In this document: positions 1-64,000 of the stretch, in pieces
Layout of the letters: each line of letters begins with the position of its first letter
Position numbering within the stretch: the first letter of the stretch is position 1
Notes under the pieces: generated by a model
The model's input: only the letters and a program-made list of their open reading frames with translations
Database searches by the model: none
Told to the model about the DNA's origin: nothing
Made by a program: the position numbers and the translations under genes
Assembly (NCBI GenBank): GCA_902779845.1
Contig: CACZCZ010000014.1
Location: forward strand, 1-64,000
Direction: 5' to 3'
DNA: 64,000 nucleotides
DNA from: an uncultured Bacteroidales bacterium
GTDB taxonomy: Bacteria; Bacteroidota; Bacteroidia; Bacteroidales; Bacteroidaceae

Positions 1-162
1 GCGCATGGCGGGGGTGATGGTGTGGTCATCACTGATGGTGGCAGTACGCACTGAGGCTATGCCGCGTATCATTTTCAGTGCCCGCTTGATGTCGGCCACA
101 AGCGCATTATCTTCCAGCGTCACTATTATTTGGGATGTCTGTGGTAATGTCATTGTTGCCAT
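1..162 (-). CDS. Small conserved protein, partial (antitoxin-like?)
   Basis: An ATG at 160-162 on the minus strand opens a frame that runs off the left edge of the window, giving 54 residues (starting MATMTLPQTSQIIVTLEDN). The segment has a short polar start followed by an amphipathic stretch ending near RALKMIRGIASV. I have seen this style of small protein next to RelE/ParE-type toxins in Bacteroidales, but the partner would lie outside the window, so an antitoxin role is only a guess. A TAnnTTTG promoter element sits 33 bases upstream, which supports this start and real expression. Confidence 0.5.
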   Translation of the reverse strand, partial: MATMTLPQTSQIIVTLEDNALVADIKRALKMIRGIASVRTATISDDHTITPAMR

Positions 163-175
163 AATAAATACGTAT

Positions 176-475
176 TTATATGAAATTTCGAGGGCAAAGG
201 TACAAAAAATAATTCAAAAAACTGCATTTGGTGAGGATATTAACACAGTTTCTACACAAATATTTTGCTTTTTTGTCAAGAGAAGCCATTCGTTCTATTC
301 TGTTCAAATCATACCAGTCATCAGGGTCAAGGCGTAGAAGATAGCCCCCTGGTAATGGTGACGCCAGCTCATCAACAAGGCATTCGTATAATTCGTTGTG
401 AGAAAAGATAGCGTTGTTTAATTTTATACATAAACATAATAATTTCCATGTTTTATCTGACACATCTATCACCAC
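176..475 (-). CDS. Doubtful small hypothetical protein (99 aa)
   Basis: An open frame with a GTG start on the minus strand. Its middle looks protein-like (SPLPGGYLLRLDPDDWYDL), but its last 20 residues are translated from the AT-rich promoter region of the left-edge gene. That means either a gene overlapping its neighbour's promoter or a chance frame. I do not recognise a family. The rest of 163-510 is AT-rich and holds no other convincing gene. Confidence 0.25.
   Translation of the reverse strand: MVIDVSDKTWKLLCLCIKLNNAIFSHNELYECLVDELASPLPGGYLLRLDPDDWYDLNRIERMASLDKKAKYLCRNCVNILTKCSFLNYFLYLCPRNFI
195..202 (-). promoter_or_regulatory. Promoter -7 element of the left-edge gene
   Basis: The minus strand reads TACCTTTG, an exact match to the Bacteroidota -7 consensus TAnnTTTG, 33 bases before the ATG at 162. 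Confidence 0.6.
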
Positions 476-510
476 AGTAGATAACTAATTTATAATAAAC
501 GGACTGCATT

Positions 511-840
511 ATGAATGATAGTGTGATAGATGGTGACAGCGCACGCTACTGGTTCGACGATGCTGAGACCGAACAGATGATGCGGCACAACCGTCAGTTC
601 CAGCAGGTGCCCAGCGCGCTGCAGCACTTCCTCGAATACTTCGAGCCGGGCATGGACGACAACGGGCGGTGGCTGACAGCGGCTGCCATCCTTCAGGAAC
701 TCAGGCAGTCCCTCGGCAGCGTGTTCCAAGTGCCCTCAGTAATCACCTTTGGGCGACAGCTGCATGGATTGGAAAGTCTCCAGCGGCATCGCTCAAGAAA
801 TGGCGAGGTTTACTATGTTCAAACGCGGGATAAGGACTAA
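511..840 (+). pseudogene. DUF3874 (VirE-type) C-terminal fragment
   Basis: The frame encodes 109 residues. From about residue 13 to the end it follows the pattern of DUF3874, the C-terminal domain of Bacteroidales VirE/primase-like proteins: an acidic-aromatic start (YWFDDAETEQMMRHNRQF), a W-L-T-A-A-I-L helix region, then a winged-helix-like F-G-R-L segment and a final VYYV strand. The whole VirE-type protein is normally several hundred residues, so this is only its tail. The first 12 residues are translated from a repeat (gtgatagatggtgacag) whose inverted copies also lie downstream. It is probably a 5'-truncated remnant, although a short stand-alone protein is possible. Confidence 0.55.
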
Positions 841-851
841 AAACGGGTGAG

Positions 852-946
852 ATCTATCACCCATTCGCCCATCTATCACACAATCTGTCACCTTCCATCT
901 ATCTGTTAATGAACAGCATAGGCGGAAGGTGACAGATGTGATAGAT
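852..946. repeat. Inverted repeat downstream of the DUF3874 fragment
   Basis: Left arm 871-896 and right arm 924-946 are inverted copies (atctatcacacaatctgtca / tgacagatgtgatagat and neighbours) that differ by a small internal insertion. A nested small hairpin (CTGTT-AATG-AACAG, 903-916) sits in the loop. A further copy of atctatcac lies at 852-860, others at 464-473 (same strand sense) and 521-539 (opposite sense), so the fragment gene is bracketed by them. Confidence 0.7.
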
Positions 947-972
947 ATTTTCTACAATTGTTGTATGAAATA

Positions 973-1014
973 GTGACGCCTGTAGTCACCCAAGACTGGT
1001 TCAGGCTTGAACCA
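973..1014 (-). terminator. Hairpins at the end of ackA
   Basis: A perfect 7-bp hairpin (TGGTTCA-GGCT-TGAACCA, 997-1014) spans the ackA stop codon, and a second 5-bp hairpin (GTGAC/GTCAC, 973-989) follows on the minus strand. The T-run is weak, so this may be a 3'-end stabiliser rather than a strong intrinsic terminator. Confidence 0.4.
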
Positions 1015-2197
1015 ACGCAAGGGTGTCCATGGCGATCATCAGCTCCTCGTCGGTGGGGATGACGCAGACCTTCACGCGGGAAGAGTCCTTGGAGATGATG
1101 GCCTCGGTGGCGCGGCAGGCGCGGTTCTTGGCATCGTCGAGCTCCACGCCGAGGAATTCGAGACCGCGGGTGGCACCTTCGCGCACCTCATACTGGTTCT
1201 CGCCGGCACCGGCCGTGAAGAGGATGACATCGACACCGCCCATGGCAGCGGCGTAGGAGCCGATGTATTTCTTGATGCGATAGGTGTACATCTCCTTGGC
1301 CAGACGGGCGAGGTCGTTGCCCTCGGCGATGCCGGCGAGGATGTCGCGGAAGTCGCTGCGGCCCTCGCTGACGCCGAGGAGACCGCTCTGCTTGTTGAGC
1401 AGGTTGGAGATGCCCTTGGTGTCGAGACCGAGCTTGTCCATGAGGAAGGTGACGGCGCCGGCGTCGATGTCGCCGGAGCGGGTGCCCATCATCAGGCCTT
1501 CCAGCGGGGTGAGGCCCATGGAGGTATCCACGACCTTACCGTCCTTGACAGCAGCGATGCTGGCACCGCCGCCGATGTGGCAGGTGATGACCTTGCTGCC
1601 TTCCACGGGCATGCCGAGGAACTCCAGGACACGCTGCGAGACGTAGCGGTGGCTGGTGCCATGGAAGCCGTAGCGGCGCACGCCGTGCTTCTTGTAGAGC
1701 TCATAGGGGAGGGCGTACATGTAGGCGTAGTCGGGCATGGTCTGATGGAAGGCGGTGTCGAAGACGCCGACCTGGGGCAGGTCGGGGAGCAGGGCCTTGA
1801 CGGCGTTGACGCCCTTGATGTTGGCGGGGTTATGGAGAGGAGCGAGGTCGTTGCAGGCCGCGAACTGCTCCATGACTTCGGGGGTGAGGAGCACGCTCTT
1901 GGAGAACTTCTCGCCGCCGTGCACCATGCGGTGGCCTACGGCGTCAATCTCGTGGAGGTCGTTGAGGACGGCGAGGTTACCCTCGGTGAGTACCTTGAAG
2001 ATTACCTGCACACCGGCTGTGTGCTCGGGCACTAAGACATCGAACTGGTCCTTCTGACCTTTGGCCTTCACCTTGATGAAGGAGTCGGGCAGCCCGATTT
2101 TCTCGATGCCACCGCTAGCGATGACCGAGCGGTCATCCATGTTGTACAAAGCATATTTTATACTGCTGCTTCCGCAGTTCAAGACAAGTATTTTCAT
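1001..2197 (-). CDS. ackA: Acetate kinase
   Basis: This 398-residue protein has the usual length of acetate kinases. It starts with the ASKHA-fold phosphate loop (MKILVLNCGSSSIKYAL). It also carries the conserved GHRMVHGG, FDTAFHQTMP and RRYGFHGTSH segments and the nucleotide-binding GGGASIAAV and TAGAGEN motifs. It converts acetyl phosphate and ADP to acetate and ATP in the cytoplasm, the last step of fermentative acetate production. The ATG overlaps the stop of pta by 4 bases (ATGA), so the pair is translationally coupled. Confidence 0.98.
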   Translation of the reverse strand: MKILVLNCGSSSIKYALYNMDDRSVIASGGIEKIGLPDSFIKVKAKGQKDQFDVLVPEHTAGVQVIFKVLTEGNLAVLNDLHEIDAVGHRMVHGGEKFSKSVLLTPEVMEQFAACNDLAPLHNPANIKGVNAVKALLPDLPQVGVFDTAFHQTMPDYAYMYALPYELYKKHGVRRYGFHGTSHRYVSQRVLEFLGMPVEGSKVITCHIGGGASIAAVKDGKVVDTSMGLTPLEGLMMGTRSGDIDAGAVTFLMDKLGLDTKGISNLLNKQSGLLGVSEGRSDFRDILAGIAEGNDLARLAKEMYTYRIKKYIGSYAAAMGGVDVILFTAGAGENQYEVREGATRGLEFLGVELDDAKNRACRATEAIISKDSSRVKVCVIPTDEELMIAMDTLALVQA

Positions 2198-3201
2198 TTT
2201 GCATCCATGGCCTGACAGGCAGTTATAGCGATTAAGTAATAAATATCATCGACGGAGCAGCCGCGGCTGAGGTCGTTGACGGGACGTGCGATGCCCTGGA
2301 GGATGGGACCGATGGCGATGGCACCGGCGAGACGCTGCACGAGTTTGTAGCTGATGTTGCCCACTTCGAGGTTGGGATATACGAGGACGTTGGCATGACC
2401 GGCGATGGCGCTGCCGGGAGCTTTCTTCTCGCCTACGCTGGGCACGAGGGCTGCATCAGCCTGCAGCTCACCATCGACCTTCAGCTCGGGACAACGCTCC
2501 TTGGCCAGACGGGTGGCCTCAACGACCTTATCGACCACCTCGTGCTTGGCAGAGCCCTTGGTGGAGAAGCTCAGCATGGCCACGCGGGGATCGTCGAAGC
2601 CGGCGACACTCTTGGCGGTCTGCGCGGTGCAGACGGCAATCTGTGCGAGCTGGTCGGCATCAGGCATGGGCGTCACGGCCACGTCGCCCACGACGAGGAC
2701 ACCGTTCTCACCATACTCGGGCTTATCGGTAATCAGGAGCATGGCGCCGCTGACACAGGTGATGCCAGGTGAGCACTTGATGATCTGCAGGGCGGGACGC
2801 AGGGTCTCACCCGTGGTGCTGAGGGCACCGGAGATCTGACCGTCGGCACCTTCGGTCTTGATAATCATGCAGCCGAGGTAGAGCGGGTTCTTGACGAGCT
2901 GGCGAGCCTGCTCGATGGTCATGCCCTTGCTCTTGCGCAGTTCACAGAGGAGCTGTGCGAGTTCCTCGCTGCGCTCGTAGTTCTCGGGGTCGATGAGGGT
3001 TGCCTCGTCGATGTGTGTGAGGCCGTGCTGCTTGGCCAGCGCGTGCACTTTGGCGGGGTTACCGATGAGGATGATGTCGGCCAACTTGTCGGCCAACGCC
3101 TTGTCGGCCGCGATGAGCGTGCGCTCCTCTTCGGCCTCGGGCAGCACGATGCGCTGGCGATTGGCCTGTGCACGTGCGATGATTTTTTCAATTAATGACA
3201 T
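2194..3201 (-). CDS. pta: Phosphate acetyltransferase
   Basis: A 335-residue protein of the short Pta type, consisting of the catalytic PTA_PTB domain only. It begins MSLIEKIIARAQANRQRIVLP and carries the family segments EGADGQISGALSTTGETLRPALQ, split by the usual turns, plus ANVLVYPNLEVGNISYKLVQRL near the C-terminus. It exchanges CoA for phosphate on acetyl-CoA, feeding acetyl phosphate to AckA. No TAnnTTTG promoter is visible in the 95-base gap to the OPT transporter gene, which is filled with tandem repeats. Transcription may therefore come from further upstream. Confidence 0.97.
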   Translation of the reverse strand: MSLIEKIIARAQANRQRIVLPEAEEERTLIAADKALADKLADIILIGNPAKVHALAKQHGLTHIDEATLIDPENYERSEELAQLLCELRKSKGMTIEQARQLVKNPLYLGCMIIKTEGADGQISGALSTTGETLRPALQIIKCSPGITCVSGAMLLITDKPEYGENGVLVVGDVAVTPMPDADQLAQIAVCTAQTAKSVAGFDDPRVAMLSFSTKGSAKHEVVDKVVEATRLAKERCPELKVDGELQADAALVPSVGEKKAPGSAIAGHANVLVYPNLEVGNISYKLVQRLAGAIAIGPILQGIARPVNDLSRGCSVDDIYYLIAITACQAMDAK

Positions 3202-3205
3202 AGTT

Positions 3206-3298
3206 TAATTTGACAATTTGACGATTTCACGATTTGACAATTGATGGGGCTCATGGGGCTCATAGGGCCTATTAGGCTCATGGGCCCTATTGGGCTCA
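3206..3298. repeat. Tandem low-complexity arrays between OPT gene and pta
   Basis: Two degenerate arrays lie back to back. Bases 3206-3245 hold 8-9 bp units (ATTTGACA/ATTTGACG), and 3246-3298 hold about six units of GGGCTCAT/GGCCTATT type. They end exactly at the stop codon of the transporter gene. Confidence 0.75.
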
Positions 3299-5326
3299 TG
3301 AGACCTTTGCTTTCATGCTGGCCTTGACCACATAGAGGATGAGGAGGGCATAGGCGATGAGGGAGCATAGCTCGGAGAGGGGGTTGGCGAGCCAAGCCTC
3401 GTTGATGGGGTTGAAGCCCACGAAACGGAGGAGGGCGGAGACGACACCCATGAGGGCACCACCGGCGATGAAGCCGCTGGCAAGGAGGGTGCCGCGCTCA
3501 CCACGGGCTGCGTTGAGGGCGGTGTCCGTGGAGCGTGTGGTGACGTACCAGTTGATGGCACCGCCGACTACGAGGGGTACGTTGAGTTCCAAGGGGATGA
3601 ACATGCCGAGGGCGAAGGCGAGGGCCGGCACCCCACACCAGGTAAGGATAAGAGCGATGACAGCACCGATGGCATAGAGAATCCACGGAGCCCCTACCCC
3701 ACTCATCAACGGCTCGATGACCGCCGCCATGGCGTTGGCCTGAGGCGCTGCCAACTCACCCGACGCGAAGTCGTAGGTGGCATTCAGCAAGATCATCACG
3801 CCGCCGACAGTGGCTGCCGACACGAGCACGCCCAGGAACTTCCACGTCTCCTGCTTGGCAGGCGTGGTGCCCAGCCAGTAGCCTATCTTCAGATCGGTGA
3901 TGAACGAACCCGCCACGGAGAGCGCCGTGCAGACCACACCACCCATGATCAAAGCAGCGACCATGCCGCCCGTGCCGCTGAGGCCAACAGCCACCATCAC
4001 CACAGAGGCAAGGATGAGGGTCATCAGCGTCATTCCGGACACGGGATTCGAGCCCACGATGGCAATGGCATTGGCCGCCACCGTGGTGAAGAGGAAGGCA
4101 ATGACAGCCACCAGGAGGATGCCCACGATGGCAAAGAGGAGGTTGCCCTGCATCACACCCAACCAGAAGAAGAGGAACGTGACGACGATGGTGAGGAGTG
4201 CGCCGCCGGCGATGATCTTCATGGGCAGGTCGCGCTGTGTGCGCTGCACCGACTCAGCGTGCTGTACGGAATCCACGCCCCGCACCAGCTTCACGGCTTG
4301 CACGATGATGGAACGGCTCTTCCAGATGCCGATGATGCCAGCCATGGCGATACCGCCGATGCCGATGCTCTTGGCATAGGCACGGAAGATCTGCTCGGGG
4401 CTCATCTCGCCAACAGGCGTGGTGATGCTGGGGTCCCATTGGTTCAGGACGGTGTCGGGGAACAGCAATGCCATGCCCGGCACAATGAGCCACCAGACAG
4501 CCAGCGAACCGAAGGTGATGATGGAGGCATATTTCAGGCCTACGATGTAGCCGAGACCGACGACGGCAGCGCCCGTGTTGACCTTAAAGACCAGTTTGGC
4601 CTTGTCAGCCAAGGTCTCGCCCCAACCGACAACACGCGAGGTGAAGTTCTCATTCCACCAGCCGAAGGTAGCCACGATGAAGTCATAGAGTCCACCCACG
4701 AGTCCGGCAATGAGCAGGGGCTTGGCTTGGTCGCCGCCCTTCTGTCCGCTCACCAGCACCTGTGTCGTGGCGGTGGCTTCGGGGAAGGGGTACTTGCCAT
4801 GCATCTCTTTCACAAAATACTTGCGGAAGGGAATCATGAACAGAATGCCCAGGATGCCGCCGAGCAGCGAGCTGAGGAAGATGCTCATGAAGTCGGCTGT
4901 CATATCGGGGTACTTGGCTTGCAGAATATACAGCGCCGGCAAGGTGAAGATGGCACCTGCCACCACACTGCCAGAGCAAGCACCGATGCTCTGAATGATG
5001 ACATTCTCGCCCAATGCCCCTTTGCGCTTGGCCACCGTGGAGACACCCACGGCGATGATGGCAATAGGGATGGCGGCCTCGAAGACCTGTCCCACCTTCA
5101 GTCCAAGGTACGCGGCGGCGGCCGAGAAGACCACAGCCATGATGATACCCCAGGCTACGCTCCACACATTGACTTCAGCATAGCTGCGGTCAGGGCTCAT
5201 CAGCGGTTCATACTGCTCGCCCGGCTGCAGTTCGCGGAAGGCGTTGTCGGGAAGAGAAGACCCTCCCCCCTGCCCCTCCCTTGCAGGGAGGGGAGTAGTA
5301 TCCTTTGTCATTTGGTTGTTACTCAT
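3296..5326 (-). CDS. OPT-family oligopeptide transporter
   Basis: A 676-residue polytopic membrane protein with many hydrophobic segments of 18-22 residues spread from about residue 55 to the end. It carries the family's KYPFPEATATTQVL motif near residue 175 and the GGALMGVV segment near the C-terminus. It belongs to the OPT/YSL superfamily, proton-coupled symporters that import oligopeptides or metal chelates across the inner membrane. The substrate cannot be told from sequence. Oddly, about residues 9-23 (TTPLPAREGQGGGSS) are the translation of a 41-bp palindromic repeat that also lies upstream of the gene, so the cytoplasmic N-tail has been remodelled. Confidence 0.9.
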   Translation of the reverse strand: MSNNQMTKDTTPLPAREGQGGGSSLPDNAFRELQPGEQYEPLMSPDRSYAEVNVWSVAWGIIMAVVFSAAAAYLGLKVGQVFEAAIPIAIIAVGVSTVAKRKGALGENVIIQSIGACSGSVVAGAIFTLPALYILQAKYPDMTADFMSIFLSSLLGGILGILFMIPFRKYFVKEMHGKYPFPEATATTQVLVSGQKGGDQAKPLLIAGLVGGLYDFIVATFGWWNENFTSRVVGWGETLADKAKLVFKVNTGAAVVGLGYIVGLKYASIITFGSLAVWWLIVPGMALLFPDTVLNQWDPSITTPVGEMSPEQIFRAYAKSIGIGGIAMAGIIGIWKSRSIIVQAVKLVRGVDSVQHAESVQRTQRDLPMKIIAGGALLTIVVTFLFFWLGVMQGNLLFAIVGILLVAVIAFLFTTVAANAIAIVGSNPVSGMTLMTLILASVVMVAVGLSGTGGMVAALIMGGVVCTALSVAGSFITDLKIGYWLGTTPAKQETWKFLGVLVSAATVGGVMILLNATYDFASGELAAPQANAMAAVIEPLMSGVGAPWILYAIGAVIALILTWCGVPALAFALGMFIPLELNVPLVVGGAINWYVTTRSTDTALNAARGERGTLLASGFIAGGALMGVVSALLRFVGFNPINEAWLANPLSELCSLIAYALLILYVVKASMKAKVS
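5259..5299 (-). repeat. Palindromic 41-bp repeat, copy inside the OPT gene
   Basis: On the minus strand it reads ACTACTCCCCTCCC-TGCAA-GGGAGGGGCAGGG and so on to GAGGGTC, with a stem of CCCTCCC/GGGAGGG. It matches the copy at 5419-5458 base for base except in the loop, and it is translated in frame. Confidence 0.85.
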
Positions 5327-5343
5327 TGTTTTTATTTTTTTCG

Positions 5344-5402
5344 TTATGTTGAGATTTCGTTATTGCGTTATTACGTTATTTCTTTATTTCGTTATTTCGA
5401 AG
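5344..5402. repeat. Tandem TTATTTCG-type array
   Basis: Roughly seven 8-9 bp units of the form cgttattgcg/cgttatttc lie just upstream of the OPT gene start. A related array in the other sense (aacgaaataacg) occurs at 15838-15895. Confidence 0.7.
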
Positions 5403-5418
5403 TTCATTATCTTTAGTA

Positions 5419-5458
5419 ACTACTCCCCTCCCTAAAGGGAGGGGCAGGGGGGAGGGTC
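5419..5458 (+). repeat. Palindromic 41-bp repeat, intergenic copy
   Basis: The same element as at 5259-5299, in inverted orientation, with loop TAAA in place of TGCAA. It is followed by short direct repeats gtccgtgggg(t/a)g up to 5489. Together the two copies frame the OPT start codon. Confidence 0.85.
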
Positions 5459-5489
5459 CGTGGGGTGAGTCCGTGGGGAGGGTCCCCCC

Positions 5490-6257
5490 TTAGAACGAAT
5501 CCTCCGTCAGGATTCTCTCCAGGTCCTCGGCACTCACGCGCAACTGGAAGCTGCCGCGGAAGGCAACGGAGATGGCACCGGTCTCCTCGGAGACCACGAT
5601 GGCCAAAGCATCGGTCTCCTGGGATACGCCCATCGCAGCACGATGGCGCAGTCCCAACTCCTTGGGCATATTCTGGTCGTGGGCAACAGGCAGGATGCAA
5701 CCTGCGGCGGCAATACGTTTGTGGGAGATAATCATGCCGCCGTCGTGCAAAGGCGAATTCTTGAAGAAGATGTTCTCGATGAGGCGCTGGCTGATCTTGG
5801 CATCGATATATTCGCCCGAACGGACGAAGTCATTCAGCGGCAAGGAGCGCTGCATGACGATGAGCGCGCCGACTTTCTGCTTGGACATCGACATGCAAGC
5901 CAGCACAATCGGCATGATGTCCTCGCGGGTGTGGGTATCCTTCCTTTCGCCGCTGAAGAAACGCAGCGCCGCCCGCACACGCTCATGGGTTCCGATGTTG
6001 GAGAAGAACTTGCGAATCTCATCCTGGAACAGAATCAGCAGGGCGATGGCACCGACGCTGACGACACGATCCAGCAGCGTCCCCAGCAGGCGCATCTCCA
6101 GAATCTGGGAGATGAACAGCCAGAAGACGATGAAGAGGAGCACACCAAAGAAGATGTTCAGCGAGCGCGATTCCTTCATCAGGCGGTAGGCATAGTACAG
6201 GAGAATGGCTACCAGCAGGATGTCTATGAAGTCTTTGAGGCCGAAGGAGAAGAACAC
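5490..6257 (-). CDS. cdaA: Diadenylate cyclase CdaA-type
   Basis: A 255-residue protein. Three hydrophobic segments fill residues 8-85, followed by a short linker and a DisA_N (DAC) domain from about residue 90. The DAC domain shows NSPLHDGGMIIS and RHRAAMG, which correspond to the DGA and RHR catalytic motifs. The first motif reads DGG instead of the textbook DGA. The enzyme makes cyclic di-AMP from two ATP at the inner membrane, which controls turgor and envelope homeostasis. The start is GTG at 6255-6257 and aligns with the usual N-terminus (FFSFGLKDFIDILLVA). The gene lies just downstream of folP, a common Bacteroidales pairing. Confidence 0.93.
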   Translation of the reverse strand: MFFSFGLKDFIDILLVAILLYYAYRLMKESRSLNIFFGVLLFIVFWLFISQILEMRLLGTLLDRVVSVGAIALLILFQDEIRKFFSNIGTHERVRAALRFFSGERKDTHTREDIMPIVLACMSMSKQKVGALIVMQRSLPLNDFVRSGEYIDAKISQRLIENIFFKNSPLHDGGMIISHKRIAAAGCILPVAHDQNMPKELGLRHRAAMGVSQETDALAIVVSEETGAISVAFRGSFQLRVSAEDLERILTEDSF

Positions 6258-6261
6258 GGAG

Positions 6262-6330
6262 GGATTTACTATTTTACGATTTACAATTTACAATTTACGA
6301 TTCACTATCGGGTTACGATTTACTGCCGGG
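6262..6330. repeat. TTTACGATTTACAA tandem array
   Basis: Degenerate 8-mers of the form atttacaa/ttttacga fill the gap between folP and cdaA and continue into the folP stop region. They contribute the last codons of FolP. Confidence 0.7.
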
Positions 6331-7188
6331 GATTGTGCCATTGTCCAATTGTAAATGGTCCAATTGTCCAATAATCCTGGTCGCTTCCACCGCCTCGCGC
6401 ACATCGTGGACACGGAGGATGTGGGCTCCGGCCTGCAGCGCTATGGTGTGGAGCACGGTGGTGCCATTGAGCGACTCCTCGGGCGTGGTGCCCAGCAGGC
6501 GATAGATCATCGACTTGCGCGAGACACCCACGAGGAAGGGGGTGTCGGGGAAGAGGGCGATGAACCTGCCGAGGCCGTGCAGGAGCTGGTAGTTCTGCTG
6601 CAGCGTCTTGCCGAAGCCGAAGCCCGGGTCGAGGATAACATCTGCCACGCCCATCTCATAAAGCGTCTGCAGACGTTCGGCAAAGAAGCGTGCGACAGCA
6701 GGGAGATAAGCCTCTGAGGAGGCGGCATCGGGAACGGCAGCATCCGCCATGCCTCCGCTGTGCGTGAGGACATAAGGGACACGCAGGTCAGCCACGGTCT
6801 CAAACATCCGTTCGTCCACGGCACCGCCGCTGACATCGTTGATGAGATCCACCCCGAAGTCCCGCACGCAACGGCGGGCGACATCGGCGCGGAAGGTGTC
6901 CACGCTCACGACAGCTTCGGGGAAGTCCTTGCGGACGATGGTGAGGGCTGTGTCCAGACGACGCATCTCGTCGTCTGCCGTCACCGCCTCGCCACCGGGT
7001 CGCGTGCTGCAAGCGCCTACGTCGATGATGCTGCCACCCTCGGCCAGAATCTGCTCCGCCCGTGCACGTATCGCCTCTGCCCCCTGCGCACGGCTGGCGG
7101 CATAGAAGGAGTCGGGCGTTACATTGAGAATGCCCATCACCTGCGGTTGTGAGAAGTCGGTCAGATGGCCCCGAAGGTTCAGCGTCAT
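6313..7188 (-). CDS. folP: Dihydropteroate synthase
   Basis: A 291-residue TIM-barrel enzyme with both DHPS signatures, VMGILNVTPDSFY near residue 19 and GGSIIDVGACSTRPGG near residue 51. It also has the phosphate-binding DPGFGFGKT and the sulfonamide-relevant GVSRKSMI segments. It joins p-aminobenzoate to hydroxymethyl-dihydropterin diphosphate in folate synthesis. The C-terminal tail after about residue 274 (QLDHLQLDNGTIPGSKS) does not look like DHPS and is encoded by the adjoining repeat array. A TAnnTTTG promoter lies at 7214-7221. Confidence 0.96.
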   Translation of the reverse strand: MTLNLRGHLTDFSQPQVMGILNVTPDSFYAASRAQGAEAIRARAEQILAEGGSIIDVGACSTRPGGEAVTADDEMRRLDTALTIVRKDFPEAVVSVDTFRADVARRCVRDFGVDLINDVSGGAVDERMFETVADLRVPYVLTHSGGMADAAVPDAASSEAYLPAVARFFAERLQTLYEMGVADVILDPGFGFGKTLQQNYQLLHGLGRFIALFPDTPFLVGVSRKSMIYRLLGTTPEESLNGTTVLHTIALQAGAHILRVHDVREAVEATRIIGQLDHLQLDNGTIPGSKS

Positions 7189-7213
7189 GAACGTTTTTTC
7201 TGTTTTGACGCGA

Positions 7214-7221
7214 CAAAGGTA
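7214..7221 (-). promoter_or_regulatory. folP promoter -7 element
   Basis: The minus strand reads TACCTTTG 26 bases upstream of the folP ATG. It is divergent from the murF promoter at 7287. Confidence 0.65.
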
Positions 7222-7286
7222 GCCAATTTTTCGTGCGCGCGGAAATATAATAGGAGGAAAAATGCTGTTGAGTTAAAAGTTTTAGT

Positions 7287-7294
7287 TACTTTTG
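7287..7294 (+). promoter_or_regulatory. murF promoter -7 element
   Basis: TACTTTTG, with a TTG 16 bases further upstream (7268-7270) as possible -33 element, 26 bases before the murF ATG. The placement means the ATG at 7321, not any upstream in-frame ATG, is the start. Confidence 0.65.
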
Positions 7295-7320
7295 CACCCA
7301 AATTACATGCTTCATTCATT

Positions 7321-8673
7321 ATGGACATCCAAAAACTCTACACAATCTACTTAGAACACCCCGAAGTGACCACCGACAGCCGCCGTTGTCCCGAGGGGAG
7401 CATATTCTTCGCCCTCAAGGGCGATTCCTTCGACGGCAACCGCTTCGCTGCCAAAGCATTAGAGGCAGGTTCGGCCATCGCCGTGGTCGATGATGCCACC
7501 GTCATCCCCGATGGCGACGAGCGCTACATCCTGGTCAGCGATGTGCTGCAGGCGCTGCAGGCGTTGGCAGCATACCATCGCCAGCAGTTCCAAGGCCCTG
7601 TCCTTCAAGTCACTGGCACCAACGGCAAGACCACCACGAAGGAGCTCATCGCCGCCGTGCTGAGCCAGCGCTACCGCGTGCTTTACACCCAGGGTAACCT
7701 GAACAACCATATCGGCGTGCCCCTGACACTGCTGCGCCTACGCCCCAGGGAACACGACATCGCCATCATCGAGACGGGCGCCAACCACCCTGGCGAAATC
7801 GCCTTCCTGACGGACATCGTGCAGCCGGACTACGGTCTCATCACCAACGTAGGCCGTGCGCATCTCGAGGGCTTCGGCTCTTTCGAAGGCGTTAAGAACA
7901 CGAAGGGCGAGCTCTACGACTATCTCGACCAGAAGGCTACAGCGCATATCTTTGTGAATAAGAGCAACAGCGACCTGCAAGACATGCTGGCGAAGCGCAA
8001 CATTGACTGCGACAGCGACAAGTGCATCGCCTATGCCCGTGAGCAGGCCGATGCCATGCCATGGGTGTGCGAGGGCAGCGTGGCCAGCTGCAATCCCGCC
8101 TTGCGCATCTGTTGGCGCCCCTGCCATGAAGCGCAGCACGAGGTGCAGACGCAGCTCATCGGCGACTACAACCTGGACAACGTCCTGGCAGCCATCTGCA
8201 TAGGCCTGCATTTCCAGGTGCCGGCCGAGCAGATAGACGCTGCCCTTGCCGACTACCATCCTTCGCTGGGACGCTCGGAATACAGGAAGACAGCACACAA
8301 CGAACTCATCGTGGATGCCTACAATGCCAACCTCACGTCGATGACGGCAGCCCTCAGCAACTTCAGCCACATCAACCACGCTCACAAGATGGTCATCCTG
8401 GGCGACATGAAGGAGCTGGGCAGTGCCAGTCATGAGGCGCACTGCAAGGTCATCGGGCAGGCCCTGGCATGCGGTGCCGACAAGGTATGGTTCGTGGGCG
8501 AGGAGTTCCGCAAGGCCCTGGACACGGCACCGGCTACGGACGTGGAGGTGCGCTGCTTCGAGGACGTGGAAGCGGTCAAAGCTGCCATCGGCGAACAAGC
8601 CCCCGCCGACCGCCTCATCCTCATCAAGGGCTCCAATAGCACGAAGCTCCACCAATTGCCGGATCTACTATGA
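7321..8673 (+). CDS. murF: UDP-MurNAc-tripeptide--D-Ala-D-Ala ligase
   Basis: A 450-residue Mur ligase. The N-terminal domain starts MDIQKLYTIYLEHPEVTTDS, the ATP loop is TGTNGKTTTKELI near residue 97, the central domain has IETGANHPGEI, and the C-terminal domain carries DAYNANLTSM and LGDMKELG. It adds D-Ala-D-Ala to the UDP-MurNAc tripeptide, the last cytoplasmic step of peptidoglycan precursor synthesis. The frame stays open further upstream, but the promoter position and homology favour 7321. Its stop overlaps the pdxB start (ATGA). Confidence 0.97.
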   Translation: MDIQKLYTIYLEHPEVTTDSRRCPEGSIFFALKGDSFDGNRFAAKALEAGSAIAVVDDATVIPDGDERYILVSDVLQALQALAAYHRQQFQGPVLQVTGTNGKTTTKELIAAVLSQRYRVLYTQGNLNNHIGVPLTLLRLRPREHDIAIIETGANHPGEIAFLTDIVQPDYGLITNVGRAHLEGFGSFEGVKNTKGELYDYLDQKATAHIFVNKSNSDLQDMLAKRNIDCDSDKCIAYAREQADAMPWVCEGSVASCNPALRICWRPCHEAQHEVQTQLIGDYNLDNVLAAICIGLHFQVPAEQIDAALADYHPSLGRSEYRKTAHNELIVDAYNANLTSMTAALSNFSHINHAHKMVILGDMKELGSASHEAHCKVIGQALACGADKVWFVGEEFRKALDTAPATDVEVRCFEDVEAVKAAIGEQAPADRLILIKGSNSTKLHQLPDLL

Positions 8674-9722
8674 AGATTGTAGCAGACGATAAGATACCGT
8701 ATATTGAGCCTTGTCTCAGGGCGCTGACGGACGATGTGGTGATGAAACCCGGACAGGACATCACCGCCGACGACGTCAGAGACGCACATATTTTAGTAGT
8801 ACGTACGCGCACGCGTTGCGATGCCTCGCTGCTCAGCGGTTCGAGCGTGTTCCTGGTGGCAACGGCGACGATTGGCTACGACCATCTCGACACCCGTTGG
8901 CTCGAAGAACACGGCATCGCGTGGGCGAACTGCCCCGGCTGCAATGCGTCGAGTGTGGGCCAGTACGTAAATTCCAGCCTGCTACAGCTGAAGCGCCAGC
9001 GCGGCGTCGATCTGAAGGCCAGCACCCTCGGCATCGTGGGAGTAGGACACGTAGGGACGGCCGTACTACGTTCGGTGACCGAAGGGCTGCCCGGTGCCCC
9101 GCTTGGCCTTCGCAGGATTCTCCTTTGCGACCCTCCCCGGCAGCAAACCGGCGACACCCCTCCAGAAGGCTATGAATGGTGCTCGCTGGAGCGCATCAGG
9201 GAGGAGGCCGACATCATCACACTCCACACACCGCTGACCCGCGAGGGCGACAACGCCACCCGGCACCTGTTGGACGACGCCTTCTTCGAGGGGCTACATG
9301 GCCGCATCCTCATCAATGCCGCACGCGGAGGCGTCGTCGATGAGCAGGCACTGCTCAGGGCCATGAATGGCGGAGCCGTCAGCGAGGCCGTCATCGACAC
9401 CTGGGAGAACGAGCCCCACATCAATGAGGAACTCCTCCGCCGAGCCTTCATCGCCACCCCGCACATCGCCGGCTACAGCGCCGACGGCAAGGCCAATGCC
9501 ACCCGGATGACACTGCGCCACATCTGCCGTTTCTTCTTCCGCCCCATGGATTTCGACATCCAGCCCCCGTCGCTCCCTGCAGATTTCCATCCTTCAGAGG
9601 ACGCCGAGGAACGTGCCCTGCAGCTCTATGACCCCTGCCGCGACAGCGAACGTCTGAAGGCCTCGCCGGAGACATTTGAATGGCAACGCGGACACTACCC
9701 GCTACGGCGCGAAATGGCATGA
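8670..9722 (+). CDS. pdxB: 4-phosphoerythronate dehydrogenase
   Basis: A 350-residue D-isomer-specific 2-hydroxyacid dehydrogenase. It has the Rossmann motif TLGIVGVGHVGTAV, the substrate region NAARGGVVDEQAL with the conserved Arg, a DTWENEP catalytic-Glu region and the C-terminal histidine in IATPHIAGYSADGK. The short C-terminal dimerisation tail fits PdxB rather than SerA. It oxidises 4-phosphoerythronate in the DXP-dependent pyridoxal phosphate pathway. It is coupled to murF by a 4-base overlap. Confidence 0.93.
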   Translation: MKIVADDKIPYIEPCLRALTDDVVMKPGQDITADDVRDAHILVVRTRTRCDASLLSGSSVFLVATATIGYDHLDTRWLEEHGIAWANCPGCNASSVGQYVNSSLLQLKRQRGVDLKASTLGIVGVGHVGTAVLRSVTEGLPGAPLGLRRILLCDPPRQQTGDTPPEGYEWCSLERIREEADIITLHTPLTREGDNATRHLLDDAFFEGLHGRILINAARGGVVDEQALLRAMNGGAVSEAVIDTWENEPHINEELLRRAFIATPHIAGYSADGKANATRMTLRHICRFFFRPMDFDIQPPSLPADFHPSEDAEERALQLYDPCRDSERLKASPETFEWQRGHYPLRREMA

Positions 9723-9788
9723 TAATGGGGCAATTTTTGCACACTTTGTATGCCTTTGTGCAATAAAACACACTTTTTCTACCATTTA

Positions 9789-9820
9789 TTTGGCAAATTG
9801 GATAAAAATTACGACCTTTG
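9789..9820 (+). promoter_or_regulatory. acpP promoter
   Basis: TTTG at 9789-9792 is followed, after 20 bases, by GACCTTTG at 9813-9820. This is the Bacteroidota -33/-7 layout with one mismatch in the -7 element. Confidence 0.55.
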
Positions 9821-9874
9821 CACCTCGAAAATAAGAAACGACTAAAATCATTCACTCATTTAAAGTTTACAATT

Positions 9875-10108
9875 ATGTCTGAAATTGAAAGCAAAGTAAA
9901 AGATATCATCGTCGATAAGCTTGGCGTTGATGCAGCAGAAGTAAGTGCAGAGAAGAGTTTCACTGGCGACCTGGGCGCAGATTCTCTCGACACCGTAGAG
10001 CTTATCATGGAGTTTGAGAAGGAATTCGGCATCTCCATTCCCGATGACGAAGCTGAGAAGATTGCCACCGTTGGCGACGCTATCGCCTACATCGAGGCTA
10101 ATCAGTAA
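9875..10108 (+). CDS. acpP: Acyl carrier protein
   Basis: A 77-residue acidic protein with the phosphopantetheine attachment motif [12 protein letters not shown], in which Ser37 receives the prosthetic group. It carries growing acyl chains during fatty acid synthesis. The start ATG at 9875 gives [18 protein letters not shown], the normal ACP start. An in-frame ATG 57 bases upstream lies at the promoter and is unlikely to be used. It heads acpP-fabF-rnc-GH3 and is separated from fabF by an attenuator-like hairpin. Confidence 0.97.
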
Positions 10109-10132
10109 TCTTTTGCTTTACAACATCATGTG

Positions 10133-10170
10133 ACGAGTTGACGAGTTGCGCTCGTTGACTCGTTACTTTT
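10133..10170 (+). terminator. Attenuator-like hairpin between acpP and fabF
   Basis: The arms 10133-10145 (ACGAGTTGACGAG) and 10151-10163 (CTCGTTGACTCGT) pair over 13 bp in RNA with two G-U pairs and a 5-base loop, followed by TACTTTTTT. It fits a partial intrinsic terminator that would leave more acpP than fabF mRNA. Confidence 0.6.
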
Positions 10171-10190
10171 TTACACCTCTTATCAGATAT

Positions 10191-11456
10191 ATGGAATTAA
10201 AAAGAGTAGTAGTAACCGGCTTAGGCGCCCTCACACCGCTGGGAAACACGGTTGAGGAGACTTGGAAAGCGCTGTTGGCCGGCAAGAGTGGCGCAGCCCC
10301 CATCACCCATTTCAACGCAGAGAAATTCAAGGCTCAGTTCGCCTGTGAAGTCAAAGGCTTCAACCCTGAGGAGTACGGCATCGACCGCAAGGAGGCTCGC
10401 AAGATGGACATCTACACGCAGTATGCCATTGCTGCTGCCCAGCAGGCCATCGCCGACAGCCAAGTGGACCTCGACGCCATCGATAAGAACCGCGTGGGTG
10501 TGGTCTTCGGCGTTGGCATCGGCGGCATCAAGACCTTCGAGGAGGAGATTAGCGCCTATGCCCGCACAGGTGCTGAAATCGGCCCCAAGTTCGGTCCCTT
10601 CTTCATCCCCAAGATGATTGCCGACATCGCCGCCGGACACATCAGCATCCTCTACGGCTTCCATGGCCCCAACTACGTCACCACCTCCGCCTGTGCTTCC
10701 AGCACCAATGCGCTGGCTGACGCCTACAACCTCATCCGTCTGGGAAAGGCCGACATGATTGTCAGCGGCGGTGCCGAAGCAGCCATCACAGAAGGCGGCG
10801 TAGGCGGTTTCACCGCCATGAAGGCCCTCTCCACCCGCAACGACGACCCCGAGCACGCCAGCCGCCCCTTCAGCGCCAGCCGCGACGGTTTCGTCATGGG
10901 CGAAGGCGCCGGCTGCCTCATCCTCGAAGAACTGGAGCACGCCAAGGCGCGCGGTGCCAAGATCTACGCTGAGTTCGCCGGCGAAGGCATGAGCGCCGAT
11001 GCACACCACATCACCGCATCCCACCCCGAGGGCCTCGGCGCCAAGCTCGTGATGCAGAACGCCCTCGACGATGCTGGCATGAAGCCCGAGGACATCGACT
11101 ACATCAACGTCCACGGCACCTCCACACATGTGGGTGACATCTCCGAGGCCAAGGCCATCAAGGAGGTCTTCGGACAGCACGCCTACGAGCTGAACATCTC
11201 CAGCACCAAGTCCATGACAGGCCACCTGCTGGGTGCTGCCGGTGCCGTAGAGGCCCTGTTCAGCGTAATGGCTGTCAAGAACGACATCATCCCCCCGACC
11301 ATCAACCACGCAGATGACGACCGCGACGAAGAGATCGACTACGACCTCAACTTCACGTTCAACGTGGCCCAGAAGCGCCCCGTGCGTGCTGCCCTGAGCA
11401 ACACCTTCGGTTTCGGAGGTCACAACGCGTGCGTCATCTTTAAGAAATACGAGTAG
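10191..11456 (+). CDS. fabF: Beta-ketoacyl-ACP synthase II
   Basis: A 421-residue thiolase-fold condensing enzyme starting MELKRVVVTGLGALTPLGN. The Cys-His-His triad is visible: the nucleophile in TTSACASSTNA (about residue 165), the first His in NVHGTSTHVGD and the second in KSMTGHLLGAAGAVEA. It extends acyl-ACP with malonyl-ACP. Fifteen codons upstream of 10191 are also open but translate the hairpin region, so 10191 is the start. Its TAG stop shares one base with the GTG start of rnc. Confidence 0.97.
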   Translation: MELKRVVVTGLGALTPLGNTVEETWKALLAGKSGAAPITHFNAEKFKAQFACEVKGFNPEEYGIDRKEARKMDIYTQYAIAAAQQAIADSQVDLDAIDKNRVGVVFGVGIGGIKTFEEEISAYARTGAEIGPKFGPFFIPKMIADIAAGHISILYGFHGPNYVTTSACASSTNALADAYNLIRLGKADMIVSGGAEAAITEGGVGGFTAMKALSTRNDDPEHASRPFSASRDGFVMGEGAGCLILEELEHAKARGAKIYAEFAGEGMSADAHHITASHPEGLGAKLVMQNALDDAGMKPEDIDYINVHGTSTHVGDISEAKAIKEVFGQHAYELNISSTKSMTGHLLGAAGAVEALFSVMAVKNDIIPPTINHADDDRDEEIDYDLNFTFNVAQKRPVRAALSNTFGFGGHNACVIFKKYE

Positions 11457-12268
11457 TGTTTCTGCCGTCTAACTTGATCGACCGCATCAAGCTCCCCTTC
11501 CGCAAGGACAGGGAGCTTTGCGCGTCTTTACGGGAAATACTGGGCTTCTACCCCCACCGCATCCGCTACTACAAGCTGGCACTGCAGCACAAGAGCACCA
11601 GCAAGCACGCCACCGAGCACAACGAGCGCCTGGAATACCTGGGCGATGCCGTGCTGGAATCCATCGTCAGCGACATCCTCTACCGCCGCTTTCCACGCAG
11701 CCGCGAGGGCTTCCTGACGAACACGCGCAGCAAGCTGGTGCAGCGCGACACCCTCAACCGCCTCTCGAAGGAGTTAGGACTGGACCGCCTCATCCACAGC
11801 AACAGCAACAGCAACGCCCACAACAGCTATATGGGCGGCAACGCCTTCGAGGCCCTCGTGGGAGCCGTCTATCTCGACCGCGGCTACGACGCCTGCATGC
11901 ACTTCATGCGCGACCGCATCCTGCGACAAGTCATCAACATCGACAAGATGGCGGCAGAGGAGGTCAACTTCAAGTCGAAACTCATCGAGTGGGCACAGAA
12001 GAGCCACCTGCGCGTGGAGTTCCGCCTCATCGAACAGCAACAGGGGCGACAGGGGTCACCCGTCTTCGTGACACGCATCGTCATCGAAGGCCTCGACGGC
12101 GAGAGCGGTCGCGGCTACTCCAAGAAGGAGAGCCACCAGCAGGCCGCCAAAGCCACGCTACAGACACTGAAGACCGACAAGCAGTTCGTGGCTGCCATCT
12201 ACGAAGCGCGCGACGCACGCCTCACGCCACCTGCAGCAGCAGAAGAAGAACAAGAACAAGACACATGA
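11456..12268 (+). CDS. rnc: Ribonuclease III
   Basis: A 270-residue protein with the RNase III signature NERLEYLGDAVLESIVSD near residue 60, a second acidic catalytic cluster (NAFEALVGAVYLDRGYD) and a C-terminal double-stranded RNA binding domain (about 180-250). It cuts double-stranded RNA in rRNA and mRNA processing. The start is GTG at 11456, overlapping the fabF stop by one base. No ATG lies at the right place, and homologues share the N-terminal F-R-K-D-R-E and ILGFYPHRI segments. The tail is an acidic E/Q-rich run, and the stop overlaps the next ATG. Confidence 0.93.
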   Translation: MFLPSNLIDRIKLPFRKDRELCASLREILGFYPHRIRYYKLALQHKSTSKHATEHNERLEYLGDAVLESIVSDILYRRFPRSREGFLTNTRSKLVQRDTLNRLSKELGLDRLIHSNSNSNAHNSYMGGNAFEALVGAVYLDRGYDACMHFMRDRILRQVINIDKMAAEEVNFKSKLIEWAQKSHLRVEFRLIEQQQGRQGSPVFVTRIVIEGLDGESGRGYSKKESHQQAAKATLQTLKTDKQFVAAIYEARDARLTPPAAAEEEQEQDT

Positions 12269-13773
12269 ACATCACCAGCATACTAAGACCCGTCTTCGAG
12301 CGACGCTATCGCCAAATCGAGCGCTATGCCACTGAGGCCGAAGCGCTGCAGCGCGGTGTTCTGGCGCGCCTCATCGAGACCGGCTGCTCCACGGAATGGG
12401 GCCACCGCCACCATTTCAGCAACATACAGTCCTACGAGCAGTTCGCCGCCGCCACCAGCATCACCAGCTACGACGACCTCAAGAGCGACATCGACCGTAT
12501 GCGACATGGCGAGAAAGGCATCCTGTGGCCCGACATGGTGCGCTGGTATGCCAAATCCAGCGGCACCACCAGCGACAAGAGCAAGTTCATCCCCGTGTCG
12601 CAACAGGGCCTGCAGGACATCCACTACGCCGGCGGTCGCGATGCCGTGGTTCTCTATTTGCACAACAACCCCCAGAGCCGCTTCTTCGCTGGCCGCGGCC
12701 TCATCCTCGGCGGCTCACACTCCCCCAACTACAACGTCAACCACTCGCTGGTCGGTGACCTCAGCGCCATCCTCATCGAGAACATCAACCCGCTGGTCAA
12801 CTTCATCCGCGTCCCCAGCAAGAAGACAGCTCTGCTCTCCGACTTCGAGCAGAAGCGCGACCGCCTCGCCCGCGAGGCCCTGCACCGCAATGTCACCAAC
12901 CTCAGCGGTGTGCCCTCATGGATGCTGTCGGTGCTCACTCGTGTGCTGGAGCTCTCGGGCAAGGACTCGCTGCTCGATGTGTGGCCCAACCTCGAAGTCT
13001 TCTTCCACGGCGGCGTCGCCTTCACCCCCTATCGCGAGCAGTACCGCCGCATCATCCCCAGCGACCAGATGCACTACGAGGAGACCTACAACGCCTCGGA
13101 GGGCTTCTTCGGCCTGCAGAGCGACCTCTCCGACCCCGCGCTGCTGCTGATGATTGACTACGGCATCTTCTATGAGTTCATCCCCCTCGACGAGCTCGAC
13201 AAGGAGCACCCCACCGTCGTGCCCCTCTGGGGCGTGGAGCCCGGCCGCAACTACGCCATGGTCATCACCACCTGCAACGGCCTCTGGCGCTACCTCATCG
13301 GCGACACCGTGCGCTTCACCAACACCTCCCCCTACAAGTTCGTCATCACCGGTCGCACGAAGTTCTTCATCAACGCTTTCGGCGAGGAGCTCATCGTGGA
13401 CAACGCCGAGCACGGCCTTGCCGAAGCCTGCCGCCAGACGGGTGCCCAGGTGCTGGAGTACACCGCCGCCCCCATCTTCATGGACGAGAACGGACACTGC
13501 CGCCACCAGTGGCTCATCGAGTTCTCGCAGCCACCGGCCGACACCGAGGCCTTTGCCGAAGCGCTGGACAAAGCGCTGCAGCGCCAGAACTCCGACTACG
13601 AGGCCAAGCGCTTCAAGAACATCACCCTGCAGCGCTTGCAGCTCGTCACCGCCCGCCCAGGCCTCTTCAACGACTGGCTCCGCAGCAAGGGCAAACTGGG
13701 CGGACAGCACAAAGTGCCCCGCCTCTGCAACAACCGCGACATCATCGACCAGATGCTGGCGCTGAATAGCTAA
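12265..13773 (+). CDS. GH3 (auxin-responsive promoter) family adenylating protein
   Basis: This 502-residue protein belongs to the GH3 branch of the ANL adenylating superfamily. It has an ATP-binding AKSSGTTSDKSKFIPVS region near residue 95, EETYNASEGFFG near residue 275, and a C-terminal lobe with ITGRTKFFINAFGEEL. In plants, GH3 enzymes link amino acids to acyl acids. The bacterial substrate is unknown. This gene commonly follows rnc in Bacteroidales. The ATG at 12265 overlaps the rnc stop (ATGA); open sequence further upstream in this frame is the shadow of rnc. Confidence 0.88.
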   Translation: MNITSILRPVFERRYRQIERYATEAEALQRGVLARLIETGCSTEWGHRHHFSNIQSYEQFAAATSITSYDDLKSDIDRMRHGEKGILWPDMVRWYAKSSGTTSDKSKFIPVSQQGLQDIHYAGGRDAVVLYLHNNPQSRFFAGRGLILGGSHSPNYNVNHSLVGDLSAILIENINPLVNFIRVPSKKTALLSDFEQKRDRLAREALHRNVTNLSGVPSWMLSVLTRVLELSGKDSLLDVWPNLEVFFHGGVAFTPYREQYRRIIPSDQMHYEETYNASEGFFGLQSDLSDPALLLMIDYGIFYEFIPLDELDKEHPTVVPLWGVEPGRNYAMVITTCNGLWRYLIGDTVRFTNTSPYKFVITGRTKFFINAFGEELIVDNAEHGLAEACRQTGAQVLEYTAAPIFMDENGHCRHQWLIEFSQPPADTEAFAEALDKALQRQNSDYEAKRFKNITLQRLQLVTARPGLFNDWLRSKGKLGGQHKVPRLCNNRDIIDQMLALNS

Positions 13774-13920
13774 ATATAAAATACAAATTATAAAATATAA
13801 GATATAATGGGGCTCTTTAGAAGCATATTGAGGCAATTCGCAAGGGTGACCACCCTCCCCCTCACCGGGGGAGCGAGGAGGGGCTCCTTATTTTATATTT
13901 TATATTTCATATTTATTCTT
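13774..13920 (+). repeat. AT-rich array plus GC-rich palindromic repeat, start of the Ig-like gene
   Basis: An AT-rich array (ataaaatata-type units) at 13774-13806 leads into the ATG. The palindromic element CTCCCCCTCAC-CGGGGGAG with flanks (13850-13888) follows inside the gene, and a second AT-rich array (ttttatatttta-type, 13890-13916) follows that. The last two are translated. Confidence 0.75.
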
Positions 13921-15825
13921 TCTTTCGCTTGCGCCTGCGCCAACATCGGCTCCCCGGACGGCGGCCCCTTCGACGAGACACCGCCGCGCGTCATCAAGAG
14001 CTACCCCGACAACCAGGCTGTCAACGCCAACAGGCGCAACATCCGCATCAACTTCAACGAGTACATCAAGATCGAGAACGCCAGCGAGAAGGTCGTCGTC
14101 TCCCCACCGCAGTCCGAAGTCCCCAACGTGCGCGCCATCGGCAAACACGTGAGCATCGAGCTCTTCGACACCCTGCGCCCCAACACCACCTACACCATTG
14201 ATTTCGCCGATGCCATCGTGGACAACAACGAGGGCAACCCCATGGGCAACTACACCTTCTCCTTCTCCACAGGCGATGCCATCGACACCATGGAGGTCTC
14301 CGGCTACGCCCTCAACGCCGCCGACCTGGAGCCCGTGAAAGGCATCCTCGTGGGCCTCTACCTCGTCGGCGAGGACGGCACCGTGCCCGACAGCGTCTTC
14401 CGCACACGGCCCTTCGACCGTGTCGCCCGCACCAACGGCAGCGGCCGCTTCGTCATCAAGGGCGTCGCCTCCGGACAGCGCTACCGTGCCTTCGCCCTGC
14501 AGGACATGGACGGCAACTTCCGCTTCACGCAGAAGAACGAGGCCATCGGCATCGACACCGCCATCTTCGATGTCTTCGCGCGCCCCGACTTCCGTCTGGA
14601 CACCATCTGGCGCGACTCCACACACTACGACAGCATCCACCCCGTGCGCTACACCCACTTCTTCCCCGATGACATCGTCCTGCGCACCTTCCTCGAAGAG
14701 GGGCAGGAGCGCCACCGCCTGAAGGAGCTGCGCGAGGTCCCCGACCACTTCACAATGTTCTTCACCGCCCCCGGCGACTCAGTGCCCTACATCCGTGGCC
14801 TCAGCTTCGAGGGCGACGGCGGCTTCATCGTGGAACCCTCCGAGAAGCTCGACACCATCACCTACTGGATTCCCGACACCACCATCGCCTATGCCGACAC
14901 CCTCGCCTTCGAGTTCTACTTCCAGGAACACGACACGCTGGGACAACTCGTCTGGCACATGGACACCGTGGAGCTCATCCCCAAGACCACACGCGCCAAG
15001 CAACTCAAAGAGCTGCAGCGCAAGACCGAGGAATGGGAGAAGGAACAGAAGAAGAAGCGTAAGCAGTACCCCAACCTGCCCCCCGAGGAGAACCCGCATC
15101 TCATCACCTTCCTCAGCGCCGACCTCAAACCCACCGGTTCCATCGCCCCCAACCAGAGCCCCATCCTCACCTTCTCCGAGCCCGCACCGCTGCCCGACAG
15201 CAGCGCCATGCGCCTGCTGCTGAAGGTCGATAGCCTGTGGAAGCCCGAGCCCTTCGACATCTTCGCCCTCCCCAACGACCCACGGCGCTACCAACTGCTG
15301 GCCGACTGGGAGCCCGGACAGCAGTACCGCTTCGAGATCGACAGCGCCACCGTGGCTGGCGCCCTCGGACACACCAACAAACCCGTCAAACAGGACCTGC
15401 GCATCCGTAAGGAAGAGGAGTTTGGCACCATCTTCATCCACGTCATCGTCCCCGACACTGGCGTCATCGTGCAACTCCTCAACGCCAGCGACAAGCCCGT
15501 CGCCACCGAGCGCGCCAACGCCGAAGGACGCGCCGAGTTCTACTACGTCAAGCCCGGAGCCTACTACCTCCGCTGCTTCATCGATCGCAACGGCGACGGC
15601 GTCTGGACCACCGGCGACTACGATGCCGGCATCCCGCCCGAAGAGACCTTCTACTTCCCGCAACCTCTCAACGTGAAAGCACTCTGGGAGCTCAACCAGG
15701 ACTGGAGCCCGCGCAGCATCCCCTACATGAAGCAGAAGCCCGCTAAGATTACCAAGCAGAAACCTGACAAGGAAAAGCAAATCAAACAACGCAACCGCGA
15801 ACGCGACGCAGCAAAAGGAAAATGA
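13807..15825 (+). CDS. Ig-like domain (SbsA/Big_5 type) envelope lipoprotein
   Basis: A 672-residue exported protein of a conserved Bacteroidales family whose mature part begins CANIGSPDGGPFDETPPRV. The first cysteine cluster (ACACAN, about residue 40) is the likely lipidation site. An SbsA-type Ig-like domain (about 47-140) follows, then Cna-B-like beta regions and a Lys/Glu-rich segment near 400-420. The function is unknown. Normally a short lipoprotein signal precedes CANIGSPDGGP. Here residues 1-28 (ending TTLPLTGGARRGS) come from a palindromic repeat, and the hydrophobic core LFYILYFIFILSF is encoded by an AT-rich tandem array. The tail is very basic. Confidence 0.8.
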   Translation: MGLFRSILRQFARVTTLPLTGGARRGSLFYILYFIFILSFACACANIGSPDGGPFDETPPRVIKSYPDNQAVNANRRNIRINFNEYIKIENASEKVVVSPPQSEVPNVRAIGKHVSIELFDTLRPNTTYTIDFADAIVDNNEGNPMGNYTFSFSTGDAIDTMEVSGYALNAADLEPVKGILVGLYLVGEDGTVPDSVFRTRPFDRVARTNGSGRFVIKGVASGQRYRAFALQDMDGNFRFTQKNEAIGIDTAIFDVFARPDFRLDTIWRDSTHYDSIHPVRYTHFFPDDIVLRTFLEEGQERHRLKELREVPDHFTMFFTAPGDSVPYIRGLSFEGDGGFIVEPSEKLDTITYWIPDTTIAYADTLAFEFYFQEHDTLGQLVWHMDTVELIPKTTRAKQLKELQRKTEEWEKEQKKKRKQYPNLPPEENPHLITFLSADLKPTGSIAPNQSPILTFSEPAPLPDSSAMRLLLKVDSLWKPEPFDIFALPNDPRRYQLLADWEPGQQYRFEIDSATVAGALGHTNKPVKQDLRIRKEEEFGTIFIHVIVPDTGVIVQLLNASDKPVATERANAEGRAEFYYVKPGAYYLRCFIDRNGDGVWTTGDYDAGIPPEETFYFPQPLNVKALWELNQDWSPRSIPYMKQKPAKITKQKPDKEKQIKQRNRERDAAKGK

Positions 15826-15837
15826 AGAGTGAATTAA

Positions 15838-15900
15838 ACTTTCGTCATAACGAAATGTCGTAATAACTAAATAACGAAATAACGTCATAACGAAAGCGTC
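15838..15900. repeat. AACGAAATAACG tandem array
   Basis: About six degenerate 8-9 bp units (aacgaaatgtcg, aacgaaataacg, cataacgaaag) lie between the two exported-protein genes. Confidence 0.7.
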
Positions 15901-15916
15901 TCAATCAAGAAAAAAA

Positions 15917-16873
15917 ATGAAGGGCCTCTTAACGACCATGCTGCGCCAGTTCGCAAAGGTAACCACTCTCCCCCTCACAGGGGGAGTGAGGAGGGGGTCT
16001 TCCTCATTCGTCATTCGTCATTCGTCATCCCTCATTCGTCATTCCTCATTAGTAACTCTTATTCTTCATTCTTCATTCTTCATTCTTCATTCCTCACTCC
16101 CCGCCAGCGCCCAGTGCCCCCTTCCCAACACCGCCTTCGGGCCCGGCGAGAGCCTCGACTACCAGCTCTACTTCAACTGGAAATTCATCTGGCTGAAGGC
16201 TGGCACCGCCAACCTCCGCATCGACGCCGGACGCTACAACGGCCAGGACATCCTGCGAGCCCGTCTGCTCACACGCGGCAACAAGCGCACCGACCGCTTC
16301 TTCATGATGCGCGACACCATCACCAGCTACATCACCCCCGACCTCGTACCCCTCTACTACCGCAAGGGCGCCCTCGAAGGCAAGCGCCACAACATCGACG
16401 AGGTGTGGTACACCTACCCCGAAGGCCGCACACACCTCCGCCAGCGCTATGTCGATTACAAGGACGTGGAGTACAAGAAGGAACTCGATGCCGACGAATG
16501 CTACTACGACATGCTCAGCATGCTCCTGCGTGCCCGCTCCTTCGACGCCAAGGACATGCACGAGGGGCAGCGCTTCCGCTTCAAGATGGCCCACGGCAGC
16601 CGCGAGAGCGATGAAGTCTTTGTCTATCGCGGCAAGAAAGAAATCAAGATGGAGCAGACACGCACCACTTACCGCTGCCTCGTCTTCTCCTTTGTGGAGT
16701 ACAACAAGGACAAGAAGCGCGAACAGGAAGTCATCACCTTCTACATCACCGACGATGACAACCACATCCCCGTCCGCCTCGACATGTTCCTGCGTTTCGG
16801 CACCGCTAAAGCCTTCCTCTCCAGCGCTACCCCACCCCGCCATCCACAGACCTCCATCGTGAGCAAGAAATAG
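15917..16873 (+). CDS. DUF3108 exported protein with repeat-derived leader
   Basis: A 318-residue protein. The mature part from about residue 66 (CPLPNTAFGPGESLDYQLYF) is a DUF3108 domain, a predicted beta-rich periplasmic or outer-membrane-associated fold of unknown function. The leader is remarkable. Residues 1-30 (MKGLLTTMLRQFAKVTTLPL, then TGGVRRGSS) parallel the leader of the previous gene, and residues 31-60 (repeating VIRHSS, LILHSS, FILHSS) are translated from a CATTCGT/CATTCTT array, ending in a plausible signal peptidase site (LPASAQ). A start after the array leaves no signal peptide, so the repeat appears to be used. Confidence 0.8.
   Translation: MKGLLTTMLRQFAKVTTLPLTGGVRRGSSSFVIRHSSSLIRHSSLVTLILHSSFFILHSSLPASAQCPLPNTAFGPGESLDYQLYFNWKFIWLKAGTANLRIDAGRYNGQDILRARLLTRGNKRTDRFFMMRDTITSYITPDLVPLYYRKGALEGKRHNIDEVWYTYPEGRTHLRQRYVDYKDVEYKKELDADECYYDMLSMLLRARSFDAKDMHEGQRFRFKMAHGSRESDEVFVYRGKKEIKMEQTRTTYRCLVFSFVEYNKDKKREQEVITFYITDDDNHIPVRLDMFLRFGTAKAFLSSATPPRHPQTSIVSKK
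15950..16100 (+). repeat. Palindromic element plus CATTCNT array inside the DUF3108 gene
   Basis: The palindromic element (CTCCCCCTCACAGGGGGAG core, about 15966-15985, with flanks to 16000) is followed by roughly twelve 7-mers of CATTCGT, then CATTCTT type, to about 16097. All of it is translated in frame. Confidence 0.85.
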
Positions 16874-16874
16874 C

Positions 16875-17534
16875 TCACCCCAGCAGCGCTGCCACTTCGC
16901 AGAGTTCGTTGTACCACGCCTCGCCGAAGCGGCGAATCAGGGGCTCACGCAGGAAGCGGTAGAGCGGGAGATTCAGCTCCTGCCCGCGCTTACGTGCTCC
17001 CTCGCAGATAGCCCAGCGATGGTAGTTGAGGCCCACGAGGCCGCCGCTGAACCGCTTCTCGCGGATGGGATAGAGCGCACACGAGATGGGCTTCATAAAG
17101 CGACTCTTCCCCGCCCTACATGCCGCCTCCAGCGCACACAGGCAACAACTTTTGTCCGTTGGCTCTTGGCTCTTAGCTCTTGACTCTTGGCCGTTGGCTC
17201 CTGAAGCCTGGAACTTGGAACCTGAAACTTGTTCGTAGAACGTAAACACACAATCCTTGCCGTTGACGATGCTGGTGACCAAGTCGCCCTCCACATCCGT
17301 GTAGGCGACGCCCTGCCTGTCCACCACGCTCTGTGCCGTGGCCGACATATACGGCCACGCCGCATCCAGCGAAGCCTCAATTTCACCGATTTCATCGAGG
17401 GTGACCGGTGCTCCCGCATCACCCTCCACGCAGCATGCGCCGCCGCAAGCATCGAGGTCGCAGCAGAACCGCTCTGTCAGAATCTGTGTGCTAATCAGCA
17501 CACCACCGACTTCTAATATAGGAATTTGGGACAT
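16875..17534 (-). CDS. DUF3109 (YkgJ-like) protein with an internal repeat insertion
   Basis: A 219-residue cytoplasmic protein with the cysteine-rich N-terminal cluster FCCDLDACGGACCVEGDAG and the downstream KPISCALYPIR segment, as expected for a DUF3109 or CxxCxxCC-type metal-binding protein of unknown role. About 30 residues (97-126, QVSGSKFQASGANGQE onwards) interrupt the usual spacing between FTFYE and CALEAACRAGK. They are encoded by a tandem array and look like an insertion. Confidence 0.85.
   Translation of the reverse strand: MSQIPILEVGGVLISTQILTERFCCDLDACGGACCVEGDAGAPVTLDEIGEIEASLDAAWPYMSATAQSVVDRQGVAYTDVEGDLVTSIVNGKDCVFTFYEQVSGSKFQASGANGQESRAKSQEPTDKSCCLCALEAACRAGKSRFMKPISCALYPIREKRFSGGLVGLNYHRWAICEGARKRGQELNLPLYRFLREPLIRRFGEAWYNELCEVAALLG
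17145..17232. repeat. TTGGCTC/TTGGAAC array inside the DUF3109 gene
   Basis: About eleven degenerate 7-mers (ttggctc, ttagctc, ttgactc, then ttggaac, ttgaaac) are translated in frame as the extra peptide of the DUF3109 protein. Confidence 0.75.
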
Positions 17535-17562
17535 TTAATGGAGGAGGGTTGAATGGTCTTTC

Positions 17563-17694
17563 TATACAACGAATTAAACGAATTTTTGGAGCAGCGAGAG
17601 CCATAAGAGCTTGCTCTTAATTGACCGAGTCGTGACAAAAATCATATCAATAGGACATGGATTAATTCGTTAAATTAGTAAAATTCGTTGTGTA
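17563..17694. repeat. Imperfect inverted repeat with nested palindrome
   Basis: The left arm 17563-17584 (tatacaacgaattaaacgaa and onwards) and right arm 17664-17694 are inverted, the right arm carrying a small insertion. Between them lies TAAGAGC-TT-GCTCTTA (17604-17619). The element fills the gap between the DUF3109 and ung genes and may be a small non-autonomous mobile or REP-like element. Confidence 0.55.
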
Positions 17695-17721
17695 AAAAAA
17701 CAGAACGTCAAACGTAAGTAT

Positions 17722-18381
17722 TCACCAAGCAATCGGACTTTGTCCGTTGCGAACGAGGTAGTCGTTGCAGAGTTGGAAGTGGTGGTTGCCGAAGAAGCCG
17801 CGGTAGGCAGACAGCGGCGAGGGATGCGCCGATGTCAGCACTAAGTGCCGTTGTGCGTTGATGAATTGGGCCTTTTTCGCCGCATAGGAGCCCCAGAGCA
17901 GGAACACCAGATGCTCGCGCTGCTGCGCCAGGGCACGGATGGCGGCATCGGTGAAGCGCTCCCAGCCATGTCCCTGATGGGAGGCGGCCTGTCCGCGGCG
18001 CACGGTGAGCGTAGCGTTCAGCAGCAGCACGCCCTGTGCCGCCCAACGCGTGAGGTCGCCCGATGCCGGTGGCACCGTGCCCAGCTCCTGCTGTATCTCC
18101 GCGTAGATGTTGCGCAGCGACGGCGGCAGCGCCACACCCTCCGGCACCGAGAACGACAGCCCCATGGCCTGTCCCGGCTCGTGGTAGGGGTCTTGGCCCA
18201 GAATCACCACCTTCACGCGCTCGAAGGGCGTTGTGTTGAAGGCGTTGAAGATCTTGGAGCCCGGCGGGTAGCAAGGCCCTGCGGCATACTCCTGCCGCAC
18301 GAACTGCGCCAGCGCCTCGAAGTACGGCTCTCCGAACTCCGCCGCCAGCACCCTACCCCACGATTCTTCTATCTTAACCAT
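17722..18381 (-). CDS. ung: Uracil-DNA glycosylase
   Basis: A 219-residue family-1 uracil-DNA glycosylase. It has the catalytic water-activating motif VVILGQDPYHEPGQAMGLSF near residue 57, the LLLNATLTV strand and the C-terminal HPSPLSAYRGFFG DNA-intercalation loop. It removes uracil from DNA to start base excision repair. No clear promoter is visible; upstream lies a TTTCA-type tandem array. Confidence 0.97.
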   Translation of the reverse strand: MVKIEESWGRVLAAEFGEPYFEALAQFVRQEYAAGPCYPPGSKIFNAFNTTPFERVKVVILGQDPYHEPGQAMGLSFSVPEGVALPPSLRNIYAEIQQELGTVPPASGDLTRWAAQGVLLLNATLTVRRGQAASHQGHGWERFTDAAIRALAQQREHLVFLLWGSYAAKKAQFINAQRHLVLTSAHPSPLSAYRGFFGNHHFQLCNDYLVRNGQSPIAW

Positions 18382-18394
18382 TTACTATTTCGTC

Positions 18395-18458
18395 TAAGAC
18401 AAGTTTCAAGTTTCAGGTTTCATGATTCATGATTCGTCATTCGTCATTTGTCATTCTT
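18395..18458. repeat. TTTCAAG/CATTCGT-type array
   Basis: Degenerate 7-mers (agtttca, ggtttca, gattca, cattcgt) fill the gap between lepB and ung. Confidence 0.65.
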
Positions 18459-19905
18459 CACTCTCCACCCACCTGAACAACCTGCTCCAGCGGATATGTC
18501 CGTCGAACCACCCGCGGTCCTTGTCGATGGACAGCCATATCATGATAGGCTTGCCCACGATATGATCCTCCGGCACGAAGCCCCAGTAGCGGCTGTCGGC
18601 GCTGTTGTGGCGGTTGTCGCCCTGCATCCAGTAGTAGTCCATCTTGAACGTGTAGCTCGTCGCCACGCTGTCGTTGATGAGAATCGTGCCGTCGTCGCGC
18701 ACCTCCAGCTTGTTACCCTCATACACCGCTATCGGGCGCTCATACACCGCGATATTGTCTATGGACAGTTTGATGCTCGCGCCCTTCTTCGGAATCCAGA
18801 TGGGGCCGTAGTTGTCGCGTGTCCACCCCGTCACCGCATTCAGCGGGTACAGGTCGCCGTAGCCCCCTGTCGTGTCCACATCGATGCGCTCCACCAAGTC
18901 CGTCATCTCCAGCAGCCGCTCGCGTGTCGCCGCCGTCAGCGGCATCACGCCCGTCTGGTGCAGTGCCACCAGATCCTCGCTGCTCAGCCGCAGGTCATGC
19001 GCCACCTGCTCCGGCAGGTCGCGACGGCCGTCGCGCAGCACCACGTGGTAGTTATACTGCACATTCTCCGGCTCCTTGTTCGGTTCGCCGTCCAGGTAGA
19101 TGATGCGGTCAATGATCTGCAGCGTCTGCCCCGGCAGCCCCACGCAGCGCTTCACGTAGTTCTCGCGCCTGTCCACGGGGCGGGACATCACCTCGCCGAA
19201 CTCCGCGGCGTTCTCCGTGATATACTGGCGTCCCACGGCGCGGTAGAAGTTCAGCAGGCGGCGCTGCTCCGTCGGCGTCAGCGAGTGGATGTCAGGCAGC
19301 TGCTGGTTCTGCGCGATAATCTGCTGGCCGTAGCCCATGCACAGCCCGTAGAAGTCCATGGCCTGGTACGCCGGGTTCGCCACCACCGTGTCGCCCGACG
19401 GGTAGTTGAACACCACGATGTCGTTCAGCCCCACCGGCTTCGGCGACACCCGCTTGTAGTCCCATTGTATCAGCTCGCTGTAGCTCTTCGCGCCGCCCGG
19501 CAGCGTGTGCTGCACCAGCGGCAGCGACAGCGGCGTCTGCGGCACGCGCGGGCCGTAGCTCATCTTCGACACGAAGAGGTAGTCGCCCACCAGCAAGCTC
19601 TTCTCCAGCGACGACGACGGTATCGTGTAGTTCTGGAAGAAGTAGATGTTCACGAAATACACCGCCACCAGGGCGAACACGATGGCATCCACCCACGACA
19701 TGATGGTGCGCGTCACCGGATTCTCCAGCTCCTTCCACCACGTCCACGGAATCCGCTTCGTGATGTAGATGTCGAAGATGAAGGGCACCACAATCAGCCC
19801 CCACCAGGCATCCACCCATGCCAGGAACCAGATGTAGAGGCCCACTACGACCCCCATCTTCACCCAGTCCACCCACGTAATCTTTTTCTTATCTAATTGT
19901 TTCAT
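18451..19905 (-). CDS. lepB: Signal peptidase I
   Basis: A 484-residue S26 peptidase, long as is usual in Bacteroidales. The N-terminal region has hydrophobic segments around residues 10-45 and 68-90. The catalytic Ser lies in TIPSSSLEKSLLVGDYLFV (near residue 98) and the catalytic Lys in ENYVKRCVGLPGQTLQI (near residue 250), with a large lid insertion between them. The C-terminal box is YWMQGDNRHNSADSRYWGFV. It cleaves signal peptides on the periplasmic face of the inner membrane. It lies 30 bases downstream of dapB, probably in one operon. Confidence 0.95.
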   Translation of the reverse strand: MKQLDKKKITWVDWVKMGVVVGLYIWFLAWVDAWWGLIVVPFIFDIYITKRIPWTWWKELENPVTRTIMSWVDAIVFALVAVYFVNIYFFQNYTIPSSSLEKSLLVGDYLFVSKMSYGPRVPQTPLSLPLVQHTLPGGAKSYSELIQWDYKRVSPKPVGLNDIVVFNYPSGDTVVANPAYQAMDFYGLCMGYGQQIIAQNQQLPDIHSLTPTEQRRLLNFYRAVGRQYITENAAEFGEVMSRPVDRRENYVKRCVGLPGQTLQIIDRIIYLDGEPNKEPENVQYNYHVVLRDGRRDLPEQVAHDLRLSSEDLVALHQTGVMPLTAATRERLLEMTDLVERIDVDTTGGYGDLYPLNAVTGWTRDNYGPIWIPKKGASIKLSIDNIAVYERPIAVYEGNKLEVRDDGTILINDSVATSYTFKMDYYWMQGDNRHNSADSRYWGFVPEDHIVGKPIMIWLSIDKDRGWFDGHIRWSRLFRWVESEE

Positions 19906-19935
19906 ATTTCTTATTTCTTTTGGGGAGATAAGGAG

Positions 19936-20652
19936 TTAAAATGAGAACAAATCCCCCATGCTCAGCAGTCCGCTGTGCCCGGCCGTATATTCCGCCGCCA
20001 GCACTGCCCCCAGCGCAAAGCCCTTGCGCGAGTGAGCATCGTGCGTAATCGTTATCAGATCCGCCTCGCTGTCGTAGCGTACCGTGTGAATCCCCGGCAC
20101 CTCGCCCCGTCGGATGTTGTCGATGCGCAGCAGCTTCGGATCTGTCGTGTCCTCGGCCCACGCCTCCTTACGGTCCAGTTCGCTGACGATATCCTCTGCC
20201 AGCGTGATCGCTGTGCCGCTGGGGTGGTCCAGCTTATGCACATGGTGCGTCTCCTCCATCTCCACGTCGTACTGTGGGAACCCATTCATGATGCGTGCCA
20301 GGTAGCGGTTCACGGCGCCGAAGATGGCCACGCCGACGGAGAAGTTCGAGGCCCAGAACAGCGTCCTGCCCTCCTCCTCACACTGCCGGCGCACCTCAGC
20401 CTCATGCTGTGCAAACCACCCCGTGCTGCCCGACACCACCTTCACGCCCGCCGCAAACGCCCGCTGCACGTTGCCGTAGGCCACCGTGGGAGCCGTGAAT
20501 TCTATCGCCACGTCAGCGCTGCGGAACGCCTCGCTCTCGAAGTCCTGAGGGTTGTCGATGTCGATGCGGCACACGATGTCGTGGCCGCGCTCCAGTGCAA
20601 TCTGTTCTATCATACGGCCCATCTTGCCGTACCCTATCAATGCAATTTTCAT
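19936..20652 (-). CDS. dapB: 4-hydroxy-tetrahydrodipicolinate reductase
   Basis: A 238-residue DapB of the shorter Bacteroidales type. It has an N-terminal nucleotide-binding motif IALIGYGKMGRMIE, a central NFSVGVAIFG, and the substrate motif EETHHVHKLDHPSGTA with its catalytic His and Lys. It makes tetrahydrodipicolinate in the lysine and diaminopimelate pathway, which feeds peptidoglycan. It is transcribed divergently from the DUF2851 gene out of a mirrored promoter region. Confidence 0.95.
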   Translation of the reverse strand: MKIALIGYGKMGRMIEQIALERGHDIVCRIDIDNPQDFESEAFRSADVAIEFTAPTVAYGNVQRAFAAGVKVVSGSTGWFAQHEAEVRRQCEEEGRTLFWASNFSVGVAIFGAVNRYLARIMNGFPQYDVEMEETHHVHKLDHPSGTAITLAEDIVSELDRKEAWAEDTTDPKLLRIDNIRRGEVPGIHTVRYDSEADLITITHDAHSRKGFALGAVLAAEYTAGHSGLLSMGDLFSF

Positions 20653-20674
20653 AGTCGTTTCATATAATCACGGC

Positions 20675-20736
20675 GCAAAAGTAGTATAAAAATCCGAAAC
20701 TCACGCGGTCATTTCAGATTTTTATACTACTTTTGC
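20675..20736. promoter_or_regulatory. Mirrored divergent promoters, perfect 20-bp inverted repeat
   Basis: Bases 20675-20694 and 20717-20736 are perfect reverse complements (GATTTTTATACTACTTTTGC). Each arm holds a TACTTTTG -7 element: 20676-20683 on minus for dapB and 20728-20735 on plus for the DUF2851 gene. The 22-base spacer is unrelated. Confidence 0.8.
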
Positions 20737-20759
20737 ACTGTTGAACATCAAGACAACCC

Positions 20760-22079
20760 ATGGAAGCCCTACTGCACTACGTCTGGAAACACCGAATATT
20801 CCCACTGAAGCAGCTACACACTACAGGGGGAGAGACTCTGGAAGTCATCGACCCAGGGCTGCTCAACAACAATGCCGGTCCCGATTTCTTCAACGCGAAA
20901 GTGCGCATTGGAGGGACATTGTGGGTGGGCAATATCGAGATTCACCTGCGCTCCTCGGACTGGCAGCGACACGGCCACACCGGTGATGACGCCTATAACA
21001 ATGTCATCCTGCACGTGGTGGAGGTCGCAGACTGCGAAGTCGTCACCGCCGACGGCAAGCTGTTGCCACAACTGCAACTGCCCATCCCCAACAGCGTTCG
21101 TGAAAACTACGCCCAACTCTGCCAAACCGATGACTACCCACGTTGCTGGCGCATTGTACCTCAGTTGCAAAAGCTGACGGTACACTCATGGATGTCAGCA
21201 CTATTGGCTGAGCGGCTACAAGAGCGCTCCGAGCGCTGTCTGGCACGCCTGAAGGCCGTGGAGGGCGACTGGGAGCGGGCACTGTTCATCACGCTGGCAC
21301 GCAACTTTGGTTTCGGTATCAACGGCGATGCCTTCGAGACCTGGGCACGCAAGTTCCCGCTTCACGCCGCCGCCAAGCATCGTGATGACGCATTCCAGAT
21401 GGAGTCCCTGTTTCTGGGCACAGCGGGACTACTGGAGCATGAGGCCATTCCAGCGTCGGCACAAGTCGCCGCCGAGACAGACAACTATCTGCTTCGCCTG
21501 CGCAAGGAATACAGCTATCTGCAACACAAGTTCCAGCTGGATGAACCCGCGCGGGCGGGATGGCGCTATCTACGGCTGCGGCCGCAGAACTTCCCACATC
21601 TGCGACTGGTGCAACTGGCACAACTCTACCACCGCGGCACAGCAGGCCTCTCAACCCTGCTCCACGCCACCACACGCGAGGAGCTGCACGATGCCTTCGA
21701 GACCAGCGCAACGCCATACTGGCAGGAACACTATCTGTTTGGGATGCCATCGACGTTGAGCGAAAAACGTCTGTCTGCCGCCAGTCGCGACCTACTCATC
21801 ATCAACACCGTCTGCCCCATCCTTTTCGCCCACGGGCAAGCACACAATGACGAAGAGGAACAGGAGCGAGCCGTAACGCTGTTGGAACAGCTGAAACCCG
21901 AACAGAACTTCATCATCAGGCAATGGCAGCAATGCGGACTCACCGTAAGCACGGCCGCTGACAGTCAGGCGCTCATACAACTGAAACGAGAATACTGCGA
22001 CCGTCACGACTGCCTGCGATGCAGGTTTGGATATGAGTATCTTAAAAACCACTTAGACCCTTCTAACGTTAAACGCTAA
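20760..22079 (+). CDS. DUF2851 family protein
   Basis: A 439-residue protein of a family found throughout Bacteroidetes, starting MEALLHYVWKHRIFPLKQL. It has the conserved NAGPDFFNAKVRIGGTLWVG and EIHLRSSDW regions at the N-terminus and a C-terminal cysteine-rich KREYCDRHDCLRCRFGYEYL segment that could bind metal. The function is unknown. The N-terminal region has a nuclease-like D...E-x-H pattern. The ATG at 20760 lies 24 bases after the -7 element. Confidence 0.9.
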   Translation: MEALLHYVWKHRIFPLKQLHTTGGETLEVIDPGLLNNNAGPDFFNAKVRIGGTLWVGNIEIHLRSSDWQRHGHTGDDAYNNVILHVVEVADCEVVTADGKLLPQLQLPIPNSVRENYAQLCQTDDYPRCWRIVPQLQKLTVHSWMSALLAERLQERSERCLARLKAVEGDWERALFITLARNFGFGINGDAFETWARKFPLHAAAKHRDDAFQMESLFLGTAGLLEHEAIPASAQVAAETDNYLLRLRKEYSYLQHKFQLDEPARAGWRYLRLRPQNFPHLRLVQLAQLYHRGTAGLSTLLHATTREELHDAFETSATPYWQEHYLFGMPSTLSEKRLSAASRDLLIINTVCPILFAHGQAHNDEEEQERAVTLLEQLKPEQNFIIRQWQQCGLTVSTAADSQALIQLKREYCDRHDCLRCRFGYEYLKNHLDPSNVKR

Positions 22080-22087
22080 ACAAATCC

Positions 22088-23224
22088 ATGTCCGACCAAG
22101 AGCTTCTCTATACGATGGCGCTGACGATGGCAATGCGCCAACAATCCAAACACCAACGGACACTGCTGAATGAGCTGGGCAGTGCAACAGCGGTGTATGA
22201 AAACCGCCGTGATCTGGGACGTATGTTCGAACATTTCTCCGAGCACTTCGCCGATACGCTGTCTGCGATGGATACCTTGTTGCCGCGTTGCGAGGATGAA
22301 CTCGCCTATGCCCACAACCATCACATCCGCATCCTCTGCATACAGGACCAAGAGAATTATCCTACACGATTGGCACAATGCGAGGACGCACCTCTGGTGA
22401 TTTACACGCTGGGAAATACGGAACTGAACGCCGAACGAATCGTCAGCATCGTCGGCACACGCCGCTGCACCGAACGGGGCCGCGAGTTGTGCGAAGAGCT
22501 GGTGAAAGAACTGGCAGCGCAGAGCCCAGGGACGTTGATTGTAAGCGGCTTAGCCTACGGCATCGATGTCGCCGCACACCGCGCCGCGCTAGCGAAGGGG
22601 CTCCCGACAGTGGGCGTGCTGGCACATGGGATGGACGAGATCTACCCCCGCACACACAGGTCTGTAGCCATCGAGATGCTCAAACAAGGAGGTCTGGTGA
22701 CAGAATTCATGAGTCACACCGCCATAGACAGGCTCAACTTCCTGCAGCGCAACCGCATCGTAGCAGGGATGGCCGACGCCATCATCGTCGTGGAGAGCCC
22801 GGTGAAAGGCGGCGCACTGAATACGGCACGTTTGGCAGGCGACTACCACCGCGAGGTCTTCGCCTTCCCAGGACGCCCCACGGACACCACGTCGGTGGGC
22901 TGCAACATGCTCATTCGAAAGAATGCAGCCACGCTGCTGACTGCGGCCTCAGACCTGCTGAAGGACATGGGATGGCAGCAGGAAGAGAGCTCTGCATTCT
23001 CCGAGGAGGCCGGACAGCAGAAACTGTTCCTTGAATTAAGCGTCGAGGAACAGGCAGCAATAGAAGCACTGGCAGCATCAGACGGCGAGTTGACAACGGC
23101 TGACCTGGCTGCAGCACTGGATATGGCCATTCACAAAATCACGCCCCTCATGCTCTCTTTGGAGCTGAAGGGCGTGATAAAGGTATTGCCGGGTGGGCGG
23201 TGCCACCTGATGATTCGGGTTTAA
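22088..23224 (+). CDS. dprA: DNA-processing protein DprA
   Basis: A 378-residue DprA/Smf protein. An N-terminal SAM-like region (1-80) is followed by the Rossmann-like core with ERIVSIVGTRRCTERG and SGLAYGIDVAAHRAAL, the GVLAHGMDEIYPRTHR segment and FAFPGRPTD. A C-terminal winged helix (about 315-378) completes the family layout. It loads RecA on incoming single-stranded DNA during natural transformation. It lies 8 bases after the DUF2851 gene. The stop converges on the HIT gene, both stops sharing TTAA. Confidence 0.96.
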   Translation: MSDQELLYTMALTMAMRQQSKHQRTLLNELGSATAVYENRRDLGRMFEHFSEHFADTLSAMDTLLPRCEDELAYAHNHHIRILCIQDQENYPTRLAQCEDAPLVIYTLGNTELNAERIVSIVGTRRCTERGRELCEELVKELAAQSPGTLIVSGLAYGIDVAAHRAALAKGLPTVGVLAHGMDEIYPRTHRSVAIEMLKQGGLVTEFMSHTAIDRLNFLQRNRIVAGMADAIIVVESPVKGGALNTARLAGDYHREVFAFPGRPTDTTSVGCNMLIRKNAATLLTAASDLLKDMGWQQEESSAFSEEAGQQKLFLELSVEEQAAIEALAASDGELTTADLAAALDMAIHKITPLMLSLELKGVIKVLPGGRCHLMIRV

Positions 23225-23622
23225 GCCTGCTTGTCGAACGCGGCGCGGATGGCGTCGGCGACGGCTTGCATCTCATCGGCAGGGAGCTGGAGCTTAGGGT
23301 TGGAGAAGAGCATGTCCTTCTCGCTCTGCATGGGGATGAGGTGGATGTGGGCGTGGGGCACTTCGAGGCCGAGGACGGCCTGGCCGACCTTGACGCAGGG
23401 GATGACGGCCTTGATGGCACGCGCCACGTGGGCGGCGAAGATGTGCAGGCGGCCGAGCTCTTCGTCGGTGAGGTCGAAGATGTAATCGACTTCACGACGG
23501 GGGATGACGAGGGTGTGACCCTTCACCAGGGGGTTGATGTCGAGGAAGGCATAGAACTCCTCGTTGCTGGCGCAGCAGTAGCTGGGTATCTCGCCAGCGG
23601 CGATTTTACTGAAGATGGACAT
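23221..23622 (-). CDS. HIT family nucleotide hydrolase
   Basis: A 133-residue histidine-triad protein starting MSIFSKIAAGEIPSYCCASN. It has the catalytic triad HAHIHLIPM near residue 97 and the nucleotide-binding HTLVIPRREVDYIFDL segment. It probably hydrolyses adenosine phosphoramidates or dinucleotides. A five-codon upstream extension is open but starts in repeat sequence, so 23622 is preferred. It follows greA after a long repeat array. Confidence 0.93.
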   Translation of the reverse strand: MSIFSKIAAGEIPSYCCASNEEFYAFLDINPLVKGHTLVIPRREVDYIFDLTDEELGRLHIFAAHVARAIKAVIPCVKVGQAVLGLEVPHAHIHLIPMQSEKDMLFSNPKLQLPADEMQAVADAIRAAFDKQA

Positions 23623-23629
23623 CTTTCGA

Positions 23630-23812
23630 TTTGACAATTTGACGATTTGACAATTTGCAGGACATTCGGCTTAACTCCTTAACTCCTTAACTTCTTAACT
23701 CCTCAAAAGTTGAGCGAATGCGAAACTTGAAACCTGAATCTTGAAACCTGAATCTTGAAACTTGAAACCATGAACCATGAATCATGAATCCTGAACCATG
23801 AATCAGGCCTCT
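23630..23812. repeat. Long composite tandem arrays between greA and HIT genes
   Basis: Several arrays follow one another: TTTGACAA/TTTGACGA (23630-23655), TTAACTCC (23670-23705), TTGAAACCTGAATC (23720-23770) and CATGAATC/CATGAACC (23768-23806). Nearly the whole 195-base gap is repeat. Confidence 0.8.
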
Positions 23813-23817
23813 GGCCT

Positions 23818-24288
23818 TCACTCTTCGTAGCTGATGTTGAGGATTTCGAGTTGGATGATGCCCTGCGGGACGCGGATATCGACGACTTCGCCGACCTTGC
23901 GGCCGAGGAGGCCTTGGGCGATGGGGGTCTTGACGCTGATCTTGCCCTCGCGCAGGTTGGCCTCGGTCTCGCTGACGATGGTGTAAGTCATCTTGGCGTT
24001 GTTCTTGACGTTCTTGAGTTCTACGCGGGTGAGGATCTGCACGGTGTCGGCATTGAGCTTGCTGGTGTCGATGATCTTGGCATCGGCGATGGTGGCCTTG
24101 AGCTGGGTGATCTTCATCTCCAGCAGGCCTTGTGCCTCCTTGGCGGCATCGTACTCTGCATTTTCACTCAGGTCGCCCTTGTCGCGGGCTTCGGCGATGG
24201 CTGCAGATGCCTTGGGGCGCTCAACAGCTTCGAGTTGCTGGAGCTCGGCCACGAGCTTGTCGTAGCCCTTCTGTGTCATGTAAGCCAT
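23818..24288 (-). CDS. greA: Transcription elongation factor GreA
   Basis: A 156-residue GreA with an N-terminal coiled coil (about 5-75) holding the acidic tip DKGDLSENAEYDAAKEAQG, and a C-terminal FKBP-like domain with KVGEVVDIRVPQGIIQLEIL. It rescues backtracked RNA polymerase by stimulating transcript cleavage. A TATCTTTG promoter lies 126 bases upstream, and the leader between them contains a TTTGACGA array. Confidence 0.96.
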   Translation of the reverse strand: MAYMTQKGYDKLVAELQQLEAVERPKASAAIAEARDKGDLSENAEYDAAKEAQGLLEMKITQLKATIADAKIIDTSKLNADTVQILTRVELKNVKNNAKMTYTIVSETEANLREGKISVKTPIAQGLLGRKVGEVVDIRVPQGIIQLEILNISYEE

Positions 24289-24289
24289 T

Positions 24290-24345
24290 TATATTTGACG
24301 ATTTTACGATTTTACGATTGACGATTTGACGATTGACGATTTCAT
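24290..24345. repeat. ATTTGACG/ATTTTACG array in the greA leader
   Basis: About seven 8-mers (tttgacga, ttttacga, attgacga) directly upstream of the greA start, within its predicted 5' untranslated region. Confidence 0.7.
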
Positions 24346-24413
24346 CCGAGTCGGGACAAAAGGAAAAGAGCCCCGTCGGTGTCACGGAACCCTTTTTTTC
24401 GTCGTTGGCGGTG

Positions 24414-24421
24414 CAAAGATA
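24414..24421 (-). promoter_or_regulatory. greA promoter -7 element
   Basis: The minus strand reads TATCTTTG 126 bases before the greA start. The long leader also holds a GC-rich segment followed by seven A on the transcript strand. Confidence 0.55.
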
Positions 24422-24467
24422 GGCTTTTAAGTGATTCGCACCAAATCTTTTGGCAAGAAAATGCAAG

Positions 24468-24493
24468 AAAAGCCCTCTTACGGGGGCTTTTCG
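24468..24493 (-). terminator. Terminator of the nfeD-floA operon
   Basis: AAAAGCCC (24469-24476) pairs with GGGCTTTT (24484-24491) around an 8-base loop. It is flanked by A and T runs and can work in both directions, ending the operon before the greA promoter. Confidence 0.65.
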
Positions 24494-24531
24494 TGTTTTC
24501 ATGAGGCCAGAGGTGTCGCAGGAAAGGATGC

Positions 24532-25743
24532 TTACAGCGCCTTTTCGATGGCCTGGCGCAGGTCGGGAATCTGCTCGCCACGTGCCTGCAGCTCGCAGCC
24601 GCGACCGATGAGGAAATAGGTGGGCAGGGCTTGCACGCTGTAGAGCTGCACCATGTCGTTGGCAATGCCCTCGGCACAATAGACGCAGACCCACGGCAGC
24701 TGCTCGCTCATGGTCTTCCAGAAGTGCTCGTCACCGTCGAGGGAGACTTGATAGATCTCGAGGCCGCGGGCGTGGTAGTCGGCATAGAGCTCGCGAAGCT
24801 CCATGATGCGCTGCTGGCTCTGGGGCAGGCTGTAGGCGGTGAAGTCGAGGAGGACGACATTGTCGGGGAAGTCGCTGAGGCGACGCTCGCGGCCGCGGAT
24901 GTCGGGGAAGCCGAAGTCGATGATGCCGGTCTCCCGAATCTTGTCGTCGTCAATCTGCAGCTCTACGGTGCGCGGCGGACGTGTGTTGCGCAGGCCGCGG
25001 ATGGCGATGTTCTTGAGGTTCTCGGTGCGCGGGCTGCGGGGGTACAGAAGGTCCCACTGCGTGGCCACGGCGGCGAAGAACTGGATGTCGGAACGGTCGT
25101 CCTCGGGGTTGAAGAGCATCTGGGAACCGATGGTCTGGAACAGCGCGAAGTAGGCTGCGGAGGAGGCGGGGTCCTGGAGGATGTAGTCGGCCTTGAGGCG
25201 GTGCTTGTAGCGCTCTACGAGCTGCAGGGCGCGCTCCTGCTTCTCCAAGGCGGAGAGCGAGGCATCGGCACCGAGGGCTGTGAGCTGCTGCTGCAACTGG
25301 ATGTTGAGCAGCGAGATGGACTTCATGATGCGCGAGGCGGCGCTGCCCTGGATGTCGTAGTCGATGGCCATGCGGGCGTAGGGGGCTTCGACGGTGATGT
25401 CGGCGATGCTATCGACGACGAAGTTGATGACTTGGGTGCCGATGCGCAGGCGGTAGAACTCGGGGATGGAGGCGCTGTCGGCGGGGACGCTGAAGGCAAA
25501 GGTTCCATCGGACTGCAGACGCACGGAATCCACAGGCTCCACGCCGCCCAGCGTCATGGCCTCCAGCACGAGCGTGGAGTCCGCAGCGCCCTGAATGGAG
25601 CCCTGCACGGCTACGCGGGGACCGCCATCCGTGCAGGAGACCATGGAGAGGAAGAGCCAGCACACCAGCAGGACGATGAGCGCCATGGCGATCACGCCCC
25701 GCATGATGGCTCGGTTGGTGTTTTGTGCCTTACGCCGTCTCAT
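24532..25743 (-). CDS. DUF4369 / thioredoxin-like protein lacking CxxC
   Basis: A 403-residue envelope protein. A hydrophobic segment (about 17-37) ends in a lipobox-like MVSC. A DUF4369 beta domain (about 45-140), a helical linker and a C-terminal thioredoxin/AhpC-TSA fold (about 265-403) follow. The place of the thioredoxin WCxxC reads FTAYSLPQSQQ, so the redox cysteines are absent, while the cis-proline strand (ALPTYFLI) is kept. A disulfide role is therefore unlikely, and a binding or scaffold role is more likely. Its start lies inside the floA 3' end (14-base overlap), so it belongs to the flotillin operon. Confidence 0.8.
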   Translation of the reverse strand: MRRRKAQNTNRAIMRGVIAMALIVLLVCWLFLSMVSCTDGGPRVAVQGSIQGAADSTLVLEAMTLGGVEPVDSVRLQSDGTFAFSVPADSASIPEFYRLRIGTQVINFVVDSIADITVEAPYARMAIDYDIQGSAASRIMKSISLLNIQLQQQLTALGADASLSALEKQERALQLVERYKHRLKADYILQDPASSAAYFALFQTIGSQMLFNPEDDRSDIQFFAAVATQWDLLYPRSPRTENLKNIAIRGLRNTRPPRTVELQIDDDKIRETGIIDFGFPDIRGRERRLSDFPDNVVLLDFTAYSLPQSQQRIMELRELYADYHARGLEIYQVSLDGDEHFWKTMSEQLPWVCVYCAEGIANDMVQLYSVQALPTYFLIGRGCELQARGEQIPDLRQAIEKAL

Positions 25744-27115
25744 CGTCCTTAGCTTCGGGGTGGCTATCGGGTTGGCTGTCGGCTTTCTTCTTGGCGAGGT
25801 ACTCGGGCAGACTCAGGCCGGCCTGGTCGAAGAGCTCGTTGAGCGGGGGGATGCTCTTCATGAGACCGCTGACGAAGCCTGCGGTAGAGCTCTTGCCATC
25901 GCCGGAGGCACCGCTGTCCCAGACGGTGACCTTGTCGATGTTGATGCCCTTGATGGCATCGACCTGTGTCTTGACGAGTTCGGGCAGCTTCTCGAGCAAG
26001 AGCAGGGAGTAGGCGGCAGTGGCGTCGCCACCGGCGGCCTGCACCATCTTGTCGTAGCCCTGGGCCTGGCGTGTGAGGACTTCGAAGAGACCCTTAGCCT
26101 CAGCTTCCATCTTGGCGAAGACGGCGTCGGCCTCACCCTTGGCGATGGCGCGCTTCTGCTCGGCCTCGGCCTCGGCGGCGATGATGAGTCGCTGCTTCTC
26201 GATCTCCTGCTGCACGATGATATTGGCGGTCTCGGTGGCACGCTCGCGCTCGGCACGGGCGGTCTCGGCGAGCTGCTCGGCAGCGTAGGCTTCCTCGAGG
26301 GCCTTGGCAGCCTGCACCTTCTCGGCAGCCTGCGCCTTGCGCTGGGCCTCGGCCTCCTTCTCGCGGCGGTAGGCCTCGGAGTTGGCAATCTCGACCTTGG
26401 CCTCGTTCTCACCCTTCACGGCCTGGGCGTTGGCCTCGGCGGTACGGATGCGGGTCTCACGGACGGCCTCGGCCTTACCGATTTCACCAATCTTGTCCTG
26501 CTCGGCCACGCGCACCTTGGCTTCGTTGATGGCCTTGGCGGCAGCCTCGCGACCGAGAGCCTCGATGTAGCCGCTCTCGTCCTTGATGTCGGTGACGTTG
26601 ACGTTGATGAGGCGAAGACCAATCTTCTTCAGCTCCACCTCGACATTGGTGGAGATGGCCTCTAGGAACTTGTCGCGGTCGGAGTTCAGCTCCTCGATGG
26701 ACATGGTGGCGATGACCAGACGCAACTGACCGAAGAGGATGTCGCGCGCCAGCTCCTGAATCTGCTGCGGCGTCTGACCCAGCAGACGCTCGGCGGCAGC
26801 ACTCATATACTCGGGCTCGGTGGAGATACCCACGGTGAAGCGGCAGGGGACATCCACGCGGATGTTCTGGCGTGACAGGGCATTGGTGAGGTTGGCGTCG
26901 ATGCTCAGCGGCGTCAACGACATGTAAGCATAGTCCTGAATGATGGGCCACACGAAGGCACCACCACCATGGACACACTTGGCAGAGCCACGGGCTGCGC
27001 TCGTACCGTAAATCACTAAAATCTTGTCCGAAGGACAACGGCGGTAGCGGTTGAACAACGCTACGACCAGGAAGAAGGCCACTACGACGGCCACAACTAC
27101 AATGTAGAGATCCAT
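25730..27115 (-). CDS. Flotillin-like SPFH/Band 7 protein
   Basis: A 461-residue protein. One N-terminal membrane segment (about 3-22) and an SPFH domain (about 30-200) lead into a long Ala/Glu-rich coiled coil (about 205-345) with repeated EAEAxAEKxAIAKGEAD patterns, then a C-terminal Gly/Ser region and a charged tail. This is the flotillin/YqiK layout. Such proteins organise membrane microdomains. Its partner NfeD-like protein is encoded 35 bases upstream, and the DUF4369 gene overlaps its end. Confidence 0.93.
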   Translation of the reverse strand: MDLYIVVVAVVVAFFLVVALFNRYRRCPSDKILVIYGTSAARGSAKCVHGGGAFVWPIIQDYAYMSLTPLSIDANLTNALSRQNIRVDVPCRFTVGISTEPEYMSAAAERLLGQTPQQIQELARDILFGQLRLVIATMSIEELNSDRDKFLEAISTNVEVELKKIGLRLINVNVTDIKDESGYIEALGREAAAKAINEAKVRVAEQDKIGEIGKAEAVRETRIRTAEANAQAVKGENEAKVEIANSEAYRREKEAEAQRKAQAAEKVQAAKALEEAYAAEQLAETARAERERATETANIIVQQEIEKQRLIIAAEAEAEQKRAIAKGEADAVFAKMEAEAKGLFEVLTRQAQGYDKMVQAAGGDATAAYSLLLLEKLPELVKTQVDAIKGINIDKVTVWDSGASGDGKSSTAGFVSGLMKSIPPLNELFDQAGLSLPEYLAKKKADSQPDSHPEAKDDETA

Positions 27116-27150
27116 GTTGTGTATAGTTTAAAGTTGAAAGTTTAAGGGGG

Positions 27151-27822
27151 TTAAGAGTTTAAAATCCTCTCCACCAGCAGGCTGCCGCTGTCGATGACTT
27201 TGACGACGGTCACGCGTGAGCCGGTGGGCAGTGCCTCGCCGTCGGTGAAGGCGGTGATTTCGTGGACGGAGCCGTTGATGCTGATCTGAACCTTACCGGA
27301 AGCGGAGTGGTTGGCGGGGATGCGGAGATAGACGCTGGCCGTCTGCCCCACACAATCCTGGATCTTGAAGTTGCCGCTCTTCTCCAGCTTCAGGATGGCA
27401 CGCATCAGCACCACGAAGATGGCCACGAATGCCAGGCCGATGAGGAAACTCAGGAAGATAAGCAGCGTCTGACTCTTCACCACGGGAGACAGGCTGATGC
27501 CACCCCAACCGAAGCCGAGGAAGAAGTTGATGAAGTTGCGCAGCGAGAACAGCGAGAAGATACCCGCCGAGCCCAGCGTGCCCTCATGACCGGTGTGCCC
27601 CGAGGAGATGTCGCTGTCACCGACACCATCGCCGTCGAGGTCGGTGTGAACGTCGAAGTCGCTGCTCACATCCGCATCAACGTCGGAATCCATGTCGCCG
27701 ATGCCCAGCAGCATCAACGCATTCTGAATGACAAACACGACGCTCGCAGCAACGGCACAAGCCCAGAAGACCTGCATCGTGGAATCCAGCGAGCCAAACC
27801 AGTTAGAAATCGTTGTAAACAT
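27151..27822 (-). CDS. NfeD-like membrane protein (flotillin partner)
   Basis: A 223-residue protein from ATG 27822 (MFTTISNWFGSLDSTMQVFW). It has a membrane segment (about 15-37), an Asp-rich periplasmic-style stretch (DMDSDVDADVSSDFDVHTDL) that could bind calcium, two further membrane segments (about 78-100 and 108-132), and a C-terminal OB-like beta domain (about 145-223) ending GSRVTVVKVIDSGSLLVERI. NfeD-type proteins stabilise or assist flotillins. An in-frame ATG 27 bases upstream is less likely. An ECF-like promoter lies upstream. Confidence 0.85.
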   Translation of the reverse strand: MFTTISNWFGSLDSTMQVFWACAVAASVVFVIQNALMLLGIGDMDSDVDADVSSDFDVHTDLDGDGVGDSDISSGHTGHEGTLGSAGIFSLFSLRNFINFFLGFGWGGISLSPVVKSQTLLIFLSFLIGLAFVAIFVVLMRAILKLEKSGNFKIQDCVGQTASVYLRIPANHSASGKVQISINGSVHEITAFTDGEALPTGSRVTVVKVIDSGSLLVERILNS

Positions 27823-27858
27823 ATTGATAATGATAATGGATTGATCCAACTTTATGAA

Positions 27859-27888
27859 TTAGACGGCAGATGCAATAGAAAAGTTGCA
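27859..27888 (-). promoter_or_regulatory. ECF-sigma-like promoter of the nfeD-floA operon
   Basis: The minus strand reads TGCAACTTTTC (27878-27888), then 12-13 bases, then CGTCTAA (27859-27865). This resembles ECF sigma -35 (AAC-containing) and -10 (CGTC) elements. No TAnnTTTG element is present in the gap. Confidence 0.45.
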
Positions 27889-27982
27889 GACCGCGGACAT
27901 TTTTTAGGAATGCTCTCACCCTCTTTCTCACTCTAATGACCACACGCTCATACATATATAATAAGGTACGCGTGCGGAGGAT

Positions 27983-29080
27983 TTATTTGTATTTGGCCAG
28001 ATAGCTGTCAAGGGATTCGCCGGTGACCTTCTCGAAACTGCTGCGAGCGGTCTTGATGGTGCCGAAGCCGGCATCCTGACAGGCCCCAAGCGTGCGGACT
28101 TCGCCGCGAGCAATCATGCGCATGAGCTCATTGATGCGGTAGGTGCTGATGTACTCATGAATGTTGTAGTAGCCCTGACTGCGCACAGACTGCAGCAGAA
28201 GATGACGGTTGAGCCCCACGGCTTCACAAAGCTGATCGCGACCAAAGGTGTAGTCCTTCCAGGCATCCTGGTTGTGCTGCATCCAGAACTCGATACGCTC
28301 GAAGCGGTGGCGGTTGGCCTCGTTGAAGTCTTCGTCATCCCCCTCGTTGGTCTCCACGACAGAAGGTTCGGTCTCCACCTTCAGGATTTCAGGCTTCGGC
28401 AGACCCAGGGCCAGGGTCTCCAATGTGCGGAAACACATATAGAGGTTCTGCAGCGTCAGGATGACAAGCCACACGATGAAGAGCCAAAGGCTGTAGTCCA
28501 GCGTGAGCCACACGAAGATGCAGGAACTCAGTCCCAGCCCCACGGTGTAGGCCGCCAGATAGTTCGGTATGTCTGGGTGCTGCAGCAGGGTGCGAGGCAG
28601 ACGGAACATGTTCAGCATGTAGTAGAAGCTCAGCCCCAGCACGACGAAACGCAGGAGGATGTCACTGGTGAAAAGTTGCGCCGGAATCTCACGCCACATG
28701 TGGAAGTGAACGGGATGGAAGCCGAAGAGAGACAGGAAGCCATAGACCACGAAGACACAGATAGCGGGAGCGGCATAGATGAGCATTCGCTTCCACTGCA
28801 GATAGGCGGGCATCGGGATGCTCAACGGATAGATGGACTGCAAGAAGACGGCTGCGGTAAGTCCCATGAGGAGACCGGGGTCCAGAAGCATCGGCGTGGA
28901 CGACTCAATTTCCGGCGAGAAGAAGAGCATCGCCATAAAGGCAAAGCCGAAGAGCCCCATGATAGCGGCGAGAGAGAGATACTGCACCCTATGACGCGCA
29001 AAAAGCGACATCACGGCAGCTATCATCAGATGGGCAACCGTCACCGCCAGCAAAACGCTATGTAATGAGACAGAAATCAT
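27983..29080 (-). CDS. Membrane-anchored AraC-type regulator
   Basis: A 365-residue protein. About seven hydrophobic segments occupy residues 5-215. A cytoplasmic linker with an acidic run (NEGDDEDFNE) leads to a C-terminal AraC helix-turn-helix pair (about 270-365) with the second helix-turn-helix reading ACQDAGFGTIKTARSSFEKV. This 7TM-AraC layout is common in Prevotella and suggests a sensor that acts directly on DNA. The signal and targets are unknown. A TATCTTTG promoter lies at 29116-29123. The neighbouring nfeD operon is a candidate target only by position. Confidence 0.85.
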   Translation of the reverse strand: MISVSLHSVLLAVTVAHLMIAAVMSLFARHRVQYLSLAAIMGLFGFAFMAMLFFSPEIESSTPMLLDPGLLMGLTAAVFLQSIYPLSIPMPAYLQWKRMLIYAAPAICVFVVYGFLSLFGFHPVHFHMWREIPAQLFTSDILLRFVVLGLSFYYMLNMFRLPRTLLQHPDIPNYLAAYTVGLGLSSCIFVWLTLDYSLWLFIVWLVILTLQNLYMCFRTLETLALGLPKPEILKVETEPSVVETNEGDDEDFNEANRHRFERIEFWMQHNQDAWKDYTFGRDQLCEAVGLNRHLLLQSVRSQGYYNIHEYISTYRINELMRMIARGEVRTLGACQDAGFGTIKTARSSFEKVTGESLDSYLAKYK

Positions 29081-29115
29081 GTGTTAAATGGGGTATTTTT
29101 ACCGCAGAATGCGTG

Positions 29116-29123
29116 CAAAGATA
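29116..29123 (-). promoter_or_regulatory. AraC-type gene promoter -7 element
   Basis: The minus strand reads TATCTTTG 36 bases before the gene start. Confidence 0.6.
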
Positions 29124-29186
29124 AAATGTTTTAAGGAAATAGACAAATTTCAGGCATTGAAAAGTGCAAGTTGTCATCTTTATTGC

Positions 29187-29194
29187 TATCTTTG
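29187..29194 (+). promoter_or_regulatory. pnp operon promoter -7 element
   Basis: TATCTTTG, 36 bases before the ATG at 29230. It rules out an in-frame ATG at 29164 as the start. Confidence 0.6.
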
Positions 29195-29229
29195 CAACGA
29201 AAAGACGCAAAAAATCATTTTTTTCGCTT

Positions 29230-30111
29230 ATGTACGAGAAGATTCAAGCAACAGCGGCGTGGCTCAAAGAGAAGATGCCATCGAACCCCACGACAGCCAT
29301 CATCCTGGGCACAGGATTAGGACGTCTGGCTGAAGAAATAGAGATTTCACTGGCCATTGAGTACAAAGACATACCCAACTTCCCCATCTCCACGGTCGAG
29401 GGACACAGCGGACAGTTCATCTTCGGAAAGCTGGGCGGTGTGGACATCATCGCCATGAAAGGACGCTTCCATTACTATGAAGGTTACTCGATGCAGGAGG
29501 TCACCTTCCCCATCCGTGTCATGTATGAGCTGGGCATCCGAACGCTCTTTGTCTCGAATGCCGCCGGCGGAATGAATCCCGGCTTCAAAATTGGTGACCT
29601 GATGGTCATCACAGACCACATCAACTTCTTCCCCGAGCACCCGCTACGCGGAAAGAACTACCCCACGGGGCCACGCTTCCCGGATATGCACGAGACCTAC
29701 GACCCGGCACTCATCAAGCTGGCCGGACAGATTGCTCGTGAGAAGAAGATACGCCTGCAATACGGCGTCTATGTCGGCGTGCAGGGACCCACTTTCGAGA
29801 CGCCGGCCGAGTACAGGATGTACCGCACCCTGGGCGGTGACACCGTGGGAATGAGCACGGTGCCCGAGGTCATCGTGGCTCACCACTGCGGCATCCGCAC
29901 CTTCGGCATCAGTGTGGTCACGGACCTGGGCGGTTTCGACAACCCCGTTGAGGTGTCACACGAAGAGGTTCAGGAGGCGGCCGACAAAGCCCAGCCTATC
30001 ATGACCGAGATCATGCGCGAGATGATTGTGCGCTCCGAGAAGCTGAAACACGAGAAGAATGAACAGTATAACACCGACCACCCGACAGAAACATGGAAAT
30101 CGCAGAAATAG
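29230..30111 (+). CDS. Purine nucleoside phosphorylase
   Basis: A 293-residue trimeric-type (PNP/MTAP family) enzyme. It has IILGTGLGRLAEEI near residue 22, the phosphate-binding GHSGQFIFGKLGG, MKGRFHYYEGYSMQEVTFP, NAAGGMNPGF and the base-binding GPTFETPAEYRMYR. It splits purine nucleosides with phosphate for salvage. The ATG at 29230 fits the promoter and family start. Its C-terminus overlaps the thiL start by 19 bases. Confidence 0.96.
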   Translation: MYEKIQATAAWLKEKMPSNPTTAIILGTGLGRLAEEIEISLAIEYKDIPNFPISTVEGHSGQFIFGKLGGVDIIAMKGRFHYYEGYSMQEVTFPIRVMYELGIRTLFVSNAAGGMNPGFKIGDLMVITDHINFFPEHPLRGKNYPTGPRFPDMHETYDPALIKLAGQIAREKKIRLQYGVYVGVQGPTFETPAEYRMYRTLGGDTVGMSTVPEVIVAHHCGIRTFGISVVTDLGGFDNPVEVSHEEVQEAADKAQPIMTEIMREMIVRSEKLKHEKNEQYNTDHPTETWKSQK

Positions 30112-31151
30112 GTGAGTTCGGGCTGATACGCCACCTCACGGAGAACATAGAGCTGAAGAACCCTGAGACAAAGCGGGGCGCAGGGGATGACTGTGCTGTG
30201 ATGGCGTTCGAACCGGGCCGCCAGGTGCTGGTCACCACCGACCTGCTGATGGAGGGTGTTCACTTCGACCTTCAGTATATGCCCCTGAAGCATCTGGGCT
30301 ACAAGAGTGCGATGGTGAACCTGTCGGACATCTACGCCATGAACGGCCGTCCGCGCCAGATGACCGTCTCGCTAGCGCTCTCCAAACGCTTTGCCGTGGA
30401 GGATCTGGAGACGTTCTACGAAGGGCTACGCCTGGCATGCGATGCCCACGGCTGCGACATCGTAGGCGGCGACACATCAGCATCACTGACGGGACTGGCC
30501 ATCAGCATAACATGCATCGGCGATGCTCGCCCCGAGGACGTGGTCTATCGCGACGGCGCCAAGGATACAGACCTCATCTGCGTCACAGGCGACCTGGGCG
30601 CAGCATACATGGGGCTGCAACTGCTGGAACGCGAGAAGACAATCTACAATAGTCAAGTGAAAAGTGATAGTGCGAAGAGTGAGAAGCAGAATGCTGAGCT
30701 TGATTTTCAGCCGGATTTCGCAGGCAAGGAATACCTGTTGGAACGCCAGCTGAAGCCCGAAGCGCGCAAAGACATCATTGAGGCACTGGCCCAAGCGGGC
30801 ATCCGGCCCACAGCCATGATAGACATCAGCGACGGCCTCAGCAGCGAGCTCTTTCACATCTGCACACAGAGCCACGCGGGCTGCCGCATCTACGAGGAAC
30901 GCATTCCCCTGGACTACCAGACGGCGGTGATGGCTGAAGAACTGAACATGAACGTCGTCACGTGCGCCCTGAACGGCGGCGAGGACTATGAGCTGCTCTT
31001 CACAGTGCCTCTGACAGAACACGACCGCGTGGCTGCCATCCCAGGCGTTAAAGTCATCGGTCACATGACGAAGCCGGAACTGGGACTACAGCTGGTGTGC
31101 CGCGATGGCGTTGAAATGCAACTGAAAGCACAAGGGTGGAGGGCGATCTGA
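30093..31151 (+). CDS. thiL: Thiamine-monophosphate kinase
   Basis: A 352-residue AIR-synthase-fold kinase. It shows GDDCAVM near residue 31, the VTTDLLMEGVHFDL metal/phosphate region, VNLSDIYAMNG, IVGGDTSAS and the C-terminal IDISDGLSSEL and NGGEDYELLF. It phosphorylates thiamine monophosphate to the diphosphate cofactor. Residues about 188-203 (SQVKSDSAKSEKQNAE) are polar and low-complexity, encoded by agtgaaa/agtgata repeat units, and seem to be an inserted loop. It overlaps pnp by 19 and lpxK by 16 bases. Confidence 0.95.
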   Translation: MEIAEIGEFGLIRHLTENIELKNPETKRGAGDDCAVMAFEPGRQVLVTTDLLMEGVHFDLQYMPLKHLGYKSAMVNLSDIYAMNGRPRQMTVSLALSKRFAVEDLETFYEGLRLACDAHGCDIVGGDTSASLTGLAISITCIGDARPEDVVYRDGAKDTDLICVTGDLGAAYMGLQLLEREKTIYNSQVKSDSAKSEKQNAELDFQPDFAGKEYLLERQLKPEARKDIIEALAQAGIRPTAMIDISDGLSSELFHICTQSHAGCRIYEERIPLDYQTAVMAEELNMNVVTCALNGGEDYELLFTVPLTEHDRVAAIPGVKVIGHMTKPELGLQLVCRDGVEMQLKAQGWRAI

Positions 31152-32218
31152 TCCATATCAACGACTGGCTGCGACCGCTCTCCTGGCTGTACGGAATGGG
31201 AGTCCGCCTGCGCAACGCCTGCTTTGATGCCGGTGTGCTGAAGCAGGTGAGCTTCGAGCGACCAGTCATCTGCGTGGGCAACCTCACCGTTGGCGGAACA
31301 GGTAAGACGCCACACACCGAGCTGCTGCTGCGCTGGCTGCTGCCCACGCATCGGGTAGCGGTACTCAGCAGGGGCTATAAGCGCAAGACACGCGGCTTCT
31401 TCCTGGCACAGCCGGACAGCACGATGCACGAGATTGGCGACGAGCCCTGGCAGATGAAGAAAAACTTCCCCAACGCCATCGTAGCCGTTGATAGCAACCG
31501 TCGCCGTGGTATCCGCAAGCTGCTCGACGATGAAAGGACACGCGACGTAGATGTCATCCTGCTTGACGATGCCTACCAGCACCGCTATGTGAAAGCCGGT
31601 CTGAACATCCTGCTCACCGACTACCACCGTCTGATGACCGACGATGTGCTGCTCCCTGCCGGACGCCTGCGTGAGCCGGTGACGGCGAAGGAACGCGCAC
31701 AGATCGTTATCGTCACGAAATGTCCTACAAACATGAAGCCGATGGACTTTCGTGTCATTCAGGAGGCCATGAACCTGAAGCCCTACCAGCACCTCTTCTT
31801 CTCCACTTTCCACTATGGGCATCTCCGCCGTTTGTTTGCTGACACGCCCGGACAGGTCGAAGTGCTGACACCCGACACGCATGTGCTCCTGATTACAGGC
31901 ATCGCATCGCCACAGCAGATGTTGATCGACCTGAACCGCACGACGCGACACATCACACCCATCTCTTTCGCTGACCACCACGAGTTCACGGAACACGACA
32001 TCCAGAGAATCGAGGAGGCCTTCACAGAGCTACAGGGCAACAAACGACTGATTATCACCACCGAGAAGGATGCAGCTCGTCTCTTGCTCATCCGCGACCT
32101 CTCACCCATCGTGCGGCGACACATCTTCGTCCTGCCCATCCAAGTGAGGATTCTCCGCGACCAGAGCGACGAACTGCAGAAAATCATCATGAATTATACA
32201 ACAAAGGGCTGTGTCTGA
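31136..32218 (+). CDS. lpxK: Tetraacyldisaccharide 4'-kinase
   Basis: A 360-residue inner-membrane-associated kinase of lipid A synthesis. It has an N-terminal hydrophobic RPLSWLYGMGVRLRN region, the Walker A motif VGNLTVGGTGKTPHTE near residue 45, and the Walker-B-like DVILLDDAYQHRYVKAGLNI. It phosphorylates the 4' position of the lipid A disaccharide. The start is GTG at 31136, inside the thiL end. The stop codon lies in the middle of a strong bidirectional terminator. Confidence 0.95.
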   Translation: MEGDLIHINDWLRPLSWLYGMGVRLRNACFDAGVLKQVSFERPVICVGNLTVGGTGKTPHTELLLRWLLPTHRVAVLSRGYKRKTRGFFLAQPDSTMHEIGDEPWQMKKNFPNAIVAVDSNRRRGIRKLLDDERTRDVDVILLDDAYQHRYVKAGLNILLTDYHRLMTDDVLLPAGRLREPVTAKERAQIVIVTKCPTNMKPMDFRVIQEAMNLKPYQHLFFSTFHYGHLRRLFADTPGQVEVLTPDTHVLLITGIASPQQMLIDLNRTTRHITPISFADHHEFTEHDIQRIEEAFTELQGNKRLIITTEKDAARLLLIRDLSPIVRRHIFVLPIQVRILRDQSDELQKIIMNYTTKGCV

Positions 32219-32231
32219 CACAGCCCTTTGT
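32201..32231. terminator. Bidirectional terminator lpxK / sppA
   Basis: Perfect 15-bp arms ACAAAGGGCTGTGTC (32201-32215) and GACACAGCCCTTTGT (32217-32231). The lpxK TGA stop (32216-32218) sits at the loop. It serves two converging genes. Confidence 0.85.
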
Positions 32232-32248
32232 CCTCTATCGCATTGCTT

Positions 32249-34057
32249 TTACCAGATCTTCAGTTCATAAGGCAGACGCGCATACACACACTGGTCGATG
32301 CGCTGCGGCTGCAGCATTCGCTGCATCGTTGAGACGAAGGGATAAAGCTCACCGAAGGACGTGCGAATGCGCTCGTCGAAGTAGCTCTCCTTCTTTTCGT
32401 TGAAAAGCTCCTGCATGAAATCAGCCTTGGCAGGATATGCATCCACCGAATACTTCTCTAATTCAGCCAACTTGGCAGCCTCGGCAATTGCATCGTCGAG
32501 ATTACCCAGCTGGTCAACAAGACCAATCTTCAAGGCTTGCTCGCCAGTCCACACACGACCCTGTCCAATCACATCTACGCTGTCCTGCGAGATACCACGA
32601 CCTGCAGCTACGCGCGATGTAAAGAGGTCATACCCACGTTCGATCATGCCTTGCAGCAGAGCGCTCTCGCTCTCATCGAAGCCACGAGCCATCAGGCCCA
32701 GGACTGCGGAGCCGCCGAAGTCAGCGTGCTTGTTCGTCTTCACGACATCAAAGCGCAAGCCTATCTTATCCCGCAAGAGTTCAGAGCCATCGGGGAACAT
32801 TCCAAAGATGCCGATGGAACCGGTTAAAGTGGAAGGCTCTGCAATAATCTTATTGGCACCACAGCTGATGTAGTAGCCACCGCTGGCTGCCATTCCGCCC
32901 ATCGACACCACAACAGGCTTCTCAGCCTTGAGCAGCTCGATCTCATGCCATATCTGTTCGCTGGCGAAAGCGCTGCCACCCGGGGAATTCACGCGCAGCA
33001 CCACAGCCTTCACCTTGTCATCCTTGCGCAGCTTCTGCAATTCGCGGATGGTCGGCATCGTCTCGATATAGCTGTTTCCCACAGACATTGGGCTGCTGCC
33101 AGCTTGATCCACAATCTCACCAAAAGCGTAATAGACAGCTACGCGACTCTTTTCGTCGTCCTTGTCGGAAGCAGCAACGAGATCAGCAGGCGACACGAAG
33201 CGAATCTTTTCTTCCGCTTTGAGGTCCAGCTTCGCACGCAACATCTCCTTGAAGCCATCGAGATAGGCCAGCGTATCCACCAGTCCGCTCTCAACGAGCT
33301 GTTCCGTGGGGCGAAGTGTCATAAACGAGTCTGCCAGTGCATTCAGCTGGTCGGTGCTAAGCTTGCGGCTCTCGCCGATTTCCTGAAGGTACTGCCCCCA
33401 GATGCTACCCAGATAAGCCTCTACCTGCTGGCGGTTGGCCTCGCTCATTTCTGTCAAAATGTACGGTTCCACCGCACTCTTGAATGTGCCGACCTTAAAG
33501 ACCTGCATCTTTATGCCCAGCTTCTTCATCGCCTCGGTGAAGAACATCGGAGCACCACCCAGGCCGTGCCAGTCAACAACGCCGTGAGGATTCACCACCA
33601 CTTTGTCAGCGAGGCTGGCAAGATAGTAAGCGCCTTCGGAATAGGTGTCACCATAAGCAAAGATCCACTTACCGCTCTCTTTATATTTTAAAAGCGCCTG
33701 GCGCAGTTCCTGCAACATGGCCGGCGTTGCGCCACCGAAGGCTGCACCCACTTCCATGTAGATTCCCTCCACCTTATCATTCTTGGCAGCCTCCTCAACG
33801 GCAGCCAGCAACTGATCCAAACCCTGGGTCTCGTAGCGGTCGCCCAAGAACATCGCCAGTGGGTTCTCGGCAGCAGACCGTTCCTCGAGGGCACCGGTGA
33901 GATTGATGCGGAGCACAGAGCCCTTGCGCACGCTGGTAGTCTGTCCCTCGCTGGCAGCCATTCCGATGAATGACACCAACATGATAACACATGCAATCAG
34001 TGTCCACAAGCCCAAGCCGACCACTGTTGCAAACACATACTTCAGAAAATCTTTCAT
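32249..34057 (-). CDS. sppA: Signal peptide peptidase SppA, 67K type
   Basis: A 602-residue tandem S49 peptidase. An N-terminal membrane segment (about 9-32) is followed by two homologous halves. The catalytic Lys lies in the first half (MQVFKVGTFKSAVEPYILTE, near residue 190) and the Ser in the second (MGGMAASGGYYISCGANKI, near residue 388). It degrades leftover signal peptides and possibly membrane proteins. The ATG at 34057 (MKDFLKYVFATVVG) fits a membrane start. An 18-codon upstream extension crosses the promoter and is rejected. Confidence 0.94.
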   Translation of the reverse strand: MKDFLKYVFATVVGLGLWTLIACVIMLVSFIGMAASEGQTTSVRKGSVLRINLTGALEERSAAENPLAMFLGDRYETQGLDQLLAAVEEAAKNDKVEGIYMEVGAAFGGATPAMLQELRQALLKYKESGKWIFAYGDTYSEGAYYLASLADKVVVNPHGVVDWHGLGGAPMFFTEAMKKLGIKMQVFKVGTFKSAVEPYILTEMSEANRQQVEAYLGSIWGQYLQEIGESRKLSTDQLNALADSFMTLRPTEQLVESGLVDTLAYLDGFKEMLRAKLDLKAEEKIRFVSPADLVAASDKDDEKSRVAVYYAFGEIVDQAGSSPMSVGNSYIETMPTIRELQKLRKDDKVKAVVLRVNSPGGSAFASEQIWHEIELLKAEKPVVVSMGGMAASGGYYISCGANKIIAEPSTLTGSIGIFGMFPDGSELLRDKIGLRFDVVKTNKHADFGGSAVLGLMARGFDESESALLQGMIERGYDLFTSRVAAGRGISQDSVDVIGQGRVWTGEQALKIGLVDQLGNLDDAIAEAAKLAELEKYSVDAYPAKADFMQELFNEKKESYFDERIRTSFGELYPFVSTMQRMLQPQRIDQCVYARLPYELKIW

Positions 34058-34090
34058 TGTTGTTACTGATTTAGTTGACAAAATTCGGGG

Positions 34091-34098
34091 CAAATGTA
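34091..34098 (-). promoter_or_regulatory. sppA promoter -7 element
   Basis: The minus strand reads TACATTTG 34 bases before the ATG at 34057. This is the main evidence for that start. Confidence 0.6.
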
Positions 34099-34195
34099 CA
34101 AAGAAAATCATTGCTACATCACGATTTCGTCGACTAATTTTCGGTCACACCGCATTTTTATACCTTTTTTATCATACGCTCTGTCCACAAAAACG

Positions 34196-34306
34196 TACTT
34201 TTGCATCACAATTCAACAAAAGCGCGTCCTTTCCACCTTTCATCACAAGAACAGCAAAACAATCCTTAGCGGTTGAGCACCCCACTCAGGGGCTGTTTTT
34301 ACGCCA
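34196..34306 (+). ncRNA. Candidate small RNA (promoter to terminator, no ORF)
   Basis: A TACTTTTG -7 element (34196-34203) is followed about 75 bases later by a terminator-like hairpin, AGCACCCC-ACTCA-GGGGCT, and a TGTTTTT run (34276-34301). No protein-coding frame of note lies between. It would make an RNA of about 95 bases. A second 11-bp hairpin (34378-34405, GCAGGTGTCGA/TCGATGCCTGC with two G-U pairs) lies downstream. The rest of the 34112-34534 gap shows nothing else beyond the promoter at 34477. Confidence 0.4.
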
Positions 34307-34476
34307 GTGATAACAAGGATGGCTCTTTAAATAAGAAAATTATTCAAAAAGCACCGATTTCATCGGGATAATAGAAGGCAGGTGTCGATGTGAGTCGATG
34401 CCTGCTTAATTTGTACGTTTCGGTACACACGATGCAATTATACCGATATTCCATATATAATATACGCGCGTGTGTG

Positions 34477-34484
34477 TATTTTTG
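34477..34484 (+). promoter_or_regulatory. Promoter of the PCMD surface operon
   Basis: TATTTTTG 51 bases before the ATG at 34535, preceded by an AT-rich alternating stretch (tatataatatacgcgcgtg). Confidence 0.6.
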
Positions 34485-34534
34485 CATGATGATTTAGAGA
34501 GGTATATCAACAAATTTTCAAAGCATATCATTTT

Positions 34535-35734
34535 ATGATGAAAAAACATCTTCAACCTTGTCTTCTGTTCTCCATAGCCTGCATGACTCTGTCCTCATGC
34601 TTCGGCGATGATCCCGCGAATGCAGAATGCGACATTGAGCAGGCGTGGATTCATGTTGATAATCCACGAAGCGTTTTCTACAACGCTTATGACACGTTAG
34701 TAACTGTTGCATCAACAGATAATGAAATAACCTTTGAGACGAAAGGTGAGGCTATTCAGCACGCGCCCATTTTCTTCAAGACTACCCCGGGCTCATCAAT
34801 CTTTATCCTTGAAAAGAATGGCCTGGAAACGCCATTTACCAATGGAAGTCTAGTCGATTTTTCTGGTGCTCAAATAATTAAATTTCGGGTACGTTCTGAG
34901 GATCATCACTATCTTCGTGATTATCAAGTTCAAGTGAAGCCTAGGCCCGAAATGCCAGTGAATCCGCTCTTCAACTTTGATAACAATTTCGAGCTCACCA
35001 CCATAAAAGAAGCTGACGATAATCCATACTATACTTGGACTGAAACAGATGCCAAAATTAAATGGTGGGCGAGCGGCAATGCAGGTTATCGTCTCACGGG
35101 TCTCAAGGTTGGACCTCTTGATTATCCCACCTGCCCAGAGCTCGAGACTGGCGTTGATGGAAAGAATTGCTTAAAGCTCACCACTCGTGACACTGGCAGT
35201 CTGGGCAAAATGGTTAATATGCCTCTTGCTGCTGGCAATTTATTTTCAGGTTCTTTTGACACAGAAAACGCCATGAAGGAGCCCCTCTCCGCTACACGTA
35301 TGGGACAGCCCTATGCCCATAAGCCCATTCGCATGACTGGATTCTACAAGTTTAAGCGTGGTGAAATAATGCAAGACAGAGAAAAGAATCCGCTTGACGG
35401 CGAAGTTGATTATCCCGACTTCTACTGTGTTGTCTATCGCAACAGTGATGAAAAGGGGAATCCCATTCTGTTGGATGGTTCCAATGTCTTATCCAGCCCC
35501 GCGATTGTAGGCATGGGCCGTATCAGCAAATCTGAGATCAACGCAGACGGTACAGAGTGGAGACCATTCTCCATTGAAATTGCTTATACCCAAGACATAT
35601 CAGAAGAAGATGTATATGACTACAAATACAACACCGCCGTAGTATTCTCCTCCAGTGTGCGTGGTGCAGAGTTCATCGGCGCACCGGGCAGCACGCTATG
35701 GATTGATAATGTAAAACTTGAATGCGCGTATTGA
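34535..35734 (+). CDS. PCMD-domain surface lipoprotein
   Basis: A 399-residue lipoprotein. The signal ends in a lipobox (CMTLSSC, Cys about residue 22). A beta-rich N-domain (about 30-140) is followed by a PCMD (putative carbohydrate metabolism) domain (about 150-399) with FNFDNNFE, GKNCLKLTTRD and the RMTGFYKFKRGE strand typical of the family. The exact activity is unknown. Codon and base use looks richer in AT than in the neighbours. It heads a three-gene operon; the next ATG follows after 2 bases. Confidence 0.8.
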   Translation: MMKKHLQPCLLFSIACMTLSSCFGDDPANAECDIEQAWIHVDNPRSVFYNAYDTLVTVASTDNEITFETKGEAIQHAPIFFKTTPGSSIFILEKNGLETPFTNGSLVDFSGAQIIKFRVRSEDHHYLRDYQVQVKPRPEMPVNPLFNFDNNFELTTIKEADDNPYYTWTETDAKIKWWASGNAGYRLTGLKVGPLDYPTCPELETGVDGKNCLKLTTRDTGSLGKMVNMPLAAGNLFSGSFDTENAMKEPLSATRMGQPYAHKPIRMTGFYKFKRGEIMQDREKNPLDGEVDYPDFYCVVYRNSDEKGNPILLDGSNVLSSPAIVGMGRISKSEINADGTEWRPFSIEIAYTQDISEEDVYDYKYNTAVVFSSSVRGAEFIGAPGSTLWIDNVKLECAY

Positions 35735-35736
35735 TT

Positions 35737-36540
35737 ATGAAACTGAGAAACATCATATATTGCCTGCTGCTCCTGGCTGTCAGCACGGCTCAAGCTCAAA
35801 CAGTCTCCAACACGGATGTTGACAAATGGAAGAAATGGGGTCCTAAAGACATCCACAACAGCGGCTGGATAATCCGTGCCGGTTATGTCATCGGCGGCAC
35901 AGCCCCTATTCCCGTGCCTAAAGAGATTCGCAGCATCAATGATTTCAAGCCTTTAGGCGGTGTCACTGTCGGTGCCGACTACTACCACATGTTCGGCAAA
36001 CGATTGGGCATACAGTTTGGTATGCACCTTTTCTTCGAGGGCTTCCACACCAGTGCAGATGTGAAGAACTATCGCATGACCATTACACAAGGCAACAGTA
36101 CCCTCAGTGGAAACTTCACCGGCACTGATGAGACTAACACAAAGATGGTAGGCATCACACTGCCCGTGACCGCCACCTTCCGCATCTCTCCGCGCTGGAA
36201 CGTCGGTATAGGCCCCTTCTTTTCGTTCGTGGGCAAAGGGACTTTTGATGGTGAGGTCTATGACAACAGCGAGGGCATCGGCTACCTCCGTGAGGGCGAC
36301 CCCACAGGACCCAAGATTGAGATCACACGCAAGAACCCTGCCAGCTACGATTTCTCCAGCGATATGAAACATTTCTACTGGGGACTTGAGTTTATGTTCG
36401 AGTGGAAAGCGCTCCAGCACATGAATGTTTTCGGTGGTCTTGACTGGGGTTTAAGCAGTATCTTCCCTAGCGATTTTGAGACAGTGCCTTTCAAGATGTA
36501 TCCCATCTATGCCAAATTCGGTTTAGCCTATCGTTTCTGA
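35737..36540 (+). CDS. Outer membrane beta-barrel protein
   Basis: A 267-residue protein from ATG 35737 (MKLRNIIYCLLLLAVSTAQAQ), with a clear signal peptide cut after AQA. The mature protein has alternating amphipathic strands and ends in an aromatic residue (KFGLAYRF), as outer membrane barrels do. It may be a porin-like or assembly partner for the flanking PCMD proteins. The start five codons upstream overlaps the previous gene and is less likely. Confidence 0.8.
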   Translation: MKLRNIIYCLLLLAVSTAQAQTVSNTDVDKWKKWGPKDIHNSGWIIRAGYVIGGTAPIPVPKEIRSINDFKPLGGVTVGADYYHMFGKRLGIQFGMHLFFEGFHTSADVKNYRMTITQGNSTLSGNFTGTDETNTKMVGITLPVTATFRISPRWNVGIGPFFSFVGKGTFDGEVYDNSEGIGYLREGDPTGPKIEITRKNPASYDFSSDMKHFYWGLEFMFEWKALQHMNVFGGLDWGLSSIFPSDFETVPFKMYPIYAKFGLAYRF

Positions 36541-36567
36541 ATTATATCACACAAAATAAAAAGTAGT

Positions 36568-39500
36568 ATGAAAAGATTCCTTACTCTCTTTGCTGCTTCA
36601 GCCCTCGCTCTGACGGCAAGTGCACAGCTCCAAATTCAGAATCCCAGTTTTGAGGAATGGGACAACGAAGAGACAAGTTCTGTTGAGCCCTCTCATTGGA
36701 ACTCGTTCATGAGCGGCACTGGTGCCATGAAGGGCTTTGCCGCAGCCCAGCAAGTGCAGAAAAGCGACGATGCCCACTCGGGCAACAGTAGCGCCCGCAT
36801 CTATGCGCGCTCCGTATTCGGTGTGGTGGCTCAGGGCAACCTCACCACAGGTTGCATCAACATGGGCAGCGCCACGGCCACGGATGCCAACGGCAACTAC
36901 AACTACACCAACGAGGATGACGCCAACTTCCACCAGAAGTTCACTGGTCTGCCCGATGCCATGCGCGTGTGGGTGAAAGCCTCATGCGCCTATCCCGCCG
37001 GGGCCAGCTGTAACCTTCACACTACAGGCTATTTCCAGGACCCTGCCGGCAACACCATCACGGCCAAGCGCATTGCCAAGGCCAACAGCTCCAGCATCGC
37101 CAGCAGCAACGACTGGCAGGAGGTCATCATACCCTTTGTATATGATGTCACTGACGGCACACGCCCAGCCTACGCGCTGATTACACTGACCACCAGCGGC
37201 ACACCTGGTCAGGGCGATGCCTCTGACTGGATGTTGGTTGATGACGTGGAGTTCCTGTACTACAGCGAGCTGCAGAGCATCACCTTCAACAGCAAGGACA
37301 TCGAGGTGACAGGCAACAACATCACCATCGACGGTACTTACGACGAAGCCCTGCTCCAGCTGAAGAGCAACGGTCAGGGCGCCAGCATCACCACCAGCTA
37401 CAACGATGCAAACATGACGCTGACGGTGACCATTAAAGGCGACGACATCGCCGCAAACCCCAACAACCAGCACACCTACACCCTGACCTTCACTGGCAAG
37501 GAGAATGAAGATCCGACTCCCGATCCTGATCCGCAACCCGTCATCGAGAACTATGCTTCTCTTGTGCCTTTTGGCGACTTCGAGGCATGGAAGAATGAGT
37601 GCGGCACCACACAACAAACCGGCAGCGGCGGCGGCGACCGCCAACGTCCTGGCTCGGAGCCCGAAGGTTGGAACGGCGGTAGCCTCAACCTCGGTGTCAA
37701 ACTCATCGCAACGAGTGATTTGAAAGCCACATTGGTTGAGAAGGCCTCTGGCATCAACGGCACAGGAACTGCCGTAAAGATGACAAACCAGTCCGTGTCC
37801 TACTGGGGAAACAGCATGACCTTCCCCGGCTTTGTCACCTATGGTAACATCTGGGCATGGAGCGGTCCCACGAACTTCAAGAACTCCGATGAAGGCGTCT
37901 ATGGCGGTCTTGCCTACACAAAGCGCCCAGATGCCGTTCGAGGCCAGTTCAAGCGCCCCATCGCTTCCGGCGAGAACGCCCATATCATCACTTATCTGTG
38001 GAAGGGAACTTTCTGGAGCAATATCGGCGCCTACGACTCGCCCAGCACAGGTTTTGAGGATGTCGACCGTGCCATCATGGGACACACCCAAACAACAGGC
38101 GGCGACGGTCAGCTCATCGCATCCTGCGACTACAACTTTGAAAGCACCAAGGACGGCGAATGGGAGACCATCACAGTGCCCCTCACTTATGTCGAAGGTC
38201 AGGAAGACGCTGTACCACAGAAGATGAACATCATCATCTCCAGCGGCGACTATTGGACCCGCAGCATCAAGGAGGGCAGCATTCTCGAAGCCGACAGCAT
38301 CCAGTTCCTGTTCTACTCCGACCTCACATCTGCCACCTTCAACGGCAAGGACATCACCTTCGACGAAAACAACCATGCTGTCATGGATGTCGATTACGCC
38401 GAGGAGTTGCTGCAGGTGACCGCCAACGGCCGCTCTGCCACTGTCGAGACACAGTACGACAGCACGACACGCATCCTCACAATCACTGTCAAGGGCGGCA
38501 ACATCGACGAGAATCCTGAGAACTTCCACACCTACACCCTCGCCTTCCCCTTCTACTCTGACCTCACAAGCGTCAGCTACAAGGGCAAAGCCGTGACTTT
38601 CGACAGTAATAACAAAGCCGTCATCGATGATGACTACGACGTTGCTCAGCTGCAGCTGACACAGCACGATGCAGCCGCCATCATTGAGAAGAGCTATGAC
38701 AACGGCACCCGCATCCTGACTATCACCGTCAAGGCCGCCAACTACGAGAGCGACCCCGCCAACGTCCACACCTACAGCATCGAATTCCTGCCGCAGGTGA
38801 AGATTATCAGCGAGCGACCCTACACTGACCAGCTGCAGATCAAGGTGAATGAGGGCGACCCCGAGTTGCAGGATGCCACCATCACCATGCAGGAATGGAA
38901 CACAGGTGCCACCAGCCTCGTCCTGAAGAACTTCAAGCTCGGCAGTGGCGCTGAAGCCATGAACGTGGGCACCATTGTTGTCAACGACATCCAGCTCGAT
39001 GCCGAGGGCAAGTTCCAGATAAAATGTAACACCACCATACAGGCAGGCGACGATCCCGCCGGCGCTCAGTGGTTAGGTCCGGTGCTGGGCCAGGTACCCC
39101 TGGAGATCAACGGCCAGGAACTACGCGGACGTGATGTGCCCGACTCCCTGCACGTACATATTCTTATTGACTTGAAGAGTCGCATGGGCCAAAGCATCGA
39201 TGTGCTCTTCGGCAAATCACTCATTGACCAGCAGGGAGGCAAGACTCCCATTGATCCGCCAAGCGGCAAGATCACGCTGCCCGACCATCAGGACTACGAG
39301 GACGACCTCATCGTGACGCTCAACGGCAATGCTACAGCACCGCAGCGCACTGTCATCAGCGTTGATTTCCACAAGAACAGCAACACGCTGGATCTCATCC
39401 TGAAGAATTTCGGTCTGAAAGACGGCGAGACGGATATGCCCGTTGGCACCATCAACGTCAAAGGCATTCCTTACACGCTTGCCAGCGGCGTCTCCTACGC

Positions 39501-40299
39501 CACCTTCAAGAAGGATGTGACTGTGACCATTGAAGAAGGCGACGATCCCAATGTTGGCATGTGGATGGGTCCCATGCTGGGCGACATCCCCATCACACTC
39601 GCAGGTAAGGCCGGCACCGACAAACTCTACTGCACCATCGACATCAACATGGTGGGTGTAGGTGTCATCCACGTTGATTTCGGCACCGATGCCAACTGGC
39701 CTGAGCCTCCCAGTGGCGGCGAAGATCCCATAGATCCTCCTGTCAACCCCATTCTCAAAGACCGCACCTACACTGACCAGCTCACAGTTACCGTCAATGG
39801 CGAGAGCAGCCAGCCCAAGGAGGCACAGGTGAACATGATTGTCAACGATGACGAGACCGTGACCCTCACACTCAAGAACTTCTATCTGACCACCAATGAC
39901 GGCTCATCGCTGCCCATCGGCAACATCGAACTCACGGACATCACACCCGTAGAGGTTCCCAACAAGAACTACTACATGTTCCAAAGCAGCCAAAACGTGC
40001 GCATCAAGGACGGCGACAATCCTGCCGAGCTTTGGTCCGGCAGCTTCCTGGGCGAGATTCCGGTCACCATGAACGGTAAGATAGCTGAAGGCAAGCTCTA
40101 CTGCAACATCAGCATCTATATGCCGACCATGAAGGAGAACATCAACGTCGTCTTCGGTGCAGACTTCACCGATGGCATAGCAAGTCTCACCACCTCTCCT
40201 GTGAGCAAGGAAAGCATCTACAACCTCGGCGGTCAGCGCCTGGGCAAGTTGCAGAAGGGCATAAACATCGTTGGTGGAAAGAAAGTCTTTGTGAAGTGA
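36568..40299 (+). CDS. Giant secreted PCMD / calycin-like multidomain protein
   Basis: A 1243-residue secreted protein with a signal peptide (1-19, ending TASAQ). The domain order I read is PCMD 1 (about 20-230), an 80-residue repeat A1 (231-312), PCMD 2 (330-580), repeats A2 (581-658) and A3 (660-740), and three calycin-like lipocalin-fold repeats (744-885, 904-1045, 1064-1205). A C-terminal signature (ESIYNLGGQRLGKLQKGINI) ends in KKVFVK. The A repeats share HTYTL/HTYSI ends, and the calycin-like repeats share R/DxYxDxLxVxxNG starts and GxxLGxIPxxxxG. The C-terminal pattern is common on Prevotella surface proteins. It probably acts at the cell surface with the two upstream genes. Confidence 0.75.
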   Translation: MKRFLTLFAASALALTASAQLQIQNPSFEEWDNEETSSVEPSHWNSFMSGTGAMKGFAAAQQVQKSDDAHSGNSSARIYARSVFGVVAQGNLTTGCINMGSATATDANGNYNYTNEDDANFHQKFTGLPDAMRVWVKASCAYPAGASCNLHTTGYFQDPAGNTITAKRIAKANSSSIASSNDWQEVIIPFVYDVTDGTRPAYALITLTTSGTPGQGDASDWMLVDDVEFLYYSELQSITFNSKDIEVTGNNITIDGTYDEALLQLKSNGQGASITTSYNDANMTLTVTIKGDDIAANPNNQHTYTLTFTGKENEDPTPDPDPQPVIENYASLVPFGDFEAWKNECGTTQQTGSGGGDRQRPGSEPEGWNGGSLNLGVKLIATSDLKATLVEKASGINGTGTAVKMTNQSVSYWGNSMTFPGFVTYGNIWAWSGPTNFKNSDEGVYGGLAYTKRPDAVRGQFKRPIASGENAHIITYLWKGTFWSNIGAYDSPSTGFEDVDRAIMGHTQTTGGDGQLIASCDYNFESTKDGEWETITVPLTYVEGQEDAVPQKMNIIISSGDYWTRSIKEGSILEADSIQFLFYSDLTSATFNGKDITFDENNHAVMDVDYAEELLQVTANGRSATVETQYDSTTRILTITVKGGNIDENPENFHTYTLAFPFYSDLTSVSYKGKAVTFDSNNKAVIDDDYDVAQLQLTQHDAAAIIEKSYDNGTRILTITVKAANYESDPANVHTYSIEFLPQVKIISERPYTDQLQIKVNEGDPELQDATITMQEWNTGATSLVLKNFKLGSGAEAMNVGTIVVNDIQLDAEGKFQIKCNTTIQAGDDPAGAQWLGPVLGQVPLEINGQELRGRDVPDSLHVHILIDLKSRMGQSIDVLFGKSLIDQQGGKTPIDPPSGKITLPDHQDYEDDLIVTLNGNATAPQRTVISVDFHKNSNTLDLILKNFGLKDGETDMPVGTINVKGIPYTLASGVSYATFKKDVTVTIEEGDDPNVGMWMGPMLGDIPITLAGKAGTDKLYCTIDINMVGVGVIHVDFGTDANWPEPPSGGEDPIDPPVNPILKDRTYTDQLTVTVNGESSQPKEAQVNMIVNDDETVTLTLKNFYLTTNDGSSLPIGNIELTDITPVEVPNKNYYMFQSSQNVRIKDGDNPAELWSGSFLGEIPVTMNGKIAEGKLYCNISIYMPTMKENINVVFGADFTDGIASLTTSPVSKESIYNLGGQRLGKLQKGINIVGGKKVFVK

Positions 40300-40396
40300 T
40301 AAAGAGTTAAGGAGTTCATGAGGTTCATGAACTCCTTAAACTTTTAAACCCCTAAACTCTTAAACTCTTGAAACCTGAATCTTGAATCTTAAACCC
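40300..40396 (+). terminator. Terminator built from a tandem array
   Basis: Bases 40307-40321 (TTAAGGAGTTCATGA) and 40325-40339 pair perfectly over 15 bp with a 3-base loop, followed by AACTTTTAAAC. The array then continues (taaactctt and ttgaatctt units) to 40396. Both arms are made of the same repeat unit found elsewhere as simple direct arrays. Confidence 0.7.
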
Positions 40397-40404
40397 TTTA
40401 TTTT

Positions 40405-41766
40405 CTAGAACAAGAGTTCATCAATAAAGATGGCCAAAATGGCCAATGGGGCAACCCATCGAATTAGAAAGAAGAAGCTCACGAACAGCCAGCGCGGAAA
40501 ACGCAACGTATGGTTGTTCGTGAGTTCTTTTATGACCATGTCCTTCGGCAGGTACCATCCCACGAAGATACTCAGCAGGATGCCGCCTATCGGCATGATG
40601 ATCTTTGCCGAGATGAAATCGAAGAAGTCAAAGAAGGTCATCCCGAACAGGAAGCGCACGTCTGCCAGCGGCCCGAAGCTCAAGGAGCATAGCGAGCCCA
40701 GCAGGATGCAGGTGACCGTCACCACTGTCGTGGCAACGGGGCGCGACAGCCCTGTGCGCTCTATCAGGAAAGCCGTGACAGGTTCATGCAGGCTGATCAT
40801 GCTCGTCAGCGCCGCCAACAGCAGCAGCAAGTAGAACATCACTGCAAAGACCCAGCCCACCATCGGCACATTCGCGAAAGCCATCTGGAACACAGAGGGT
40901 AGCGTGATGAACACCAAGCCAGGTCCCGCATCCGGAGCCACCGTCTGAACTGAGAACACGGCGGGGAAGATGATGAAACCGCCCATGATGGCCACGAGCG
41001 TGTCTATCACCACCACCTTGCGCGCCGTCGTCATCAGTTTGGCATCATCGGTGAAATAGCTGCCATAGGTCAGGAGAGCACCCATTCCCACGCTCAGCGA
41101 GAAGAACGCCTGTCCCATTGCACTCAGTAGCACGTCACCGTTAATCTTCGAGAAATCAGGTTTCAACATAAAGCGCAACGCCTCATCCGAGCCGGGCATG
41201 GCAAAAGAGCCGCCCACCAGCACAGCGATAATCAGCAACAACAGCGGCATCAGGAATTTCGAATAGCGTTCGATACCGCCCTGTACGCCGTGCACTATCA
41301 CCCAGTGTGACATCAGCAGCACGCCCGCCACCATCACTAAGGGCATCCACGCACTCTGCGTGAAATGTGTGAAGTAGGCCGCCGAATCCGACATCGTCGT
41401 CACCTTGCCCGTCACAGCAGAGATCAGGTACTGCAGCGTCCACCCTGCTACCACACTATAGTAGCTCAGGATAATCCAAGCCACGAAGATGCCAAGGATG
41501 CCCTGCATCACCCACCCCGTTCCTGGGGCCAGCGAACGGTAGGCATCGACCGGATTCTTGTGTGTCTTGCGGCCCACAATGAACTCTGCCGTCATCAATG
41601 GCATGCCTATGAGCACGACACACAATATATATATAATAATGAAAACGGCGCCTCCGTTCTCTCCCACCTCTGTGGGGAAGCGCCAGATGTTACCGAGGCC
41701 CACCGCTGAGCCTGCTGCGGCCAGGACGATGCCTATTTTACTACCAAAAGTTGCTCTTTTTTCCAT
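40405..41766 (-). CDS. Sodium-dependent symporter, NSS/SNF family
   Basis: A 453-residue protein with about 11 membrane segments. It has the NSS signature near the N-terminus (GSAVGLGNIWRFPTEVGENG) and the unwound TM1 region that binds Na+ and substrate. Bacterial members import amino acids such as Trp, Tyr or Met; the substrate cannot be read here. The ATG at 41766 (MEKRATFGSKIGIVLAAAG) is the family start. Codons upstream of it cross the promoter. Confidence 0.94.
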   Translation of the reverse strand: MEKRATFGSKIGIVLAAAGSAVGLGNIWRFPTEVGENGGAVFIIIYILCVVLIGMPLMTAEFIVGRKTHKNPVDAYRSLAPGTGWVMQGILGIFVAWIILSYYSVVAGWTLQYLISAVTGKVTTMSDSAAYFTHFTQSAWMPLVMVAGVLLMSHWVIVHGVQGGIERYSKFLMPLLLLIIAVLVGGSFAMPGSDEALRFMLKPDFSKINGDVLLSAMGQAFFSLSVGMGALLTYGSYFTDDAKLMTTARKVVVIDTLVAIMGGFIIFPAVFSVQTVAPDAGPGLVFITLPSVFQMAFANVPMVGWVFAVMFYLLLLLAALTSMISLHEPVTAFLIERTGLSRPVATTVVTVTCILLGSLCSLSFGPLADVRFLFGMTFFDFFDFISAKIIMPIGGILLSIFVGWYLPKDMVIKELTNNHTLRFPRWLFVSFFFLIRWVAPLAILAIFIDELLF

Positions 41767-41774
41767 ATCGGCGG

Positions 41775-41803
41775 CAAAAATACAAAGAAAAGCTGTACTT
41801 TTG
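41775..41803. promoter_or_regulatory. Divergent promoters symporter / vanZ
   Basis: The minus strand TATTTTTG (41775-41782) serves the symporter. The plus strand TACTTTTG (41796-41803) lies 17 bases before the vanZ ATG, so that leader is very short. The two -7 elements are only 13 bases apart. Confidence 0.6.
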
Positions 41804-41820
41804 TCACAGAATTCCAAAAA

Positions 41821-42246
41821 ATGCGATTGATGCTTTCTATTTATCTCCGGCGCTACCCCTTCAGTCTGCTCACCGTCCTCTTGATTACGGCCTTGTCGCT
41901 ACTTCCCATCGGCAGCGTGGAAATCGCTAAAGACGTGCCCTTTGCCGACAAATGGACACACATGGTCATGTACGGCATCCTCACCCTTGTCATCTGGGTC
42001 GAGTACCTGCGCCACCATCGCCGCATCCAACGCTCCCGCCTCATCCTCTTCGCCTTCATCGCACCTATTGCCATGAGCGGTTTGATGGAACTGCTGCAGG
42101 CCTATGCCACCACCTACCGCTCTGGCGAGTGGCTGGACCTTGCCGCCAACAGCACTGGTGTCTGTCTGGGTACAGCCATCGGCTACGGCCTATTCCTCCT
42201 TCGTCGGAAAACAGCGAAGCCCGCTCCCGAGGAGCAGGCTTCGTGA
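41821..42246 (+). CDS. VanZ-like membrane protein
   Basis: A 141-residue protein with four membrane segments and the VanZ-like signature: PFADKWTHMVMYGILTLVIW near residue 40, then LMELLQAY and GEWLDLAANSTGVCLGTAIG. In Enterococcus, VanZ gives low-level teicoplanin resistance. The role of the family in Bacteroidales is not known. Confidence 0.85.
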   Translation: MRLMLSIYLRRYPFSLLTVLLITALSLLPIGSVEIAKDVPFADKWTHMVMYGILTLVIWVEYLRHHRRIQRSRLILFAFIAPIAMSGLMELLQAYATTYRSGEWLDLAANSTGVCLGTAIGYGLFLLRRKTAKPAPEEQAS

Positions 42247-42252
42247 CGGCTG

Positions 42253-42325
42253 TCGGAAAGAGGCGACTCGAACGCCCGACCCCTACGTCCCGAACGTAGT
42301 GCGCTACCAACTGCGCTACTTTCCG
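42253..42325 (-). tRNA. tRNA-Pro (CGG)
   Basis: The minus strand folds as a full cloverleaf: acceptor CGGAAAG/CTTTCCG, D arm GCGCAGTTGGTAGCGC, anticodon stem CTACG/CGTAG with loop TTCGGGA (anticodon CGG) and a T arm with GTTCGAGTC. CCA is not encoded. A TACCTTTG promoter lies at 42360-42367. Confidence 0.95.
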
Positions 42326-42359
42326 AAGGCAAACGTCCATTTCATGTCGTTTGCGGGTG

Positions 42360-42367
42360 CAAAGGTA
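42360..42367 (-). promoter_or_regulatory. tRNA-Pro promoter -7 element
   Basis: The minus strand reads TACCTTTG, 35 bases before the tRNA. Confidence 0.6.
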
Positions 42368-42439
42368 CAACATTTTCTGGATTCACAGAACTTTTTACGC
42401 ATTTTTTCACTCCAAACACAAAGTTTTTTGCCCAAAACC

Positions 42440-42470
42440 TTGCAGGAATCGTCAAAAACATATACCTTTG
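42440..42470 (+). promoter_or_regulatory. tRNA-Phe promoter
   Basis: TTG (42440-42442), a 20-base spacer and TACCTTTG (42463-42470). This is the clearest full -33/-7 pair in the window. Confidence 0.7.
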
Positions 42471-42523
42471 CACCCGCAAAACCGAAAGACCCGCGTCAGC
42501 AGGCCGTTAGGAACAGCAAAGTT

Positions 42524-42596
42524 GGTGTCATAGCTCAGTTGGTAGAGCAAAGGACTGAAAATCCTTGTGTCCCCGGTTCGATTCCTGGTGACACCA
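42524..42596 (+). tRNA. tRNA-Phe (GAA)
   Basis: Acceptor GGTGTCA/TGACACC, D arm AGCTCAGTTGGTAGAGC, anticodon stem AAGGA/TCCTT with loop CTGAAAA (anticodon GAA), and T arm with GGTTCGATTCC. CCA is not encoded. Confidence 0.96.
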
Positions 42597-42603
42597 CAGA
42601 AAG

Positions 42604-42636
42604 AAGCAAGGCTCTGATGAGGGCTTTGCTTTTTTC
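42604..42636 (+). terminator. tRNA-Phe terminator
   Basis: AAGCAAGGCTC pairs with GAGGGCTTTGCTT with a small bulge and is followed by a run of T. Confidence 0.7.
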
Positions 42637-42696
42637 TTTTTATACATTTTCATACCATAAAAATGCCCATTTCATCGAGATTGTTAAGTCCGGCTT

Positions 42697-42757
42697 CCTA
42701 CGCTAGGCTTACTTTTTCTCGTTTTGAGACTCTTTTTTCCTACCGTAGGACTACGGT
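42697..42757. promoter_or_regulatory. Paired CCTA-nnn-TAGG operators (candidate)
   Basis: CCTACGCTAGG (42697-42707) and CCTACCGTAGG (42739-42749) are two similar palindromes whose centres are 42 bp apart, about four helical turns. The second also pairs with CTACGGT just after it. Both lie upstream of the lipocalin-like gene promoter. Confidence 0.4.
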
Positions 42758-42772
42758 GTTTTGAAAACAGCC

Positions 42773-42780
42773 TACCTTTG
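42773..42780 (+). promoter_or_regulatory. Lipocalin-like gene promoter -7 element
   Basis: TACCTTTG, 87 bases before the ATG at 42867. Confidence 0.6.
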
Positions 42781-42866
42781 CAGGTGAAATCAGACAAATC
42801 ATGCGTATGGATATTACGTCACCATTCAAAGGGAATTTAAAAACGCAAAATCGATATTCAACAAAC

Positions 42867-43292
42867 ATGAAAAGGAATCTTATAACACTCGCAACCGTCC
42901 TTTGCTGCTTGGTGACAATAGTTATGTTCTCCGCCTGCGATAAGGACTTACAAGAAGTCAAGAACGAACTGGTTGGCACCTGGACGGAAAAGAATAATCT
43001 CTTCACAGACATCCTTACGTTTAAAGAGGACGGCACATTCAGTTTCCAAAGCCATATCAAGCGATACAATGGATCTGGTACTTACAGCTGTAACTACATT
43101 ACCAACCAGAACCCCAATAGCGCACTTGGAAACAATGGTAATAATGACAACAAGAATAATGTGAGTACAACTCGAACGCTTGTCCTGAACTTCACCGACC
43201 GCGGAATCGAGACGCTGGAAGTCAGCAAAATCACCAGTAGCAAGTTGGAGATGACAGACCGTTATGGCAACACCTTCCACTTTAGCAAATAA
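42867..43292 (+). CDS. Small lipocalin-like lipoprotein
   Basis: A 141-residue lipoprotein starting MKRNLITLATVLCCLVTIV, with the lipobox FSAC (Cys about residue 25). The mature part resembles the small lipocalin-like domains of Bacteroidales (ELVGTWTEKN, LTFKEDGTFSF, ending MTDRYGNTFHF) with an Asn-rich loop (NNGNNDNKNN). The ligand is unknown. The upstream in-frame ATG at 42801 lacks a signal sequence and is rejected. Confidence 0.75.
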   Translation: MKRNLITLATVLCCLVTIVMFSACDKDLQEVKNELVGTWTEKNNLFTDILTFKEDGTFSFQSHIKRYNGSGTYSCNYITNQNPNSALGNNGNNDNKNNVSTTRTLVLNFTDRGIETLEVSKITSSKLEMTDRYGNTFHFSK

Positions 43293-43348
43293 CCAACGAG
43301 ATATCAGCTGTTACGACGAAGGTTTTATTATTTCGGAATAGCCTAAAA

Positions 43349-43474
43349 GAGCATGCTCCTTCACGGTGTTCCACCGGTGGAACTCGTTGGAAGAGCATGC
43401 TCTTATTGTTTTTCTCACTAGTGAGAAAGGATTTTCTCATTGATGAGAAAAGGGTTTATCATTGATGAGAAAAC
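43349..43474. repeat. Cluster of six palindromes, three phased at 22 bp
   Basis: GAGCATGCTC (43349-43358), GTTCCACCGGTGGAAC (43368-43383) and AAGAGCATGCTCTT (43391-43404) are followed by three related sites: TTTCTCACTAGTGAGAAA (43411-43428), TTTTCTCATTGATGAGAAAA (43432-43451) and TTTATCATTGATGAGAAA (43455-43472). The centres of the last three are exactly 22 bp apart. The cluster lies between two convergent genes. Confidence 0.8.
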
Positions 43475-43525
43475 CGGACGCATATTATTCTTACGCCCTG
43501 AGCATCGAGGGAAAGGTCGCTATAC

Positions 43526-43562
43526 GAAAATCCCCGCAGCTCGCTGGAGCCTGCGGGAATTT
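43526..43562 (-). terminator. serB terminator
   Basis: On the minus strand CCCGCAGGCTC-CAGC-GAGCTGCGGG forms a stem of about 10 bp with one bulge, followed by ATTTTCG. Confidence 0.65.
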
Positions 43563-43587
43563 ATGGGTTGACAAGTTGGGGGGGGCA

Positions 43588-44817
43588 CTACAGCTTTCCC
43601 TGTTCGCCGAGATAGGAATCTTTGAAGCCGAGGAAGTAGAGGACGCCGTCGAGACCGATGGTATTGATGCTCTGCTCGGCATTGGCCACCACACGGGGTT
43701 TGGCATGGAAGGCGATGCCCAGACCGGCTTCCGCTATCATGGGAAGGTCGTTGGCACCGTCGCCCACGGCAATGGTCTGTGCCAGATTGACCTTCTCCAC
43801 CTGCGCTATCAGCTTCAGGAGTTCGGCTTTGCGGTGGCCATCTACAATCTCGCCCACATAGCGGCCCGTGAGTTTTCCATCGTCACCCACCTCCAGCTCA
43901 TTGGCATAGACATAGTCGATGCCATAGCGGCGCTGCAGGTACTCGCCGAAGAAGGTGAAGCCGCCGCTGAGGATGGCAATCTTGTAGCCACAGGTCTTCA
44001 GCACAGACATCAGTCTGTCCACGCCCTCGGTGATGGGCAGGTGCTCAGCAATGTCCTGCATCACGCTGACGTCGAGGCCCTTGAGCAGCGCCACACGACG
44101 TGTGAAGCTCTCCCGGAAGTCTATCTCGCCACGCATGGCACTCTCGGTGATGGCTCGCACCTCGGCCCCTACCCCATTGCGCTCAGCCAGTTCATCGATG
44201 CACTCGGTCTGGATGAGCGTGGAGTCCATGTCGAAGCAGATGAGACGGCGCATACGGCGGAACATGTCGTCCTTCTGGAAGGAGAAGTCAATCTCCATCT
44301 GCTGTGACAGCTTCATGAGCTTGGACTGCATCTCCCTGCGGTTGACGGGCTCTCCGCGAAGTGAGAACTGGATGCAGGCACGCGAGTGCTTGTTCAGCTG
44401 GCGGATGCTCTTGCGGCCGGTCAGGCGGATGATGCTGTCGATGTTCAGGCCCTGGTCAGCCAGGATCTGCGTGGCAGCCTCTATCTGGCGTGCCTCCAGC
44501 TGGCGCCCCATCATCATGAGGATGTAGCGGTTCTTGCCCTGATGGCCTACCCAGTCCTCATACTCGTCGTCGCTGATGGGCGAGAAGCCGATGTTGACGC
44601 CCAGTTCCGTAGCCTTGAACAGGAGTTCCTTCATGGCCAGTCCGGACTTCATCTCGTCTATGCGGATGAGGATGCCCAGCGAGAGGGTGGAATGAATGTC
44701 GGCCTGACCGATGTCCAGGATATAAGCATCGTATTTAGCCAGGATGCCCATCACGGCAGCCGTCAGACCGGGACGGTCCTGCCCTGTAATGCGTACGAGA
44801 ATTTGCTCTTCTTTCAT
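43588..44817 (-). CDS. serB: Phosphoserine phosphatase with ACT domains
   Basis: A 409-residue protein. Two ACT-type domains (about 1-90 and 95-180) are followed by a HAD phosphatase domain with the nucleophile motif ICFDMDSTLIQTECIDELAE near residue 194, ILSGGFTFFGEYLQ and the Mg-binding VGDGANDLPMIAEAGLGIAF. It makes serine from phosphoserine. The ACT domains suggest serine or amino acid feedback. The leader between promoter (44872) and start has a 6-bp hairpin (CTCAGG/CCTGAG, 44829-44846). Confidence 0.95.
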   Translation of the reverse strand: MKEEQILVRITGQDRPGLTAAVMGILAKYDAYILDIGQADIHSTLSLGILIRIDEMKSGLAMKELLFKATELGVNIGFSPISDDEYEDWVGHQGKNRYILMMMGRQLEARQIEAATQILADQGLNIDSIIRLTGRKSIRQLNKHSRACIQFSLRGEPVNRREMQSKLMKLSQQMEIDFSFQKDDMFRRMRRLICFDMDSTLIQTECIDELAERNGVGAEVRAITESAMRGEIDFRESFTRRVALLKGLDVSVMQDIAEHLPITEGVDRLMSVLKTCGYKIAILSGGFTFFGEYLQRRYGIDYVYANELEVGDDGKLTGRYVGEIVDGHRKAELLKLIAQVEKVNLAQTIAVGDGANDLPMIAEAGLGIAFHAKPRVVANAEQSINTIGLDGVLYFLGFKDSYLGEQGKL

Positions 44818-44871
44818 AGTTTCTTCTTCTCAGGAGCGAGCCTGAGGCCTTGCGGCGTTGTTTATTTTGTG

Positions 44872-44879
44872 CAAAAGTA
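44872..44879 (-). promoter_or_regulatory. serB promoter -7 element
   Basis: The minus strand reads TACTTTTG, 55 bases before the serB ATG. Confidence 0.6.
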
Positions 44880-44982
44880 CAGGTTTTTATTAAATTAGAA
44901 GCATAAAAGCCGACAAATGTGGAAAAAAGGCTGTGGAATCAAGAAAAAAAGCCTTCGACGATGTGAATCACAAAAAAATGAG

Positions 44983-44990
44983 TACTTTTG
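44983..44990 (+). promoter_or_regulatory. Peroxidase-nitroreductase gene promoter -7 element
   Basis: TACTTTTG 39 bases before the ATG at 45029. It excludes upstream in-frame ATGs. Confidence 0.65.
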
Positions 44991-45028
44991 ACCCGCAAAT
45001 TCAAAAACACAAAACAAAAACATCTGTT

Positions 45029-46111
45029 ATGAAGAAGTTTTTTACGAGCCTGTGCCTGATGGCATGCGTGCTGACGGTTTCGGCACAGAGCATCTATGAT
45101 TTCAAGGTGAAGGACGACGAGGGCAAGGACGTGTCCCTTGCCGACTATAAGGGCAAAGTGCTGCTTATCGTGAACACGGCTACGCGCTGCGGGTTCACGC
45201 CGCAGTACAAGGAGCTGGAGGCGCTGTATGAGAAGTACGGCAGCGAAGGTCTTGAGATTCTGGACTTCCCCTGCAACCAGTTCGGGCAGCAGGCTCCTGG
45301 CAGCATTCAGGAGATTCATGAGTTCTGCACTGCGAACTTCGCCATCCGCTTCCCTCAATTTGATAAGATCGAGGTGAATGGCGCCAACGAGTCGCCGCTC
45401 TACACATGGCTGAAGGCGCAGAAAGGCTTCGGCGGCTTCGACGCTTCCGACCCACGGGGCAAGATGATGGACGGGATGCTCCGCAAGCAGGATGCAGACT
45501 ACGACAAGAAGTCGGACATCAAATGGAACTTCACCAAGTTCCTGGTCTCGCGCGACGGACAGGTGCTGCAACGCTATGAGCCGACAGACAAGCTGAGCGA
45601 CATCGAGGCTGCCATTCAGATGCAGGTGAACCCCGTCATGAGCAACATCATGGCACGCCGCTCGGTACGCAAATATCTCGACAAGCCCGTGGAGCACGAG
45701 AAGTTGGAGGCCGTGGCCCTCGCTGGCATCAATGCGCCCAGCGCCATGAACCGACAGAACTGGGCCGTGCGCATCATTGAGAACCAGGCACTACTGGCTG
45801 ACGTGAAGGACATGTGCCGCCATGCGCCGAACCTCATCTGTGTCTGCGCTCCCGCCGACGGCAGGTTTGACCTTGACGCCGGACTGATGGGGCAGAACAT
45901 GATGCTGGCAGCACAGACGCTGGGTCTCGGCACCTGCATTCAGACAGGGCCCATCCGTTTCCTCACCACCAACGAGAAGGCACAAGCTTTCCGCGAGAGT
46001 CTCGACATCCCTGAAGGCTACAAGCTGCTGTATGTCATCTCCATCGGCTACCCCGACGAGCAGCCTGCCGCCAAGCCTCGCGATGTCTCAAAAGTGAAGT
46101 ATATCCAATAA
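45029..46111 (+). CDS. Exported glutathione peroxidase-nitroreductase fusion
   Basis: A 360-residue two-domain protein. A signal peptide (1-19, MKKFFTSLCLMACVLTVSAQ) predicts export. The glutathione peroxidase domain (about 21-195) has the catalytic Cys54 in NTATRCGFTPQY, the Gln in FPCNQFGQQAPGS and the Trp-Asn in DIKWNFTKFLV. A nitroreductase-like FMN domain (about 203-350) follows directly, with MARRSVRKYLDKPVEHEKLE, NAPSAMNRQNWAVRI and AAQTLGLGTCIQTG. It likely reduces peroxides with thioredoxin-like donors. The second half may bind flavin, although it is shorter than free nitroreductases. No frameshift separates the halves. Confidence 0.88.
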   Translation: MKKFFTSLCLMACVLTVSAQSIYDFKVKDDEGKDVSLADYKGKVLLIVNTATRCGFTPQYKELEALYEKYGSEGLEILDFPCNQFGQQAPGSIQEIHEFCTANFAIRFPQFDKIEVNGANESPLYTWLKAQKGFGGFDASDPRGKMMDGMLRKQDADYDKKSDIKWNFTKFLVSRDGQVLQRYEPTDKLSDIEAAIQMQVNPVMSNIMARRSVRKYLDKPVEHEKLEAVALAGINAPSAMNRQNWAVRIIENQALLADVKDMCRHAPNLICVCAPADGRFDLDAGLMGQNMMLAAQTLGLGTCIQTGPIRFLTTNEKAQAFRESLDIPEGYKLLYVISIGYPDEQPAAKPRDVSKVKYIQ

Positions 46112-46582
46112 TCACAAGATCGTTTCCATGCCCGTTTTCTGCACGCGCATTCCCATGCGGAGGTAGAAAGCGTAGGCGGGGTCGTTGCCCTCCCACACAT
46201 TGAGGGTGATGTTGTAGCATCCGAGTGAGCGGGCGTAGTCGCAGACGTGCTCATAGAGAGCCTGTCCGATGTGCCGGCCGCGTGCAGCCTCATCAACACA
46301 GATGTCGTCGATGTACAGCGTCTTGATGTCCTGCAGCAGACGGTGATTCCTCACCTCGGTGATCTGACAGAAGGCGTGGCCCAGGATCTTGCCATCGTCG
46401 TACACGAAGATAGGCTTGTCGGCATCATCGAGGAGACGTTCCAGGTCCTGCTCGCTGTACTTTGGCGTGTTGGACTTGAACAGGTCGGGGCGGATGCCAT
46501 GATGCACGGCATCGGCCTGGTAGAGCAGAGCAATCAGCCCTGGGATATCGCTGCGTTCGGCTTTCCTTACTATTGCTGCCAT
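46112..46582 (-). CDS. GNAT family N-acetyltransferase
   Basis: A 156-residue GNAT-fold protein with the acetyl-CoA-binding motif near residue 85-110 (YIDDICVDEAARGRHIGQAL) and the C-terminal NITLNVWEGNDPAYAFYLRM segment. The substrate is unknown. It converges on the peroxidase fusion gene with no gap between stops, and its promoter lies at 46635. Confidence 0.88.
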   Translation of the reverse strand: MAAIVRKAERSDIPGLIALLYQADAVHHGIRPDLFKSNTPKYSEQDLERLLDDADKPIFVYDDGKILGHAFCQITEVRNHRLLQDIKTLYIDDICVDEAARGRHIGQALYEHVCDYARSLGCYNITLNVWEGNDPAYAFYLRMGMRVQKTGMETIL

Positions 46583-46634
46583 AATTGTTATTCTTTATCG
46601 TGATTGGAGAACTGTTTTTCTTTCGTAGAGCGGG

Positions 46635-46642
46635 CAAAACTA
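46635..46642 (-). promoter_or_regulatory. GNAT gene promoter -7 element
   Basis: The minus strand reads TAGTTTTG 53 bases before the start. Confidence 0.5.
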
Positions 46643-46717
46643 CATAAAAGATTCTAATATAGAGGAACGCGCAAGAGAAAAAATGGTTAAAAAGGTCGCG
46701 ATTTCCGTTTTTATGTG

Positions 46718-46725
46718 TACTTTTG
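46718..46725 (+). promoter_or_regulatory. DUF4250 gene promoter -7 element
   Basis: TACTTTTG, 53 bases before the ATG at 46778. Confidence 0.6.
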
Positions 46726-46777
46726 CGCTGGAAAAACTGAAGACATCGGGATTCAGCCCCCAAAGACAGAAGAAACA

Positions 46778-46978
46778 ATGGAATATCTACCCCAAGACCC
46801 CGCCATACTGGTGTCGAGCGTGAATATGCTGCTGCGCGACGAGGAGTTCGACACGCTGGAGGAACTATGCTATGCCTTTGACCGTGAGCCGGAAGAGGTC
46901 AAGAGCTACCTCGCCGCAAACGGTTTCGTCTATAGCGAACACCAGAAACAATTCAGGCCCACTGGCTACGACGCATGA
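46778..46978 (+). CDS. DUF4250 small protein
   Basis: A 66-residue protein (MEYLPQDPAILVSSVNMLLR) matching DUF4250: a short helical protein with the conserved D-P-A-I-L-x-S-x-x-N-M start and a DREPEEVKSYLAANGF helix-turn-helix-like end. The function is unknown. Its stop overlaps the next start (ATGA). Confidence 0.85.
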   Translation: MEYLPQDPAILVSSVNMLLRDEEFDTLEELCYAFDREPEEVKSYLAANGFVYSEHQKQFRPTGYDA

Positions 46979-47223
46979 TTACGAAGGACAGCATCGAGAC
47001 CGCATACAGTTTCCTGCATCAGAAGCGGAATGTCTATATCCATTCCACCCTCGACTGGCAGAAGGATGACATAGAGCTGGCCATCGGCAGCTATGTGGAT
47101 GACATGAGCACGGAACTCTACCAAGCCATCTCCGACGGAAGAGCTGACTTCCTGCGCGACCACAAGCGCTTTGGCGAGGACATCACCCTTGCCGTCAGCG
47201 TGTTGGAAAAGATGTTGTCCTGA
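46975..47223 (+). CDS. Conserved small protein coupled to DUF4250
   Basis: An 82-residue, mostly helical, charged protein (starts MITKDSIETAYSFLHQKRNV) with WQKDDIELAIGSYVDDMS and a DHKRFGEDITLAVSVLEKML end. I recognise it as a recurring small Bacteroidales protein without an assigned family. The 4-base overlap with DUF4250 suggests the two work together. Confidence 0.75.
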   Translation: MITKDSIETAYSFLHQKRNVYIHSTLDWQKDDIELAIGSYVDDMSTELYQAISDGRADFLRDHKRFGEDITLAVSVLEKMLS

Positions 47224-47250
47224 GAGAGCGCTATGCCTTAACGCGATGTG

Positions 47251-49755
47251 TTAAAAGGCTATCACGCGGAAGGAATAAGGTGGCAGCTTGAGGGCATCCT
47301 TGCCGGCGGTTCCACGGCGTACTGCTATCTTCTGGTCCTCAGGCTGCCCGCAGAACTCCTCCATCTTGCTGCCAGCAGGGATGGTGAGCCCATTCACCGC
47401 CAGCGTCAGCTCGACAGGCAATGCATTCACCAACTTCAAGTAGCGCCGCCCCGTCTGGGAGTCGCGCACAAGGCTGGCAGCCACACGATGTCTAAGCGTA
47501 GGGGCGATGTCGAGCGAGGTGCTCACATAGCGGTCGCCACCATAGACCGAGAACAGACGCTGCACGTCGTAGGCCGGCGTGGGACGCACCTCGGTGTTGG
47601 AAAAATAAATCATATCGGGGTTCCAGTTGTGATGCCCGTCCTTAGCCAGCATCGGGGCATAGCTGGTCATCTCAACCACATCGCCATTGCGCTCCACATC
47701 AGTCAGATAGAGGGCTTCGGCCAAGGCCGTCTCCACATTCGGGCGCTTTACCCTTGTGGAAGCCGCATACTCACCCAGATACACCTTCGGCATCGAACGG
47801 TCATAGCCGTCGTAGTAGTCACGATGGTGCATGAACCAGCCCGTGGACTCATAGTAATGCTCATCGACCATGTACTGCAGGTCGGGATGCTTCTTCGTGA
47901 AATCCCAGCCCTCGATGTAGTCGGCTGACGGGGTGTGGAAAGGTCCCACGGTGCCGCACACCTTGATGTCGGGGTACTTTTGGCGGATGGCCTTGCAGAT
48001 CATTTCATAGCGTTCCTCGAAGACGGTGCCGATGATGTCCTCGTTGCCGATTCCGATATATTTCAGGTTGAAGGGAGCGGGGTGACCGACGTCGGCTCGC
48101 ATCTTGGCCCACTTTGAGGTGGCGGGGTCGCCGTTGGCCCAGTCGATCATGTCGAGCAGCTCTTGGATGTAAGCCGGCATCTGCTCCATGGGTATTCCGC
48201 CCTGCTGCCCTCCTATGCCCTCTGCGTTGGCGGCAGAATTCTGACAGGGCACGCCCGCAGCCAGCACGGGCAACGGCTCGGCACCGATATCCTCGCAGAA
48301 CTGGAAGTACTCGAAGAAGCCCAGACCGCGTGTCTGGTGATAGCCCCAGATGTTGAAGTCGGGCTGGCGATCCTGCAGCGGGCCTACGGTGTGGTTCCAA
48401 TGGTAGATATTCTCAAGGCCCTGGCCATGACTCATGCAGCCACCGGGGAAGCGCACGAACTTAGGCTTCAGGTCGGCAATCACTTGTGCCAGGTCTTTTC
48501 GCAAACCGTTCTTTCGGTTCTTGAACGTCTGCTGCGGGAAGAGACTGACGAGGTCGATGCACGCTGTGGCCTCCTGCAGGCCGATCAGCGCTAAACGTGC
48601 CTTCGCACAGGTCCTGCCGGGCTGCAGCACGACCTCGTATTTCTGCCAGTAGGGGCTCTGCGTGTCCAACGTGCCTTGCGCGATGGGGGTGTTGGCCTCA
48701 TCCAGGAGACGTACGACGAAGCGCTTTTGGCCCTGGGGATTTCTCGCGAACATCGAGAAGTCATATTTCTCGCCAGCCTTCACGGCGAAGCCGTCCCAGC
48801 CCTCATTATACAGAGTGTCTGCGCCCACGACAGCATAGTGCGGATTGCAGGTGCTCAGCGGGTTCTCGGTCGCAATGGCAATGGGTCTCGCACTGCTCCA
48901 GGCCGTGGTGGCGTTCCACTCACGGCGGTCTTTGGCATTGTATTCGAAGTCACGGTTCTGAACCATCTCAGCATAGAGACCGCCGTCGGCTGCATAGCTG
49001 ATGTCCTCAAAGAAGATGCCGATGAGCTTGTCGCTGATGGCCTTCTCCTGTGTCGCTACGGTCAGCGTGGCAGCAACGGGCTGACGGGGCATCAGGGGGT
49101 TCGTGGCATCATCGTGCATACGCTCGCTACTCAGCCGTCCATCCTCCCTCATCAACTTGAAATGCGTGGTGATGGCATCGACCTCCAGCACCGGTAGCTC
49201 AAAAATCTGCCCTTCAAACAACTTGCCACCCAACTGGACTTTGTCAACAATCTGCAGCGCCTCAACGAACTCCTGCAGGTCATCGATGCGCTCGCCTGAC
49301 GAGAAATGGCGGAAGTCAGGCGACGCCGTCACCCGATAGCGTACGCCGTCACAGGTGTAGATGACCTCAAAGCCATCACCCGCAGCGTGCACCACAGGCG
49401 CCAGACAGTTGTGCGTGGCCACACGCGGATAGTCCTGCGGACGCCACGTCACGAGGTCACGGCTGTAGGCTGCGGCAAAGAGCGGTGCACGGTCGTTCAC
49501 CTGAAACACCAAGCGCCAGGTGCCGTCCTTCGCCCTGGCCACCGAGGGGTGGAACATCCGCTTCTCCACTCCCCACGTTCCGTAGTCCGAGGCACACAAC
49601 TGTCCCACCTCCTGCCAGCCCTTGTCCGTGAGCTGGGCAAGATGCAAGCCAGCCCGCTCATTGGGGCTATAGATAAACACTTTCTTTGTCTCCTGGGCGC
49701 AGACGGCCATTGCTGCACCGATGAAAAGGCTTAGCAGCCACATTTTTGCTTTCAT
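47251..49755 (-). CDS. GH51 alpha-L-arabinofuranosidase with N-terminal GH43-like domain
   Basis: An 834-residue exported enzyme. A signal peptide (MKAKMWLLSLFIGAAMAVCA) precedes a five-bladed-propeller-like N-domain (about 20-215; HPSVARAKDGTWRLVFQVND, SRDLVTWRPQDYP), which resembles GH43-type sugar-binding or catalytic modules. A GH51-type region (about 230-834) follows, with the acid/base in IGIGNEDIIG and the nucleophile in VYLGEYAAS. It should release arabinose from arabinan or arabinoxylan side chains. The start 24 codons upstream overlaps the promoter and is rejected. It is divergent from the GH29 gene. Confidence 0.88.
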   Translation of the reverse strand: MKAKMWLLSLFIGAAMAVCAQETKKVFIYSPNERAGLHLAQLTDKGWQEVGQLCASDYGTWGVEKRMFHPSVARAKDGTWRLVFQVNDRAPLFAAAYSRDLVTWRPQDYPRVATHNCLAPVVHAAGDGFEVIYTCDGVRYRVTASPDFRHFSSGERIDDLQEFVEALQIVDKVQLGGKLFEGQIFELPVLEVDAITTHFKLMREDGRLSSERMHDDATNPLMPRQPVAATLTVATQEKAISDKLIGIFFEDISYAADGGLYAEMVQNRDFEYNAKDRREWNATTAWSSARPIAIATENPLSTCNPHYAVVGADTLYNEGWDGFAVKAGEKYDFSMFARNPQGQKRFVVRLLDEANTPIAQGTLDTQSPYWQKYEVVLQPGRTCAKARLALIGLQEATACIDLVSLFPQQTFKNRKNGLRKDLAQVIADLKPKFVRFPGGCMSHGQGLENIYHWNHTVGPLQDRQPDFNIWGYHQTRGLGFFEYFQFCEDIGAEPLPVLAAGVPCQNSAANAEGIGGQQGGIPMEQMPAYIQELLDMIDWANGDPATSKWAKMRADVGHPAPFNLKYIGIGNEDIIGTVFEERYEMICKAIRQKYPDIKVCGTVGPFHTPSADYIEGWDFTKKHPDLQYMVDEHYYESTGWFMHHRDYYDGYDRSMPKVYLGEYAASTRVKRPNVETALAEALYLTDVERNGDVVEMTSYAPMLAKDGHHNWNPDMIYFSNTEVRPTPAYDVQRLFSVYGGDRYVSTSLDIAPTLRHRVAASLVRDSQTGRRYLKLVNALPVELTLAVNGLTIPAGSKMEEFCGQPEDQKIAVRRGTAGKDALKLPPYSFRVIAF

Positions 49756-49788
49756 GACTTCGGGTTGTTGATGAATTGTTTGCAGGTG

Positions 49789-49796
49789 CAAAGGTA
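49789..49796 (-). promoter_or_regulatory. GH51 gene promoter -7 element
   Basis: The minus strand reads TACCTTTG 34 bases before the ATG at 49755. Confidence 0.65.
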
Positions 49797-49925
49797 TGGA
49801 AAAGTGGAGAATCCACAACAATTCCACGAAAAGAATTACATGTGCTGTGGGCGTTTTTTTGTTAAATTATCACAAGACATGGCATTTCCCATATAATATA
49901 ATAAGGTGTATTTGGCATTATTCTA

Positions 49926-49933
49926 TACTTTTG
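49926..49933 (+). promoter_or_regulatory. GH29 gene promoter -7 element
   Basis: TACTTTTG. Transcription should start close to 49940, so the ATG at 49938 cannot be in the mRNA leader in a useful way. Confidence 0.65.
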
Positions 49934-49961
49934 TGACATGAAACCCATGAATGTGAGAAAT

Positions 49962-51716
49962 ATGAAAAAGATGTGTTGCTACCTATGCGGACTTGCGGTC
50001 GTGCTGTTGACGGCGCTTCGCGGGATGGCGCAGACGCCCTGTGGCCCTGTGCCGACGGAGAGCCAGCTACGCTGGCAGGAGATGGAGATGTATGCCTTCA
50101 TCCACTATTCGCTGAACACCTACACCGACCAGGAATGGGGCTTCGGCAACGAGTCTCTGGTTCTGTTCAACCCCACAGACTTGGACTGCCGCCAGTGGGC
50201 CCGGGTCTGCAAGCAGGCGGGCATGAAGGGTATCATCTTCACCGCCAAGCACCACTGCGGTTTCTGCATGTGGCCCTCGGAATACACGGAGTACTCGGTG
50301 AAGAACACGCCTTGGAAGCAGGGCCACGGCGATGTGGTTCGCGAGCTGGCCAATGCGTGCCGTGAGGAGGGCCTGAAGTTCGCCGTCTATCTCTCGCCGT
50401 GGGACAGGAACCACAAAGACTACGGGCGCCCGGAATACGTCACCTACTTCCGCAACCAGCTGCGCGAACTGCTGACGAACTACGGCGAGGTGTTCGAAGT
50501 GTGGTTCGACGGGGCCAACGGCGGCGATGGCTGGTATGGCGGTGCCAACGAGCGGCGACAGATTACCAAGGACTACTACGGCTGGCCGGAGACCTTCAAG
50601 ATGATCCGCGAGCTGCAGCCGAGGTGTGTCATCTGGAGCGATGCGGGCGGCGACCGCGGCGACCTGCGCTGGGTCGGCACCGAGGGCGGCTTCATCGGCG
50701 AGACGAACTGGAGTCTGGTGCCTCGCGAGGGGCGCCTGAACTATCAGCTTCTGCACTACGGCGCCGAGGACGGCGAACTGTGGGTGCCAGGCGAAACGAA
50801 CACGAGCATCCGTCCGGGCTGGTTCTATCATGAGGCTGAGAACGAACATGTGAAGAGCCTCTCGAAACTTATGGACACCTATTATAAGAGCGTGGGCCGC
50901 AACTCATGTCTGCTGCTGAATTTCCCCATTGCTCCGAACGGTCGCATCCACCCCAACGACAGCCTGCGGGGCATTGCATTCAACAAGATGATTCACAAGG
51001 TCTTCAAGACCGACTTGGCCGCCCTTCCCGGCAATTCCATTGACACGCAGTCGGGAGCTGCAGGAGGAACCACACTCATCACCTTCAAGCAGCCGACGGC
51101 CTTCAATCGCTTTGTCGTTGAAGAGGACATCCGCTATGGCCAGCGCGTGAAGAAGTTCGCTTTGGAGGCCGAGGTCAACGGGCGATGGGTGCCCTTGAAG
51201 GATGAGTTGGTGGAGCATGGCGACGGGCTGACCACCATCGGCCATCGGCGCATCATCTGCTTCCCCACCGTCACGGCCACCCGCCTGCGTTTCAGCATCC
51301 TCGACAGCAAGTGCGACCCCATCATCACCCGCACCTCCGTATATCTGGCTCCAGAGCTGACAGCCGACATCGCAGATTCCGGCGAGAAGCGCAGCAGTGG
51401 TCTTCACTACTTCTTCAGCAGCCCTAAGCAGATGATGATAGACTGGAATACGGAACAAAACATCTCGTCGTTCCGTTACCTGCCCCCACAGCATTCCAAG
51501 AAGGGGATGATAACCCACTACAGCCTGTGGGCCTCCTCCGATTGGAAGACGTGGACAAAGCTCTCCTCGGGCGAATTCTCGAATATCGTCAACAACCCCA
51601 TTTGGCAGACCCTTCAATTTGCTCCCGTCAAGGCCAAGGTTCTCCGCCTGGATGCCGAACGTCTGGCTGATGGCGACCGCATGGCCTTTGAAGACATCGA
51701 GGTAATCACACAATGA
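49962..51716 (+). CDS. GH29 alpha-L-fucosidase with C-terminal beta domain
   Basis: A 584-residue exported enzyme. The signal peptide (MKKMCCYLCGLAVVLLTALR, ending GMAQ) leads to a GH29 catalytic barrel (about 25-345) with FTAKHHCGFCMWPSEYTEYS, the nucleophile Asp in EVWFDGANG and WVPGETNTSIRPGWFYH. The C-terminal third (about 350-584) resembles F5/8-type sugar-binding regions. It removes terminal fucose. ATGs at 49938 and 49947 are in frame, but the promoter at 49926-49933 makes 49962 the likely start. Confidence 0.9.
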   Translation: MKKMCCYLCGLAVVLLTALRGMAQTPCGPVPTESQLRWQEMEMYAFIHYSLNTYTDQEWGFGNESLVLFNPTDLDCRQWARVCKQAGMKGIIFTAKHHCGFCMWPSEYTEYSVKNTPWKQGHGDVVRELANACREEGLKFAVYLSPWDRNHKDYGRPEYVTYFRNQLRELLTNYGEVFEVWFDGANGGDGWYGGANERRQITKDYYGWPETFKMIRELQPRCVIWSDAGGDRGDLRWVGTEGGFIGETNWSLVPREGRLNYQLLHYGAEDGELWVPGETNTSIRPGWFYHEAENEHVKSLSKLMDTYYKSVGRNSCLLLNFPIAPNGRIHPNDSLRGIAFNKMIHKVFKTDLAALPGNSIDTQSGAAGGTTLITFKQPTAFNRFVVEEDIRYGQRVKKFALEAEVNGRWVPLKDELVEHGDGLTTIGHRRIICFPTVTATRLRFSILDSKCDPIITRTSVYLAPELTADIADSGEKRSSGLHYFFSSPKQMMIDWNTEQNISSFRYLPPQHSKKGMITHYSLWASSDWKTWTKLSSGEFSNIVNNPIWQTLQFAPVKAKVLRLDAERLADGDRMAFEDIEVITQ

Positions 51717-52918
51717 TGAAACGAGAACTGTACAATCACCTCAGACCTATGATAAAAAGAACTCTGGTTTTCTGGGGGCTTTGCCTCCTCATGACCCTTA
51801 GCAGCACTGCGGTTCTTTCTGCATGTTCCAAGACTGAGAACACGATAGATAAGAGCTGTGTATCGTCTATAGCGGATAAGGTGTGGGCCTTCAGTCAGAA
51901 CCACCCTGACGGCTTCACTCTCGACATCCGCACGATGACAGCACCCACGAAGGGCATCGCCGTCAGCTACGCTGCCACGCAGAACAGCCACTCGCGCAAC
52001 CAGCTCGACAAGGTCGTCACTCATGCACTCACTCACGACGGCTATGTAGGCGGCTGGCTGAACAGCGAAGAAGGGCTGTACTACTTCGACAGCACCAAGC
52101 TCTTCCCCGAAACGGCGCTCAAAGAAGCCCTGCAGTTCGGCAAGGACAATGGCCAATCTTCAGTGTTCATCCTGTCCACCGGCACCGGCATCCCCGTGGA
52201 CGGGAAGGTGGCAGAGATTGTTGAGCGCGGCACCCTGCTCGTGGGCACTACAGGCGACTACCGCCCGCTGTCCTTTCGCGAAGAAGATGGCACCTACTGG
52301 GGCTTTGGCATTGACATGGCCAAGGAGATTGCCGGCCGGTTAGGCGTGGAGATTGCCTTCGTCAGCACTTCATGGCCTACGCTGACAGCCGATGTGCTGA
52401 CAGAGCCTCAGCTGTTCGACCTGGCCATCGGCGGCATCACCATCACCGACGCGCGCCGCGAGACGATGGCGATGAGCGAAGGCTATCTGGCCAATGGCAA
52501 GACGATTCTTTGTCGAGCCTCTGAGGCCGACCGCTTCCGCTCGCTGGCCGACATCGACAAGTCCGAAGTGAGCGTGATGGTGAACCCGGGCGGATTGAAC
52601 GAGAAGTTTGCCAAAGAGAATCTCACGCACGCCACGATTATCGTCCACCCGAAGAACGAAGAAATCCCCAGCCTCATCGCCGAGGGGAAGGCCGACGTGA
52701 TGATTACGGAGATTACAGAAGCACCCTACTATGTAAGAACTGACCCTCGGCTCGCCGCCCCACTCCAGAACGAACCCTTCACGCATGGCAAGATTGGCGT
52801 GCTGATGCAGCAGGGGCAGGAGGATTTGTTGCAGATGGTGAACAGCATCATCCGCCAGATGAAGGCCGACGGTTCGCTTCGCCGTCTGCATGAGAAGTAC
52901 GGTCTGCAGTACGAATGA
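51713..52918 (+). CDS. PheC-like solute-binding lipoprotein with an extra N-domain
   Basis: A 401-residue protein. A start at 51749 (MIKRTLVFWGLCLLMTLSST) gives a clean lipoprotein signal with lipobox LSAC. The longer frame overlaps the GH29 stop (ATGATGA). Residues about 45-150 form a small alpha/beta domain I cannot name (GFTLDIRTMTAPTKGIAVSY, DGYVGGWLNSEEGLYYFDS). Residues about 165-401 are an SBP_bac_3 fold closest in motif order to cyclohexadienyl dehydratase PheC (GTLLVGTTGDYRPLSF, VNPGGLNEKFAKENL). It may bind an amino acid or act as an arogenate/prephenate dehydratase. No ABC permease genes lie nearby. Confidence 0.78.
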   Translation: MMKRELYNHLRPMIKRTLVFWGLCLLMTLSSTAVLSACSKTENTIDKSCVSSIADKVWAFSQNHPDGFTLDIRTMTAPTKGIAVSYAATQNSHSRNQLDKVVTHALTHDGYVGGWLNSEEGLYYFDSTKLFPETALKEALQFGKDNGQSSVFILSTGTGIPVDGKVAEIVERGTLLVGTTGDYRPLSFREEDGTYWGFGIDMAKEIAGRLGVEIAFVSTSWPTLTADVLTEPQLFDLAIGGITITDARRETMAMSEGYLANGKTILCRASEADRFRSLADIDKSEVSVMVNPGGLNEKFAKENLTHATIIVHPKNEEIPSLIAEGKADVMITEITEAPYYVRTDPRLAAPLQNEPFTHGKIGVLMQQGQEDLLQMVNSIIRQMKADGSLRRLHEKYGLQYE

Positions 52919-52988
52919 GCGCCATCCGCCCGGCCTCCGTCATCAGCCCACGAGTTTTACGTTATATACCTCTGTCCTCTGTCACCCT

Positions 52989-53615
52989 TTAACATGAGTC
53001 CGTTGTGTTCATTGTCTGCTGCAATCGTTCCAGAAAGAGGGCGGCTTGGCGGCCATCGAACTGGGAGTGATGGAATTGGAGGGAAATCGTCAGCGTGGTT
53101 CTGAACCAACGCCGTTTGTATCTGCCCCATACGAGGAAGGGGTTGTTGTAGATGCCGTTATATTGGTTGATGATGCAGTCAAGTTCCGTGCCCACTACGG
53201 CCGATGTCCCGATAATCATGGCCTCGTCGTCATTGATGTCCCTGCAAGTGGTAGCCGACTCCTTCGTAAGCTTGTCATAATCACGAGCGAACTGCTGCAG
53301 GTCGTCGCTGTAGGGAACATCGCAGTTGCTGATGCCGCCTTGCACGTTATCGACAATCACATTGATGCCCAGCCGGTCATATTTGAACAACTTGCCATCC
53401 TTGGGCAACAGGTAGAACTCTGGAATCTGACTGGCAGCCTTGCCTATGCACCAGCACAGGAGCATGTTGAACTTCAGCCCTTGCCTCCGGCTCGCCCGTC
53501 GAAGGCGCGTGACGTCAAAGGTCTTGACGAGCGTCACCATCGGCATCGGCGACTTCATCCACAGTTCGAAAGCCAGTGCGCGACTGGTCTGTTTGGGGTC
53601 GATTTCCTGTTTCAT
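52989..53615 (-). CDS. CatA-like acetyltransferase
   Basis: A 208-residue protein of the chloramphenicol acetyltransferase fold with the catalytic motif LQFHHSQFDGRQAALFLERL near the C-terminus (His of HHxxxDG). Key chloramphenicol-binding positions cannot be judged by eye, so resistance is not implied. Many such genes in gut Bacteroidales are of unknown substrate. The start is ATG 53615 (MKQEIDPKQTSRALAFELWM); a 13-codon extension is less likely. Confidence 0.85.
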   Translation of the reverse strand: MKQEIDPKQTSRALAFELWMKSPMPMVTLVKTFDVTRLRRASRRQGLKFNMLLCWCIGKAASQIPEFYLLPKDGKLFKYDRLGINVIVDNVQGGISNCDVPYSDDLQQFARDYDKLTKESATTCRDINDDEAMIIGTSAVVGTELDCIINQYNGIYNNPFLVWGRYKRRWFRTTLTISLQFHHSQFDGRQAALFLERLQQTMNTTDSC

Positions 53616-53732
53616 CTTAATACAATGTCTGGCCTCTTTCTCCGTTTCGAGCATGAAGCCGCTATGGAGTATGTAGGTCCGTTTCTTTTTTCTTTCTCTT
53701 ACTTCAAAACAATAATATCACTCCAACGAGTC

Positions 53733-54149
53733 TTATTCAAGTAAAGACGAAACCATATCGCCATGCCGCTTTTCGTCGTTCTTTACGCTTTCCACCTCTG
53801 GGAAATCAGCAATCAGATGCTCATAGCCGACGGCAGCATCGTATTCACCTTTTGCTATCAGCTTATATAGACGCTTCTTTCCCAACAGCCGATAAAGGAA
53901 CGGCATGATGATTGCCATAGTTTTCTTGGGCTTTAGTGCCTCTTTGGTGTAAGCATGAAAAACGCTGGCATGTCGTCCTTCTTCCTTTGCAAGCTGGAGG
54001 AACGTCTCACGTTCCTTATCTGTCTTTACAACTTTTGCAAGTCTCTGGTACATCAGCACGGCATTCAGTTCGCCCTGCTGACTACGAATGAGTTCTTCGC
54101 GATGCGAAGCGACCTTTGGGTCGAGTGCTTTGAATTGAGTTTGTGTCAT
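53733..54149 (-). CDS. Ferritin-like / rubrerythrin-family protein
   Basis: A 138-residue helical protein with Glu and His spacing of di-iron four-helix bundles: RSQQGELNAVLMYQ, KEEGRHASVF and a C-terminal KNDEKRHGDMVSSL. A central hydrophobic stretch (MAIIMPFLYRLLG) resembles membrane-associated rubrerythrin/VIT-type domains. It may take part in iron handling or peroxide defence, in line with the redox genes nearby. Confidence 0.75.
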   Translation of the reverse strand: MTQTQFKALDPKVASHREELIRSQQGELNAVLMYQRLAKVVKTDKERETFLQLAKEEGRHASVFHAYTKEALKPKKTMAIIMPFLYRLLGKKRLYKLIAKGEYDAAVGYEHLIADFPEVESVKNDEKRHGDMVSSLLE

Positions 54150-54196
54150 TAGTGTGTGATGATTAAAGTTTGTATTTCAGTTCGTTAAGCACCGGT

Positions 54197-54400
54197 TTAT
54201 CGTTCTTCTGTGAATGTATAAACTGCGCATGTAGGTAGGATGATCCATAGCCATAAGATTGTCTCCACGAATGTGTATGAGCCAAAGTAGTCAACCAATG
54301 ACTTGAATTTCAAGACGCCATCCACGAGGAATACCAGGAGGGCTAACCAGCAGACAAAGAAGATGGCTGCATACTTGATTTTTCTTTTCTTCAGTTTCAT
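54197..54400 (-). CDS. Small two-segment membrane protein
   Basis: A 67-residue protein with a very basic start (MKLKKRKIKYAAIFFVCWLA) and two hydrophobic segments (about 10-28 and 44-62). I do not recognise a family. It lies downstream of the nitroreductase remnant and the HxlR regulator, in the same direction. Confidence 0.55.
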   Translation of the reverse strand: MKLKKRKIKYAAIFFVCWLALLVFLVDGVLKFKSLVDYFGSYTFVETILWLWIILPTCAVYTFTEER

Positions 54401-54421
54401 TGTGCTGTATTATTCTTATGC

Positions 54422-54496
54422 TTAATCCTCGCTAAATGGCTGGTCTTTGTAAGCCCTTACACTATGGCGGGCTTCTATGGCTTCCTGTAGTGTCAT
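54422..54496 (-). pseudogene. Nitroreductase N-terminal remnant
   Basis: A 24-codon frame starting MTLQEAIEARHSVRAYKDQP is an almost canonical nitroreductase N-terminus (E-A-I-x-x-R-x-S-V-R), then stops. It begins 7 bases after the HxlR stop, the place where a regulated nitroreductase would be. The rest of the gene is gone. Confidence 0.7.
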
Positions 54497-54503
54497 ATTC
54501 AAT

Positions 54504-54863
54504 TTACAATTTACAATTTGACTCAGTTACTACCTCGTTGAAATGTTCCTGGGCCCACTCTATGAGTGAAATGATGGACGGCATGAGTGACAATCCCGTT
54601 TCCGTCAGGGAGTATTCAACGCGCGGCGGCACTTCAGCATACACTTGACGATTGACGAGATTGCTCTGCTCGAGGTTCTTCAACGTTTGGGAGAGCATCT
54701 TCTGCGAGCAGTCCGTCATCAGACGGCGGATCTCATTAAATCGTAATACACCCGTCTCACTCCTGTTCAACATGAAGAGCACGAGCAACGACCACTTGTC
54801 GCCAAAGCGACTAATCACTTGCCTAATGGGGCAGGCTAAATACTCTGCTTTGATGTCCGACAT
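54504..54863 (-). CDS. HxlR-family redox regulator
   Basis: A 119-residue winged-helix regulator with the conserved early cysteine (Cys11 in EYLACPIRQVISRFGDKWSL), the recognition region LRFNEIRRLMTDCSQKMLSQ and the wing VPPRVEYSLTETG. HxlR proteins with this Cys respond to electrophiles, diamide or hypochlorite. It is divergent from the cupin gene, with 260 bases holding both promoters. The last codons run into a tandem attttaca-type array (54497-54522). Confidence 0.9.
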   Translation of the reverse strand: MSDIKAEYLACPIRQVISRFGDKWSLLVLFMLNRSETGVLRFNEIRRLMTDCSQKMLSQTLKNLEQSNLVNRQVYAEVPPRVEYSLTETGLSLMPSIISLIEWAQEHFNEVVTESNCKL

Positions 54864-54864
54864 A

Positions 54865-54928
54865 TAATTTACTATTTGACAATTTACTATTTACTATTTG
54901 ACAATTTGGAGTTTGCACGGCAAAGGTA
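54865..54928 (-). promoter_or_regulatory. HxlR gene promoter and leader repeat
   Basis: The minus strand TACCTTTG (54921-54928) lies upstream of an array of atttacta/atttgaca units (54868-54908) that forms the leader of the regulator mRNA. Confidence 0.6.
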
Positions 54929-55049
54929 GCAAATAGTTACCAAGTAACGACAATGTACTATGTTAATCTAAGTTAATGCTGCGTTCGTGGAAGTCCGACA
55001 ACATGCCAATTCCTACTTTTTGGTAACTATATCACCTTTTAGAACCCTC

Positions 55050-55080
55050 TTGTGGGATTGAAAAAGTGGCCGTACCTTTG
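55050..55080 (+). promoter_or_regulatory. Cupin gene promoter
   Basis: TTG (55050-55052), a 20-base spacer and TACCTTTG (55073-55080), 43 bases before the ATG. Confidence 0.65.
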
Positions 55081-55123
55081 CAGCGTCAAAACGAAATAAG
55101 TAACCCTTTAAACAAATGAAATT

Positions 55124-55579
55124 ATGAAACAGATTGAGACAATCAAGAGAGGTAAAAACTACAGCGCTGTCAGCGTAGGTAAGATGGATGAGATTATTGA
55201 GCATGTGTTGCCGATGGGCCCCGAGATGACGATTCAAGGCAAGGTGTTTGCCGGTCAGGCCGTAGGTGCTACAGGCAGCGAGTTCTCGTTCCAAACACTT
55301 GTTCCGGGTCAGGACAGCGGTTTCCTGCACACCCACAAAACTCACGAAGAACTTTACTTCATTCTGAAGGGCGAGGGACAGTATCAGGTAGATGGCGAGA
55401 TTTTCCCCGTCAGCGAGGGCACCGTCATCCGCGTGGCTCCCGATGGCAAGCGTGCGCTGAAGAATACAGGCAATGCAAACCTCACGATGCTCTGCATTCA
55501 GTACAAGGCCAATGCCTTCACCGAAGCCGACAGCCCCATGACCGACGGCGTCATCCTAAATGAAGAACTGAAATGGTAA
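55124..55579 (+). CDS. Cupin-domain protein
   Basis: A 151-residue cupin (motif 1 about residues 67-88: GFLHTHKTHEELYFILKGEG; motif 2: VSEGTVIRVAPDGKRALKNT). The His-x-His-Glu-Glu pattern can bind a metal. Members of this subgroup often accompany redox regulators, and the reaction is unknown. It is divergent from the HxlR gene and overlaps the next (broken) gene by 7 bases. Confidence 0.85.
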   Translation: MKQIETIKRGKNYSAVSVGKMDEIIEHVLPMGPEMTIQGKVFAGQAVGATGSEFSFQTLVPGQDSGFLHTHKTHEELYFILKGEGQYQVDGEIFPVSEGTVIRVAPDGKRALKNTGNANLTMLCIQYKANAFTEADSPMTDGVILNEELKW

Positions 55580-55990
55580 ACGAGATGTTTGCGCGAGCCT
55601 TTCAATTCTTGAAAGACCACAAAGAGATTGCCCTTGCCACCTGCGAGGGTAATCTCCCTAAGTTACGCATCTTCCAAATCATGAAGCAGGAGGGACATGT
55701 GCTCTACTTTGCCACCTCTGCCAAGAAAGCCGTCTGGCGTGAACTGCGTCAGAATCCCAATGTGGAGATACTGGCATACGCCGACAACATTTCCGTACAA
55801 CGCTGTGCTGTCCCGCCTCTATGCGAGCTACGACCAGATGGAATACTTCTGTCTGCCCATCGCCGAGATGGACTACTACGACCTGTCTCCCACTCCACCC
55901 GTCTTCCAGCACTTCGACCTCATCGCCGGTCAAGTCGGTCAGGGATACGTCGGTGAAAGATTCAAGCATTCCAACGCCGGTTTATCCTGA
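55573..55990 (+). pseudogene. Pyridoxamine 5'-phosphate oxidase-like gene, frameshifted
   Basis: The first 75 codons (MVNEMFARAFQFLKDHKEIA, then ATCEGNLPKLRIFQIMKQEG) are the start of a PNPOx-like flavin-binding split barrel. At about 55798 the frame is lost. The tail continues in the +1 frame (from about 55802, LYASYDQMEYFCLPIAEMD to GYVGERF). Compared with the family, the middle is also shorter, so both a deletion and a frameshift seem to have occurred. Confidence 0.65.
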
Positions 55991-56084
55991 CGGGTAACAC
56001 CGTTACCGCCTTGTCTTGTATTTTGCCCTCACTATCTCATAAGGTCACACAATGACAGGCAATACTCGTGATAGTCACCTATAT

Positions 56085-56315
56085 TCATTGTATCTCTCTC
56101 GTCTCTCCCTCTCGGTTAATCCCCCAGAAAGGAATATTTTTTGCATCCGTGAACTCCTTCATGCGCCAGGCTGTCTCAAAGCCGCTGGCTACAAAGTGCA
56201 TAGGGACAAAAAGACCAACTTTGAAACGCTCGATGAACTGACGGGCGCCGAGCGTATAGCCGTTGCCTATGCGGCCATCCACAGGAAACATCACGATGTC
56301 GTCGGCTAAATTCAG
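56085..56315 (-). pseudogene. MBL-fold hydrolase C-terminal remnant
   Basis: The minus strand reads LNLADDIVMFPVDGR, then ARQFIERFKVGLFVPMHFVA and WRMKEFTDAKNIPFWGI. This is the end of a metallo-beta-lactamase-fold protein with its C-terminal PMHF histidine. No start or metal-binding HxHxDH part is present. Confidence 0.6.
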
Positions 56316-56373
56316 ATTTATCTGTCTTTCATCTCCATCTTTTTTATTACCTTGGCATGCACACTGCCGACAA

Positions 56374-56619
56374 TCACTTTTGATGCATTCTTATCAGTTC
56401 TATCGCCTCTTTTCCCGTAAGATGCTCTATGTCGAGGCGAATCATTAGCATCCGCGAAAGCCCTTGCTCCAGTTCCTTTTGTAGGGCTTCCTCTTGATTG
56501 GGGTTATATCTGTTCCCCAGCATCCGGGCTGTTTCCAACTTCTCCTGCTCATCCTCTATGATATGGATTCTGCCAAAGGCGATGACACTACGAAAGTATG
56601 TGGTATCCGGTTCATTTTC
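56374..56619 (-). pseudogene. NimA-like flavin-binding protein remnant
   Basis: The minus frame runs from a stop at 56620 to 56374 and gives TTYFRSVIAFGRIHIIEDE, ending IEHLTGKEAIELIRM. This matches the C-terminal half of the pyridoxamine oxidase-like family that includes nitroimidazole-resistance Nim proteins. The N-terminal half is absent. Confidence 0.6.
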
Positions 56620-56811
56620 TTAGTAATCGGAACCATAAATTCCGATTTATCTGTCTGCAAAGGTACGCTAATTCCGTTGAAATCCTTCAACTGATTATGT
56701 TAAACTACCTTTATAGACCTAATTTCATCCTCAACTGCAAATAATGGTTAATTATTTAAAGCTGCGAATGTATTTGTGATTCCTGTATTTGCATTTTCAA
56801 ATGGAAACGTA

Positions 56812-56819
56812 TAGTTTTG
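56812..56819 (+). promoter_or_regulatory. Promoter -7 element before the flavodoxin remnant and DUF1295 gene
   Basis: TAGTTTTG, 56 bases before the remnant ATG at 56875. It probably also serves the DUF1295 gene 152 bases downstream. Confidence 0.5.
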
Positions 56820-56874
56820 CAACTCAGATTCTAACCATGTCGCAGGACATGAAGAAACTTAAATCAAAGAAATT

Positions 56875-56964
56875 ATGAAGATTCTGATTTTGCAAGGCTC
56901 CCCGAGAGCCAATGGCAACACCGCTTGGATGGCGGAAGAGTACAAGAATGCTGCCGAGGCATAA
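56875..56964 (+). pseudogene. Flavodoxin-family N-terminal remnant
   Basis: A 29-codon frame starting MKILILQGSPRANGNTAWMA is the FMN-phosphate-binding start of NADPH-dependent FMN reductase/flavodoxin-like proteins (G-S-P-R-x-x-G-N-T), stopped after KNAAEA. The DUF1295 gene starts 6 bases later. Confidence 0.75.
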
Positions 56965-56970
56965 ACGAAT

Positions 56971-57864
56971 ATGAAACGGAATTATTCAAAATGGTGTAGC
57001 GTGGCGCTGATAGCCGCTATATACATCCTTGCAGGCGCGGCAGGCTGGCTGCTGTTCCATGCGCTAACCTCCGGCCCACTCTCCACAACTCCCCTCATCG
57101 CGCTTCTATGTGCTGATGTGCTGGCGACGGTGGTCGTATGGGCTTTCGGCTTACTCTATGAGAACGTATCCGTCTATGACCCGTATTGGAGCGTCTTCCC
57201 TCCTGTTGCATATCTGTTGTGGGCCTTCTACACCGGCGTATGGTCCCTACCGGTTTGTCTGCTGCTCATCGCTACGTGCTATTGGGGCTGGCGGCTCACA
57301 CGCAACTGGAGGATCACCTTCAATGGTATCGGTCACGAAGACTGGCGCTACACCAAGTACCGCAGCCAACACCCGTTGGTTTTTCACATCATCAACCTTT
57401 TTGGTCTGAACATGATGCCTACGCTCGTTGTCTTTGCCGCCATGCTACCCGGACTGAAGCTGTTTGATACGCCGTTTGATACGAATACCCTGTTTGTGAA
57501 CGATGGGCATTTGTTTTCCACGGTTCTTCTTTGTCTGGCTTTTCTGCTTTGTCTTGTTGCACCTACCCTCCAACTCATCGCAGACAAACAAAGCCATGAT
57601 TTCCGTGCGGCCAATCCCGGTAAGGTGTGCAACGTTGGTCTTTGGAAACAGGGTCGTCATCCGAACTATTTCGGTGAGATTCTGTTCTGGTGGGGGATAT
57701 GGATGATGTATAGTGCTCTGAACGGTTTTGACTGGTATATCCTCGGAGCCATCGCCATGACCGCTCTCTTCCTCGGAATCTCCATCCCTCTCATGGAGCA
57801 GCGCCAACTCGCCAACAAACCAGGCTACGCCGAATACCGCAAACAGACGCGAATGCTAATTTGA
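56971..57864 (+). CDS. DUF1295 membrane reductase-like protein
   Basis: A 297-residue protein with about seven membrane segments and the family's C-terminal motif KQGRHPNYFGEILFWWGIWM, as in steroid 5-alpha-reductase-like and isoprenylcysteine methyltransferase-like enzymes. The substrate is unknown. It converges on the MmcQ gene with a 9-base overlap. Confidence 0.85.
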   Translation: MKRNYSKWCSVALIAAIYILAGAAGWLLFHALTSGPLSTTPLIALLCADVLATVVVWAFGLLYENVSVYDPYWSVFPPVAYLLWAFYTGVWSLPVCLLLIATCYWGWRLTRNWRITFNGIGHEDWRYTKYRSQHPLVFHIINLFGLNMMPTLVVFAAMLPGLKLFDTPFDTNTLFVNDGHLFSTVLLCLAFLLCLVAPTLQLIADKQSHDFRAANPGKVCNVGLWKQGRHPNYFGEILFWWGIWMMYSALNGFDWYILGAIAMTALFLGISIPLMEQRQLANKPGYAEYRKQTRMLI

Positions 57865-58236
57865 CACGCATAAATACCTTGACCGAATGGCCTTTGGCAG
57901 CTTCGATGCAATGAGCTGATAGGACTCTCTTATCAAGCCCTCTACGAATGCCTTGTCCATTTCTTCATAATAGATGTCGCTCCAATGCGTCTTATTCCAA
58001 TGATAGGCAGGTGTCACAGCAGAGAATTGTTCTCGGAGTTCGATATTCCTATCCGGTGACAGCTTCAGGGCAATTCTTGGGGCTCCATCCTTCATATCAT
58101 ACCGGCCACCACCTAACCACAGGCAGACGAATATCTTACCTTCCAAGCGGAAGTTGAGGATGTCCTCACCAAACGCCTGGTCTTCGGTCACTCCAGGAAG
58201 TGACAACGTGTACTCTCGGACTTGTTCAATGTTCAT
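57856..58236 (-). CDS. MmcQ/YjbR family DNA-binding-like protein
   Basis: A 126-residue protein of the MmcQ/YjbR fold starting MNIEQVREYTLSLPGVTEDQ. It has FVCLWLGGGRYD, ALKLSPDRNIELREQF and the PAYHWNKTHWSDIYYEE segment. It is a double-wing fold of uncertain role. A 16-codon upstream extension is open but lacks family similarity. Confidence 0.88.
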   Translation of the reverse strand: MNIEQVREYTLSLPGVTEDQAFGEDILNFRLEGKIFVCLWLGGGRYDMKDGAPRIALKLSPDRNIELREQFSAVTPAYHWNKTHWSDIYYEEMDKAFVEGLIRESYQLIASKLPKAIRSRYLCVSN

Positions 58237-58252
58237 ATCCAATAAAGATTTT

Positions 58253-58345
58253 TCATTTATTTCCCGTGAAGTCGCAGGCGGCACGCAGGTCGCGGGTAAT
58301 CATGCTGCCCTGTTCGCGGCCACTCCCATCTAAGAAGGTATTCAT
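58253..58345 (-). other. Mini-ORF of 30 codons, possible remnant
   Basis: Minus-strand frame starting MNTFLDGSGREQGSMITRDL, ending 16 bases before the MmcQ start. It looks protein-like but I cannot assign a family. It may be a truncated gene or a leader peptide. Confidence 0.2.
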
Positions 58346-58357
58346 AAAATTCTGTTC

Positions 58358-59938
58358 TTAATATTCGTAGAGCTTGATGTGGAGGATTTTCCATTCGCCG
58401 ACACCGATTCGGGCGTGACGGCCTTGGTGGGTCTGGTCACCATTATGACGTCGGAGGTACTGCATCGTGCCGTCATCAGCGATTGAAACTTCATCGACGG
58501 AGAGAAGGCCGAAACGCTTACCACTAAAACGCATGCCCGCCTTCTGGCCTATGCCTCCACCCGCCTCGGCAAAACCATCCTCGCCTAACGCTTTCTGCTC
58601 TGTCTGTCTCTTCTCAGTAGGAGTCTTGAAGTCAATGACCACACCACTGCCAGCCAAAAGATAGTCGAATTTGCCAAGACGGATGAGTATGGCACCGCCC
58701 TCGGGCCATGTTGTGCCGTCGGTGGCACGGGGATCCCAAGGAAGTGTGAAATAATGGCGACACGTCATCACTATCCCGTCGTCATCGATGATGCGCTCGC
58801 GTTCCTCCTGGTCGAAGAGCAAGCCCCATGACTTAGACGTGAAAAATGAAGTTTGGAAAGTGAAAAGCTGTCGCAGCAGGTTGTAGGCTTTGGTAACGGA
58901 TTCTGTTTCCTTAGGGCTGGCCTGATCGATGGCAAAGGGTGAGAAACCAATGGCTTGATGCTCGCCGAAGGCATAGAGGGCGCGGACTCCGCTGTTCTCG
59001 CAGCAGCGGGTCTCAGGAATGAAAAGACGATTCTGCACTTTCCCACCATCCTGCGGACGCAAAGGCATGGCATATTGTGCACACCACGACTTGAAGCCCG
59101 TATCGTAGATATCGGGGGCAAGTAGGTCGATGCTGGGCGCGCCCTCATGCCAGAAGTCGATAAGATGTGCCAGCGGCCCTGCCGACGGATATTCGCCAGG
59201 ACGACGCCCACGGCTGTTCATGGCGGCGTTTACGTAGAGTGGCATCTCATGGATCTCGCGTGCCGCCTTGGCCAGATGCTCCACATAGCGGGCATAGCTC
59301 AATGCCATAAACTTCTCGTCGGCATATTCGTCCGTGCCGTAGCGCTCTGCCCACTTTTCCTTCTTATAAGCATTCTCTGCCAGCGGCGAATGGTCGCGTG
59401 CCGACTCCAGCATACCAATCTCGTTTTCTATCTGCATCATGATGACCACCTCGCGTTGTGGATCTTTCTCACGGATATGACGCATGAGTGTTGAGAAGGC
59501 TTTCAGGTCGGCCTGCAACACATTATCGCTGAAGCACGATGCAATCTCCATCTGCTTTCCTTCGGCGGTCATCGCCCGTGGGAATCGCCTTGTATCCTGC
59601 TTGAACCATGCTGGCGCATAGCACGACATCGAGTTCTTCCATACACCGAACCAAAGGAACACCACGTGCAAGTGCTCCCGTTGTGCCACGTCGATGGTGC
59701 GGTCGATGAGCGTGAAGTCAAATTGTCCTTCCACCGGTTCCATCAGTTCCCAATAGGCCGGCACGAGCACCGTGTTAAGTCCCAACACCCGCATCCGTGG
59801 CATCACCTCGTCAATGTCGGACACCGATGTCGCGGCCGAGTTACTCAACTCACCGCCAAGGATAGGAGCATTTAGCTCTTGCGATGAAAGCGCCAGTACG
59901 CTCATCAGTAATACGAAGCAGGAAACCATTCTCTTCAT
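58358..59938 (-). CDS. DUF5597 beta-galactosidase-like glycosidase
   Basis: A 526-residue exported TIM-barrel enzyme of the GH35-like DUF5597 group. A signal peptide (MKRMVSCFVLLMSVLALSSQ) is followed by GGELSNSAATSV, VPAYWELMEPVEGQFDFTLI and MMQIENEIGML (acid/base Glu), LFIPETRCCENSG (likely nucleophile region) and a C-terminal beta domain. The strand before GGEL (usually a dozen or more residues ending in DGKPF) is shortened here to ELNAPI, so the N-edge may be damaged. A TATCTTTG promoter lies at 59964. Confidence 0.82.
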   Translation of the reverse strand: MKRMVSCFVLLMSVLALSSQELNAPILGGELSNSAATSVSDIDEVMPRMRVLGLNTVLVPAYWELMEPVEGQFDFTLIDRTIDVAQREHLHVVFLWFGVWKNSMSCYAPAWFKQDTRRFPRAMTAEGKQMEIASCFSDNVLQADLKAFSTLMRHIREKDPQREVVIMMQIENEIGMLESARDHSPLAENAYKKEKWAERYGTDEYADEKFMALSYARYVEHLAKAAREIHEMPLYVNAAMNSRGRRPGEYPSAGPLAHLIDFWHEGAPSIDLLAPDIYDTGFKSWCAQYAMPLRPQDGGKVQNRLFIPETRCCENSGVRALYAFGEHQAIGFSPFAIDQASPKETESVTKAYNLLRQLFTFQTSFFTSKSWGLLFDQEERERIIDDDGIVMTCRHYFTLPWDPRATDGTTWPEGGAILIRLGKFDYLLAGSGVVIDFKTPTEKRQTEQKALGEDGFAEAGGGIGQKAGMRFSGKRFGLLSVDEVSIADDGTMQYLRRHNGDQTHQGRHARIGVGEWKILHIKLYEY

Positions 59939-59963
59939 AACCTCAAACTTATAATTACGAGGG

Positions 59964-59971
59964 CAAAGATA
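59964..59971 (-). promoter_or_regulatory. DUF5597 gene promoter -7 element
   Basis: The minus strand reads TATCTTTG, 26 bases before the ATG at 59938. Confidence 0.6.
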
Positions 59972-60195
59972 CACATTATTTTTAATAAATGTGTCGTTTC
60001 ATGCATTTTTTTACGTCGGTTCACTCTCGGTTTTTCCCGTTTCGCACACATTGTTATTTTATATCGCACGGGAAAACGTGATGGAGCATTGGCGGCAATT
60101 GTGTATTGAGGATATGCGGGCAACAGAAAAAAAATTTTTTCTCTACGCCCTCCATCACCATCCATGCGCCCTTTGGAAAAATCCTAAATAATCAC

Positions 60196-60245
60196 AAAAA
60201 ATCCTCCACATCACAAATGGTATGGAGGATTTTTTCATATATTTG
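60196..60245 (+). promoter_or_regulatory. Perfect hairpin abutting a promoter, before tcdA
   Basis: AAAAAATCCTCCA (60196-60208) and TGGAGGATTTTTT (60223-60235) pair over 13 bp. Two bases later comes the -7 element TATATTTG (60238-60245). The remainder of 59975-60195 is AT-rich, with small palindromes and no gene. Confidence 0.55.
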
Positions 60246-60279
60246 CGCCGCATAACAAAAGGATTACACAGTTATTCGT

Positions 60280-60471
60280 ATGTTTGAAAAGATTGATGCG
60301 ACGGGGTCCGGCTGCAAAGACAATGCGTGGATTTGCATGGGTGCCATCATCTGCCCGGGTGTGACCATCGGCAGGAATGCCGTCGTTGCCGCCGGAGCTG
60401 TTGTGACGAAGGATGTGCCTGACGATGTGGTCGTCGGCGGCAATCCCGCCCGAATCATCAAACATATATAA
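60280..60471 (+). pseudogene. Hexapeptide acyltransferase C-terminal fragment
   Basis: A 63-residue frame with left-handed beta-helix hexapeptides ([49 protein letters not shown]), the end of a Maa/LacA-type acetyltransferase that is normally about 190 residues. It has its own promoter and start and precedes tcdA by 13 bases, so it is probably still transcribed and may act only as a leader. Confidence 0.7.
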
Positions 60472-60484
60472 TATAGGTATAGCC

Positions 60485-61243
60485 ATGGAAGAAGCTATTT
60501 TTCAAAGAGTGGAGCTGCTGCTGGGTGATAACACGACGAGGAGTCTGGCAGCGAAGCGTGTCATCATCTTCGGCGTGGGTGGCGTGGGGTCGTGGTGTGC
60601 CGAGAGTCTGGTGCGCTCGGGCATCCGGAAGTTGACCATCGTGGATTCGGACTGCGTCAGTGTGACGAATATCAACCGCCAGCTGATGGCCACCACAGAG
60701 AGCGTGGGACGGGTGAAGGTGGAGGTGCTGAAGGAACGTCTGACGAGCATCAACCCCACGGCAGAGATCACGGCCCGGCATGAGTTCTTCACCGCCGAGA
60801 CGGCCTCGCGGTTCAGTCTGGAGGACTATGACTACATCATCGATGCCATCGACTCGCTGAAGGACAAGGCGCTGCTCATCCTGATGGCCACGGCCGCATC
60901 GCGTTCAGCGGGGAATGGCGGTGGCCCCAAACTCTTCTCGTCGATGGGGGCAGCCTTGAAGCTTGACCCCACACGCATCAAGATTGCCGAGTTCTGGAAG
61001 GTGACGGGAGACCCGCTTGCACGCGCCCTCCGCAACCGTTTCAAGCGCGACAAAGAGTTCCCAAAGCGTAAGTTCCAATGTGTCTATTCCGACGAGCTCC
61101 TGCAAAACAAGAAGCCCATTGACCCCGATGACAGGGGCAACGGCACCGTCGCCCACGTCACCGCCATCTTCGGCTTCATGCTCGCAGGCCTTGTGGTGCA
61201 GGATTGTGCGGCCTCAGCAAACCCTATCTGCCAAGATGGGTAA
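60485..61243 (+). CDS. tcdA: tRNA threonylcarbamoyladenosine dehydratase
   Basis: A 252-residue E1-like ThiF-fold enzyme with the ATP motif VIIFGVGGVGSWCAESLVRS near residue 27, VDSDCVSVTNINRQL and the YIIDAIDSLKDK region. It uses ATP to cyclise t6A37 of tRNAs reading ANN codons. The ATG at 60485 (MEEAIFQRVELLLGDN) is the family start; earlier in-frame codons fall in the fragment gene. Confidence 0.94.
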   Translation: MEEAIFQRVELLLGDNTTRSLAAKRVIIFGVGGVGSWCAESLVRSGIRKLTIVDSDCVSVTNINRQLMATTESVGRVKVEVLKERLTSINPTAEITARHEFFTAETASRFSLEDYDYIIDAIDSLKDKALLILMATAASRSAGNGGGPKLFSSMGAALKLDPTRIKIAEFWKVTGDPLARALRNRFKRDKEFPKRKFQCVYSDELLQNKKPIDPDDRGNGTVAHVTAIFGFMLAGLVVQDCAASANPICQDG

Positions 61244-61322
61244 GAAGACATGTCGCACACGACCTAATGTTAAACAAGCTTAAACTTTCGGATAAATCGC
61301 TTGCGATATAAATGAAAGTCCG

Positions 61323-61330
61323 TACCTTTG
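61323..61330 (+). promoter_or_regulatory. gpx promoter -7 element
   Basis: TACCTTTG 52 bases before the ATG at 61382. The in-frame ATG at 61328 lies inside the promoter. Confidence 0.65.
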
Positions 61331-61381
61331 CCGGCGCAAACGAGAAACAAGCATTATCAACAACTAAAAAACAATAAGATT

Positions 61382-61927
61382 ATGGCAAAGATTTATGATT
61401 TCAAAGCTCTCACGAGCAAAGGCAAAGAGCTGGATTTCGCTCAGTTCCAGGGCAAGGTGTTACTGATTGTCAACACGGCCAGCAAGTGCGGCTTCACCCC
61501 TCAGTTCGCAGGACTGGAGGAACTCAACCAGCAGTACAAGGACAAGGGTCTGGTCATCATCGGCTTCCCCTGCAACCAGTTTGCCTCACAGGATCCGGGC
61601 AGCGACAGCGAGATTGAAGGCTTCTGCCAGCTGAACTACGGCGTATCCTTCCAGATCATGAAGAAGGTGGATGTGAACGGCGCTGCCGCAGAACCCATCT
61701 TCGAGTACCTGAAGGCTCAGGCTCCCACGGAGGATTACAACGGACTGAAGGCCAAAGCAGCCAAAGCCCTCTTCAAGACCATCAGCAAGAGCGTGGAGAA
61801 GGACAGCGACATCAAATGGAACTTCACCAAGTTCCTGATCTCCAAGGATGGCGAGACCATCAAGCGCTATGCCCCCACGACTGAGCCCAAGGATTTTGCC
61901 AAGGACATTGAAGCCCTGCTGGCGTAG
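61382..61927 (+). CDS. Glutathione peroxidase (thioredoxin-peroxidase type)
   Basis: A 181-residue cytoplasmic GPx with catalytic Cys36 in NTASKCGFTPQF, the Gln in FPCNQFASQDPGS and the Trp-Asn in DIKWNFTKFLI. Bacterial Cys-GPx enzymes usually take electrons from thioredoxin. It is a paralogue of the N-terminal half of the exported fusion at 45029 but has no signal peptide. An OhrR-like regulator follows in the same direction. Confidence 0.94.
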   Translation: MAKIYDFKALTSKGKELDFAQFQGKVLLIVNTASKCGFTPQFAGLEELNQQYKDKGLVIIGFPCNQFASQDPGSDSEIEGFCQLNYGVSFQIMKKVDVNGAAAEPIFEYLKAQAPTEDYNGLKAKAAKALFKTISKSVEKDSDIKWNFTKFLISKDGETIKRYAPTTEPKDFAKDIEALLA

Positions 61928-61929
61928 GC

Positions 61930-62003
61930 TTGAGTTTAAGGAGTTTAAAGAGTTCAAGAGTTTAAGAGTTTAAGAAGTTTAAGAGTTTAAGGGTTTAAGG
62001 TTG
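61930..62003. repeat. GAGTTTAAG tandem array
   Basis: About eight 9-mers (gagtttaag, gagtttaaa, gagttcaag, aagtttaag) fill almost the whole gap between gpx and the MarR gene. Confidence 0.85.
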
Positions 62004-62008
62004 AGCGT

Positions 62009-62449
62009 ATGTACACAGAGTTGCAACTTGACAATCAGATTTGTTTCCGGCTCTACACGGCAGCGCGGCTGGTGACACAGGCTTACACGCCGCTGTTGAC
62101 GGCGCTGGGCATCACCTATCCGCAGTATCTGGTGTTGCTGGTGCTGTGGGAGAAGGACAACCAGCCTGTCAACGACATCGCCCACCGGCTGCTGTTGGAG
62201 ACGAACACTGTGACCCCCCTACTCCAGCGCATGGAAAAGCAGGGCATCGTCAGCCGCAAGAAGGGCGAGCAGGACAAGCGGCAACAGATTGTCAGCCTGA
62301 CCGCCAAGGGCAAGCAGCTGGAGCAAGAAGCTTTCGAGCTGGTGCCTGCCGGCATGAAGGATCAGCTGGCCACCTGTCCGCTGGAGTTTGCAGACTTTCA
62401 GCAGCTGGCCCAAGAGTTAGACGCTATCATTAACGCCCTAAAAAAATAA
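62009..62449 (+). CDS. OhrR-like MarR regulator
   Basis: A 146-residue MarR-fold protein close to OhrR, with the reactive Cys12 in LDNQICFRLYTAARLVTQAY, the helix LLETNTVTPLLQRMEKQGIV and the wing RKKGEQDKRQQIVSLTAKGK. OhrR proteins sense organic peroxides through this cysteine. Placement after gpx suggests peroxide control of that pair. The ATG at 62009 sits just after the tandem array. Confidence 0.92.
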   Translation: MYTELQLDNQICFRLYTAARLVTQAYTPLLTALGITYPQYLVLLVLWEKDNQPVNDIAHRLLLETNTVTPLLQRMEKQGIVSRKKGEQDKRQQIVSLTAKGKQLEQEAFELVPAGMKDQLATCPLEFADFQQLAQELDAIINALKK

Positions 62450-62456
62450 ATGGATT

Positions 62457-62531
62457 ATGGCATGGGAGGCTCAGTACCTCAACTACATCGACAAGCTGGG
62501 CTACGAGAACTTCCTCACTGCTATGATGTAA
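62457..62531 (+). other. Mini-ORF of 24 codons, likely gene remnant
   Basis: ATG-initiated frame MAWEAQYLNYIDKLGYENFL plus four residues, ending before a strong terminator. It looks like the C-terminal tail of a lost gene of the MarR operon. I cannot name the family. Confidence 0.3.
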
Positions 62532-62550
62532 TACAACAGTAAAACAAATG

Positions 62551-62588
62551 GGGCGCATGTTTTCATCTGCAAAACATGCGCCCTTTTT
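62551..62588 (+). terminator. Terminator after the MarR gene
   Basis: GGGCGCATGTTTT (62551-62563) pairs perfectly with AAAACATGCGCCC (62571-62583), followed by TTTTT. Confidence 0.9.
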
Positions 62589-62716
62589 GTTTTCAATCCA
62601 CTGCATTCATGCACAAAACAGGAGGCTATTGAGCCCCATAAGCTGTTTTTTCCGCTGTTTTTTCCCCACCGCGCTACTTTTTTGGTATTTCTTGTTATCA
62701 GCTCAAAGAAAATATT

Positions 62717-62724
62717 TATTTTTG
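62717..62724 (+). promoter_or_regulatory. Phosphatase gene promoter -7 element
   Basis: TATTTTTG, 55 bases before the GTG start at 62780. Confidence 0.6.
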
Positions 62725-62779
62725 CAGCCAAAAGAACTAAGAAAACGACCAACTGAATCTTTAGCCAACCTCATAAAGC

Positions 62780-64000
62780 GTGAAAGAAGACAGTCTCTGG
62801 CATAGAATCGTGGAACAGGTGTTCAAGAAGAACCTGTCCCTGACGCTAATCATCATTGCAGCACTGCTGTTGGAATTGACGACGGCCGTGATGTACTATT
62901 CAGCGCAAGACATTATCTATGCAACGAAGACACGTCTGGTGAAGCAGGAGATGAACAGCGCGGCCATGTCCATTCGCAAGCAGTTGGCCAAGGTGGAAGC
63001 CACCATCAACAACTATGCCTGGGTTGTGAGCGGCGACGTGGAGAAGTCCGAGTGGCTGTTTGAGACATCGCGACAGCTGCTGGACCACAACCCCTTCCTG
63101 CTGGGTTGCGGCGTTGCCTTCAGGCCCGATTTCTATCCTAAGAAGGGACGATGGTTCGAGCCCTATGCCGTACGGCGGCCTGATGGCCACATTGAGTCGA
63201 TGCAGTTGGGTTCGATGCACCACGACTATTCGCAAAAGGAATTTTACGCGTTCACTTTGGAGAACGACAGCGACCACTGGAGTGAGCCCTACATAGACAT
63301 GGAGGGAGCGCAGATGGTGGTGACGACCTACTCCTCGCCCGTACACGGTCTCCAAGACAGCAGCATCATCGCTGTGGTGTTCGCAGACATATCGCTGGAA
63401 TGGCTGAAAGACTTGATGGACTACGCCGACGGCTACGCTTCGACACAGCGTTTTCTGATTTCGCGCAACTATGCGCTTCTGGCCGGTGAGGAAGATTCCC
63501 TCTACCACGCTATCCTCCATCAGATAAAGGAAGACAAGAGTGGGCAGGGGTATTTCACGATGGAGAATGAGAAAGAGGGGAAACAGCATGTGTTCTATTA
63601 TCCCGTGGGCGGCATCACAGGATGGCAACTGATTTGCGTGTGCAGCGACGAAGAGGTCTTCGGGACGCTGCGTCATGTGCGGCGCACGCTGCTATCCCTA
63701 GTCCTGGCGGGCCTGATGTTGATTGGGTTCATCGTGTGGCGCACATCGCGCAACCTGGAGCGTCTGCACGAAGTGAATGCCGAGCAGGAGCGCATCGGCG
63801 GCGAATTGCGCGTGGCGAGTCGGATTCAGCAGACCATGCTGCCGCGAAGCCATCTGCAGGACGACGACGTAGAGCTGTGCGGCTGCCTGGTTCCGGCCCG
63901 TGCTGTGGGCGGCGACCTGTATGACTACTTCACCCGCGACGGCAAGCTGTTCTTCTGCATCGGCGACGTGAGCGGCAAAGGACCTGCCGCAGCGATGCTG
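62780..64000 (+). CDS. SpoIIE/PP2C-family phosphatase with Cache-like sensor, partial
   Basis: The frame is open from GTG 62780 (an in-frame stop lies two codons upstream) to the window edge, giving 407 residues. An N-terminal membrane segment (about 14-36, LSLTLIIIAALLLELTTAVM) precedes an extracytoplasmic Cache-like sensor (about 40-300, with WFEPYAVRR and IIAVVFADIS) and a second membrane segment (about 305-322). The start of a PP2C_SIG/SpoIIE phosphatase follows (LRVASRIQQTMLPRSH, ARAVGGDLYDYF, GDVSGKGPAAAML). It would dephosphorylate an anti-sigma-factor antagonist in a stress partner-switch. The C-terminus lies outside. Confidence 0.88.
   Translation, partial: MKEDSLWHRIVEQVFKKNLSLTLIIIAALLLELTTAVMYYSAQDIIYATKTRLVKQEMNSAAMSIRKQLAKVEATINNYAWVVSGDVEKSEWLFETSRQLLDHNPFLLGCGVAFRPDFYPKKGRWFEPYAVRRPDGHIESMQLGSMHHDYSQKEFYAFTLENDSDHWSEPYIDMEGAQMVVTTYSSPVHGLQDSSIIAVVFADISLEWLKDLMDYADGYASTQRFLISRNYALLAGEEDSLYHAILHQIKEDKSGQGYFTMENEKEGKQHVFYYPVGGITGWQLICVCSDEEVFGTLRHVRRTLLSLVLAGLMLIGFIVWRTSRNLERLHEVNAEQERIGGELRVASRIQQTMLPRSHLQDDDVELCGCLVPARAVGGDLYDYFTRDGKLFFCIGDVSGKGPAAAML

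Follow-up and report, generated by a model that had tools for sequence, protein, structure and literature searches.

Two neighbouring genes in a stretch of 64,000 nucleotides (the window) raise the question of how unrelated proteins, both predicted to be exported, can begin with a common leader, and how simple repeats can come to encode part of it. The sequence evidence suggests that dispersed repeats of this rumen bacterium's Bacteroidales lineage have probably been captured in frame, repeatedly, as predicted signal peptides.

Anatomy of the two leaders

The preliminary description had called the two genes unrelated neighbours with a common leader, and this holds. The protein of gene 1 (ORF 13807-15825, N-terminus MGLFRSILRQFARVTTLPLTGGARRGS) matches Big_5 in Pfam and that of gene 2 (ORF 15917-16873, N-terminus MKGLLTTMLRQFAKVTTLPLTGGVRRGS) matches DUF3108, while both leaders form one repeat family (D2; 13794-13886 against 15907-15999, 93 nt, 76% DNA identity). 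The following elements make up the locus:

13807..15825, + strand: gene 1, Big_5-domain lipoprotein (ORF and Pfam)
15917..16873, + strand: gene 2, predicted exported DUF3108 protein (ORF and Pfam)
13772..13807, + strand: A-rich period-7 array (AAATATA), directly 5' of the gene 1 start
13807..13851, + strand: n-region of the gene 1 leader, MGLFRSILRQFARVT, with its ATG at 13807
13852..13883, + strand: GC palindrome ACCCTCCCCCTCACCGGGGGAGCGAGGAGGGG in gene 1, reading TLPLTGGARRG
13889..13921, + strand: T-rich period-7 array (TATTTTA; 13889-13914 in the tandem-repeat scan), coding for most of the gene 1 h-region LFYILYFIFILSF
15847..15895, + strand: period-8 array (ATAACGAA), 5' of gene 2
15917..15964, + strand: n-region of the gene 2 leader, MKGLLTTMLRQFAKVT, with its ATG at 15917
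15965..15996, + strand: GC palindrome ACTCTCCCCCTCACAGGGGGAGTGAGGAGGGG in gene 2, reading TLPLTGGVRRG
16000..16096, + strand: period-7 array (TTCGTCA; ATTCGTC / ATTCTTC), coding for SSFVIRHSS...LILHSSFFILHSS in gene 2

Both hydrophobic cores are thus simple tandem arrays, as had been claimed, and each consists of a T-rich period-7 array immediately 3' of the GC palindrome. Apart from its array, gene 1 has no hydrophobic stretch ahead of the lipobox cysteine, and the array upstream of this gene (13772-13804) is an inverted copy of the signal-peptide array (13889-13921), to which it is 79% complementary. A rule-based predictor found n-region charge, an h-region and a cleavage site or lipobox in both proteins, giving predicted Sec/lipoprotein signal peptides. 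The lipobox cysteine of gene 1 is kept among the orthologs listed, and the AQ-like junction of gene 2 in most of those listed. Two tRNAs were the only Rfam matches within the window at the gathering threshold.

Repeats across the genome

Both classes of repeat recur across the 858,658 bp sampled from the genome (29% of it, 41 sources). A strict array scan of this sample returned 107 arrays of period 7, 45 of period 8 and 19 of period 9, together with 58, 12 and 16 of periods 14, 15 and 16 and between 0 and 7 each for periods 4, 5, 6, 10, 11, 12 and 13; the same scan returned no arrays when 10 of the 41 sources were shuffled. Start-proximal arrays are found in 84 of 562 genes, 38 lying over the start codon and 46 reaching to within 15 nt upstream of it, and some arrays sit inside other genes. 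GC-rich dispersed hairpins number 159, as opposed to 24 in order-2 Markov sequences, and 92 of the 159 fall within called genes, the in-frame reading having been inspected for the N-terminal ones. Palindromes alone are not significantly enriched in predicted signal peptides (7/176 against 6/386 other N-termini, P=0.13), and some stand at the N-termini of proteins without an exported appearance.

Arrays in predicted signal peptides

The idea that repeats have been captured as secretion signals is supported genome-wide as well as in relatives. With signal peptides called by our own rule-based predictor, a period-7/8 array occurs in 16/176 predicted signal peptides and in 8/386 other N-termini of the genome sample (P=4e-4). 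The corresponding values are 10/156 against 5/319 in the related genome G139 (P=0.009) and 5/89 against 0/160 in the related genome G140 (P=0.005). Judged by eye, the predictor made false calls (L070:15232, L078:8174, L251:12478, L277:14002) and missed true signal peptides (L104:14454, L265:18884). Reassigning these gives 15/175 against 9/387 in the own genome (P=0.0013), no change in G139, and 4/88 against 1/161 in G140 (P=0.054).

An ortholog test that dispenses with the predictor scored the overlap of arrays with the 25 codons that immediately precede the mature part. Overlap was seen in 16/149 orthologs (10/70 for gene 1, 6/79 for gene 2), which come from related species and are not independent, and in 0/149 at mature codons 50-75 and 0/149 at mature codons 150-175. 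Two of the ten array-bearing gene 1 rows carry a stop codon in the 25-codon stretch, which places the array there at the start or upstream of it. Gene 1, LptC and a NigD-like protein have no h-region besides the array, so that their export, if it occurs, must depend on the array. We infer that translation of these peptides begins at the first ATG or GTG and that they target the proteins for export.

Start codons and constraint on the leader

A start after the repeats is unlikely from the sequence, because the stretch from the array to the mature protein contains no ATG, GTG or TTG in frame and because the array is the sole h-region of gene 1. Translation could instead begin inside the leader, at TTG (L8) or GTG (V14) of gene 1 and at the second ATG (M8) or the palindrome GTG (V24) of gene 2, all of which are in frame; LRQFA would then be partly untranslated. 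The gene caller did place the gene 1 start at GTG 13846. However, both genes have an A at -3 of the first ATG, and the 15 codons before the palindrome are conserved in frame across six leaders, which makes an internal start quite improbable. The further proposal that the repeats supply the start codon itself applies to gene 1 (in a looser scan) and to LptC but not to gene 2.

Whether the leader is kept as protein received a divided answer. Along 27 aligned codons the two leaders differ at 18 nucleotides, with 2, 5 and 11 at codon positions 1, 2 and 3, and the pooled pN/pS over the six leaders (15 pre-palindrome codons) is 0.47 for the coding frame, compared with 1.63 and 1.38 for the two alternative frames; 4 of 600 column shuffles gave an in-frame value as low. 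Yet of five pairs only own gene 1 with own gene 2 (P=0.012) and own gene 1 with sister gene 2 (P=0.028) display this constraint; the other three do not (own and sister gene 2, 0.09; own and sister gene 1, 0.23; own gene 2 with sister gene 1, P=0.74). The sequences thus point to modest protein-level constraint.

These values bear on a rival explanation by pure tolerance, in which signal peptides and N-termini are low-harm landing sites, the repeats make no contribution and the leader is simply a duplicated sequence of the usual kind. The arrays within other genes and the palindromes on proteins that do not look exported would fit it, as would the median identity of own and sister signal regions, which is 0.18 in pairs with an array in either signal peptide (5 pairs) and 0.45 in those without (26 pairs, P=0.026). 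Tolerance does not readily account for arrays that form the sole h-region of gene 1, LptC and the NigD-like protein, nor for the lower in-frame pN/pS of the n-region, and we regard it as a possible but not a favoured explanation.

Distribution of the leader

A recurring leader type had also been suspected, and this is borne out for a few further proteins. The leader is present at the N-terminus of a NigD-like lipoprotein, which a profile built without that sequence recovers at E=3.7e-7, and its second half stands at the N-terminus of an LptC protein (E=2.9e-5). An 822-residue open frame has a leader that shares 72% identity with the one on LptC across 44 residues. In the sister species both orthologous genes have leaders, that of gene 2 with a different palindrome and a different array and that of gene 1 without an array, an instance of turnover between orthologs. 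A local duplication confined to the two neighbours was rejected, given the leaders on both sister genes and the further loci where the leader occurs. A clean gain of the LptC leader in the own species was not concluded, since the G041 leader is array-built and partly similar and the sister leader is compact.

The pattern CAATTCG..AAGGTGACC occurs with at most one mismatch at four places in the genome, three of them leaders and the fourth (C5:18033) the mid-region of a 599-residue open frame, and a plain dispersed DNA repeat was rejected on these grounds. At up to three mismatches it occurs 111+118 times, compared with 87+71 for a reversed-pattern control. This pattern represents the LRQFA half; the palindrome half, by eye, is also found alone between genes (C9:11924). 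Across 61 genomes of the genus, at least 43 have a profile match at E<=1, elsewhere mostly to the palindrome half, and none of six inspected match stretches was the leader of an exported protein. One inspected match (L396) is the N-terminus of an apparent membrane transporter. A DUF6452 lipoprotein at C26 (L103:13683, MSHRLSFLKEHFTKVITLSLTRGAWGC), which resembles the family by eye, was not accepted as a member (E=2.9 with a profile lacking it).

Array orientation and predicted hairpins at start codons

Pooled over three genomes, 5' arrays are A-rich in 93 cases, T-rich in 22 and neutral in 125, whereas signal-peptide arrays are A-rich in 1, T-rich in 20 and neutral in 2 (P=2e-11). For the signal peptides this strand asymmetry is to some extent circular, since they are defined by their hydrophobicity. 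In 8 of 17 array-bearing signal-peptide genes the upstream region matches the gene's own array by complementarity (equalled or exceeded by no more than 7 of 175 others), and the complementary arrays predict a hairpin around the start codon in these 8/17 cases. At least 35 predicted cross-paired positions are found in 8/17 array genes but in 7/159 controls (P=6e-6), and the mean folding-energy z-score is -1.66 for the 17 array genes against -0.51 for 60 controls, with values of -5.8 at L084:1663 and -5.2 at L104:14454.

Such figures would be expected if the repeats acted in RNA, the hairpin tuning translation at the start codon or 7-nt slippage causing phase variation, with signal-peptide coding as a by-product. 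At the two genes themselves, however, gene 2 has unremarkable upstream complementarity (equalled or exceeded by 28 of 175 others), the gene 1 fold reaches a z of only -1.3, and pairing of A-rich upstream with T-rich coding sequence is partly compositional. Control at the RNA level is an unlikely explanation. More elaborately, A-rich array, start codon, FAKVTT n-region, palindrome and T-rich array could form a self-complementary signal-peptide cassette. In it, the inverted copy of an A-rich (Lys/Asn-coding) array would of itself code for a hydrophobic segment, the spread of the cassette from gene to gene would replace whole signal peptides, and its hairpin would couple translation to export; this is a doubtful proposition.

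Probable capture of repeats as signal peptides

The favoured reading is in-frame capture. What the data show directly is the anatomy of the sequences, their recurrence, the turnover between orthologs and the strand asymmetry. Two dispersed repeat classes, GC palindromes and degenerate period-7/8 arrays, are widespread in the intergenic DNA of this Bacteroidales lineage, and copies of them would repeatedly have come to serve in frame as the n- and h-region of a Sec signal peptide. A palindrome in its basic open frame (LPLTGGxRRGS) would form the end of the n-region, and an array in T-rich orientation, with its many Phe, Leu, Ile and Ser codons, the h-region; in A-rich orientation it would remain 5' of the start codon or provide it (MKNK, MKSEK, MINNK). 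The homologous leader (xLLxxILRxFAKVTTLPL) has probably also been copied from one envelope protein to another that is not related to it. Signal peptides would tolerate such capture because Sec recognises charge and hydrophobicity and not exact sequence, and capture would work because the reverse complement of an A-rich repeat encodes a hydrophobic segment.

If true, this is a route by which poorly conserved signal peptides arise and turn over from non-coding repeats, the repeats seemingly being reused as protein-targeting tags on several unrelated cell-envelope proteins. Conserved envelope proteins, LptC among them, would then provide a set of repeat-built leaders that can be tested, and annotated starts and signal peptides in genomes of this kind should be viewed with caution, as some may be wrong. 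Our literature searches found no paper on repeat-built bacterial signal peptides.

Comparison with known systems

REP elements are GC-rich dispersed hairpins that occur with a RAYT (Y1) transposase. The hairpins here (159 against 24 in Markov sequences) are alike in form. The genome gave a single weak, partial Y1_Tnp match (24.1 bits, cut-off 23), with a RAYT as a candidate mobiliser of the palindromes. Rickettsia palindromic elements are short dispersed palindromes in frame inside the ORFs of unrelated proteins, an arrangement similar to the dispersed palindromes within ORFs found here (92/159 in called genes). By description the present ones are set apart by their position at N-termini and signal peptides, some adjoining tandem arrays.

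A further likeness in arrangement is to the TAACTGA heptamer direct repeats, which MacGregor 2015 (PMC4679880) describes from marine Beggiatoaceae, some Cyanobacteria and five Bacteroidetes. According to that paper, they lie mostly just 5' of start codons, have stops in all frames in one orientation and are open in the other, and insert into proteins mainly near the ends. The arrays here share the 7-nt unit, the position mostly just 5' of starts (84/562 genes), the one stop-bearing and one open orientation and the insertions mainly towards protein ends. They differ in that the open orientation forms a signal-peptide h-region, a term ('signal peptide') absent from the main text of PMC4679880. 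TAACTGA is not a unit of the window arrays in question (AAATATA, TATTTTA, TTCGTCA, ATAACGAA), and in place of its one exact heptamer there are here many degenerate units, AAATATA, ATTCGTC and GTGAAAA among others.

Two neighbouring genes with parallel leaders

In the window sequence, two open reading frames begin with parallel leaders and have array-encoded hydrophobic parts, as first described:

13807-15825: gene 1, Big_5 lipoprotein
15917-16873: gene 2, DUF3108 protein

Each leader consists of an n-region and a GC palindrome, followed by a T-rich array (a degenerate period-7/8 tandem repeat) as the h-region. The leader DNAs are 76% identical across 93 nt and, over 27 codons, differ at 18 sites, 11 of them third codon positions, which bears out the preliminary description, as does the lack of relationship between the mature parts (Big_5 versus DUF3108). 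The contig that carries the window, C14, belongs to a 2.92 Mb genome (G000) with 85.92% completeness. Among the matches listed for the DUF3108 gene, those with names are MAGs of Bacteroidaceae/Prevotellaceae, and many of their source names point to ruminants. The closest of them, at 80% identity, is the roe deer rumen isolate RGIG4948, whose genome (G139) is the sister genome used here.

Arrays across the genome and in predicted signal peptides

A strict scan of 858,658 bp of G000 found 107 period-7 and 45 period-8 arrays and none in shuffled sequence (10 of 41 sources shuffled); such arrays characterise the sampled genome. After merging, 147 remained: 99 in tandem-gene gaps, 12 in divergent and 5 in convergent gaps, 19 within called genes, and 12 at the edges of stretches. 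Arrays can also supply the start codon: of 562 genes, exported or not, 38 start inside one. Separately, a TTGGCTC heptamer array lies at 17146-17204 of the window within the minus-strand ORF 16875-17534.

Using our own gene caller and rule-based signal peptide predictor, we compared predicted signal peptides with the first 30 codons of other N-termini. Arrays occurred in 16/176 predicted signal peptides versus 8/386 other N-termini in the G000 sample (P=4e-4), 10/156 versus 5/319 in the sister (P=0.009) and 5/89 versus 0/160 in the related genome G140 (P=0.005). By eye, the predictor made apparent false calls (L070:15232, L078:8174, L251:12478, L277:14002) and apparent misses (L104:14454, MKRSFIHTVRKQFVKSKSHFSLFTLSFFTLLLSSC; L265:18884). 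Moving these gave 15/175 versus 9/387 in G000 (P=0.0013), left G139 the same (10/156 versus 5/319) and weakened G140 (4/88 versus 1/161, P=0.054); the main tests are independent of the G140 count and of a DUF6452 lipoprotein discussed below. Array-bearing predicted signal peptides are also longer (median 36.5 versus 21 residues; 16 versus 160 genes). The excess in all three genomes supports the earlier suggestion that repeats were captured as secretion signals, and we infer that these proteins are exported by the ordinary Sec route. Two signal peptides are of note. That of L084:1663 (MKSERMKSEKSYRAYRSHRAYRSYKLYFSLFTLSLFTLLVSC) is apparently array-made throughout, with a predicted hairpin of very high stability (z -5.8). 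That of L105:9297 is a TATTTTA array, and the 5' region of its gene is filled by a long period-7 CCCTCAA/CCCTTAA array.

A predictor-free test used orthologs of genes 1 and 2 in 80 named loci, leaving out those with too little flanking sequence or an unsuitable alignment start. An array overlapped the 25 codons immediately preceding the mature part in 10 of 70 gene 1 and 6 of 79 gene 2 usable orthologs, versus 0 of 149 for each of two mature-part control stretches, counts that take in related species and hence are not independent. Two of the ten gene 1 orthologs (L171, L180) have a stop codon within the tested stretch, so the array there lies at or before the start. Between G000 and its sister, median signal peptide identity was 0.18 in the 5 pairs with an array in either member versus 0.45 in the 26 pairs without (P=0.026). 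Taken as a whole, the capture of intergenic repeats as signal peptides, together with a duplicated leader, is a real and recurrent feature.

Strand orientation and predicted start-codon hairpins

Pooled over three genome samples, arrays 5' of starts were mostly A-rich or neutral (93 A-rich, 22 T-rich, 125 neutral) and those inside signal peptides T-rich (1, 20 and 2), an excess that is partly circular because signal peptides are themselves defined by hydrophobicity. Stops close every frame of the T-rich strand in 170 of 463 arrays and of the A-rich strand in 280. For 16 predicted array-bearing signal peptides plus L104, the upstream region was closely complementary to the gene's own array in 8 of 17 (a score equalled by no more than 7 of the 175 others), including gene 1 but not gene 2, for which 28 of 175 scored equally high; 10 of 159 signal peptide genes without an array ranked in their top 5%. 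Predicted mRNA hairpins with at least 35 cross-paired positions, which may have a regulatory role, occurred in 8/17 array-bearing genes versus 7/159 without. An A at -3 was found in 50/84 genes bearing an array at their start versus 197/478 others. In Baez 2019 (PMC6847099), Bacteroidetes are described as lacking Shine-Dalgarno sequences, with initiation tuned by mRNA structure and A at -3.

The leader family and its turnover

A profile built from five leaders matched a NigD-like lipoprotein at C24 (MITDLIRYIVRHFAKVTTLPL...RRGSYFSLFTLYFSLFTFTAC, E=3.7e-7). The second half of the profile matched the LptC gene at C37 (E=2.9e-5), whose leader shares 72% identity across 44 residues with the leader of an 822-residue open frame at C15. 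The sister protein L260 has a leader like the C15 protein's in length and type (weak score, E=0.2) and a similar mature start, and an unclassified lipoprotein ORF in the related genome G019 has a shorter leader. A DUF6452 lipoprotein at C26 was rejected as a member, its resemblance being by eye only (E=2.9 with a profile excluding it). In the sister, the leader of the gene 1 ortholog lacks an array and its palindrome is altered; that of the gene 2 ortholog has a different palindrome and array. Because the leader is present on both genes in each species, it probably arose before the two diverged.

Constraint as protein, proposed earlier, is partly upheld. Six aligned 15-codon n-regions gave a pooled pN/pS of 0.47 in frame versus 1.63 and 1.38 out of frame, with 4 of 600 column shuffles as low, and third-position excess appeared in two of five leader pairs (P=0.012, 0.028) but not in the other three (P=0.09, 0.23, 0.74). 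The leader thus behaves as protein under weak constraint.

In the sister, the LptC signal peptide is compact (MKKSLFIIIAFFTLFAC) and its start overlaps the TAATG that ends the upstream gene; 50 nt separate the upstream stop from the cysteine codon. The G000 interval is 216 nt and comprises an A-rich array, a GTG start, the leader, a palindrome and a T-rich array. Since the LptC leader of the related genome G041 is array-built and has no palindrome, these sequences clearly indicate turnover, which may have run in either direction.

GC palindromes

The G000 sample holds 159 palindromes, whereas order-2 Markov sequences gave 24. Called genes contain 92 of the 159, and 21 are within 60 nt of an array (about 9.5 expected). 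Their enrichment in predicted signal peptides was not significant in this sample (7/176 versus 6/386 other N-termini). The window-type pattern is present in 22 of 139 genus genomes. In a reading of few cases, palindromes tend to a basic frame at exported N-termini (GGARRGS, GRGRG) and a neutral one at others (REGQGGGS, GRAGGES). Neutral-frame palindromes also stand at N-termini of cytosolic-looking proteins, by eye epimerase-like (L083:5574) and tryptophanyl-tRNA-synthetase-like (L085:12746), and in L053 (C33 near 4678) at least two form an apparent in-frame linker joining carbamoyl-phosphate-synthase-like halves (by eye). The minus-strand gene 3296-5326 (MSNNQMTKDTTPLPAREGQGGGSSLPDN...) has two palindromes flanking its start and extending into it (5262-5460 of the window), and a period-8 array separates this start from the upstream palindrome.

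Comparison with known repeats

A literature search, mostly outside subscription journals, found no paper describing repeat-built signal peptides in bacteria. In MacGregor 2015 (PMC4679880), a single exact heptamer is described upstream of start codons, its reverse orientation being stop-free and found inside proteins. Repeat-built signal peptides are a variation on known repeat behaviour.
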